A stretch of DNA of 35,697 nt from Acidobacteriota bacterium. Lineage in GTDB: Bacteria > Acidobacteriota > Blastocatellia > RBC074. The notes beneath the pieces were generated by a model. It saw only the letters and a program-made list of their open reading frames with translations, made no database searches and was not told where the DNA came from. The position numbers and the translations under genes were made by a program. Positions 1 through 35,697 of this stretch are shown in pieces; positions within the stretch are counted from its first letter, which is position 1; each line of letters opens with the position of its first letter. The stretch is taken from NCBI GenBank assembly GCA_016196035.1, contig JACPYM010000059.1, forward strand, positions 116,528 through 152,224, written 5' to 3'.

Positions 1-1878
1 TACACGCTCGAAATCAATGACCGGCAGGCCACGCTCAGCGCGCCCACCGTCGTCGGCGTCTTGCGCGGCTTAGAGACGATCTTGCAATTGCTCAACGGCG
101 ACAAGGATGGTCACTTCCTGCCCGCCGTGAGCATTCAAGATAAACCGCGCTTCCCCTGGCGCGGCTTGATGATTGACATCGCGCGCCATTGGCAGCCGAT
201 GGAAGTCATCAAACGCAATCTGGATGGCATGGCGGCGGTCAAGCTGAACGTCTTGCACCTGCACATCACCGACGATCAGGGCTTTCGCATCGAGAGCAAA
301 CCTTATCCCGAATTGCAGCAGCGCGGCTCGGATGGTGATTTCTACACGCAAGACCAAATGCGCGAGATCATCGAATACGCTCGCCAGCGCGGCATCCGCG
401 TCATCCCCGAATTCGATATGCCGGGCCATACGACGGCCTGGTTCGTCAGCCATCCCGAACTGGCGAGCAAGCCCGGCCCTTACGAAATCGAACGCACCTG
501 GGGAATCATGCAGCCGGTGATGGACCCGACGAATGAGAAGCTTTACGAATTGCTGGACGGCTTTTTGGGCGAGATGGCCGCGCTCTTTCCCGACGCCTAT
601 CTGCACATCGGCGGCGATGAGATCGAAGGATTGCACTGGAAAGAGAACGCGAAAATCCAAGCGTTCATCCAGACGAAAGGGTTGAAAGACAACCACGGCT
701 TGCAGGCCTATTTCAACCAGCGTGTCGCGCAAATCCTGACCAAGCACGGCAAACGGGTGATCGGCTGGGATGAAGTCGTGCATCCCGACATTCCCAAAAA
801 CATCGTCGTGCAATCGTGGCGCGGGCCGGAATCGCTGGCGGCGGCGGCGCGGCAAGGTTACAGCGGGATTTTGTCGAACGGCTATTACATTGACCTGATG
901 TACCCGGCGCGCGATCACTACTTGAATGATCCAATCCCGGCAGATACGCCGTTGAGCATTAACGAACAGAAACTGATCCTGGGCGGCGAAGCCACAATGT
1001 GGTCGGAATGGGTTTCGCCCGAAACGATTGATTCGCGCATCTGGCCGCGCACGGCAGCGATTGCGGAACGGCTATGGTCGCCGCGCGAGGTGCGGGATGT
1101 AGCGGATATGTATCGGCGGTTGGCGGTAATGAGTAAACAACTTGAGGCTGTTGGCCTGCAACATCTCACGTATCAAACCGCGATGTGGCGGCGCGCGCTT
1201 GGCGCTGAAAATGATCGGGCAACCGAATTTTACTCTGCGCTTGAAATACTCACGGGGCTGGTTGAGCCGGTCAAAGGTTACAGGCGCGGCACAATGCAAC
1301 AGGCAACTCAGTCTATGCCGCTGACGAGACTTGTGGATATGGCTAGGCCGGATAGTCATAGCGCGCGCGCATGGGCGCACGAATTCGACAACTTCCTTTA
1401 TGACATTTTGCCTTTGGAGAAAGAGAACCTTCCAGCGCATCAACGAGCTTTTCTGGATCAGGCTTTTTCGACGCGGACAGTAACGCAGTCGAAAAATTAT
1501 GATGATTGGGTCAAGACCTTGACGGATGAAATGCGGCGCTGGCGCGATCTCAAGCCTACATTTGAAGAAATCGGTGTGCGTATCCCGCTCTTGCAAGAAG
1601 CCAAGCCGTTGGCAAGTGACCTGTCAGCGATCGGCAAAATTGGCAGCCAAGCGATGTTTTATCTGGTTTCCGGTACGCTCCCATCAGTGGAATGGCGCGT
1701 CATAATGTTGTCGCGGCTAGACCAAGCGGCGTTGCCAAAAGCTGCGCTGGAGTTGGTGGCGGTTCAACCCATCCGCGAGTTGGTCATCGCTGCGTGTGAA
1801 TGGCCGAATTTGAAAACAATGACAGCCGAAGAATGGAAGCGACACGTCAAAACGCTGGCCGCGCCGAAAAAGCAATGA
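1..1878 (+). CDS. Beta-N-acetylhexosaminidase, GH20 family (5' end outside window)
   Basis: This enzyme should remove terminal N-acetylglucosamine or N-acetylgalactosamine from glycans such as chitin or peptidoglycan fragments. The reading frame is open from base 1, and the first codons already belong to the GH20b accessory domain, so the true start lies upstream. The (beta/alpha)8 catalytic domain opens with FPWRGLMIDIARHW and carries LHLHITDDQGFR and PEFDMPGH. The catalytic pair lies in HIGGDEIEG, with Asp encoded at 616-618 and Glu at 619-621; in this family Asp orients the substrate acetamido group and Glu is the acid/base. The catalytic region ends with WSEWVSPETIDSRIWPR around 1000-1050, and about 230 further residues form a less conserved C-terminal region. 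The stop TGA at 1876 is followed by an inverted repeat and a convergent peptidase gene. Family assignment is certain; the exact substrate is not. Confidence 0.95.
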   Translation, partial: YTLEINDRQATLSAPTVVGVLRGLETILQLLNGDKDGHFLPAVSIQDKPRFPWRGLMIDIARHWQPMEVIKRNLDGMAAVKLNVLHLHITDDQGFRIESKPYPELQQRGSDGDFYTQDQMREIIEYARQRGIRVIPEFDMPGHTTAWFVSHPELASKPGPYEIERTWGIMQPVMDPTNEKLYELLDGFLGEMAALFPDAYLHIGGDEIEGLHWKENAKIQAFIQTKGLKDNHGLQAYFNQRVAQILTKHGKRVIGWDEVVHPDIPKNIVVQSWRGPESLAAAARQGYSGILSNGYYIDLMYPARDHYLNDPIPADTPLSINEQKLILGGEATMWSEWVSPETIDSRIWPRTAAIAERLWSPREVRDVADMYRRLAVMSKQLEAVGLQHLTYQTAMWRRALGAENDRATEFYSALEILTGLVEPVKGYRRGTMQQATQSMPLTRLVDMARPDSHSARAWAHEFDNFLYDILPLEKENLPAHQRAFLDQAFSTRTVTQSKNYDDWVKTLTDEMRRWRDLKPTFEEIGVRIPLLQEAKPLASDLSAIGKIGSQAMFYLVSGTLPSVEWRVIMLSRLDQAALPKAALELVAVQPIRELVIAACEWPNLKTMTAEEWKRHVKTLAAPKKQ

Positions 1879-1900
1879 TCACACAAGGTCACAGGTTTTA

Positions 1901-2153
1901 GTCCGCGAAGCGGACGGCAGCATAAAGCCCAGGGTGGAGCGCGTAGCGCGCAACCCTGGGAAGCGTCGAATAGAACCCACAGCCCGCGAAGCGGGCGGCA
2001 GATAATGCGCAGCCACATCAATCAAAACAAAAGATTCGGGGCGACAAATGTCTACCGCCCACTTCGCGGGCTTGGTGTTCTGCTGGTTTGTTACCCAGGG
2101 TTGCGCGCTACGCGCTCCACCCTGGGCTTTACCCTGCCGTCCGCTTCGCGGAC
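1901..2153. repeat. Large intergenic inverted repeat between convergent genes
   Basis: A 60-base unit at 1901-1960 recurs in reverse complement at 2094-2153 with two mismatches. A shorter inner pair (1981-2000 and 2053-2072) is also inverted, so the whole block can fold into one long hairpin. Each 60-mer contains its own palindrome (CCCAGGGT...ACCCTGGG around GCGCG...CGCGC). It lies exactly between the stops of the GH20 gene and the convergent S9 peptidase gene, so it could act as a bidirectional terminator. The short reading frames across it are repeat translations rather than genes. Confidence 0.85.
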
Positions 2154-2165
2154 TGAGAGCGGTTC

Positions 2166-4262
2166 CTACTGTTCGCCCTTGCCGCCTGTGCCTGCCGTCA
2201 CCGGCGCTTTCTTCAAATACTTGTCGTACCACGCCAGATACCGCTCGTAACGGTCGCGCACATAACTGGGCCGCTGGATGCCGTGGTTCTCGTTGGGATA
2301 GATGATGAGTTGTGTGTCAATGCCGAGGCTGCGCAGCGCCTGATACATCTGTTGGCCGCCTTGCACCGGCACGTTGAAATCGCGTTCACCACCCAGAAAC
2401 AGCGTCGGCGTCTTGATGCGGTCAGCGTGCAGGAAGGGATAGGAAATCTTCTGATAGGTTTCCCAGGCTTTGGCTTCCCAGGGCGGGCCGATTTCGTAAT
2501 CGTACTGAATGATGTATTGGTCGGTGCCGTAAAAGGCTACGGTGAAGGCCGTGCCCGCGCCGCTGGTCGCCGCTTTGAAGCGCGTGTCGCTGGCGATCAG
2601 GTAATCGGTCAGGATGCCGCCGTAGCTCCACCCGCCCACGCCCAATTTGTCAGGATCGGCCACGCCCATTTTGATGACGTGATCTACACCCGCGTGCAGG
2701 TCTTCGACTTCGTAATGGCCCCAATCGGCGAAGATCGAACGCGAGAATTTCTGCCCGCGTCCCGAACTGCCGCGATAATTCACCGCCAGCACAGCGTAGC
2801 CGTTGGCCGCGAAGAATTGCCGCTCAGTGCTGAACGAATGTTGGTCCTGCCCGTTCGGTCCGCCGTGGATGCGCAGCAGCAGCGGGACTTTTGTGCCTTT
2901 GACGTAGCCAGCCGGATAGGTCAACAACCCGCCGATGTCCGTGCCGTCTTTGCTTTTGAAATTGACCTCTTCGGTTTGGCCGAGATCGAGTTCGGCAAAC
3001 AGCGCGTCGTTGTGATGTGTGAGCTGTCGTAGCGCACCGTTTTCAAAGGCGTACACTTCGGTGTATTTCGCATTGCCGCCTGACAACACGATAGAACGCC
3101 CGGCCTCTCTTTCCCAAGTTGAGATGACGACTGGCGATGACATCAGCCGTTCAACCTTGCCGCCTGTCAGGTTCACATAAGCCGGATAAACCGAGCGATT
3201 GTCTGCGACGGTGAAGCTAATCGTTTTGCCATCGGCGCTGAAACGCGGCCCGGCAACACCCCGGTCAAGCGCTTCGACGGCAGCCACGCGTGCGGGGGCC
3301 GCGCTGCCGTCCGCTTTCACCAGCGCCAGATGGGTCATGCTGTAGGCACCCCACTTCTTTTCATCGCTTTCGAGGAACGTGAGCCATTGGCCGTCAGGAC
3401 TCCATTCAGCGCGCCCGCGTCCGACGCGATTGCTGGCCGTGGTCAATGGCTTTTCGGCCACGCCCGCTTTGGCTTCGGCGACGAACAGTTGCCCATCCGT
3501 TTCGCGGTCAGGATCAGCGGCGTGATTGCTGGTAAACGCGATGCGCGTCCCGTCGGGCGACCACACAGGCGACGATTCATCCCATTGACTCTTGGTCAGG
3601 CGTTCGGTTTTTTTCGTCGCCACGTCGAATAGATAAATGTAGCTGTGGCGGCCTGACAACAAATAGCCCTGCCCGTCCTGTTTGTATTTGTAACGGTCAA
3701 TCACGATGGGCTTCGGCGGTTTGGGCTTGCCGCCACTTTCTGTGGCCGCCGCGTTGGCCTCGGCTTCCGGGTCGGGATCGCCGATGACCAGCGCCAGCCG
3801 TTTTGAATCGGGCGACCATTCGTAACTTTGCAGCCGCCCCTTCACATCCGCGCCAATGTTCGTAAGCTGCACGGCCTCGCCGCCGCTGCGGTCGAGCAGC
3901 CAAACCTGATTGCCCTTGACCAAGCCCTTGCGCGAAGATGTGAATGAGAGGTATTTGCCATCGGGACTCCAACGCGGCGCCGACTCGCTCTCTTCGCCCG
4001 CCGTCATCTGGCGCGTGACCTTACCGTCGAAACTGGTCGTCCAGACGTGCGCGTTCGATTTGTCCTCTTTGGCATCAATGGCCGAGATGACATAGGCCAC
4101 CCATTGCCCATCGGGCGAAAGTTGCGGGTCGCGCACTTCACGCAGGCGCGGCAGGTCGTCGAGTTTGAGCGGGCGCTTGGCCGGTTGGGCGGATTGCGCG
4201 AGCAGCGTGGCGGCCAGGGCCAGCATGAACAGCAGCGAACGGGAAAGCTTGCGAGTGAACAT
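2166..4262 (-). CDS. Exported S9 family prolyl oligopeptidase-like serine peptidase
   Basis: This is a 698-residue exported peptidase of the prolyl oligopeptidase / dipeptidyl peptidase IV / acylaminoacyl peptidase type, which cleaves short peptides. The ATG at 4262 is preferred over one ten codons upstream because AGGAGG sits about eight bases before it and it opens a clean signal peptide (MFTRKLSRSLLFMLALAATLLAQ). Residues about 35-420 form a TolB/DPP-IV-like beta-propeller with repeated 'WSPDG' blades. The C-terminal alpha/beta hydrolase domain carries the triad: Ser546 in GGWSYGG, Asp628 in GGERDFNVP and His660 in NENHGI. The length fits the family. The gene stands alone, converging on the GH20 gene and diverging from the small gene at 4459. 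The substrate cannot be told from sequence. Confidence 0.95.
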   Translation of the reverse strand: MFTRKLSRSLLFMLALAATLLAQSAQPAKRPLKLDDLPRLREVRDPQLSPDGQWVAYVISAIDAKEDKSNAHVWTTSFDGKVTRQMTAGEESESAPRWSPDGKYLSFTSSRKGLVKGNQVWLLDRSGGEAVQLTNIGADVKGRLQSYEWSPDSKRLALVIGDPDPEAEANAAATESGGKPKPPKPIVIDRYKYKQDGQGYLLSGRHSYIYLFDVATKKTERLTKSQWDESSPVWSPDGTRIAFTSNHAADPDRETDGQLFVAEAKAGVAEKPLTTASNRVGRGRAEWSPDGQWLTFLESDEKKWGAYSMTHLALVKADGSAAPARVAAVEALDRGVAGPRFSADGKTISFTVADNRSVYPAYVNLTGGKVERLMSSPVVISTWEREAGRSIVLSGGNAKYTEVYAFENGALRQLTHHNDALFAELDLGQTEEVNFKSKDGTDIGGLLTYPAGYVKGTKVPLLLRIHGGPNGQDQHSFSTERQFFAANGYAVLAVNYRGSSGRGQKFSRSIFADWGHYEVEDLHAGVDHVIKMGVADPDKLGVGGWSYGGILTDYLIASDTRFKAATSGAGTAFTVAFYGTDQYIIQYDYEIGPPWEAKAWETYQKISYPFLHADRIKTPTLFLGGERDFNVPVQGGQQMYQALRSLGIDTQLIIYPNENHGIQRPSYVRDRYERYLAWYDKYLKKAPVTAGTGGKGEQ

Positions 4263-4317
4263 CGAATGAACCTCCTCTGGTTTTGGGTGCAAGTGGAACT
4301 GCGTTGGTGTGCGGTGG

Positions 4318-4346
4318 ATTATACGGCGGGTGAGCGCGGGAGCGAA
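4318..4346 (-). promoter_or_regulatory. Probable sigma70-type promoter for the S9 peptidase
   Basis: On the minus strand a perfect TATAAT (4318-4323) lies 17 bases downstream of TTCGCT (4341-4346), which matches TTGACA at three positions. The predicted transcription start is about 50 bases upstream of the peptidase ATG. The -10 box is strong and the -35 box weak. Confidence 0.45.
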
Positions 4347-4458
4347 GCAACTGAGGTTGGGACGTGGATAAAATTGTCAAGCCGCCGCTTTCCCTGCCGC
4401 AACGATCAGAGCTACAATCCAGGCACTATAAACGGCAAATCATCCATTGGAGAGTTTC

Positions 4459-4749
4459 ATGCAAAACACTTCTGTCATCAGCACAAGCGAGGCGGCGCTC
4501 TGGGGGCGGTTGTTCGAGCCAGCCAGCGCCGCGCTGTCGCAAGAGGTCGCCCGCCACCTCCTCAACCTGTGTTTCCCCCAAGCTGACATTGAGCGCATGC
4601 ACGAACTGGCAGAAAAAGCCCGTAAGGGCACGTTGACGCTGGAAGAGCATCTCGAATTGGATAGCTACGAACGGGTCGGCCACGTGCTGTCGCTGCTCAA
4701 ATCACAAGCCCGCCAGGCTCTCAAGGCACGCCGTCCCAAACGAGCCTAA
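4459..4749 (+). CDS. Small unknown protein paired with an HNH endonuclease
   Basis: A 96-residue cytoplasmic protein that I cannot assign to a named family. The ATG at 4459 is chosen over an in-frame TTG at 4447 because GGAGAG lies about five bases before it. The protein is predicted to be mostly helical, with segments such as LSQEVARHLLNLCF and IERMHELAEKARKG, and it ends in a basic tail (ARRPKRA). No catalytic motif is evident. Its stop is two bases before the start of the HNH endonuclease gene, so the two are almost certainly cotranscribed. A partner, inhibitor or DNA-binding role is possible, but that is inference from position only. Confidence 0.75.
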   Translation: MQNTSVISTSEAALWGRLFEPASAALSQEVARHLLNLCFPQADIERMHELAEKARKGTLTLEEHLELDSYERVGHVLSLLKSQARQALKARRPKRA

Positions 4750-4751
4750 CC

Positions 4752-5168
4752 ATGAATCAGCGTCTCACCAGCCTGGTCTGGCGGCGGGCTCGGCGCTGCT
4801 GCGAATACTGCCAAATGCCGCAAGAGTATGACGAGCCTCCTTTTCAAATTGACCACATCTTGGCGCGCAAACTTGGCGGCCTAACCATTGCGCGGAATCT
4901 GGCGCTGGCCTGTTTTTTCTGTAACAACCACAAAGGTCCGAACATCGCCGGCCGTGATCCGTTGACCGGACGAATTGTCCGACTCTTTCACCCGCGCCGC
5001 GATGTGTGGCGCGAGTATTTCCAATGGTCTGGTCCGCGTTTGGTAGGTCTCACGCCGAGCGCGCGAGCGACGATTGCTGTTTTGGAGCTCAATCTGCCGC
5101 ACCGCATGGCCTTGCGGGCGGCACTCATCGAAGAAGGCGTGTTTCCAACAGCCAGCACCGGCCATTGA
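4752..5168 (+). CDS. HNH endonuclease
   Basis: A 138-residue metal-dependent nuclease of the HNH superfamily. The N-terminal half carries the signature: a first zinc-binding pair CEYC, then QIDHILARKLGG containing the core Asp-His, then NLALACFFCNNHKG with the second cysteine pair and the Asn and His of the active site. The C-terminal half (HPRRDVWREYFQW and after) is typical of the compact bacterial HNH proteins often found as solitary or two-gene units in environmental genomes. It starts two bases after the small upstream gene and converges on the hydantoinase gene with a 13-base gap. No methyltransferase or defence partner is nearby, so the biological target is unknown. Confidence 0.92.
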   Translation: MNQRLTSLVWRRARRCCEYCQMPQEYDEPPFQIDHILARKLGGLTIARNLALACFFCNNHKGPNIAGRDPLTGRIVRLFHPRRDVWREYFQWSGPRLVGLTPSARATIAVLELNLPHRMALRAALIEEGVFPTASTGH

Positions 5169-5181
5169 ATGGCATGAAAAG

Positions 5182-6750
5182 TTAGGCTTCACGCGCCCCA
5201 TGCCCGCCGCCACCCGGCGTTTCAATCACCAACCGATCACCACAGCGTGCCTTGAGCGAAAACTTGCTAGGCAACTTCTTGCGCTTGCCGCCGTGCGCCT
5301 CGATCAATTCAGCTATGCCAACTTTGCCTGGCGCGCCGCCCTGCAAGCCATACGGCGCAAACTTACGGCGATCCGCCAACAGCGAGACTTGCGCATCGGC
5401 CAGCAATTCGATTTCCCGAATCGTGCCATCGCCGCCACGCTGCTTGCCTGCGCCGCCCGAACCGCGCCGGATGGCGTAGCGGCGCACGCGCAACGGGTAG
5501 GCGTATTCCAGCGCTTCAATCGGCGTGTTCAGCGAATTGGTCATGTGTGTATGCACCGCCGAGATGCCGTCGGCATTAGGCCGCGCGCCCATCCCGCCAC
5601 AAACCGTTTCGTAATAGGCGAACTCGCGCCCCAAGCGCGCATCCCAACCGCCAATGGTCAGATTGTTCATCGTGCCTTGCGAAGCGGCGGGAATCAGGTG
5701 CGGTGCGGCTTGCGCCAAGGCTTTCAACAACACATCCACGATGCGTTGCGAAGTCTCGACATTGCCGCCCGCCACCGGCGCGGGCGGCAGCGCGTTGACG
5801 ATGGTGCCGGCGGGCGCGATGACTTCGAGCGGTTCCAGAATGCCCGCACTGGCCGGGACATCGCCCGGAATCAGACAACGAAATACATAATAAGCCGCCG
5901 ACACGGTGATCGCTTCGACGGCGTTGACGGGGCCGCGCACTTGCGGCGCGCTGCCCGTGAAATCAATGCGCGCGCGTTCGCCGCGAATTGTCACCTTGAC
6001 TGTGATGCGTACCGGCTCGTCAATCTCGCCGTCGTTATCAAGAAAGTCTTCGGCCTCGTATACGCCATCCGGCAGCAGTGCCAGCGTGCGCCGCATCAGC
6101 CGCGCGGCGTATTCGACCAAGTGTCCGGCATAGGCATCGGCCTCTTTGAACCCATAGCGCGCGACGATTTCGTGCAAACGGTCGCTGCCCACGCGCAACG
6201 CGCCCAACTGCGCGGCAAAATCGCCCTCGCGTTCGTCACGCCCACGCACATTGGCCAACAGAAAATTCCAAACCTCCTGCTCTAACTGCCCGCCGCGGAC
6301 GATGCGCAACGGCGGAATGCGAATGCCTTCCTGATAAATCTCCGTCGCCGCGCCCATCGAACCCGGCGTTGCGCCGCCGATGTCGGCGTGATGTGCACGA
6401 TTAGCGACATAAAAGAGCAGTTGGCTGGCTTCAGAGAAAACCGGCGCGACCATCGTTACATCCGGCAGATGTGTGCCGCCTGCGTAGGGGTCATTCAGGA
6501 TCACGACATCGCCCGGTTGCATCGCGCAATGCTCGATGGCGGCTTTGACGGACATTGGCATCGAACCCAGATGAACGGGCATGTGATCGCCCTGCGCGAT
6601 GATGCGCCCGCGCCGGTCAAATACGGCGCACGAATAATCGCGGCGCTCTTTGATGTTCGGGGAAAAGGCCGTGCGGCGCAGGCTCACGCCCATCTCTTCG
6701 GCGACTGAGGTGTAGAGCGAGCGATAAATTTCGAGGGTGATGGAATCCAT
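5182..6750 (-). CDS. hyuB: Hydantoinase B / oxoprolinase family protein
   Basis: A 522-residue protein of the HyuB (PF02538) family: N-methylhydantoinase, acetophenone carboxylase and 5-oxoprolinase beta-type subunits, which open cyclic amide or related substrates with ATP. The N-terminus (ITLEIYRSLYTSVAEEMG), the block RRDYSCAVFDRRGRIIAQGD, the metal-binding-like DPYAGGTHLPD and the C-terminal TPGGGGHG tail are all family hallmarks, and the length is as expected. HyuB normally works with HyuA, usually encoded immediately next to it; no hyuA lies in this window. The 3' end converges on the HNH gene and the 5' end borders a CAGT-rich repeat. There is no clear Shine-Dalgarno sequence before the ATG. 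The exact substrate is unknown. Confidence 0.93.
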   Translation of the reverse strand: MDSITLEIYRSLYTSVAEEMGVSLRRTAFSPNIKERRDYSCAVFDRRGRIIAQGDHMPVHLGSMPMSVKAAIEHCAMQPGDVVILNDPYAGGTHLPDVTMVAPVFSEASQLLFYVANRAHHADIGGATPGSMGAATEIYQEGIRIPPLRIVRGGQLEQEVWNFLLANVRGRDEREGDFAAQLGALRVGSDRLHEIVARYGFKEADAYAGHLVEYAARLMRRTLALLPDGVYEAEDFLDNDGEIDEPVRITVKVTIRGERARIDFTGSAPQVRGPVNAVEAITVSAAYYVFRCLIPGDVPASAGILEPLEVIAPAGTIVNALPPAPVAGGNVETSQRIVDVLLKALAQAAPHLIPAASQGTMNNLTIGGWDARLGREFAYYETVCGGMGARPNADGISAVHTHMTNSLNTPIEALEYAYPLRVRRYAIRRGSGGAGKQRGGDGTIREIELLADAQVSLLADRRKFAPYGLQGGAPGKVGIAELIEAHGGKRKKLPSKFSLKARCGDRLVIETPGGGGHGAREA

Positions 6751-6752
6751 GA

Positions 6753-6795
6753 GCAGTGGTCAGTAGTCAGTGGTCAGTGATCACTAACCACTACT
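6753..6795. repeat. CAGT-rich short repeat with imperfect palindrome
   Basis: The motif (A)GT(G/A)GTC recurs as CAGTGGT, CAGTAGT, CAGTGGT and CAGTGATCAC, and the right half (about 6769-6792) is a near-perfect palindrome centred on GATC. It fills the gap between the hydantoinase start and the HEAT-repeat stop, and could terminate transcripts or form a hairpin in the hyuB leader. Confidence 0.6.
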
Positions 6796-7708
6796 TCAGT
6801 TTCGCCAATGCCGCCTTCGCCGTTTGCTGCACGCTGGAATCGCGGTCGCCGAGCGCGGTTTGTTCCAGCGCGGCGCGGGCTTCGGCGGTGTGCCATTCGC
6901 CCAGCCAGTAAGCGGCTTTGCGGCGATAGTCGGGGAAGTTGTGTTGTTGCAAGATGCCGATCAGTTCATGCACGCCATTGCGCGTATGCTGCAATTCCAC
7001 GGCGGTCGCTTCGGCGATTTGGCGCAGCTTCAGGTCGTCGTGATCCACGAATTCAAACAGGAAGCTGATGGCCTTGCGCGAAAAACGCACGTCGCGCATT
7101 TGGTTGACGACCAGAATGCCGAAACAGCGCGCCCGCATATCGCCTTCGTCGGTGACTTTGACATTGCCTGTATTCACCAGCACGTTCAGCGTCGCGTTGC
7201 GCGCGCGATGCACGTTGAACGAACCGAGCGACAAACCCAGAGCCGCTCGCACCCGCCAATCCTTGTCCGCCAACAACGCCTCGATCAGCGGATCAATCGC
7301 GTCTTGATTGCCGAGTTTGCCTAACGCCTCGACCGCCGCCACGCGCAACGTGGCATCGGCGTCTTGCAAGAGGCCCAGCAAGGTGTCGTTGACGCGTGGA
7401 TCACAACTCTTGGTTAATGCCTGCACGGCCTCAATGCGTTTTTTGGCATCGGTGCTTTTCAATTCGGCGGTAGCTTTGGCGATGGCCGTTGTATTGGCAG
7501 CGTTCTCGGCGACAGCTTCGCATTGCTCGTAAAGCGTAGGAGTTTTGCTGAATTGCGCCAAGGCGGCGCTGGAACAAAGCAGCGCCAAGAGGCCGCTCAA
7601 CAAAAAGGGGCGCAGCCCCAAAAGAAAGGTGCCGCGAACCGGAAGGTCAGAGACCTTCCGCACATCAGGCGGCATAGCCGCATACAAACGCGAGACGAAA
7701 TACTTCAC
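6791..7708 (-). CDS. Exported HEAT-repeat protein
   Basis: An armadillo/HEAT-type solenoid protein likely exported or membrane-anchored. The GTG at 7708 is favoured because GGAG lies about five bases upstream; an ATG at 7675 and a TTG at 7741 are in frame. A hydrophobic stretch (LLGLRPFLLSGLLALLCSSAALAQ) looks like a Sec signal with cleavage after ALA. The mature part repeats helical HEAT units of about 30 residues, for example KRIEAVQALTKS, LRVAAVEALGKLG and WRVRAALGLSLGS, and ends with SSVQQTAKAALAKLK. Such solenoids bind proteins and have no catalytic residues. It follows the 460-residue unknown gene by about 40 bases on the same strand, so they probably form one operon and the two products may interact. 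Confidence 0.85.
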   Translation of the reverse strand: MKYFVSRLYAAMPPDVRKVSDLPVRGTFLLGLRPFLLSGLLALLCSSAALAQFSKTPTLYEQCEAVAENAANTTAIAKATAELKSTDAKKRIEAVQALTKSCDPRVNDTLLGLLQDADATLRVAAVEALGKLGNQDAIDPLIEALLADKDWRVRAALGLSLGSFNVHRARNATLNVLVNTGNVKVTDEGDMRARCFGILVVNQMRDVRFSRKAISFLFEFVDHDDLKLRQIAEATAVELQHTRNGVHELIGILQQHNFPDYRRKAAYWLGEWHTAEARAALEQTALGDRDSSVQQTAKAALAKLK

Positions 7709-7747
7709 TAGAACTCCAATCTTGAAACTGCCAACTGCCAACCGGCT

Positions 7748-9130
7748 TCACGCTACCGTGTCTGGATTCTCCGGCGTCAACAGCTTCATCGCGCGCGTTG
7801 CGTGGCCCAGCGCGATGACGATGTCGCTGATGAATTTGTCGCTGAGCGTGCGCCGCAACACCGCCCAATCCAGCGCGCGCAATTTGACGATGCTGTCATA
7901 CATCGCTTGCTCGCCCGCCTGAATGCGTTGCTCTTGCGCGGGCGTGAACGTCACCAACTTGTGCAGCTTGGCGTAATTGATTGATTCAAACGCATGACCC
8001 AACAGTTTGACGCGCGCCCGTTGTTTGAAGGCTTCCAGGGCAATCGCTGGCGAGCCTTGCTTTTGCGCCGCAGCCTTGCTCTCAGCCTCATCGTATTCCT
8101 GGTCGCTGGCGAGCGCGTCGCCTTTCAGCCGATACGTCGCCAGATCGAGCGCCTGTTTCAACCGTTGCGGCACCTCGTTGTTCGTGTAGCCGTGCTGCCA
8201 GCACGACAAAAAGCCATAGACCGAATGCAGCCCGAAGCAACTGTACTCTTTGATCTTTTCGCGGAAGTTCACCGGCGCCGTCTCACCGCGCAGCAACGCC
8301 GCCTGGCCCAACGCACAATTGCTTTCGTATTCGGCCAAGCTGCGATCAAGCACCGCCGCCAGCTCGATCTTTTCGCCGTAAGCATTCGTCCACGTCGCTT
8401 GCGCGGGCGGCAGCAGAATCGAAAACGCGATCAACCCCCACGGCAAATGTTCGTGCACCAATTCGCCCCGCCCGTGCGCCAGCGTCGAAACCGGGTCATA
8501 GCGGAATTGGCGGTCATCGAATTTGAACAGATCGCTCGGATCACAACGGAATAACTGCCGCGCGCTCTCACTCACATCGCGCAGCGTGTAGCGATTCGCG
8601 CCTGCCACGACCGGCTGATCCAGGCTCACGCCCGCTTCCAAAAAGGTTTTCAGAAAGCTGTTCTCGTGCACCTCGGCATCGCGTTTGAAAAACACGAAGC
8701 GTTTCCCGTTGACCTCTTTGTCGGCGGCGTAGCGCGTACACAGATGTTCAACCGCGTTCGTGCCGTCCGCCAGCTTGAAGCCTTTACCAAACGCCCGCAC
8801 CGCGTGGATCAGCGCCGACGCATTGCCCAAATCGCGCGCGTAATGCTCGACCATCTCATTGATCGCCCGCAACGCATTGGCCTGATCGGCCGGCAACGTC
8901 ACCGGCGACAGATTCTTGCCCGCCGAACGCGGCGCGGTCGAAGCGAAACTCTGCGGCTTGGCTTCGTCAAACCAACCCGCGTTGTAGGCAGCGGCAGCAC
9001 CAACGCCAGCGGCGGCGAGCGCACCTACGCCCAGCAGCATGAAATTGCGGCGGCCCGGTTCGGGCGGCGTAGTCGCAGAAGTGGCAGTGTTTTTGAGTTC
9101 TTGTTTCGGTTGTTTGGTCTTCTTACTCAT
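7748..9130 (-). CDS. Conserved-looking protein of unknown function with Tat-like signal
   Basis: A 460-residue protein that I do not recognise. The N-terminus is a charged, Lys/Thr-rich tail followed by PGRRNFMLLGVGALAAAGVGAAAAY, a twin-arginine-like motif plus hydrophobic helix, so it is probably exported by Tat or anchored in the membrane. The remaining ~400 residues have no membrane segments and appear largely alpha-helical. His- and Cys-containing segments stand out (ELVHEHLPWGLIAF, EYSCFGLHSVYGFLSCWQHG) and might bind metal or form an active site; that is only a suggestion. It is the first gene of a probable operon with the HEAT-repeat protein and has a good promoter at 9196-9224. There is no strong Shine-Dalgarno sequence. 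The function remains open. Confidence 0.85.
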   Translation of the reverse strand: MSKKTKQPKQELKNTATSATTPPEPGRRNFMLLGVGALAAAGVGAAAAYNAGWFDEAKPQSFASTAPRSAGKNLSPVTLPADQANALRAINEMVEHYARDLGNASALIHAVRAFGKGFKLADGTNAVEHLCTRYAADKEVNGKRFVFFKRDAEVHENSFLKTFLEAGVSLDQPVVAGANRYTLRDVSESARQLFRCDPSDLFKFDDRQFRYDPVSTLAHGRGELVHEHLPWGLIAFSILLPPAQATWTNAYGEKIELAAVLDRSLAEYESNCALGQAALLRGETAPVNFREKIKEYSCFGLHSVYGFLSCWQHGYTNNEVPQRLKQALDLATYRLKGDALASDQEYDEAESKAAAQKQGSPAIALEAFKQRARVKLLGHAFESINYAKLHKLVTFTPAQEQRIQAGEQAMYDSIVKLRALDWAVLRRTLSDKFISDIVIALGHATRAMKLLTPENPDTVA

Positions 9131-9195
9131 CGTTTCTTTGGAGCGTGAACATCAGCGGTTTGTGACGGGGAACGTTTCGGCAGGCAACGTGGGCG

Positions 9196-9224
9196 AAAGT
9201 AAGGGATGCCCTTTGACGTGTCAA
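9196..9224 (-). promoter_or_regulatory. Sigma70-type promoter for the unknown/HEAT operon
   Basis: On the minus strand a perfect TTGACA (9219-9224) is separated by exactly 17 bases from TACTTT (9196-9201), giving a transcription start near 9189 and a leader of roughly 60 bases before the ATG at 9130. Confidence 0.6.
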
Positions 9225-9263
9225 GCGGCCCTCATTGCTCAGCAAACGAGCGCAGCGAGCAAG

Positions 9264-9368
9264 ACAGTACGGGGAGCGTGAGCGACCTGAACCTTGGCAA
9301 GCCAGGCACAAAAGGGAAGCCAAACCGCCAAACACCGAGGCTCAGGTCGCTCACGCTCCCCGTACTGT
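9264..9368. repeat. Inverted repeat overlapping the 3' end of the Roc-TIR gene
   Basis: A 27-base arm at 9264-9290 (ACAGTACGGGGAGCGTGAGC and on) is exactly reverse-complementary to 9342-9368, with a 51-base loop. The right arm contains the stop codon and the last codons of the LRR-Roc-COR-TIR gene. The rest lies in the intergenic space and could terminate that transcript. Confidence 0.9.
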
Positions 9369-11825
9369 ATCAACGCGTTTGCGCATCTGCCCCACCGCCT
9401 TCTTAATCCCTTCCTCCACCAACGCCCACGCCTCATCGCGCGGGGTGAATGCCGAAACCAGTTCGCCTTTGCGCGGCAGGTTCTCCAACGCGGCAAAATC
9501 TTCTTGATCCCAAGAGCATTTCGACAACAACACGGGCAACACGACCGCTCGTTTGTCGCGCACCATTCTCATCGCCAAAGGACGCTCTTTATCCGTGATG
9601 TAATCCGAAGCCAAAAAATTGCGGCTGACCATAAACAAAATAATCCGCGCTTCGGCCAAGCGCGCCTGAATCGTCTCGTCCCAGTCTTCGCCGGGCACGA
9701 GGTCGGTGTCGCGCCAGGGCGTGATGTAGCCGCGCCGCGCCAGCACTTTCAGGCTGGGCAGCAACTGCTTCACCTTTTGCTCGTCGGCGTGCGCGTAGCA
9801 GATAAACAGCGGCAACGGATTCTCTTTGGGCGCGCTGGCTTCGATGCTCTCGACTTCGCGCAGCGTGTCTTCGACCGGCACCATCACCGTTTGGCCGTCG
9901 GCGCGGCGCTCGGCACGGGCGGTTTCGTGGCGTTGGGACGCTTCGCGCAAGAGTTCCAGTTCCGTCCAGGCGCCGGGCTGGGCTTCGCTTTCGACGAAGG
10001 TGCGCACGGGCAGTTTGTCGTTGAGTACGCGCATTTCGGCGAGGATGAATTCCGCCAGCCAGACGCGTTCGTCGGCGTTTTCGCCCACCACATAAACATC
10101 GGTGAAGCGGCCTTCGTGATCGCCGCGCACCAGCGCCCGCGCCTGACCACGCGCCAGCACGACGCCGCGCAACCAGCGCGCTTGCTGTTCGCTCAAGGTG
10201 TGCGAACGGACGATGAAACGCGGCAACAGCCCCGGCGGGCGCACGTCGTCGTAGCGGAATTGAATCCGCCGCGCCCCGCCGCCCGTGAATTCGGTCAACG
10301 CGCCCGGCTGATTCGCATTCAGCAGCGCCGGTACCAGATAAAGCCCTTCGGCGCTCTCGACCGGGAAACACAACTCGAACTTTTCCATCAGCGCCAGTAG
10401 GAAAGCGTGCATGTGCGCTGGATAGTTGTGGGCATCGGGCAGCGCCTGGGCGAAGTCGCTGAGACGCATCTCGCCGTTGGTCTCGTGTTTTTGCAACCAG
10501 CGTAAGATCGTGTAAATGCCATCCACCAGCCAGCGCGGTTTCAGTACGCTAGTGTCGCGCAACCGCGTGTCATCGCGGTAATTCAACGCGATGCCCAGGC
10601 AATCCAGAATCGTCGCTAAAATCTCTTGCTCCTCCGCCTCTGTCACGCCCAACCCGGCGCAGATTTGGCGGTAGCCGGCAAAGCTCACGAAGCTGTCTGC
10701 CATCTCTTCCAGATGCGTGCGCACACGCGCCCAGGTCGGCGCAATTTTTTGCCGCACGCTTTCCATCTCACCGGCCAGTTGGCCGAGCCATTCGCCCAGT
10801 GGCGCGATGCCTTCGCGCGGGTCGCAATCCGTCCGCACTACGGCTTTCACTTCCGGGTATTTCTCTTGCAGGAAGTATTCATCCACGGTGAACGGGGACG
10901 CCTTGATCTGGTTGAGCGCGATGACCACAGGAGAGCCTTTGCCGTATGTGCGAATCAATCGTAGCCAGTATTCGGCCTCTTGCATGGGCCGACCCTGCCG
11001 TCCGCTGAGCACGATCAGATAAATGCTGCGTTCAGAGAAAAAGAACTGATGTGTCTGATGCAAAAACTCCTGACCACCAAAATCCCAGACGTGCGCTGTG
11101 ATAGTGGATTCGCCAGTCGTTAGCGGCAATTGATGGCGTTCGATGCCGGGCGTCTCCGGCTCGTGCTTTTTGTGTTTAGCGCCCCGCAACGCCTTGCTCA
11201 GCGAAGTCTTGCCCACGCGCCCGTGGCCCACCAGCAATAGCTTCACCTCGTCCAATGGTTTCGTGTGCTGTTGATGCTGACCAAAATAAAACGCCAGTAT
11301 CGCGCGCGGATCGGTGGCCTGGGCATTATAGTAATTTCTGGTGAACTGCCAGGTCGGACCCAGAATCTTCTGCGGCAGCCAAAGACCAGGGTTATCGTGG
11401 AGGAAAAGCTGCTTCAGTGCTTTCAACTGGCCTAGCGACTCTGGCAGCGCCTTTAGTTGGTTGTCGTTGAGGAACAGATTCTGCAACTGTGTGAGTTCGC
11501 CCAGCGACTTTGGCAGCACCGTCAATCGATTGCCGGAGAGGTAGAGCGACTGCAATTGATGGAGTTGGCTCAATGACTCCGGCAGTGCCGTCAGTTGGTT
11601 AAGCGAGAGGTTGAGCGACACTAAATTCTGGAACTGGCTCAACTGCTCTGGTAGCGTCGTCAGCTTATTGTTAGAGAGGTCGAGTTCTTCTAACCGCGTT
11701 AGTTGGCCCAGCGACTCCGGCAGTTCGGTGAGTCCCATATTGCTGAGGCCGAGGTTTTTCTTTCCCGAACGGTACGCCGTTTCAATCCTCTGTTCCGCTC
11801 TCAGATACGCTTCGTCTCGTGCCAT
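9351..11825 (-). CDS. LRR-Roc-COR-TIR protein (bacterial Roco GTPase with TIR domain)
   Basis: An 824-residue multidomain signalling protein. ATG 11825 is preferred over GTG 11831 because AAAGG is well spaced only for the ATG. Residues about 25-155 hold five 23-residue leucine-rich repeats of the pattern LxxLxxLxxLxLsxNxLtxLPes. The Roc GTPase domain follows with P-loop GHGRVGKTS (200-208), the G3 motif WDFGGQE (247-253) and G4 motif NQIK (305-308). A COR dimerisation region spans about 365-620. The C-terminus (about 673-800) is a TIR domain beginning LFICYAHADEQKV, with a conserved-position glutamate in SDYITDKERPLA that may be the NADase residue. By family knowledge LRRs sense, Roc-COR switches and TIR either scaffolds or cleaves NAD+. 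A role in phage defence or regulated cell death is inference. The last codons derive from an inverted repeat. Confidence 0.93.
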   Translation of the reverse strand: MARDEAYLRAEQRIETAYRSGKKNLGLSNMGLTELPESLGQLTRLEELDLSNNKLTTLPEQLSQFQNLVSLNLSLNQLTALPESLSQLHQLQSLYLSGNRLTVLPKSLGELTQLQNLFLNDNQLKALPESLGQLKALKQLFLHDNPGLWLPQKILGPTWQFTRNYYNAQATDPRAILAFYFGQHQQHTKPLDEVKLLLVGHGRVGKTSLSKALRGAKHKKHEPETPGIERHQLPLTTGESTITAHVWDFGGQEFLHQTHQFFFSERSIYLIVLSGRQGRPMQEAEYWLRLIRTYGKGSPVVIALNQIKASPFTVDEYFLQEKYPEVKAVVRTDCDPREGIAPLGEWLGQLAGEMESVRQKIAPTWARVRTHLEEMADSFVSFAGYRQICAGLGVTEAEEQEILATILDCLGIALNYRDDTRLRDTSVLKPRWLVDGIYTILRWLQKHETNGEMRLSDFAQALPDAHNYPAHMHAFLLALMEKFELCFPVESAEGLYLVPALLNANQPGALTEFTGGGARRIQFRYDDVRPPGLLPRFIVRSHTLSEQQARWLRGVVLARGQARALVRGDHEGRFTDVYVVGENADERVWLAEFILAEMRVLNDKLPVRTFVESEAQPGAWTELELLREASQRHETARAERRADGQTVMVPVEDTLREVESIEASAPKENPLPLFICYAHADEQKVKQLLPSLKVLARRGYITPWRDTDLVPGEDWDETIQARLAEARIILFMVSRNFLASDYITDKERPLAMRMVRDKRAVVLPVLLSKCSWDQEDFAALENLPRKGELVSAFTPRDEAWALVEEGIKKAVGQMRKRVDTVRGA

Positions 11826-11881
11826 CGCCACTGCCTTTCACTTGGGTTGAAGTTTGTGCGTAATCAGGAAAACGGGCGCAA

Positions 11882-12003
11882 CCTGGGTACGCATCGCTTC
11901 CAGCGTGCGGTCTCGGCAACAGACGTATGGATGCTGAAAGCGAACCCTCGGCCTCAATTCGTCCGACGCCAAGCCCGCACGCTGGAAGCGATGCGTACCC
12001 AGG
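11882..12003 (+). repeat. REP-like palindrome, copy 1 (downstream of RAYT gene)
   Basis: A 122-base element whose 29-base ends (11882-11910 and 11975-12003) are perfect inverted repeats, starting CCTGGGTACGCATCGCTTCC. Its unpaired centre matches that of the copy at 12689-12811 in the same orientation. It ends two bases before the RAYT stop codon and separates that gene from the LRR-Roc gene. Confidence 0.9.
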
Positions 12004-12004
12004 G

Positions 12005-12631
12005 TTAGCCAGTCTGGCTACGTCGTCGCGCGCTACTCCAGCGCCAGTCTTCCGGCTTTTCGCAAAGCCCTGCCTTGACCGGATTGTTTTCAATGTAGGC
12101 AATGGCATTGCGGTAATGTTGCTCGTTGCGGATGAACCGGTCGAATGGCTCGCGCTCCCAAAACTTGCCGGTACGCCCCAGCAGCTTGTTGCACTGGTTG
12201 GCCGTGAAGCTTTTCCAGGAAAAACTGATTTCACTCATGTCGAAGCCCGGCTTCGGCGTAAAAAGCGTGTGCACGTGATTGGGCATGACGCACCAAGCGT
12301 GCAGGGCATACCGTTCACCATCGAAATGTAACAAGGACTTCTCCACCTCCTCTGCCAACCGGTCATCACGCAGAAAGCAGGCACCGTAACCGCTATCGAG
12401 GTAATCCTGAATCCGCTTGCGCCGCTCAAGGTCGGCTTCCTTCTCTGGTAGCGTTTTCAGTTCCTCGCGCCAGCGCGCCAACACCTGCTGCGGTAACGCA
12501 TCGAAGAGATGAAAACTGAGGTGCTGCGTCGCAACATCGCCATCGAAATGCGGAAAGTAGCCGCGTGAATACCAGCCGTCAGGCGAATCCTTTTTCGCCA
12601 CGACTAAACGGCCTTTGAAGAACTTTGGCAT
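12005..12631 (-). CDS. REP-associated tyrosine transposase (RAYT, Y1_Tnp family)
   Basis: A 208-residue single-strand DNA transposase of the IS200/IS605-related RAYT group, which nicks at palindromic REP sequences through a phosphotyrosine intermediate. ATG 12631 is chosen because GGAGG lies about eight bases upstream; the longer in-frame extension has no ribosome site. The HUH motif is MPNHVH in AWCVMPNHVHTLFTP. The nucleophile region is the expected RFIRNEQHYRNAIAYIENNP block with conserved Tyr residues, followed by VKAGLC and WRWSS. Typical RAYTs share this length and motif order. Two palindromes flank the gene within 2 and 57 bases, the hallmark context. The gene appears intact, so the element may still be active. 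Confidence 0.95.
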   Translation of the reverse strand: MPKFFKGRLVVAKKDSPDGWYSRGYFPHFDGDVATQHLSFHLFDALPQQVLARWREELKTLPEKEADLERRKRIQDYLDSGYGACFLRDDRLAEEVEKSLLHFDGERYALHAWCVMPNHVHTLFTPKPGFDMSEISFSWKSFTANQCNKLLGRTGKFWEREPFDRFIRNEQHYRNAIAYIENNPVKAGLCEKPEDWRWSSARRRSQTG

Positions 12632-12688
12632 TGTGTCCTCCGTTACTCGCCAACTTGCACAGCGACACATTGAGACTCTCGGCACGAC

Positions 12689-12811
12689 CCTGGGTACGCA
12701 TCGCTTCCAGCGTGCGGTCTCGGCAGCAGACGGGTGGATGCTGAAAGAGAACCCTCCGGCATCAATTTATCTGCCGCCGAGACCGCACGCTGGAAGCGAT
12801 GCGTACCCAGG
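12689..12811 (+). repeat. REP-like palindrome, copy 2 (upstream of RAYT gene)
   Basis: A 123-base element with 36-base perfect inverted ends (12689-12724 and 12776-12811) around a 51-base centre. It matches copy 1 in order and orientation. The longer perfect stem suggests copy 1 has decayed in its inner arms. It ends four bases before the stop of the PLP enzyme gene. Confidence 0.9.
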
Positions 12812-12815
12812 TTGT

Positions 12816-14045
12816 TCAATCCCCATACCGCCCCACCGTTCGCCACACCTCCACCACCCGCTCGCCGCGCGTGCAATAGAGCCGGTCGTACAGGTTCACG
12901 TTCGGATCGCAGTGCGGCACGATCAGTTCGACGCGGTCGCCGACTTTGAACGCGCGGCTGGGCTGGTTGAAGGTCAGGATGCCGTGTTCGTCGCCGCCGT
13001 AACCCATCGTCACGCCGGTCACGCCTTTGAGTTCGGGCAGGTGCTTGGGCTTGTCCGAGGCGAAGGCCTTGATGCCCGCGTCGGTCGTCGCGTGGTCGTC
13101 GTAGCTCTGGCTGATGATCGTGCCCAGCACCGTCAGCGAGGGCGCGAAGTCTTCGTAAACCGCCCCGCCGCGCCCGCCAATCGAGCGGTACTCGACATCC
13201 ATAAACACATACGAACCGCATTGCAGTTCGGTCATCCCGCTTAGCTCCGGGTCAATGTTGTAGGTGCCCGTGCTGCCGCCGGACATGATCTCCAAGGGCA
13301 GGCCGCGCCGTTTCAATTCAGCAAAGGTTTCGAGCACTGGCGTCATCACCTTGGCCGAATGCGCCTGCCGGGCGGTAAAGGTGTTGACGTGCGCCGACGG
13401 CCCCGAATAGCCGTGGATGCCACGCAGGCGCAGGTTCGGCAGCTTGGCAATCTGTTCAGCCAGCGCGAGGGCGCGTTCGCCCGCCGGGATGCCGGTGCGG
13501 CGTCCGCCGGGATCAACGTCAAGCACGAGGTTGAGCTTCAATTTGGCACTGGCCGCCGCGTCGTTGAGTTGTTTAGCGTGATCGAGATTGTCTACGGCAG
13601 ACAGCGTATCGGGCGCGAGCCGCGTCAGTTTCAGCAAGCGTTCGATCTTGGGTTTGCCGACCAATTCAGTAGTGATGAGCAAACCGCGCAAGCCGGCGGC
13701 GGCAAAGGCTTCGGCCTCGCGGATGGTGGCGGCGCACAGGCCGATGGCTCCCGCTTGCATCTGGCGGCGCGCGATCTCTACGCATTTGTGCGTCTTGCCG
13801 TGCGGGCGCAGATTGATCCTGGCGGCCTTGGCGTGCGCGGCCATCTTCGCCAGATTGCTTTCGAGCGCGTCCAGGTCGAGCAACAACGCGGGCGTGACCA
13901 GATCGGCCTTGGTCAGCGTCTTGCCGTTGGTCAGGCGCGCGTCAACTTCGGCGGGCGTGTAGCCGGTTGTTTTTGTGCGCAAAATGGTAGGGGCGGCGAC
14001 TAGGCCGAGCCCGTTGCGTAGGATGGTGCGGCGCGAAGTTTTCAT
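12816..14045 (-). CDS. D-threonine aldolase / D-serine dehydratase-like PLP enzyme
   Basis: A 409-residue fold-type III PLP enzyme (alanine racemase N-domain plus the D-Ser dehydratase-like C-terminal domain), expected to act on D-threonine, D-serine or another beta-hydroxy-D-amino acid. ATG 14045 follows AAAGGAG by eight bases; a longer start lacks one. A Tat-like leader (KTSRRTILRNGLGLVAAP) predicts export, unusual for this family but common in this type of genome. The PLP lysine is Lys84 in RPHGKTHK. The ring-phosphate region is in SGGSTGTYN, and the C-terminal VPHCDPNVN carries the His-x-Cys-like metal-binding pattern of D-serine dehydratase relatives. No neighbour suggests a pathway. Activity class is confident; the substrate is not. 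Confidence 0.92.
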   Translation of the reverse strand: MKTSRRTILRNGLGLVAAPTILRTKTTGYTPAEVDARLTNGKTLTKADLVTPALLLDLDALESNLAKMAAHAKAARINLRPHGKTHKCVEIARRQMQAGAIGLCAATIREAEAFAAAGLRGLLITTELVGKPKIERLLKLTRLAPDTLSAVDNLDHAKQLNDAAASAKLKLNLVLDVDPGGRRTGIPAGERALALAEQIAKLPNLRLRGIHGYSGPSAHVNTFTARQAHSAKVMTPVLETFAELKRRGLPLEIMSGGSTGTYNIDPELSGMTELQCGSYVFMDVEYRSIGGRGGAVYEDFAPSLTVLGTIISQSYDDHATTDAGIKAFASDKPKHLPELKGVTGVTMGYGGDEHGILTFNQPSRAFKVGDRVELIVPHCDPNVNLYDRLYCTRGERVVEVWRTVGRYGD

Positions 14046-14082
14046 CAGTGTGGCTCCTTTGGATGAGATGCGTAGCACAGGC

Positions 14083-14112
14083 ATCAAAACGCAGGTTGGC
14101 GCAGAGTGTCAA
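14083..14112 (-). promoter_or_regulatory. Probable sigma70-type promoter for the PLP enzyme
   Basis: On the minus strand a perfect TTGACA (14107-14112) is followed after 18 bases by TTTGAT (14083-14088), four of six matches to the -10 consensus. It would give a leader of about 30 bases with the AAAGGAG ribosome site. Confidence 0.45.
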
Positions 14113-14165
14113 TACAACACCGGGCACATGAGTCTTTTGGCATTAAGTTTGGCGTTGATCTGCTC

Positions 14166-14350
14166 AAAGCCCTGAAAGGGCGAAATTCAGTAGCCCAGGG
14201 CAACGCCCTGGGTAGCGTTGAAGTAATAGACAAGCCCTGAAAGGGCGTAATAACCACCCACAATTTCGCCCTTTCAGGGCTTGGAAATCTCGTGATGCCG
14301 ATACCAGGGGCGTTGCCCCTGGCTATTGAATTTCGCCCTTTCAGGGCTTT
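14166..14350. repeat. Nested AAGCCCTGAAAGGGCG palindromic repeats
   Basis: Four copies of AAGCCCTGAAAGGGCG or its reverse complement lie in a forward-forward-reverse-reverse order. The outer pair extends to imperfect 49-base arms (14166-14214 and 14302-14350) that include GCCCAGGGCAACGCCCTGGG-like internal hairpins. The inner pair is 14232-14247 and 14267-14282. Together with the next repeat this accounts for most of a ~600-base stretch without a gene. Confidence 0.85.
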
Positions 14351-14394
14351 GGTCGTACTTGCTGGTTAGAGGAGCACATTTTCTATACTAGACC

Positions 14395-14549
14395 TTATCG
14401 GGATTAAGCTGGGGACTAACCACGGGGAACACGGAGGGCACGGGGAAATCGAGCAAAATACGTGCGGAAGAAGAGTTACGATTTGCTGGTTCGTTTATGC
14501 TTTCCCCTCATCCCCCGTGTTCCCCGTGGTTAATTTCTATTCCCGATAA
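14395..14549. repeat. Inverted repeat upstream of the hydrolase-NamZ gene
   Basis: Perfect 18-base arms (14417-14434, TAACCACGGGGAACACGG, and 14515-14532) are nested inside 9-base outer arms TTATCGGGA / TCCCGATAA (14395-14403 and 14541-14549). The repeat lies about 100 bases before the ATG at 14650. It may be a mobile palindrome or a structured leader. Confidence 0.75.
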
Positions 14550-14649
14550 TGTCTACTGTCTCATTGAGTTTACGTGTACTGGCGCAACCGCGTGCCGCAA
14601 TGGTAAAAAGCTGCCGTTCAAACATCATCCAACTTGAGGCAAAACCATC

Positions 14650-17148
14650 ATGTTCCGAATCGCTTCTTCGCTCAGCGCCGTAGCGCTCAGCACCTTGCTC
14701 ATAGTGCAAATGACCTTCGCGCAAAACACAATACCACTGCCCACCGCTGACCCGTCTGCGGTCGGGATGTCGGCCCAGCATCTGGCTTACATTGATCAAG
14801 CCGTCACCGCCGAAATCGCACGCAAACAATTGCCCGGCGCGGTCGTGCTGGTCGGACGGCAGGGCAAGGTCGTGTGGCGCAAGGCGTATGGCAATCGCGC
14901 GCTCGAACCAGCGCCCGAAGTGATGACAGCGGACACGATGTTTGACTTGGCTTCGCTGACGAAGATCGTGGCGACGGCAACTTCGGTGATGCTTTTGGTC
15001 GAACGCGGGATGGTGCGGCTGGGCGATCCGGTGGCGCGGTACATCCCCGAATTCGCCGCGAATGGTAAACAAAACATCACGGTCGAACAGTTGCTGATTC
15101 ATCGTTCGGGGCTGATCGCTGACAACGACATCAAGGATTACGAGCAAGGCCCGGCGCAGGCGATGTTGAATATCTGGAAGCTCGCGCCGCTGAATGCGCC
15201 AGGCACGAAGTTCATCTATTCGGACGTCAATTTCATCACGCTGGCCGAATTGGTCAAACGCGTGAGCGGCAAACCGGTGGATCAATTCGCCGCCGAAAAC
15301 ATCTACCACCCGCTGGGGATGAAGGATACGGGCTTCAATCCTGCCGCGAGTTTGCGCCCGCGCATCGCACCGACGGAAAAGCGCGGCGGCAATGTGATTG
15401 TGCCGAGTACAGGCGAAAAGACTGCCGGGGACGAACGCTGGATGCGCGGCGAAGTACACGATCCACGCTCCTATTTGCTGGGCGGCGTCGCGGGTCACGC
15501 GGGCCTGTTTTCGACGGCAGATGATTTGGCGATCTATTGCCAGATGATGCTCAATCGCGGCGAATATCAGGGGCAAAGAATTTTAAGCCCGCTGACCGTC
15601 GCACGGATGACGCAGCCACGCGATTCCGGCGGCAATGGCGGCGAAGGGCAGTGGCGCGCGTTGGGCTGGGATTATTACAGCAGCTTTTCGGCTAATCGCG
15701 GCGACCTCTTTCCGGTGGGCAGTTTCGGGCACACAGGTTTTACCGGCACGGGCTTGTGGCTCGATCCGGCCAGCGAGACGTTTGTCGTATTCCTGAGCAA
15801 TCGCGTGCATCCACGGCTGGATGCGGATGTGAACAAGCGGGCGGATGTGAGTTCGTTGCGTGCGCGCGTGGCGTCCATTGTCGCGGCTTCGATCTTGAAC
15901 CCTCCTGATAACACAATTGATATAGATCGCCAGATACGCGAGCGCGGGCGACAGCGCTTAAGTGTCCTTGGTGGTCCGTCCTGGTTTGGCTCAAGATTTT
16001 TTGGTGTGCCGCTGTCGGACTCGAACACGCTGAATGGCATTGATGTACTCGAGAAAAACAGTTTCACCCAACTCAAAGGCAAACGCATTGGCCTCATCAC
16101 CAACCACACGGGCCGCGATCGCGATGGCAACAGCACGATTGACCTGCTGGCGAATGCGCCGGGCGTCAAACTGGTCGCGCTCTTCTCGCCCGAACACGGC
16201 ATTCGCGGCGTGATGGATGAGAAGGTGACGGACTCGAAAGACGAAAAGACGGGCTTGCCGATTTACAGCCTGTACGGCGAGACGCGCAAACCTACGCCAC
16301 AGATGTTGCAGGGGCTGGATGCGCTGGTCTTTGACATCCAGGACATCGGCGCGCGTTTTTACACCTATCCCTCAACGATGGGCTTGGCGATGGAAGCCGC
16401 CGCGCAGCAAAAGCTGAAATTCATCGTGCTCGACCGCCTCAATCCGATTAACGGCGTGGATGTCGAAGGGCCGCTGGCCGATGCCGACAAGCTCTCGTTC
16501 ATCGCGCATCACACGCTTCCCATTCGTCACGGCATGACCGTGGGCGAGTTGGCGCAGTTGTTCAACCAAGAGAAAAACATCAATGCTGATCTGCAAATCA
16601 TCCGTGTCGAAAACTGGCGGCGCGAGCAATGGTTCGACGAAACGGGGCTGAGTTGGGTCAACCCTTCGCCGAATATGCGCAGCCTGACCCAAGCGACCTT
16701 GTATCCGGGTGTTTGTCTGCTGGAACCAACGAACGTTTCGGTCGGGCGCGGCACCAACACGCCGTTTGAACTCATCGGCGCGCCGTGGATTGACGGGCGC
16801 AAGCTGGCGGCGGCCTTGAATGCGGCCAACCTGCCCGGTGTGCGCTTTGTGCCGTTGCGCTTCAAGCCCACGGCCAGCGTGCATAAAGACGCCGATTGCG
16901 GCGGCATCAATCTGATCATCACGAACCGCGAAGTGTTTGAACCGGTGCTGACTGGATTGGAATTGATCGCGCAGTTGCACAAGCTCTATCCGCGTGAATT
17001 CGAGTTGAACAAGGTGCTGCGCTTGCTGGTCAATCAACAGGCGCTGGATGCGCTCGCCAAAGGGTCGGATGGGCGCGCGCTGAAACAGGTTTATGAACGC
17101 GACCTCGAAAGTTTCCGTGCGTTGCGGGCGCGGTATCTGCTATATTGA
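14650..17148 (+). CDS. Serine hydrolase (AmlB/beta-lactamase-like) fused to NamZ exo-beta-N-acetylmuramidase domain
   Basis: An 832-residue exported fusion protein. A Sec signal (MFRIASSLSAVALSTLLIVQMTFA) leads into a class C beta-lactamase-type domain (about 30-420) with the SxxK pair Ser102-Lys105 in ASLTK, a YxN-equivalent YSD and an HTG motif in place of KTG (FGHTGFTG). After a linker of about 35 residues comes a complete DUF1343/NamZ (GH171) domain (about 460-832) with KRIGLITNHTGRDRDG, LFSPEHGIRG, FDIQDIGARFYTY and NPSPNMRS. In Bacillus subtilis namZ and amlB are separate neighbouring genes of the MurNAc recovery cluster; NamZ releases terminal MurNAc from peptidoglycan. Here they are one polypeptide. 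A GHL10 glycosidase gene follows on the same strand. The hydrolase domain's substrate is unknown. Confidence 0.93.
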   Translation: MFRIASSLSAVALSTLLIVQMTFAQNTIPLPTADPSAVGMSAQHLAYIDQAVTAEIARKQLPGAVVLVGRQGKVVWRKAYGNRALEPAPEVMTADTMFDLASLTKIVATATSVMLLVERGMVRLGDPVARYIPEFAANGKQNITVEQLLIHRSGLIADNDIKDYEQGPAQAMLNIWKLAPLNAPGTKFIYSDVNFITLAELVKRVSGKPVDQFAAENIYHPLGMKDTGFNPAASLRPRIAPTEKRGGNVIVPSTGEKTAGDERWMRGEVHDPRSYLLGGVAGHAGLFSTADDLAIYCQMMLNRGEYQGQRILSPLTVARMTQPRDSGGNGGEGQWRALGWDYYSSFSANRGDLFPVGSFGHTGFTGTGLWLDPASETFVVFLSNRVHPRLDADVNKRADVSSLRARVASIVAASILNPPDNTIDIDRQIRERGRQRLSVLGGPSWFGSRFFGVPLSDSNTLNGIDVLEKNSFTQLKGKRIGLITNHTGRDRDGNSTIDLLANAPGVKLVALFSPEHGIRGVMDEKVTDSKDEKTGLPIYSLYGETRKPTPQMLQGLDALVFDIQDIGARFYTYPSTMGLAMEAAAQQKLKFIVLDRLNPINGVDVEGPLADADKLSFIAHHTLPIRHGMTVGELAQLFNQEKNINADLQIIRVENWRREQWFDETGLSWVNPSPNMRSLTQATLYPGVCLLEPTNVSVGRGTNTPFELIGAPWIDGRKLAAALNAANLPGVRFVPLRFKPTASVHKDADCGGINLIITNREVFEPVLTGLELIAQLHKLYPREFELNKVLRLLVNQQALDALAKGSDGRALKQVYERDLESFRALRARYLLY

Positions 17149-17215
17149 GCGCCCTGTTGTAGAAGTTGTTGTCCCGTAATCCTGAACATTGGTGCATAGA
17201 GGAATGGAGGCGCGC

Positions 17216-17263
17216 ATGAACCGAGTTGTTGGCGTGCTGGCTATTCTGGGGAATGAGGTGTAA
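17216..17263 (+). CDS. Possible 15-codon leader peptide ORF
   Basis: A very short reading frame (MNRVVGVLAILGNEV, then TAA) has an excellent GGAGG five bases before its ATG. It lies in the 170-base gap between the NamZ fusion gene and the GHL10 gene, whose own start has no evident ribosome site. It might be a translated leader that couples to the downstream gene, or it may be chance. There is no comparative evidence. Confidence 0.2.
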   Translation: MNRVVGVLAILGNEV

Positions 17264-17318
17264 GGCTTGTGAGGTTCGCACGTGCCCGCCGGTTGTTGTT
17301 TTTCCCCCTCGGCAAACC

Positions 17319-18644
17319 ATGAAAAGAGTTGCATATCTACTGATTCCGGTTTTGATTATTTGCGTGAGCGCGTTTGTGGTCGCCCAGAAAACGGTGCCCG
17401 CGCTGACGCCGCCGGCGTTGCTGCGGTCGCTGAAGAGCGCTTCACACAGCGTCGCCGCCACCAAAACATTCGCGCGCAAACCCGAGGATGAGGCGCGCGC
17501 GCTATGGGTCGTGCGTTACACGATGGCCTCGCCGACGGCCTTGCGCGATTCGATCAAGCGGGCCAAAGAGAATGGTTTCACCGACCTGCTCGTCCAGATT
17601 CGCGGGCGCGGTGATGCGTTTTACGATTCGAAATGGGAGCCGCGCGCCGAAGAGTTGCGCGCGCTGCCCGAAGATTTCGATCCGCTGGAAGTGATGATCC
17701 GCGAGGCGCACGCCGAGGGCTTGCGCGTGCACGCCTGGATCAATGCCTTTGTCGTCGCCAACGTCGGCACGCTGCCCAACCTGCCCGACCACATCATCTA
17801 CAAACATCCCGACTGGCTGATGGTGCCGCGTCAACTGGCGCGCCAGCTTTACGGCATGGATCCGAAGGCACCCGAATATCTGAAGGCGTTGCGCGATTAC
17901 ACGCGCGCTCATCACGATGTGTTGGAGGGGCTGTATGCCTCGCCCGCCAACCCCGAAGTGCGCCAGCACCTGCGCAACATCTGGCTGGATGTGTTGAGCA
18001 AGTACGAGGTGGACGGCTTGCACTTCGATTATGTGCGCTATCCCAACTTCAACTTCGATTTCAACCGCAATTCGCTCGACCAGTTCCGCGCTGAGGTGGA
18101 CGCCACGTTGAGCGAAAAGGATAAAGCGACGTTGCACCGGGTGGCGGCGCGGAACCCGCTGATCTATGCCACGACGTTTTATGATCGCTACGCGCACTTT
18201 CAGCGCCGCCAGGTGAGCGATACCGTCGAATCCATCTATCACGCGGTCAAAGCGCGCAAGCCCGACGTGACGGTTTCTGCGGCGGTGGCTGCCGACTATG
18301 CCGAAGGCTATCGCTCGCGCTTCCAAGATTGGAAGTCATGGTTGCGCAAAGGCATCATTGATGTGGTTTGTCCGATGGCTTATACGCCCAGCACCGAAGT
18401 CTTCCGCAAACAGATGGCGGAGGCCGTGACCTACGCCGGTGCGCAATCGGTGTGGGGGGGCATTGGTTCCTGGCGGCAGCCCGTGGACGGCACGCTGGAA
18501 AAGATTAAGGTCGCGCGCAAACTGGGCGCGCAAGGTTTCATCCTGTTTTCGTATGACAGCGCGGTGCAGTTTTCCGCGTTGAATCCGCAAAAGGATTATC
18601 TGGAACGTGTGCACGAAGGTTTGGTGGCGGATGACGGGCGCTAA
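17319..18644 (+). CDS. GHL10 family glycoside hydrolase (exported)
   Basis: A 441-residue protein of the glycosyl hydrolase-like 10 family (PF02638), which includes E. coli DigH, an enzyme that cuts peptide-stripped glycan strands of peptidoglycan. ATG 17319 is chosen because it opens a clean signal peptide (MKRVAYLLIPVLIICVSAFVVA). Family blocks follow in order: ARALWVVRYTMASP, FTDLLVQIRGRGDAFY, DPLEVMIREAHAEGLRVHAW, VDGLHFDYVRYP with the conserved Asp, and DVVCPMAYTP. A role in periplasmic peptidoglycan turnover is supported by the NamZ fusion gene upstream on the same strand, but the sequence alone cannot fix the substrate. A strong hairpin terminator follows. No good Shine-Dalgarno sequence precedes the start. 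Confidence 0.93.
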   Translation: MKRVAYLLIPVLIICVSAFVVAQKTVPALTPPALLRSLKSASHSVAATKTFARKPEDEARALWVVRYTMASPTALRDSIKRAKENGFTDLLVQIRGRGDAFYDSKWEPRAEELRALPEDFDPLEVMIREAHAEGLRVHAWINAFVVANVGTLPNLPDHIIYKHPDWLMVPRQLARQLYGMDPKAPEYLKALRDYTRAHHDVLEGLYASPANPEVRQHLRNIWLDVLSKYEVDGLHFDYVRYPNFNFDFNRNSLDQFRAEVDATLSEKDKATLHRVAARNPLIYATTFYDRYAHFQRRQVSDTVESIYHAVKARKPDVTVSAAVAADYAEGYRSRFQDWKSWLRKGIIDVVCPMAYTPSTEVFRKQMAEAVTYAGAQSVWGGIGSWRQPVDGTLEKIKVARKLGAQGFILFSYDSAVQFSALNPQKDYLERVHEGLVADDGR

Positions 18645-18682
18645 CGGCACCGGTTGAACGCATAAGCAAATCAGTTTCACCA

Positions 18683-18749
18683 CGAAGCGACGAAAGGTTA
18701 CGAAGAGCACAAAGAGCTTCGTAACCTTTCGTCGCTTCGTAGTTTTTAT
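18683..18749 (+). terminator. Rho-independent terminator after the GHL10 gene
   Basis: Perfect 23-base arms (18683-18705 and 18717-18739) with an 11-base loop are followed by TAGTTTTTATT. This is a textbook hairpin plus U-tract about 40 bases after the stop. The arms also resemble dispersed CGAAGCGACGAAAGG-type repeats, so a mobile palindrome may have been co-opted. Confidence 0.8.
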
Positions 18750-18765
18750 TGCGAGTGATGGCCCG

Positions 18766-19137
18766 ATGGACAACAACGAGAGCGCCGAAGTAAAAAAGTA
18801 TTCCACCGAACTCGCCGACCTGGAACGCGATTGCGAGATGGAGTTTTTCGTCGCGGGCGGCCCCGGCGGCCAGCATCGCAACAAGGTCGAAACCGGTGTG
18901 CGTCTGACACATCGGCCTACTGGGCTTGTCGTCACCGCGACCGAACGCCGCTCCCAATCCGCCAATCGTGAGGCTGCTTACGAACGGATGGCAGAGAAAT
19001 TGGAAGCCCGCCAGCGCCAACAGAAGAAACGCTTCGCCACCAAACCCGGCAAAGCCGCCAAGGAAAGACGGCTGGAAGGCAAGCGGTTACAGAGCGAACG
19101 CAAACAATCCCGCAGCCGCAAAATCGAAAACGATTAA
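18766..19137 (+). CDS. Peptide chain release factor-like GGQ protein (ArfB/RF-1 domain)
   Basis: A 123-residue RF-1 domain protein without the codon-recognition domains of RF1/RF2. The catalytic motif GGPGGQHRNKVET hydrolyses peptidyl-tRNA in the ribosomal peptidyl-transferase centre. The C-terminal third is highly basic (KKRFATKPGKAAKERRLEGKR and on), like the tail that ArfB inserts into the empty mRNA channel. A role in rescuing stalled ribosomes is therefore likely, although some short RF-like paralogues in environmental bacteria are uncharacterised. ATG 18766 is preceded only by a weak purine-rich stretch. The gene converges on the large membrane protein gene with a nine-base gap. Confidence 0.9.
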   Translation: MDNNESAEVKKYSTELADLERDCEMEFFVAGGPGGQHRNKVETGVRLTHRPTGLVVTATERRSQSANREAAYERMAEKLEARQRQQKKRFATKPGKAAKERRLEGKRLQSERKQSRSRKIEND

Positions 19138-19146
19138 ACCCCAGCT

Positions 19147-21807
19147 TCACCGTCCAGCGGCTTTGGCAGCCGCCTTTGCCGTCGCGCTCGGTTGCGGCGT
19201 TGCGGGTTGTTCACTTCCCGCCTGTGCCGGTTCAAGCTTGAAATTGCGCACCCGGAAAACGAGTTCGCGCGTCTCGTTCGGCGCGACGATGCGTTTGCCA
19301 TCGCTCTTGAAAGTGATGACGTTTTCGCCCGGCGGTAGCGTGAATCTCTTGGCGTACTTGGTCCCGGCCTTATCCAGCTTCAAGCGCTCCTTGAAAAAGG
19401 GGCTGTCCAGTTCGAGTGTGCCGCCGTTGTCTACCGAAAGATTCATTTCAACATTGACCAACGCCGGTTGCGCGGTGCGATTGATGAGCTTGGCTTGGCC
19501 TTGCGCGCCGCACCAATGCCAGTTCTCTTCGGCATTGCGCTCCAGATCGTAACAACCCGCCTGCCAAACCACAGCCAGTGGCGCGGGCGCGACCGCTTCG
19601 GCGGGCAGCAGTTTGAAGTTGCGGACGCGAAAGACCAGTTCGCGGAAGTCGCTGGGCGAGAGCACGCGCTTGCCATCGCATTTGAAATAAACGAAATGCT
19701 CGCCCGGCGGCAGCGTGAAGCTCTGGGCGAATTTCTTGCCGTTTTTGTCCAAGGTCAGGCGTTCGCTGAAAAACGGGCTGGTCATTTCCAGCGTGCCGCC
19801 GTTGTCCACCGCCAACGTCATTTCCAAATTCACCTGTTTGGGCTTGTCGGTACGATTGACAAAAACGGCGCGCGCCTCGCTGCCGCCCCAACGCCAGTTA
19901 TCGTCCGCTGTGCCCTCGAAGTCGGAAAAACCTTGTTGCCAAATCGCTGTCGGTGGATGCAGCGCTGCTGTGCGCCGCGCCGCCTGTTCGGGTTCAGCGA
20001 CGGAGGTCAGCAAGCGTTGTTGGTATGGACGCAGATCAAAAAACGTCAACCGCTCGTCCGGGCTGACCAGCGGCGTGCCGAGCAAACCGCTCAACTCGTT
20101 TTCCAGCTTCGCATCGTTGTAGCCGAAGCGATCCACATACACGCCGCTGAAGTCCGACCACGCCAGCGTCTCGACCATTTCCGCCGCAGGCTTCAACGCC
20201 ACCGCGCGCATCCACACATCGCCTTCGCGACCCTTGATCGTGCCGTAGCTCCAGCGCAACGACTTGCTGTGCAAATAGCCGCGCAGCAAATCGTAATCGT
20301 TCATCCGGGCGAACTTCGGATTTTCGGGAAAGGACACCGCAGGTAGTTGAAAGATCATTGCGCCCGGCGGCAATTGCGTTTCGACCTGCTGGACAAAAGT
20401 GCGGTCACTCTCAAAATCCTTTTTGAACTTCACGTAATCCGGAATGAACATCGGCGAAATCTGATCGAGCAGTCCGATGACCAACGTGCCCACCAACAGC
20501 GCCGCGAACAACCATTGCTGCCGCCGCGTCCGCACGCGCCGCTCGCGCACGCCATCCAGCCAGAGCGCCAGCGCGAAAAAGACAAAGCAGGCGATAAAGA
20601 TGCTCAGCCGTGTATAGGCGCGAATCTGTGGCAGCCCAAAGAACGCCACCAGCGAACCGAAACCGCCAATCGTCCCCAGCAACACCGCGCTCAGGTTGAG
20701 TACGCTCAGATGATTGAAGACGCCGCGCGCGCCCGGTTCGTTCATCTCGCGCACGGCCGGTTTGTTGAAGAAGAACCACCACAGCAAGCCCAGAAAGCCG
20801 CCCGCGCCGACCAGCCCCAGCGTCGCGTCGTCGTTTTCGGTGATGAAGATGCGCATGTTGTAAGCGACCTTCAAATCCCACAGCGCCGGCACCCGATGCC
20901 AGCGCACCGGCATCAACAATTGCCCGATGCGCAAGCCATACGCTTCGGCCTCCGCCGCCACGCGCTGCACGACCTGCACGCTGCCGAAGCGCCACATGTG
21001 AATGATGCTCGGCAGCAAGTTCAGCACGACCAGCAACGAGATGACCGCGATCAACACCACCGGCACGACAAACGCGCCCGCGCGCCGCTGTTGCAAGGCC
21101 GCGATCAACCCCGCCATCAACAGAAAGAAGCACGCAAAGAACGCGTAGTAATACCCAGACGAACCCAATAGCACGCACAGCGCCAGCACGCCCCACATTC
21201 GCGGCTCGCCCCAACGCACCGTCAGCAACTCGCCCCGGCAAATCCAAAGCAGCACCAGCGTCAGCAGCGGGATTTGCCAGTACGAAGCCAAGAACAAATG
21301 CTGTTCGCCGCGCGTGAAATGGTACGGCAGCATGGTGAACAGCAGCGTCGCCCAAATGCTCACAGGCCACGAACCGCCCAACCGGCGCAACGCATACAAC
21401 ATCGCCAAGATCGTCAACGGAAAGGTCAGCAAAAAGAAATTGTTCAGCACGCTGGGATAATTACTCGTGCGCAACGATAGCAACTTGACCAGCAGCATGT
21501 GGAAGTTGTTATCCGAACTCGGCACGTCGCGCATATCCAACACGCCCGGCGCGCCCAACGACGGATTGGTCAGATACCAGCCGTGGTCAATCACGCTCTT
21601 GACCATCAAGTGATAGAACAGCGAGTCGCCCAGGTAATCATACGGATAGCTGCGCACCGATTTGCGCAGGTCGAACAGGCTGCCCACGATCAGCATCCCG
21701 ATCAATATCGTGCCGAGGTAAAGCGAAACGCTGCGCACGCGCGGGCGCGCCAAAAATTGTTTGAGCCGGGCGCTGGTGGACAGTTCTGTCTGTTGCTCAT
21801 TGGTCAT
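19147..21807 (-). CDS. Large polytopic membrane protein with duplicated C-terminal domain
   Basis: An 886-residue inner-membrane protein with about ten to twelve hydrophobic helices in residues 25-450, preceded by YPYDYLGDSLFYHLMVKS and holding DNNFHMLLVKLLS in a periplasmic loop. This layout resembles GT-C-type glycosyltransferases and YfhO-like proteins that use lipid-linked sugars, but I see no decisive family signature. Residues about 470-600 form a soluble region. The C-terminus carries two tandem copies (about 620-738 and 746-857) of a predicted beta domain, sharing VDNGGTLE, SPFF.ERL.LDK, FTLPPGE and RELVFRVRNFKL. The nearby methyltransferase, DegT aminotransferase and GT2 genes suggest envelope glycan assembly. 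ATG 21807 has no clear ribosome site. Confidence 0.85.
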   Translation of the reverse strand: MTNEQQTELSTSARLKQFLARPRVRSVSLYLGTILIGMLIVGSLFDLRKSVRSYPYDYLGDSLFYHLMVKSVIDHGWYLTNPSLGAPGVLDMRDVPSSDNNFHMLLVKLLSLRTSNYPSVLNNFFLLTFPLTILAMLYALRRLGGSWPVSIWATLLFTMLPYHFTRGEQHLFLASYWQIPLLTLVLLWICRGELLTVRWGEPRMWGVLALCVLLGSSGYYYAFFACFFLLMAGLIAALQQRRAGAFVVPVVLIAVISLLVVLNLLPSIIHMWRFGSVQVVQRVAAEAEAYGLRIGQLLMPVRWHRVPALWDLKVAYNMRIFITENDDATLGLVGAGGFLGLLWWFFFNKPAVREMNEPGARGVFNHLSVLNLSAVLLGTIGGFGSLVAFFGLPQIRAYTRLSIFIACFVFFALALWLDGVRERRVRTRRQQWLFAALLVGTLVIGLLDQISPMFIPDYVKFKKDFESDRTFVQQVETQLPPGAMIFQLPAVSFPENPKFARMNDYDLLRGYLHSKSLRWSYGTIKGREGDVWMRAVALKPAAEMVETLAWSDFSGVYVDRFGYNDAKLENELSGLLGTPLVSPDERLTFFDLRPYQQRLLTSVAEPEQAARRTAALHPPTAIWQQGFSDFEGTADDNWRWGGSEARAVFVNRTDKPKQVNLEMTLAVDNGGTLEMTSPFFSERLTLDKNGKKFAQSFTLPPGEHFVYFKCDGKRVLSPSDFRELVFRVRNFKLLPAEAVAPAPLAVVWQAGCYDLERNAEENWHWCGAQGQAKLINRTAQPALVNVEMNLSVDNGGTLELDSPFFKERLKLDKAGTKYAKRFTLPPGENVITFKSDGKRIVAPNETRELVFRVRNFKLEPAQAGSEQPATPQPSATAKAAAKAAGR

Positions 21808-21830
21808 GAAATTTTTTCAGGACTTACGCC

Positions 21831-21904
21831 AAGGAGCATGGAGTTCAGGCTTTAGCCTGTGTGCGAGATTTCCAAGACAGGCTAAAGCCTGAACTCCATG
21901 CTCT
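21831..21904. repeat. GGAGTTCAGGCTTTAGCCTG inverted repeat
   Basis: The arm 21835-21860 is reverse-complementary to bases starting at 21877, and the pairing extends outward with mismatches to about 21831/21904. Each arm itself contains the palindrome CAGGCTTTAGCCTG. It lies in the divergent promoter region between the membrane protein and methyltransferase genes. Confidence 0.85.
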
Positions 21905-22031
21905 TTGGCCACGATTGTCCGTGCTGTGCTGCGTAAGTTCTGCCTTTCTGTTTTCACTGGTGAATTGGTCTTGATGCTTTGGCTGGGCAGTCTACCCGTG
22001 CGCCGCCCGCATGGTAAAGTCCGCGCCATCT

Positions 22032-22799
22032 ATGCAAAACGAAGATTACGAATACCTCTACCAACTCGAAGAAACCTTCTGGTGGTTCGCGGGCATGCGC
22101 GCAATCACCGCAGTCCTGCTCGACCCATATCTAAGCACCTCGCAAGATCGCACCATCCTCGATGCTGGCTGCGGCACGGGCGGCAATCTGGAATGGCTGC
22201 AACGCTACGCTGGAAACGGGCGTGTTGTCGGCTTGGATTACGTCCACACCGCCCTTCAGTTTTGCCAGCAACAAGGCCAACGTGCGCTCGTACAGGCCTC
22301 CGCCACCGATTTGCCTTTCGCAGACGCCAGCTTCGATCTCGTCACCAGCTTCGATGTGCTGGTGCAAATCCCCGGCGCAGGCGCGGACGAACAGGCCATG
22401 CGCGAGATGTATCGTGTGCTGAAACCGGGCGGCCTCGCCTTCGTGCGTTGCGCGGCATACGAATGGATGAAGAGCGGCCACGATGCCGCGTTGGATACGC
22501 AACGCCGCTACACCCTGCCGGAACTGGGCGGCAAGCTGGAATGCGCGGGCTTCACCGTATTGCGCGCGACGTATGCCAACAGCCTGTTGTTCCCGGTCGC
22601 GGCGCTGCGGCGGCTGGTGCTGAAACGGCTGGGCCTGGCCGACAGCGGCTCTGACGTGAAGCCGTTGCCGCCGTTAATGCAATGGTTGAATTGGTGGTTG
22701 GAGCGTGTGTTGTTGGTGGAAGCGGCTTGGTTGCAGCGTGCTGGGTTGCCGTTCGGATTGTCGGCAATTTGTGTGGTACGCCGTGAAGCAGACAGATGA
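22032..22799 (+). CDS. Class I SAM-dependent methyltransferase
   Basis: A 255-residue methyltransferase of the Methyltransf_11 type. The N-terminal block NEDYEYLYQLEETFWWFAGMR is typical of methyltransferases in polysaccharide or lipid gene clusters. Motif I, TILDAGCGTGGNLEWL, binds S-adenosylmethionine; an acidic residue follows in VVGLDYVHTAL; ATDLPFADASFDLVTSFDVL is motif IV and VLKPGGLAFVR the post-motif strand. The C-terminal ~90 residues contain amphipathic helices that may contact the membrane or substrate. ATG 22032 is used; an in-frame ATG seven codons upstream is possible, and neither has a good Shine-Dalgarno sequence. The methyl acceptor is unknown; neighbouring genes suggest a sugar or lipid. 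Confidence 0.92.
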   Translation: MQNEDYEYLYQLEETFWWFAGMRAITAVLLDPYLSTSQDRTILDAGCGTGGNLEWLQRYAGNGRVVGLDYVHTALQFCQQQGQRALVQASATDLPFADASFDLVTSFDVLVQIPGAGADEQAMREMYRVLKPGGLAFVRCAAYEWMKSGHDAALDTQRRYTLPELGGKLECAGFTVLRATYANSLLFPVAALRRLVLKRLGLADSGSDVKPLPPLMQWLNWWLERVLLVEAAWLQRAGLPFGLSAICVVRREADR

Positions 22800-22834
22800 C
22801 TCGCTCCTTATGGTTTAATTGTGCCGTGGTTGCG

Positions 22835-22840
22835 TATAAT
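22835..22840 (+). promoter_or_regulatory. Candidate -10 box (TATAAT) for the MNT gene
   Basis: A perfect TATAAT lies 28 bases before the ATG at 22868 and just upstream of an AGGAGAG ribosome site. No convincing -35 hexamer sits at 16-18 bases upstream, so this rests on the -10 box alone. Confidence 0.35.
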
Positions 22841-22867
22841 CCGCGCGTTGTTGAATAGGAGAGCGTT

Positions 22868-23338
22868 ATGAAGCCAGCACCGGAAAATAACATCAAAGGA
22901 TCACCGCGCGCACAGGTAAGGCCACAGACTGCCGCAGACCCAGTAGTCACGCTGCCACAAGACGTACAAAACTACCTGCAAAAATTCCGCGATTGGGAAG
23001 AGAGTTTTCGCAGCCCAGCCCGGCGCGAAAAATACATCCGGCAGATTTGCGAGCGCATTGTCGAACGCTTCCATCCTGAAAAGATCATCCTTTTCGGCTC
23101 CCACGCGGATGGCCAGCCCACGCTGGAATCGGACCTTGACCTGTTGGTGGTGATGAACTTTGAGGGCAGCCCCCTGCAACAAGCGATCAAAATCAGCCGC
23201 GAGTTGGGACTCGTCACACCACTGGATTTGCTGGTACGAACGCCTGCGCAAGTCCAAGAACGGCTGCGGATCGAAGACCCGTTTATGCGCGAGATTCTGC
23301 AATGCGGAAAGGTGCTGTATGAAGCCCATCACGGCTGA
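22868..23338 (+). CDS. MNT-type nucleotidyltransferase-domain protein (antitoxin-like)
   Basis: A 156-residue protein of the minimal nucleotidyltransferase group. The core motif ILFGSHADGQPTLESDLDLL contains the GS signature and the two catalytic aspartates (SDLDL). MNT proteins are usually encoded with a HEPN-domain partner, and in characterised type VII systems they inactivate the HEPN ribonuclease toxin by adding nucleotides to it. Here the stop overlaps the next start by 20 bases, the normal arrangement. An N-terminal extension of about 50 residues precedes the core. AGGAGAG lies five bases before the ATG. Because its HEPN partner is broken, the protein may be a leftover antitoxin. Confidence 0.9.
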   Translation: MKPAPENNIKGSPRAQVRPQTAADPVVTLPQDVQNYLQKFRDWEESFRSPARREKYIRQICERIVERFHPEKIILFGSHADGQPTLESDLDLLVVMNFEGSPLQQAIKISRELGLVTPLDLLVRTPAQVQERLRIEDPFMREILQCGKVLYEAHHG

Positions 23339-23546
23339 ATGGGTGCGCAAGGCCGAAGACGATTGGGACGTGGCGCGCAAGACTTATCGGGCACGCAAAA
23401 TCCCTGTCTACGACGCGGCTTGCTACCATTGCCAGCAGTGCGCCGAAAAATATCTCAAAGCCAAATTGGTCGAAGCCGGAATCGCTTTCACAAAACGCAC
23501 GATCTCAGCATACATAAATCCCGAGTTGCCGCCGCAGTGTCAGTAG
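23319..23546 (+). pseudogene. Truncated, frameshifted HEPN-domain gene
   Basis: From ATG 23319 the frame encodes a clear HEPN-domain start: MKPITAEWVRKAEDDWDVAR, then YDAACYHCQQCAEKYLKAKL. Around 23490-23500 it leaves the family pattern. The expected F-x-K-THDL continuation is present but in another frame (FHKTHDL read from TTT CAC AAA), so a one-base indel has shifted it, giving RTISAYINPELPPQCQ and a stop at 23546. Even in the corrected frame, similarity fades within about ten residues, so the C-terminal half is missing as well. The 75-residue product is too short for a normal HEPN protein (about 130). It was the partner of the MNT protein. Confidence 0.8.
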
Positions 23547-23553
23547 AGTTGCC

Positions 23554-24465
23554 TTATTTAACTGGAGGTTGGGCGACGAGCGCGAGTTTGTCGCCCTTCG
23601 CATTTACGGCCAGCCGCGTGATGTTGGTCACGCCTGTTTCAGCCAAATCGCCGACCAGTTGCCAGTCTGCATCTTTGCCGCGTTGCCATTTGAAGAGCTT
23701 GCTGCCCTGCGCCATCAGCAACGTGCCATTCGGCAGCCAGGCGCAATCTTCACTGTTTGGCAACGTTTTGATGAGGTTGGTCGTTTGGCGTGTCTTCAGG
23801 TCGTAGGCTTTCACCCACCACTCTTTTTCCACCTTGTGCACAAAGCTGAATTGGCTGGGCTGGCCCGGAATGCGGTGCAGCGCGCGTCCGATGCTTTGCG
23901 CCAGCACTTCGGCCTTTTCGGTTTTCACGTCTACCAGTTGCAGCGTATTCGGTTGGCCCAATACGAAGAGGGCCAGCGTGTTGGCGTCCAGCCAGACGTG
24001 GTAGCCGACGGGCCCAATCTGGATGCTGTTCGGCAGCACCAGCGCGGGCGCGCCGCCTGCGAGCGGGAATTGCCAGAGGCGCTGTGTCTTGTCGGTTTCG
24101 ACGCGAATGACCGAGAAGGATTTTTCGTCGGGCGTGACGGTCGGCGAATACTCGCTCTCGGCGGTGTTGGTGAGGCGCGAGGTGAAGCGCGCGGCCAGGT
24201 CATAGCGATAAATCTCGGTCTGCGCGCCTTCGCGTTGCGAGGTGAAGAGGATGCTCTTGCCATCCGGCATGAAAGCGGGCTGGTTGTCGTAGCCGGGCCG
24301 GAAGGTAATGTTGACGGGCGCACCCAGCGCGAGTTGGCCGCCGCGTTTGAGCACGTCAACCAGAAAGATGTCGGTCGAGGGCGGCGCGGTTTGGCCTGCC
24401 GCACAGAGCGCAACGGTGAACAGAATGAGGGTCAGGCGAATGGCATAGGTAGTTGGTGGGCGCAT
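23554..24465 (-). CDS. Exported TolB-like beta-propeller protein
   Basis: A 303-residue protein with a Sec signal peptide (TYAIRLTLILFTVALCAAGQ) followed by PD40/WD40-like blades: DNQPAFMPDGKSILFTSQRE, then TEIYRYDLA, SPTVTPDEKSFSVIRVE and LPNGTLLMAQG. Such propellers are non-enzymatic binding platforms in the periplasm. It is shorter than TolB and lacks an obvious TolB N-domain, so it is not called tolB. Its ATG overlaps the stop of the DegT aminotransferase gene by one base (TGATG), so translation is probably coupled. What it binds is not evident. Confidence 0.87.
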   Translation of the reverse strand: MRPPTTYAIRLTLILFTVALCAAGQTAPPSTDIFLVDVLKRGGQLALGAPVNITFRPGYDNQPAFMPDGKSILFTSQREGAQTEIYRYDLAARFTSRLTNTAESEYSPTVTPDEKSFSVIRVETDKTQRLWQFPLAGGAPALVLPNSIQIGPVGYHVWLDANTLALFVLGQPNTLQLVDVKTEKAEVLAQSIGRALHRIPGQPSQFSFVHKVEKEWWVKAYDLKTRQTTNLIKTLPNSEDCAWLPNGTLLMAQGSKLFKWQRGKDADWQLVGDLAETGVTNITRLAVNAKGDKLALVAQPPVK

Positions 24466-25565
24466 CAGTTTTGCTCCAGGTTCACGACGGTTTCAATGAC
24501 GTAGCCGATTTCCGCTTCGGTCATGTGCGGATTCAGCGGCAGTGAGAAGATGTGGTTGACTACTGTTTCGGCGACGGGCAGCGGCGGTTGTTCAACGCGC
24601 TTGAACAGCGGCTGTTGATGCAGCAGGTACGGATAATGAATCAACGTCTCGATGCCGCGTTCCGCCAGTCGGGTGCGCCACTGTTTGCGCTGTGCCGATT
24701 GTACGACGAAAAGGTGAAAGACGTGCTCAGCCGTTGTCACGTTGACGGGCAGCGTCAGGTTTTTGGTTGTCGCAAAAGCCTGGCGATAGTGTTCGGCAAT
24801 CTGCTGCCGCCGCAGCGTCCAGGCGTCCAGAGGGCGCAGCTTTACGCGCAACATTGCTGCGTGCAATTCATCCAGCCGCGAATTCATGCCGACGGTCGTG
24901 CCTTGCAACGCATTGAGATGCCCGCCCTGCCGCAACAGCTTGACGCGTTCGATCAGCGCTTCGTCGTTGGAAACCACCGCGCCGCCATCACCGAACGCGC
25001 CCAGGTTTTTGGTCGGATAAAAACTGAAGGTTGCCGCGTGGCCGTGGCCGCCTGCGCGCACGCCTTGCCAACGCGCGCCGTGGGCCTGGGCGGCGTCTTC
25101 GATCACGAACAAGCCGTGGCATTCGGCGAGTGCGCATAGCGCGGGCATGTCGGCCATTTGCCCATAAAGGTGCACGGGAATGATCGCGCGAGTGCGCGGG
25201 GTGAGGGCGCTTTCGACAGCGGCGGGCGAGAGTGTGAAGGTGTGCGGATCAATGTCGGCGAAGACGGGCACGGCGCCGATTTGGCGAAGCGCGAGCGCGG
25301 TGTAACCGGCGCTCAGTGGCGCCGTGATGACCTCAGCGCCCGGCTGAATGCCGCAAGCCAGCAAGGCCAGTGCTATGGCATCAGTGCCGTTGCCGACGCC
25401 GGCGCAATGCGCGACGCCGCAATAGGCGGCCCATTCGCGCTCAAAAGCGGCGACCTCTTTGCCCAAGATGTAAACGCCGCCGTGCAGCGCCGCTTGCAGC
25501 GCCGTGTTGGTCTCGGCTTCCAATGCGCGGTATGGGCGCAGCAGATCGAGAAAGGGAACTTGCAT
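24465..25565 (-). CDS. DegT/DnrJ/EryC1/StrS family aminotransferase
   Basis: A 366-residue PLP-dependent aminotransferase of the sugar aminotransferase family, which transfers an amino group to nucleotide-linked keto-sugars used in O-antigen, glycan or antibiotic synthesis. It opens with VPFLDLLRPY and shows the cofactor site GNGTDAIALAL, EDAAQAHGARW and the PLP lysine Lys186 in FYPTKNLGAFGDGG. The C-terminal ERGIETLIHYPYLLH and FSLPLNPHMTE blocks are characteristic. The length is normal. It lies between the GT2 glycosyltransferase and the propeller gene on the same strand, 19 bases after the former and overlapping the latter by one base, so the three genes form a likely operon. The specific sugar is unknown. 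Confidence 0.95.
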   Translation of the reverse strand: MQVPFLDLLRPYRALEAETNTALQAALHGGVYILGKEVAAFEREWAAYCGVAHCAGVGNGTDAIALALLACGIQPGAEVITAPLSAGYTALALRQIGAVPVFADIDPHTFTLSPAAVESALTPRTRAIIPVHLYGQMADMPALCALAECHGLFVIEDAAQAHGARWQGVRAGGHGHAATFSFYPTKNLGAFGDGGAVVSNDEALIERVKLLRQGGHLNALQGTTVGMNSRLDELHAAMLRVKLRPLDAWTLRRQQIAEHYRQAFATTKNLTLPVNVTTAEHVFHLFVVQSAQRKQWRTRLAERGIETLIHYPYLLHQQPLFKRVEQPPLPVAETVVNHIFSLPLNPHMTEAEIGYVIETVVNLEQN

Positions 25566-25584
25566 AGACTTGGGCGGAGAGAGG

Positions 25585-26385
25585 CTAGACTGGCCCGCTC
25601 GGCTTGGTCATCGGTTGCTGCTCTGACGGGCGATGCCCCAGCAAGCCAAAGCTGACGCGCGGCAGCACGACCATTTGCAGCCACAAGCCGAAAAAGTCGA
25701 AGGCCGTTTGGGCGACACGGCGCAGCGTGAAAAATTGCGAACTGCCGTGCAAGCGCGGGTAATGATGCACCGGCGTTTCGGTGAAGCGGCAACCGGCGCG
25801 CTGCAGTTTGTAAACCATCTCAGTGCACACGACGCCGCTGGTCGAAACCAGGTCAATGCTTTGAATCGCCGTGCGGCGCATCAATCTGAAATCGCAATCC
25901 ACATCGCGGATCGGCAAACCGAACAGCACGCGCGCCAGCAGCTTGTACGTCGCGCCCAAGATGATGCGGCGCTTGCTGTCCGAACGTTTCAGTTTGTAGC
26001 CGTTGACCACCTCTACATCCACGCTGAGCAGCGGCACCAGCGCGGCCAACTCATTCACGTCGTATTGCGCGTCGCCATCCGTGTAAAAGACCAGGTCTTT
26101 CGTCGCATGCAAAAAACCCGTTCGCAACGCGCCGCCGTAGCCGCGATTTTTAGGATGATGGATCACGCGCACGTTGGGCGTGGTGCGCGCCAGTTCGTCC
26201 AAAACCAGTGCCGTGCCGTCACTGCTGCCGTCGTTGACGACGATCACTTCGTAATCGCTGCTGAATTGGGGCAACAGCCCCAGGGCCTGGTTGACCATCA
26301 GCGCGATGGAGCCTTCGTCATTGTAGGCGGGAAAGAAAACCGAGATGCTGGGCGCAGGCCCCTTGGGATGCCGGGAATTACTCAT
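25585..26385 (-). CDS. GT2 family glycosyltransferase (dolichyl-phosphate mannosyltransferase-like)
   Basis: A 266-residue glycosyltransferase with the GT-A fold. It starts with ISVFFPAYNDEGSIALMV, followed by YEVIVVNDGSSDGT (nucleotide-sugar binding) and the DxD-like metal site FYTDGDAQYD. HYPRLHGSSQFF near the C-terminus is typical of DPM1/GtrB-like enzymes that transfer sugars to polyprenyl phosphate. It lacks the C-terminal membrane helices of GtrB, so it is a short type. First gene of the operon with the DegT aminotransferase and propeller; the large polytopic membrane protein encoded 4 kb away could use the lipid-linked sugar, which is inference. No Shine-Dalgarno sequence is evident before ATG 26385. 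Confidence 0.94.
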   Translation of the reverse strand: MSNSRHPKGPAPSISVFFPAYNDEGSIALMVNQALGLLPQFSSDYEVIVVNDGSSDGTALVLDELARTTPNVRVIHHPKNRGYGGALRTGFLHATKDLVFYTDGDAQYDVNELAALVPLLSVDVEVVNGYKLKRSDSKRRIILGATYKLLARVLFGLPIRDVDCDFRLMRRTAIQSIDLVSTSGVVCTEMVYKLQRAGCRFTETPVHHYPRLHGSSQFFTLRRVAQTAFDFFGLWLQMVVLPRVSFGLLGHRPSEQQPMTKPSGPV

Positions 26386-26463
26386 AATTTGTCAGCGTTG
26401 GGGGATTGTGTCGTTGAATGCCTTCGCGTTGTAACACATCGAATAGGGCAGGGCAACAAAAGG

Positions 26464-26755
26464 TACAGCAGGCTGCCAGCCTGCTCAGGGCTTTTGCAAA
26501 GTCCTCGAACATCCGCCAAAGACCTTTGACTGACGCCTGATTCCCGGTTCCTGATTCCTGACAAGTTGAAAATCAGCCAGTGTTTTCAACTTGTCAGGAA
26601 TCAGGAACCGGGAATCAGGCGTCAGTCAAACCGTTCAAGCGCTCGCGCTGGCGACTTTGCAAAAGCCCTGCCAGCTTGCTGGGGCTTGCCGGTGTAACGC
26701 AGTGGCGGCCCGACACCCCTCACTTGACGCCTCGGCAGGCTGGCGGCCTGCTGTA
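26464..26755. repeat. Three-layer nested palindrome with a perfect 48 bp hairpin
   Basis: Between the divergent GT2 and rlmN genes three inverted pairs share nearly one centre: 10-base arms TACAGCAGGC / GCCTGCTGTA (26464-26473, 26746-26755), 18-base perfect arms (26486-26503, 26653-26670, CAGGGCTTTTGCAAAGTC) and 48-base perfect arms (26525-26572, 26583-26630) around a 10-base loop. No gene is seen in this 400-base gap. Successive insertion of one palindrome inside another is a plausible origin. Confidence 0.9.
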
Positions 26756-26786
26756 CGCTAGGGAGGCGTGCTAGAATCCGGCCCCT

Positions 26787-27839
26787 ATGGAAATGTTGCT
26801 CGGCAAAACAGAAGCGGAGTTGAGCGCGCTGGCGCAACGACTCGGCGAAGCGTCCTTTCGCGGCAAACAGCTTTATCAAGCGCTCTATCAGCGGCGCGTA
26901 CTCGATTTGGCGCAGATGACCAATTTGTCAAAACCGCTGCGCGAAAAGCTGAGCCAGTCCGCGCAAATCACCCAAACAGAGATCGTCAACGTCTTCACTT
27001 CGACTGATGGTACGCGCCGGTACTTGTTGCGGCTGGGCGATGGGCAGGAAGTCGAGGCCGTCTTTATGCCCGAAGAACGCCGCGACACCATCTGCATCAG
27101 TTGTCAGGTCGGTTGCGCCGTGGGCTGTAAGTTTTGTATGACCGCGCAACTCGGCATCAAGCGCAATATGACAGCGGGCGAAATCGTGGCGCAGGTCATC
27201 ATCGTGCTCAACGATGTTTACGGCGCGGGCGGCGAATTGCCGCACGGCACGAACCTGGTCTTTATGGGCATGGGCGAAAGCTTCCTGAATTACGACGAAG
27301 TGCTGCGCGCGATTCGCTTGCTGTGCGACAAGCGCGGTTTGAACATTAGTCAGCAACGCATCACGGTTTCAACCTCCGGCATCATCCCGAAGATCGTGGC
27401 GTTCGGGCAGGAAGAAGTCAGGCCACGTCTGGCGATTTCGCTGTCCGGCACGACCGATGAACAGCGCACGCGGTTGATCCCGCTGAACAAACGCTATGGA
27501 CTGGCTGAGTTGATGCAAACGTTGCGCGAGTATCCGTTGCGCGAACGCGAGCGGCTGACGTTTGAATACGTGATGCTGGATGGGGTGAACGACAGCGACA
27601 CCGATGCGCGGCGCTTGGCGAAACTGATTCGCGGTTATCACCTGCGCGCCAAGGTGAATCTGATCCCGCACAATCCCGCGCCGGAGCTGCCGTTTCAATC
27701 CTCGCCGCCCGAACGCATCCTGCGCTTTCAGGCGATTTTGAATGAACACGGCGTAGACGCTTTCATCCGCCGTCCGCGCGGGCAGGACATTTCCGCCGCG
27801 TGCGGGCAATTGGCGGCGCGGCAACAGGCGCTGGCTTGA
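26787..27839 (+). CDS. rlmN: 23S rRNA (adenine-2503-C2)-methyltransferase RlmN
   Basis: A 350-residue radical SAM enzyme that methylates C2 of A2503 in 23S rRNA, and A37 of some tRNAs in the E. coli enzyme, tuning peptidyl-transferase fidelity. The N-terminal helical domain includes FRGKQLYQALYQRRV. The radical SAM cluster motif CAVGCKFC follows CISCQVG. NLVFMGMGESFLNYDEV and RLAISLSGTTDEQRTRLIP are conserved family blocks, and the C-terminal methyl-carrying cysteine is in DISAACGQL. The length matches RlmN, and the methyl-carrier Cys separates it from most other radical SAM enzymes. TAGAAT about ten bases before the ATG could be a -10 box giving a nearly leaderless transcript. The antitoxin-like gene follows after ten bases. 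Confidence 0.97.
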   Translation: MEMLLGKTEAELSALAQRLGEASFRGKQLYQALYQRRVLDLAQMTNLSKPLREKLSQSAQITQTEIVNVFTSTDGTRRYLLRLGDGQEVEAVFMPEERRDTICISCQVGCAVGCKFCMTAQLGIKRNMTAGEIVAQVIIVLNDVYGAGGELPHGTNLVFMGMGESFLNYDEVLRAIRLLCDKRGLNISQQRITVSTSGIIPKIVAFGQEEVRPRLAISLSGTTDEQRTRLIPLNKRYGLAELMQTLREYPLRERERLTFEYVMLDGVNDSDTDARRLAKLIRGYHLRAKVNLIPHNPAPELPFQSSPPERILRFQAILNEHGVDAFIRRPRGQDISAACGQLAARQQALA

Positions 27840-27849
27840 AAGGAGAGTT

Positions 27850-28155
27850 ATGGCTGAAATCACGGTAGATTACCTCGAAGGGCTGGCAGTCAAGCTGCCC
27901 GCCGAAGAACAAAAACAATTGATCGAACGCTTGAAGTTTCGTTTGGCGGCTAACGAAGGCATGCTAACGAACGGCGCCCAACTGCATTCAGTGCCGGACT
28001 TGGAGCAAGCAGTTTTCGGCGCCGAACTCGAACGCAAACCGCGAGATTTATACGGCATCTGGCGTGGCCAGGTTGATGAGGATTTCGACATTGACAAGGC
28101 TCTGTACGAGATCCGCCACGAATGGGAAAAGGGGCTTGAGGAACTTGGGCGATGA
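27850..28155 (+). CDS. Antitoxin-like protein paired with a broken PIN toxin
   Basis: A 101-residue acidic protein with AGGAG six bases before the ATG. The sequence (EITVDYLEGLAVKLPAEEQKQL, then the acidic Trp-containing tail YGIWRGQVDEDFDIDKAL) fits the small antitoxins encoded before PIN-domain VapC-like toxins: an N-terminal helical DNA-binding part and a C-terminal toxin-binding tail with a conserved W-R/K-G segment. Its TGA stop is immediately followed by the ancestral ATG of the toxin gene, the usual toxin-antitoxin spacing. I cannot name the exact antitoxin family. Since the toxin is disrupted, it may now be orphaned. Confidence 0.8.
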   Translation: MAEITVDYLEGLAVKLPAEEQKQLIERLKFRLAANEGMLTNGAQLHSVPDLEQAVFGAELERKPRDLYGIWRGQVDEDFDIDKALYEIRHEWEKGLEELGR

Positions 28156-28649
28156 ATGGCTAGTACTCCATCAAGCTGAAAATGAGGGATGTAGGGCGGG
28201 ATTTAATCCCGCCCTACATCCCGGATGCGCTCTCAGCATCCATCACTTACAGCTTGATGGAGTACTAGGTGGCTGATACGCACGCGTTGTTTTGGTATTT
28301 GCTTCAAATCCCAAGCTCAGCGTGGTGGCCCGATCAGCTTTCGATGAAGGCGCGCGGGGACAGGCCCTGATCCACTTGCCAGCCATTGTGCTGGCCGAAT
28401 TGTTTTACCTGAATAAAAAATTGGGCGCGCCACTGGATTTCCCCGCGACCTTCGCCTTGTTGGCGGCCAGCACACAATTCGTCTTTGTGCCATTTGAAGC
28501 GGCAGAGACGTTGACTTTTTGAACAGCACACGGCAGCGCCGGAGATGCACGACCGGATGATCGTCGGGGTGGCCTTACGGTTGGGCGTGCCTTGCCTTAC
28601 TTGCGACAGCCAAATTGTGAAGAGCCAGTTGGTAAAGATCGTCTGGTAG
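28156..28649 (+). pseudogene. PIN-domain (VapC-like) toxin gene with insertion and two frameshifts
   Basis: A VapC-type ribonuclease gene in pieces. The ancestral ATGGCT (28156-28161) directly follows the antitoxin stop; after the inserted element the frame resumes at GTG 28269 as VADTHALFWYL. A one-base loss near 28301 shifts it to ASNPKLSVVARSAFDEG, which runs through LPAIVLAELFYLN to a stop at 28520. An extra T in the run 28516-28520 then shifts to FEQHTAAPEMHDRMIVGVAL and CLTCDSQIVKSQ, ending at TAG 28647. The four PIN acidic residues (D in ADTHA, E in LAELF, D in MHDRM, D in TCDSQ) are all still encoded, but across three frames, so no functional toxin is expected. Confidence 0.88.
28160..28269. 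mobile_element. MITE/REP-like element inserted at the toxin start codon
   Basis: About 108 bases bounded by perfect 19-base inverted ends CTAGTACTCCATCAAGCTG (28160-28178 and 28250-28268), with an internal 18-base hairpin (28186-28203, 28205-28222). It codes for nothing. TGGCT occurs at both edges (28157-28161 and 28270-28274), consistent with a 5-base target duplication. Removing one copy of TGGCT plus the element restores ATGGCTGATACG, the expected toxin start. Confidence 0.8.
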
Positions 28650-28686
28650 TTTTTCGGCTGGTAGCGTTGCCAGCAAGGTTCAACAA

Positions 28687-30000
28687 ATGACCAGCACACC
28701 AAACCGTTCCGCCAAATTCCGCGCCGCCCTCAAAGCCGAACTCCTCGCCTGGGTGCAAGACGGCCTCGTCAGCGCCGAGAGTGCCGAACAGATCACGCAG
28801 CGTTACCAACTCGACAAACTCGAAAAGGAATCATCGCGCCTGCTGGCCGCCGTGCTGTTCACGCTGGGCAGCCTGTTGCTGGGCGGCGGCGTCATCAGCT
28901 TCGTCGCCGCGCATTGGGAAGAGCTGCCGGTTGTCGTGAAGGTCGCCTTGGTGTTCGCCTTGCTGCTGGCCTTTCATCTGACCGGATATTGGCTGCGCTT
29001 CAAACGCGCTTCGCCGCGCCTGGGGCACGCCCTATTGTTTTGCGGCAGCTTGGTGTTTGGCGCGAAAATCGGGTTGATGGCGCAAATCTTTCACGTCAGC
29101 GGCGAATGGTATCGCGCCTATCTGGCTTGGGGCGTGGGCGCGCTCGTGATGGCGTGGGCAGTGCGCAGTTGGCTGACGGGCGTGCTGGTGTTGGTCACGA
29201 CCTTTGTCTGGTTCGCCGGCTTTGCCGAGGATTCACACGAACGCGCGGCGACGGTCTATCCGTTCTTGCTGGCCGCCGCGTTGTTGCCGTTGGCTTGGCG
29301 CACTGGTTCGCGCGTGCTCTCTACGCTGACGTTTTTGGGAATCATCTGCGCCTTGCCTGTGTTGGCCGGGATCGAAAGCGAGGCGGGGATGAACGTGTTG
29401 TTGGCGCTGCTGGCGGGCGGTTTTGTGACTTGGGCAGCGGGCGAATTTCAACGCACGACGGGCAACCAGCCGGAATTCGGCAATCCTTTGGCGATGTTAG
29501 GGGTCGTGGTGTTGGCGGGATGCACCTATGTCTGGTCGTTTCATTACGTGTGGGATCACGGTTGGGCGCAGCAATGGCGGGCGCTTTACGGGCTCTTGCC
29601 TACGGGCGCAGCCCTGGCGCTCGGTGTAGCCTTGCTTGTGCAAAGCTGGGCGTCGCCCCGCAGCACGCGGCTCTTTTCATACACCGTTTTGCTGGCGCTG
29701 TTGCTCAGTATCGCCGCGGTTGTTTTGGGCAAAGGCCGGGTTGCCTGGCCGACGGTCGCGATGAATCTGGCGGCCTTGCTGTTTGCCGCGCTTAGCATTG
29801 GCAAAGGCATTGCCGATCAGCGGCGTTTGGCGTTCTGGGCGGGCACGCTGTTTTTGGTGCTGCTGATTCTGTCGCGCTTCTTTGAATACGAAACCGGCTT
29901 GCTGCTGAAATCGGCGGCCTTTATTGGTTGCGGCGCGCTGATTCTGGTTGCCGGAATCGGTTATGAGCGTTGGTTGCAACGGCGGGAGGTGCAAGCATGA
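28687..30000 (+). CDS. DUF2157 domain membrane protein
   Basis: A 437-residue inner-membrane protein. The first ~50 residues are a soluble DUF2157 N-terminus (FRAALKAELLAWVQDGLVSAES), followed by many hydrophobic helices from about residue 55 to 430, including FTLGSLLLGGGVISFVAAHW. DUF2157 proteins have no established function. In many bacteria the gene is followed, as here, by a GDYXXLXY protein; the stop overlaps the next start by four bases (ATGA), implying coupled translation and a shared role in the membrane. AAGG lies just before ATG 28687. Confidence 0.92.
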   Translation: MTSTPNRSAKFRAALKAELLAWVQDGLVSAESAEQITQRYQLDKLEKESSRLLAAVLFTLGSLLLGGGVISFVAAHWEELPVVVKVALVFALLLAFHLTGYWLRFKRASPRLGHALLFCGSLVFGAKIGLMAQIFHVSGEWYRAYLAWGVGALVMAWAVRSWLTGVLVLVTTFVWFAGFAEDSHERAATVYPFLLAAALLPLAWRTGSRVLSTLTFLGIICALPVLAGIESEAGMNVLLALLAGGFVTWAAGEFQRTTGNQPEFGNPLAMLGVVVLAGCTYVWSFHYVWDHGWAQQWRALYGLLPTGAALALGVALLVQSWASPRSTRLFSYTVLLALLLSIAAVVLGKGRVAWPTVAMNLAALLFAALSIGKGIADQRRLAFWAGTLFLVLLILSRFFEYETGLLLKSAAFIGCGALILVAGIGYERWLQRREVQA

Positions 30001-30521
30001 AAAAGACCGCACTTGGTTTCGCTTTAGCGTTGGCCATGCAGTTGCTGATCCTGCTGGCCGTGCCCGCGCAAAAAATGTACACGCGCGCGACCGGGCGCGA
30101 CGTGGTACTCAAGGTCATGCCAGTTGATCCCTACAGCCTGCTTAGCGGCTATTACGTCACGCTCGGTTACGAGATCAATAATTTCACGGCGTTCCCGAAT
30201 CACGAACAATTCAATGAACGCGGCGCGACCGTTTATGCCATTGTGGAACGGGGCGACGATGGTGTGTGGCAACCGGTGGTGCTCGCCAAAGACTTGCCCG
30301 CCAGTTTGCCGTCGAATCAAATCGCGTTGCGCGGACGCACGGATTATGGCCGCATCGAATACGGCATCGAAGAGTTCTACCTTCCTGAAACCAAACGCAC
30401 GGCCATCGCCGACGATTTGCGCCAGCATCCGGCGGCGGCGCGGGTGGACGTGAAAGTGGACGGGCGGGGGAATGCGGCGCTGGTGCGCTTGCGGATTGAG
30501 GAGCGTGTCTATGATGACTGA
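29997..30521 (+). CDS. GDYXXLXY-family membrane-anchored protein
   Basis: A 174-residue protein starting at ATG 29997, seven bases after GGGAGG and overlapping the DUF2157 stop. An N-terminal hydrophobic helix (LGFALALAMQLLILLAVPA) anchors it; the rest is extracytoplasmic. The segment DPYSLLSGYYVTLGYEI corresponds to the family hallmark DPRS-L-GDYVxLxY, with the GDY motif diverged to GYY. FYLPE and ADDLR are further typical positions. Its function is unknown, but it is regularly encoded beside DUF2157 proteins. Confidence 0.88.
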   Translation: MKKTALGFALALAMQLLILLAVPAQKMYTRATGRDVVLKVMPVDPYSLLSGYYVTLGYEINNFTAFPNHEQFNERGATVYAIVERGDDGVWQPVVLAKDLPASLPSNQIALRGRTDYGRIEYGIEEFYLPETKRTAIADDLRQHPAAARVDVKVDGRGNAALVRLRIEERVYDD

Positions 30522-30555
30522 ACTCGCAGCTCAATGTGAAAGGAAGATTTCAAGC

Positions 30556-31131
30556 ATGGGTTTAGCACAACGAGTTTCTTATCTCTCAGTTGAAGATTAT
30601 CTGAAATATGAAAAAGACAGTCCGGTTAAGCACGAATATGTGGATGGGCAGCTTTATGCGATGGCGAGAGCGAGTAAACAGCATGTTCGCATTGCCGGGA
30701 ATCTCTTTAACCGGCTAGATGATCACCTGGCTGATGATCGGTGCGAGCCATTTATCTCGGACATGAAAGTCTATGTCAGCGAGACGCTGTTTTATTATCC
30801 AGATGTGGTTGTCACCTGCGATGATCCTGACCCTTACTATCGCCGTGAGCCTGTCTTAGTTGTCGAAATTACCTCGCCTACCACTGAACGCATTGATCGC
30901 AATGAAAAACTGCCTGCCTACAAACGCATCAAGAGCCTGCGCGAAATCCTGTTGGTCGCGCAAGACCGCGTGCAGCTTGAAATTTACCGGCGGCAACCCG
31001 ATGGCAGTTGGCAAACTGAGGTGCTGACCGATTTGAATGAAGAACTGCATTTGCAATCGGTCGGCTTGACGCTGGGCGTGGCCCAGGTTTATCGCCGCGT
31101 GCAATTCGATCAACTGACCGCAGCCGATTGA
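30556..31131 (+). CDS. Uma2 family (DUF820) PD-(D/E)XK nuclease-like protein, first copy
   Basis: A 191-residue Uma2 protein. The start at 30556 is chosen because AGGAAG lies nine bases upstream; an ATG at 30511 would overlap the previous gene by 11 bases. The family N-terminus is LSVEDYLKYEKDSPVKHEYVDGQLYAM. The restriction-like active site is spread over YYPDVVVTCDD and PVLVVEITSPTTERID (the D...E-x-S/K pattern), followed by KLPAYKRIKSLREILLV. Uma2 proteins are abundant in cyanobacteria and Acidobacteria and often linked to mobile DNA, but their biological role is unproven. This short copy lacks the coiled-coil tail of the other Uma2 gene in the window. Confidence 0.93.
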   Translation: MGLAQRVSYLSVEDYLKYEKDSPVKHEYVDGQLYAMARASKQHVRIAGNLFNRLDDHLADDRCEPFISDMKVYVSETLFYYPDVVVTCDDPDPYYRREPVLVVEITSPTTERIDRNEKLPAYKRIKSLREILLVAQDRVQLEIYRRQPDGSWQTEVLTDLNEELHLQSVGLTLGVAQVYRRVQFDQLTAAD

Positions 31132-31139
31132 GCCTTGTT

Positions 31140-32561
31140 ATGCGCCCAGGAACACCCGCGAAATTTGCCGCCCTGCTGACTTGCGTTCTCTTACTTTGCT
31201 TTGGGCACACCTGCGTTGCCGATGCCCAGATCGCCGAATTTACGCCGGGCAAAATCATCGAAAAAGTTTCCTGCCTGACCGATGCCACGCAAAGCTACGC
31301 GTTGTATTTGCCTTCGAACTATTCACCTAACAAAAGCTGGCCGATTTTGTATGGCTTCGATCCCGGCGGACGCGGCGGGCAACCGGTCGAGTTGTACAGC
31401 GAAGCGGCAGAGAAATTCGGCTGGATCGTCGTCGGCTCAAACAACTCGCGCAACGGCCCCGGCGTGCCGCTGTCGAACATTCTGAATGCGCTCTGGCGCG
31501 ATACGCACGACCGCCTGGCGCTGGATGAGCGGCGCGTCTATGCGACCGGCATGTCGGGCGGCGCGCGTGTCGCCGGGATGCTCGCCCTCAGTTTGAAAGA
31601 TCAGGTCGCGGGGATCATCGCTTGTGGCGCGGGTTTTCCCGCCGAACGCGGGCCTAGCAAAGAAATGCGCTTTGCCGTCTTCGGCATCGGCGGACTCGAA
31701 GATTTCAACTTAATCGAACTGCATCAGCTTGATGCCGCGTTGAGCAAAGCAGGCATGACCCACCAAATCTTGATGCACGACGGCGCGCACACTTGGCCGC
31801 CCAAGGTCGCGCTGGCCGAGGCGGTTGAATGGATGGAAGTGCAGGCCCTGAAAAATAACCTGCGCCCCAAAGACGAGAAACTTGTCGCCGACCTTTATGC
31901 GCAAGGTCTCAAACGGGCACACGATTTTGAAGAAGCGGGCAAGCCGTATGACGCTTTCGTGCGTTATGAAATGCTGGCAAGCAGCTTCAACGGCTTGCTC
32001 GACAGTGCCGAAGCAGCCTCGCAAGTGCAACGCTTGAAAAACACCAAAGAAGTGCAAGCGTCGCTCAACCAACTGAAACAGGCCGACCGTATGCAGGAGC
32101 AGCGCATGCAGGAGTTCATGGCAGCTTTGCAATCCATGAGTAGCGACGAAACCCGCACGCTGGCGCTCGGTTCCGCCAAACGCCTCGCCGCACAATTGCG
32201 CAAGCAGGCGGCGGATACACAACCCACGACCGACCGCATCGTCGCGCGCCGCTTGCTGGGACAGTTTTCCGTCACCGCCTCTGAACAGGCGAATGAAGCC
32301 ATGTTTCGCAAGGATTACGACCGGGCGGCGGGTTATCTCACGGTCGCGGCGGAAATCCGCCCCGATAATCCGCAAATCTGGCTGCGGCTGGCGGCGGCCT
32401 GTGCGCAAAGCGGCGGCAAAAAGCCCGCGTTGGACGCACTCAAACAAGCGGTCGCGCACGGGTTTACCGATGCCGCACGGTTGGAGCAATCCCCCGAATA
32501 CGCGGTGTTACAGCAAGAGAAGGAATTCAAGGCGCTGGTTCAACAGTTAAAAGCCAAGTGA
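31140..32561 (+). CDS. Exported alpha/beta hydrolase (esterase-like) with TPR C-terminus
   Basis: A 473-residue exported protein starting at ATG 31140, eight bases after the Uma2 stop. A signal peptide (KFAALLTCVLLLCFGHTCVADA) precedes an esterase/PHB-depolymerase-like domain with YALYLPSNYSPNKSWPILYGFDPGGRGG. The nucleophile is in ATGMSGGARVAG and the His probably in HDGAHTWPPKV. Residues about 225-470 are helical, with a coiled-coil-like Gln/Met-rich section and a TPR-like end (DYDRAAGYLTVAAEIRPDNP, then LRLAAACAQSGGKKPALDALK). The hydrolase class is clear, the substrate is not; the TPR part suggests partner binding. Confidence 0.88.
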   Translation: MRPGTPAKFAALLTCVLLLCFGHTCVADAQIAEFTPGKIIEKVSCLTDATQSYALYLPSNYSPNKSWPILYGFDPGGRGGQPVELYSEAAEKFGWIVVGSNNSRNGPGVPLSNILNALWRDTHDRLALDERRVYATGMSGGARVAGMLALSLKDQVAGIIACGAGFPAERGPSKEMRFAVFGIGGLEDFNLIELHQLDAALSKAGMTHQILMHDGAHTWPPKVALAEAVEWMEVQALKNNLRPKDEKLVADLYAQGLKRAHDFEEAGKPYDAFVRYEMLASSFNGLLDSAEAASQVQRLKNTKEVQASLNQLKQADRMQEQRMQEFMAALQSMSSDETRTLALGSAKRLAAQLRKQAADTQPTTDRIVARRLLGQFSVTASEQANEAMFRKDYDRAAGYLTVAAEIRPDNPQIWLRLAAACAQSGGKKPALDALKQAVAHGFTDAARLEQSPEYAVLQQEKEFKALVQQLKAK

Positions 32562-32601
32562 GTTTGGCAGCGGCTTCGTACCAGCTTCAAGATAGACCGC
32601 C

Positions 32602-34173
32602 ATGCAAACAACACCTGATTACATCGTCATCGGCTCCGGCGTCGCCGGTTTGCGCGCTGCTGTCGAACTTGCTCGGCATCTCCCGCCAGAGGGTCGCGTC
32701 ATCGTGCTGACCAAAGATCGCCTCGACGAATCGAACACCGAATACGCGCAGGGCGGTGTGGCCGTCGCGCTCTCGGACGATGACGAGATTGATTTGCACG
32801 TCGAGGACACGTTGATTGCGGGCGCGGGCCTGTGCGACGAAAAGGCTGTGCGTGTGCTGATTGGCGAAGGGCCGAAATACATCACGCAACTGATCGAATG
32901 GGGCGCGCAGTTTGACCGCGAGGGGGCAGAGTTGGCCTTCACACGCGAGGCGGCGCATTCGCGGCGGCGCATCCTGCACGCGCGCGGTGATTCGACCGGA
33001 CGCGAGATCGTGCGTTCGTTGATCGCGCACGCCAAAAAACAGCCGAACATTCAATTGACAGCGCACGCGGCGACGGTCGGGTTGATTGTTGAAGACGGAC
33101 GTTGCATCGGTGTGCGGTTCATTGACCCCAATGAAAGCATGCGCTGCGAGTTGTATGCGCGCGCGGTCGTGCTGGCGACGGGCGGCGCGGGGCAAATCTT
33201 CGCGCAAACGACCAACCCCAGCGTCGCCACGGGCGATGGCATGGCGATGGCGTATGCGGCGGGCGCGGTGATGGGCGACCTCGAATTCGTGCAGTTCCAT
33301 CCGACCGCGCTGGCCTTGCCTGATGCGCCGCGCTTCCTATTGAGTGAAGCCCTGCGCGGCGAGGGCGCGATCCTGCGCAACCACGCGGGCGAGGCCTTTG
33401 CCAAAAACTACGACGCACGCGGTGAACTGGCTCCGCGCGACATCGTGGCGCGCGCCATCGTGGCCGAGATGCAACGCACGCAAACCAAATGGATGTATCT
33501 GGATTTGACGCATCTGGACGCGGCGTTCGTGCGCGCGCGCTTTCCGGGCATCTATGAAACTTGTTTGCGCTACGGCCTGGATTTAGCCAAAGACCAGATG
33601 CCGGTCAGCCCGGCGGTGCATTACGTGATGGGCGGCGTCAAAACCGATACGCACGGCCGCACGACGCTGCCGGGCCTTTACGCGGCGGGCGAAGTTTCAT
33701 GCACGGGTGTGCACGGCGCGAATCGTTTGGCCAGCAACTCGTTGCTGGAAGGCTTGGTGTTTGGCGCGCGCGCCGGGGCTGCCGCGTTGGAAGATGCTTG
33801 GCCTTTGCCAGACAACCAGGAGCCAGAGCCGGTCGAATACGATCTGGCGCAATGGCGGCTGGATCAACGTACCAAAGCCCAAGTGCAGGAATTGATGTGG
33901 TGGAAAGTCGGCTTGATACGCCGCGCAGATGAATTGCAGTCAGCCATCACGGAATTGCGCAAACTGGCCGCTGAGAACGTCAACGAACGCACGCGCAATT
34001 TCGCCAGGCTGGCGCTGCTGATGGCCGAGGCGGCGTTGTGGCGCGAAGAAAGCCGTGGCGGGCATTTCCGGACTGATTTCCCCGCGCCGAACGATGCGCA
34101 GTGGCGCGTGCATTCGGCGCAAGCGCTGGGGCAGGAGATCAGCGCGTTGGCGCGCATCAGCGAGAGCGAATGA
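32602..34173 (+). CDS. nadB: L-aspartate oxidase
   Basis: NadB (523 residues) oxidises L-aspartate to iminoaspartate, the first step of de novo NAD synthesis, using FAD. The dinucleotide-binding motif GSGVAGLRAAVELA is at the N-terminus, followed by SNTEYAQGGVAVAL, HSRRRILHARGDSTGREIV, the FAD region ATGGAGQIFAQTTNP, and FHPTAL with EALRGEGAIL. SPAVHYVMGGVKTDTHGRT and GLYAAGEVSCTGVHGANRLASNSLLEGLVFG distinguish it from generic fumarate reductase flavoproteins. The C-terminal helical domain is complete. nadA and nadC are not adjacent. The final codons overlap a promoter for the next gene. Confidence 0.97.
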   Translation: MQTTPDYIVIGSGVAGLRAAVELARHLPPEGRVIVLTKDRLDESNTEYAQGGVAVALSDDDEIDLHVEDTLIAGAGLCDEKAVRVLIGEGPKYITQLIEWGAQFDREGAELAFTREAAHSRRRILHARGDSTGREIVRSLIAHAKKQPNIQLTAHAATVGLIVEDGRCIGVRFIDPNESMRCELYARAVVLATGGAGQIFAQTTNPSVATGDGMAMAYAAGAVMGDLEFVQFHPTALALPDAPRFLLSEALRGEGAILRNHAGEAFAKNYDARGELAPRDIVARAIVAEMQRTQTKWMYLDLTHLDAAFVRARFPGIYETCLRYGLDLAKDQMPVSPAVHYVMGGVKTDTHGRTTLPGLYAAGEVSCTGVHGANRLASNSLLEGLVFGARAGAAALEDAWPLPDNQEPEPVEYDLAQWRLDQRTKAQVQELMWWKVGLIRRADELQSAITELRKLAAENVNERTRNFARLALLMAEAALWREESRGGHFRTDFPAPNDAQWRVHSAQALGQEISALARISESE

Positions 34174-34203
34174 TTGACGGTGAAAAGACCACGCTCTTAT
34201 ACT
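34174..34203 (+). promoter_or_regulatory. Sigma70-type promoter for the second Uma2 gene
   Basis: TTGACG (34174-34179) and TATACT (34198-34203) are separated by 18 bases, each matching consensus at five of six positions. The box begins immediately after the nadB stop and would give a leader of about 55 bases before ATG 34264, so the Uma2 gene need not depend on nadB transcription. Confidence 0.6.
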
Positions 34204-34263
34204 CCGTTGTGCCTGTTCAAACACTAGTAGCAGCTTTGTCAGACAGCTTGATTGGAGGAAGTC

Positions 34264-35025
34264 ATGTCACCAGCGTCCGCACAACCAGTGCCACAGCCTG
34301 CGACCGAGATGCCATACTCAGAAGCGGAGTACGCGGCTATCATGGAACAACTCATTACGGAAGATGACGAACCCGTGGACAACATTCTCTCAGCCAAACA
34401 ACAGCGACTACTCACCGAAACGCTTTACAATTCGTGGGATGGCGGCGGCCATAAATTTCTGGCGGAAGCCAATGTCGGGCTCTTCCACGTGATGCGTAAC
34501 CCGGCCATCGTGCCGGACATGTTGCTGAGCCTGGATGTCGAAGTTCGGCAAGATTGGTGGGACAAGACACAGCGCTCTTATTTCGTCTGGGAATTCGGCA
34601 AGCCGCCTGATGTTGTCGTGGAAATCGTTTCCAACACCGTTGGCGGTGAACAGACCGAGAAGAAGCGCAAATATGCCTTGATGCGTGTGCTCTATTATCT
34701 GGTCTTTGACCCTCAGCACCACCTCAGCGCTGAGACGCTGACCATTTACCGGCTCGATGGCTTGAGTTATCGCCGCCAAGACAGCCTGTATTTAACCGAA
34801 GTCAAACTCGGCGTGGCCCTTTGGGAAGGCGTTTATGAAGACGTGGCCGGGACGTGGCTACGTTGGACAAATGAGCACGGGCTGTTGCTGCCTTGCGGTA
34901 AAGAGTTGGTGGAATACGAACGCGTCGAAAAGGAAACGGCATTGGCCGAAAGGGAAACGGCGCAAGCGCGTGCAGAACAATTGGCCGCGCAGTTGCGCGC
35001 TTTGGGTATAGACCCCGTGGCGTAG
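34264..35025 (+). CDS. Uma2 family (DUF820) protein with C-terminal coiled coil, second copy
   Basis: A 253-residue Uma2 protein of the longer type. GGAGGA lies shortly before ATG 34264, so the in-frame TTG at 34252 is rejected. The central restriction-like fold includes VPDMLLSLDVEV and the active-site region PPDVVVEIVSNTVGGEQTEKK, then YALMRVLYYLVFDP. The C-terminal ~45 residues are a coiled coil of EKETALAERETAQARAEQLAAQ followed by LRALGIDP, a tail typical of this subgroup and probably for oligomerisation. It has its own promoter and terminator. Function unproven, as for the first copy. Confidence 0.93.
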   Translation: MSPASAQPVPQPATEMPYSEAEYAAIMEQLITEDDEPVDNILSAKQQRLLTETLYNSWDGGGHKFLAEANVGLFHVMRNPAIVPDMLLSLDVEVRQDWWDKTQRSYFVWEFGKPPDVVVEIVSNTVGGEQTEKKRKYALMRVLYYLVFDPQHHLSAETLTIYRLDGLSYRRQDSLYLTEVKLGVALWEGVYEDVAGTWLRWTNEHGLLLPCGKELVEYERVEKETALAERETAQARAEQLAAQLRALGIDPVA

Positions 35026-35051
35026 CACGCGGACGCTATTGACCGAAAATC

Positions 35052-35090
35052 AAAACGCGCGGATGGCTTGTGTGGCTGCCCGCGCGTTTT
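35052..35090 (+). terminator. Rho-independent terminator-like hairpin after the Uma2 gene
   Basis: Perfect 11-base arms AAAACGCGCGG (35052-35062) and CCGCGCGTTTT (35080-35090) form a GC-rich stem starting with A and ending in T residues, about 26 bases after the Uma2 stop. The U-tract is short and partly within the stem. Confidence 0.65.
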
Positions 35091-35156
35091 GCTGTTTCAG
35101 CTTATCGTTAAGCTTAGTCGGTTGCGCATATCAGCGAATAGTGGTGACGTTTGGCC

Positions 35157-35390
35157 TTAGTTAGTATCTGCGTCGCACGCCACACGCAAACCATAAGAAT
35201 TGAGAGCGTCTGTGTGTGCAGCAGAGTTGCGATAGGCTGTGCGGCATTTGTTAGCAACCGCATTCCACGCTCCGCCTCGCAATACTCGTTGAATGCCTTG
35301 ATCTGGATCAGTAGCTGGCCCTTTCGGGTTGTCGCTAACTCGCGGCTGAGCGCTCTCACGCGGGCTGGGCGGCGAACTAACGCGCGCCGC
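35157..35390 (-). pseudogene. C-terminal remnant of an FGE-sulfatase (SUMF1-type) domain protein
   Basis: On the minus strand the last ~55 codons before TAA 35157 read as the end of a formylglycine-generating-enzyme/SUMF1 domain: SDNPKGPATDPDQGIQ, then RVLRGGAWNAVANKCRTAYR and YGLRVACD. These match the usual NPxGP...RVLRGGSWN...CR.A.R...GFR(L/V) pattern. A full protein needs about 200 or more further residues upstream, but the DNA beyond about 35345-35390 becomes IS3-type transposase sequence on the other strand. The gene was therefore cut by an insertion or rearrangement. Such domains also occur in conflict proteins and protein kinases, so the ancestral role is open. Confidence 0.75.
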
Positions 35391-35391
35391 A

Positions 35392-35697
35392 CGCGCACTG
35401 TGCAACGCACAACCGGAAATCCATCACTCGGATCAAGGCGTGCAATCCGCCGCCACTGATTACGTGGCCGTGCTCAAAAAACGCAACGTGGCAATCAGTA
35501 TGGCCGCTGTCGGTCACGCGGAAGAAAACGGCTTCGCCGAACGGGTCATCCGAACCATCAAAGCGGAAGAAGTAGCTTTGAACGAATACCCCGATCTGCT
35601 GTCAGCGCAGCTTCACCTGAGGCGATTCATTGACGACGTCTACCATACCAAGCGCATTCATTCCTCGCTAGGCTATCTGACGCCGGCAGAGTTCGCT
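35392..35697 (+). pseudogene. IS3-family transposase (DDE, rve) C-terminal fragment
   Basis: The frame through 35697 encodes the integrase-core end of an IS3-type OrfB: RALCNAQPEIHHSDQGVQ with the second DDE aspartate, ATDYVAVLKKRNVAISMAAV, then AEENGFAERVIRTIKAEEV with the catalytic Glu region, and HTKRIHSSLGYLTPAEF at the window edge. No start codon, first catalytic Asp or OrfA lies upstream, because the sequence turns into the FGE remnant and an in-frame stop (TAA) is close by. The 5' part of the element is missing; the 3' end runs out of the window. Confidence 0.85.

Follow-up and report, generated by a model that had tools for sequence, protein, structure and literature searches.

A one-gene LRR-Roc-COR-TIR protein that looks like a predicted bacterial cell-protection or cell-suicide switch and whose Roc domain lacks the usual GTP-recognition residue

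The 35,697-nucleotide stretch of Acidobacteriota DNA analyzed here (the window) carries a real, intact gene whose single product, P0001, joins leucine-rich repeats (LRRs), a Roc G-domain, a COR region, and a C-terminal TIR domain. P0001 resembles a one-gene switch that protects or kills the cell, a kind predicted in 2021, and its Roc domain, kin to the switch of the Parkinson's protein LRRK2, lacks the residue by which GTP is normally recognized. With a probability of about 0.55, we read P0001 as an intracellular receptor-effector in which the LRRs would be the sensor, Roc-COR the switch, and the TIR an NAD-using domain that serves conflict or arrest.

Domain architecture of P0001

The open reading frame occupies positions 9351 to 11831 of the minus strand, with an ATG at 11825, in agreement with the coordinates and strand given by the first-pass annotation. 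All domains of the protein (LRR, Roc, COR-A, COR-B, and TIR) exceed the Pfam cutoffs and lie far beyond chance. The features are listed below in the order in which they occur in the protein.

9351..11825, minus strand: LRR-Roc-COR-TIR gene (P0001), 824 amino acids
11370..11759, minus strand: LRR region spanning residues 23-152, with five units of 23 residues and a partial sixth (Pfam LRR_8, E 1.9e-20)
10761..11264, minus strand: Roc G-domain, residues 188-355 (Pfam Roc 195-307, E 1.9e-21)
11205..11228, minus strand: G1/P-loop, G200-HGRVGK-T207 (GHGRVGKT), intact
11067..11084, minus strand: G3, D248-FGGQ-E253 (DFGGQE), intact
10998..11000, minus strand: R276, at the site of the trans-acting arginine of Roco proteins, invariant in an alignment of 34 rows
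10902..10913, minus strand: G4 position, N305-Q-I-K308 (NQIK), where the specificity Asp of N-K-x-D is replaced by Lys
10824..10832, minus strand: G5 position, T332-D333-C334, where the usual Ser is replaced by Asp333
10320..10736, minus strand: COR-A, residues 364-502 (PF16095, E 5.6e-34)
9873..10265, minus strand: COR-B, residues 521-651 (PF25497, E 1.3e-10)
9426..9815, minus strand: TIR domain, residues 671-800 (TIR_2 674-777, E 2.3e-15)
9585..9587, minus strand: E747, candidate catalytic Glu of the TIR, in model helix 741-756, conserved in the TIR-bearing clade members

The five 23-residue repeats seen earlier are confirmed both by the LRR_8 match and by the DNA itself, in which five 33-nt copies follow each other in register at a spacing of exactly 69 nt; the sixth, partial unit was read by eye. 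The COR region is likewise borne out, by Pfam matches to both COR-A and COR-B. Since COR directly follows Roc and both a P-loop and a DxxGQ G3 motif are present, P0001 is a member of the Roco (Roc-COR) family. An AlphaFold2 model of the whole protein, built from 34 homologues, reached a mean pLDDT of 88 and a pTM of 0.69, and the Roc-COR module of this model scored Z 36.2 against MbRoco2 (4wnr), with an rmsd of 2.7 across 317 residues, and Z 24.6 against CtRoco (3dpu).

Nucleotide-binding motifs and the G4/G5 exchange

The P-loop, G3, and G4 motifs had all been described as intact. The first two are (residues 200 to 207 and 248 to 253), but G4 is not: where the solved Rocos CtRoco and MbRoco2 align with NKID at G4 and ISC at G5, P0001 reads NQIK and TDC. 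Thus, both marks of a canonical guanine-specific G domain are absent, namely, the G4 Asp and a Ser-type G5 (S-C/A-K), the latter being replaced by T-D333-C-D. Judged by its motifs, the "intact G4" ground for reading P0001 as GTP regulated is wrong, and, with NQIK at G4, the label "GTPase" rests on homology and not on the G4 motif. The invariant R276 presumably corresponds to R543 of CtRoco; an equivalent arginine is absent from some far Rocos.

To place this change among relatives, we collected a set of 75 Roco rows (74 different, with one gene present twice, as L082 and L126) from a scan of genome contigs (44 loci), genomes belonging to the same family and phylum as the window, extra copies in the locus genomes, and three phylum searches, with scoring confined to the first two or three candidates of each genome. 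Rows without a Roc region (L087, L078, and L097) and duplicate genes (L113, L124, and L127, identical to L089, L085, and L014, respectively) were dropped before the 75-row tree was built, and the divergent rows L088, L082, L126, L083, and L091 were dropped before a more careful 70-row tree. A broken TIR-Roco gene, L057, was excluded from the Roc counts, and the Roco tree was inferred without the G4 and G5 columns.

P0001 falls into a clade of 21 Rocos (SH-aLRT of 96 in the 75-row tree and 100/99 in the careful 70-row tree), all of them acidic at the G5 position (Asp in 20 and Glu in 1). The G4 acid is missing in 16 of the 21, with four G4 changes inside the clade on the 70-row tree, and the five members with acids at both positions (L030, L086, L089, L118, and L106) can be read as having either kept an ancestral G4 acid or regained one. 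Among the eight TIR-bearing Rocos that were aligned first, none has the G4 Asp and all have the G5 Asp. Outside the clade, the G4 acid is kept in 48 of 54 rows. It is missing in L122 and L092, which combine a non-acid G4 with an Asp in the G5 column, and in L115, L109, and L116 (Q, Q, and G at G4, respectively, with N at G5) and L088 (K at G4 and A at G5), the far rows being of doubtful alignment; L112, also outside the clade, has an acid at both positions. These rows depart from a simple G4/G5 rule. When G5 gain was set against G4 loss in an independent-pairs test, the median p was 1, and the starred branches contained four pairs in one direction and five in the opposite one. Because the clade acquired its G5 change a single time, this test is powerless, and the correlation between G4 and G5 is statistically unproven. 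A Fisher value, which takes no account of relatedness, was set aside as evidence. A link between G4 loss and the TIR effector was considered and rejected, given that L039 combines a TIR with NKID, while L031, L036, L049, and L119 show the loss without a TIR match.

A tentative reading of this pattern, which we regard as possible rather than likely, is that base recognition was rebuilt in one, mostly TIR-armed Roco clade, where a gained G5 Asp (S to D) would have taken over and the classic G4 Asp would then have been free to be lost. In Ras, the G4 Asp is adjoined by the G5 Ser, so that a G5 Asp could plausibly take over its role. If this reading is true, the switch might retain GTP through the new contact or take another nucleotide, and a TIR suicide switch could be tuned to a nucleotide pool that is disturbed by infection. 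Provided that it concerns real base recognition, the exchange would be a natural experiment in changing the specificity of a G domain. The clade-wide change in the base-recognition loops was missed in the first-pass annotation. In the Roco literature available to us, including portions of a Roco review (PMC6337361) that describe G4-G5 as variable among Roc domains, we found no description of an Asp exchange from G4 to G5.

The TIR domain and its candidate catalytic glutamate

The C-terminal TIR domain is recognized by Pfam TIR_2 as well as by PADLOC, whose best model for it is ThsB (residues 673 to 816, E 6e-31), in line with the earlier reading. Modeled alone, the domain reached a pLDDT of 89 and a pTM of 0.85 and matched RPPT-TIR (7xoz; Z 15.3), RUN1 (14.6), RPP1 (14.4), SPARTA (14.1), AbTir (13.4), and SARM1 (12.9 to 13.3). 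It also matched MAL (Z 14.1), Hydra TRR-2 (14.0), and MyD88 (12.7), with signaling TIRs overall at Z 12.1 to 14.1; these three are signaling TIRs that are not known as enzymes. Since they fit the model as the NADases do, the fold does not decide activity. The structural comparison with TIR NADases that had been proposed for this domain came out positive for the fold (known NADases at Z 12.9 to 14.6), and for the position of the glutamate it did so by sequence and helix only. In a weak match (E 0.019) to the TIR-SAVED chain 7qqk, E747 pairs with residue 84 and no gap lies nearby; we take E84 to be the catalytic residue of TIR-SAVED. According to the parts of one report at hand, helix C carries the catalytic Glu in SfSTING, in SARM1, and in further TIRs (PMC9402430). 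A Glu occupies the E747 column in all 15 TIR-bearing members of the clade, whose TIR identity to P0001 ranges from 25 to 74% (TIR presence was established by Pfam for P0001 and seven others, by TIR_2 for the paralogue, and by alignment alone for six). Taken together, sequence and model suggest that the TIR of P0001 is probably an NAD-using domain. The host genome contains 26 TIR_2 matches, 25 of them above the cutoff.

Effector exchange, distribution, and inheritance

We scanned C termini for effector domains in 20 of the 35 Rocos that did not belong to the initial TIR set and in 10 further ones. Within the clade, 15 of 21 members end in a TIR, and L031, which is near the window's lineage, ends in a CHAT domain. 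Outside the clade, we found a nucleoside phosphorylase-like domain (PNP_UDP_1) in L052, CHAT in L041, and a TIR in L039, and most other scanned C termini showed nothing firm past COR-B. One LRR-Roc-COR chassis, hence, bears different effectors. The LRR number is also variable: counted with a strict motif, the 15 clade members with a TIR have between 3 and 16.

The 10 other family genomes (completeness, 73 to 98%) yielded no full-length copy of P0001, although one of them (G010) has two far Rocos without a recognized TIR. Among 297 genomes of the phylum, COR-A occurs in 4, a count that takes in the genome of the window. The assembly gave no SSU rRNA, and RlmN identities did not place the host. 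At E 1e-60, relatives were present in 9 of 392 genomes in the phylum of a Planctomyces record (G014), 8 of 387 in that of a Verrucomicrobia record (G011), and 3 of 296 in that of a Thermoanaerobaculia record (G013), each count including the center genome. The closest relative of P0001 (66% identity over the best segment) is in a Verrucomicrobia metagenome-assembled genome (MAG), apparently from another phylum, and the second closest (53%, best segment) is in a Schlesneria MAG; P0001 has a second copy in the same genome, 40% identical to it. The Roc-COR clade as a whole mixes records labeled Acidobacteriota, Verrucomicrobiota, Planctomycetota, and Pseudomonadota. Searches of viral contigs gave no confirmed relative of the P0001 protein or of the TIR alignment.

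The gene neighboring P0001 at 7751-9130 is present in 10 of the 10 other family genomes, and the gene at 12819-14084 is present in 8. The order of the hydantoinase B, HEAT, and 7751 genes is kept in four of six relatives' regions (the contig of L162 ends, and L165 has no HEAT gene within 3 kb), and no genes from the other side of the window were found beside these regions in the six relatives. P0001 is, thus, located at a synteny break, its two flanking genes being on different contigs in the relatives that were fetched. Its GC3 of 0.72 is like that of its neighbors, so a recent arrival is not indicated. The first-pass annotation had named vertical, housekeeping-like inheritance as grounds against a defense role. 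The inheritance that we observed is patchy, cross-phylum, and effector swapping, and it is not housekeeping-like. As far as the analysis reached, with the TIR glutamate judged by sequence and helix, neither of the two refuting findings named in that annotation was observed.

Gene neighborhood

No adjacent partner gene was recognized in the window, as had been stated before. Two of 14 TIR-Roco loci have a clear defense neighbor. At L131, the Septu pair ptuA (E 1e-72) and ptuB (E 2.3e-40) shares the strand of the TIR-Roco gene and begins ∼48 bp downstream of it, and at L042, a gene for a SIR2-nSTAND5-TPR protein adjoins and faces the TIR-Roco gene. The other 12 loci have no clear one; at L129, an SNF2/DpdE-like helicase is 2.4 kb away with one gene between. 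A PADLOC match of any kind was found for ∼7 of 87 nearest neighbors. This is barely above the control, in which at most 4 of 75 genes had one (a DRT reverse transcriptase, a HEAT-type match, and two matches to candidate families). The survey of homologues for defense genes that had been suggested for this family yielded some defense neighbors without showing enrichment, and the neighbor counts lend weak support. These tallies are based on genes from a crude ORF caller, with several contigs ending near the TIR-Roco gene, and leave aside four neighbors longer than 1,100 amino acids; L142, which contains another TIR gene, was excluded from the control. PADLOC families of the neighbors were considered for the 25 of 170 that were listed, and four proteins scanned alone account for 91, 45, 26, and 6 family matches, nearly all 170.

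A blastp comparison of the 140 genes within 8 kb of the 14 loci gave no conserved partner gene. It returned one cross-locus pair, DUF1501, which is common to two loci only (L128 and L028) and was put down to chance. Two of the neighbors also carry a HEAT_2 match. Among the matches listed (25 of 116 families), the Pfam families of the neighbors are mostly metabolic.

Proposed mechanism and alternatives

If P0001 is a receptor-effector, its LRRs would bind a cue such as a phage or stress product, and this cue, by analogy with CtRoco, would shift the nucleotide state and dimer arrangement of Roc-COR. That shift could release or gather the C-terminal TIR domains, which, given their conserved Glu and their fold, may cleave NAD+ to ADP-ribose or cyclic ADP-ribose and thereby arrest the cell or signal. 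For this reading we count the domains and their folds, the Glu in 15 of 15 members, the patchy cross-phylum spread, the variety of effectors, the neighbors at L131 and L042, and the prediction by Kaur et al. Against it we count the degenerate G4, the 12 of 14 loci without a clear defense neighbor, the fit of signaling TIRs, and a GC3 like that of the neighbors. The behaviors described for switch and effector also differ: excerpts of one study describe CtRoco as a compact dimer that opens into a monomer upon GTP binding, with the LRR swinging off by ∼135 degrees (PMC11052575), whereas according to parts of another, TIR NADases are turned on by assembly, which SfSTING, TIR-SAVED, and similar TIR effectors require (PMC9402430). 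The simplest joint model would be that release of the LRRs lets the TIRs assemble, and activation inside the dimer is equally possible.

Among the alternatives, the one that survives best, which we nevertheless hold to be unlikely, is that the TIR makes a cyclic ADP-ribose as a signal for another effector, encoded at a different place in the genome. The gene would then depend on a partner, as in Thoeris, and not be self-contained. The best PADLOC model, ThsB, is the signal-making TIR of Thoeris, the 26 TIR_2 matches mean that other parts of a network may exist, and, at the L042 locus only, the SIR2 part of the neighbor matches ThsA models (E 1.2e-24). On the other hand, PADLOC found no ThsA among the nine other window genes, so the thsA-thsB adjacency of Thoeris is absent here, and no neighbor is conserved across the 14 loci. 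We also judge it fairly improbable that P0001 is a non-defense Roco switch, used by bacteria with large genomes in development, stress response, or surface life, in which the TIR would act as an effector or an oligomerizing scaffold; the 12 loci without a clear defense neighbor and the mostly metabolic families listed for the neighbors agree with such a role, but the rarity within the family, the cross-phylum spread, the range of LRR numbers, and the varied effectors would be unusual for housekeeping. That the TIR is catalytically dead and serves as an assembly platform is very improbable, for even though signaling TIRs such as MAL, TRR-2, and MyD88 fit the fold with Z values of 12.1 to 14.1 and the conserved aromatic (Y742) stands one residue farther from the Glu (E747) than it does in L039 (W+4), the Glu is kept in 15 of 15 members across 25 to 74% TIR identity, and the S-to-E spacing recurs in the TIR-SAVED chain.

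The receptor-effector reading of P0001 matters beyond this gene. Bacterial Rocos are models of LRRK2, and in the portions of a 2019 review available to us, their physiological role is described as little known (PMC6337361). In an LRR-Roc-COR protein with a probably enzymatic TIR, NAD+ loss would be a readable output of Roco sensing, making the question of Roco sensing and function directly testable.

Comparison with known systems

P0001 shares the Roc-COR fold, the P-loop, G3, and the arginine position with CtRoco of Chlorobium tepidum and MbRoco2 of Methanosarcina barkeri, but these have NKID/ISC at G4/G5, and no TIR match was seen in either. Human LRRK1 and LRRK2 share the LRR-Roc-COR core (Z up to 28.2) but are eukaryotic and have a kinase where P0001 has a TIR. 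Thoeris ThsB, TIR-SAVED, SPARTA, and Cat1 have the TIR fold and the same Glu, while their switch parts are the paired ThsA, SAVED, Argonaute, and CARF, respectively, and not Roc-COR. Brown-algal ROCO genes, in the passages at hand, are candidate immune receptors with the same LRR-Roc-COR arrangement but, unlike P0001, eukaryotic (PMC11378527). Our searches of open-license literature returned no bench-tested bacterial LRR-Roc-COR-effector case.

The nearest likeness is to the "AP-GTPase" systems of Kaur et al. 2021, whose section 15 predicts LRR-AP-GTPase-COR-effector proteins as counter-invader systems, with at least 24 C-terminal effector domains, TIR among them, and several copies per genome (PMC8195603). 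They have the same N-terminal LRR, Roc, COR, and variable C-terminal effector as the P0001 family, but section 15, a prediction without a bench test, is silent on G4/G5, whereas the Roc of P0001 lacks the G4 Asp and has an Asp at G5. The architecture of P0001, accordingly, was already predicted in 2021, and the G4/G5 change, as read from the motifs, appears to be an added feature.

Palindromic repeats around the Roco gene

The LRR-Roc-COR-TIR gene (Roco gene) of the window lies next to palindromic sequence, and the two features concerned are the following.

9264-9368, palindrome with 34-nt arms that are 94% complementary, overlapping the 3' end of the Roco gene
12005-12685 (-), IS200-like gene (Y1_Tnp, RAYT-like), upstream of the Roco gene

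One arm of the first palindrome contains the final five codons of the Roco gene together with its TGA stop, and the same genome has similar copies (74-78%) in L141, L009 and L142/L022. Given this position and these copies, a REP-like element seems to have contributed the stop of the Roco gene. On the other side, a 123-nt palindromic unit flanks the IS200-like gene in two copies that are 90% identical (11872-12814), the nearer beginning 46 nt before the start codon of the Roco gene.

Other genes of the window

The order of a hydantoinase B gene, a HEAT-repeat gene and a third gene that weakly matches a Tat signal (5182-9130) is kept in four of six regions from the same family; the last of these genes matched no Pfam family above the cut-off. 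A small HNH-domain gene is located at 4752-5168, with a weak match to PtuB (E = 1.7e-7), and a single ORF at 14650-17148 fuses a beta-lactamase-family domain with the N and C domains of a NamZ exo-muramidase.

Roco and TIR proteins across genomes

The 9.6-Mb window genome contains 26 TIR_2 matches, 25 of them above the cut-off, including a second LRR-Roc-COR-TIR protein (C31:34624-37071). Matches to the Roco alignment, some covering LRR or TIR parts only, numbered 29 in one Aminicenantes genome (G024, with locus L051) and 14 in one from Acidobacteriota (G022, with L060), both apparent Roco expansions. Two far Rocos, L119 and L093, have similar C-terminal segments, and the family scan detected no effector family above the cut-off in that of L119. 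The TIR-Roco of a Planctomycetaceae MAG (L057:10001-12154) is spread across several frames with an in-frame TAA and is broken or misassembled.

Among related TIR-Roco loci, L131:9169-14276 (on G902:C10) carries Septu ptuA and ptuB about 48 bp past the TIR-Roco on the same strand. At L042:621-6915, from a Planctomycetota MAG, a SIR2_2-nSTAND5-TPR gene and the TIR-Roco face each other, which makes an adjoining pair of probable NAD-using effectors.
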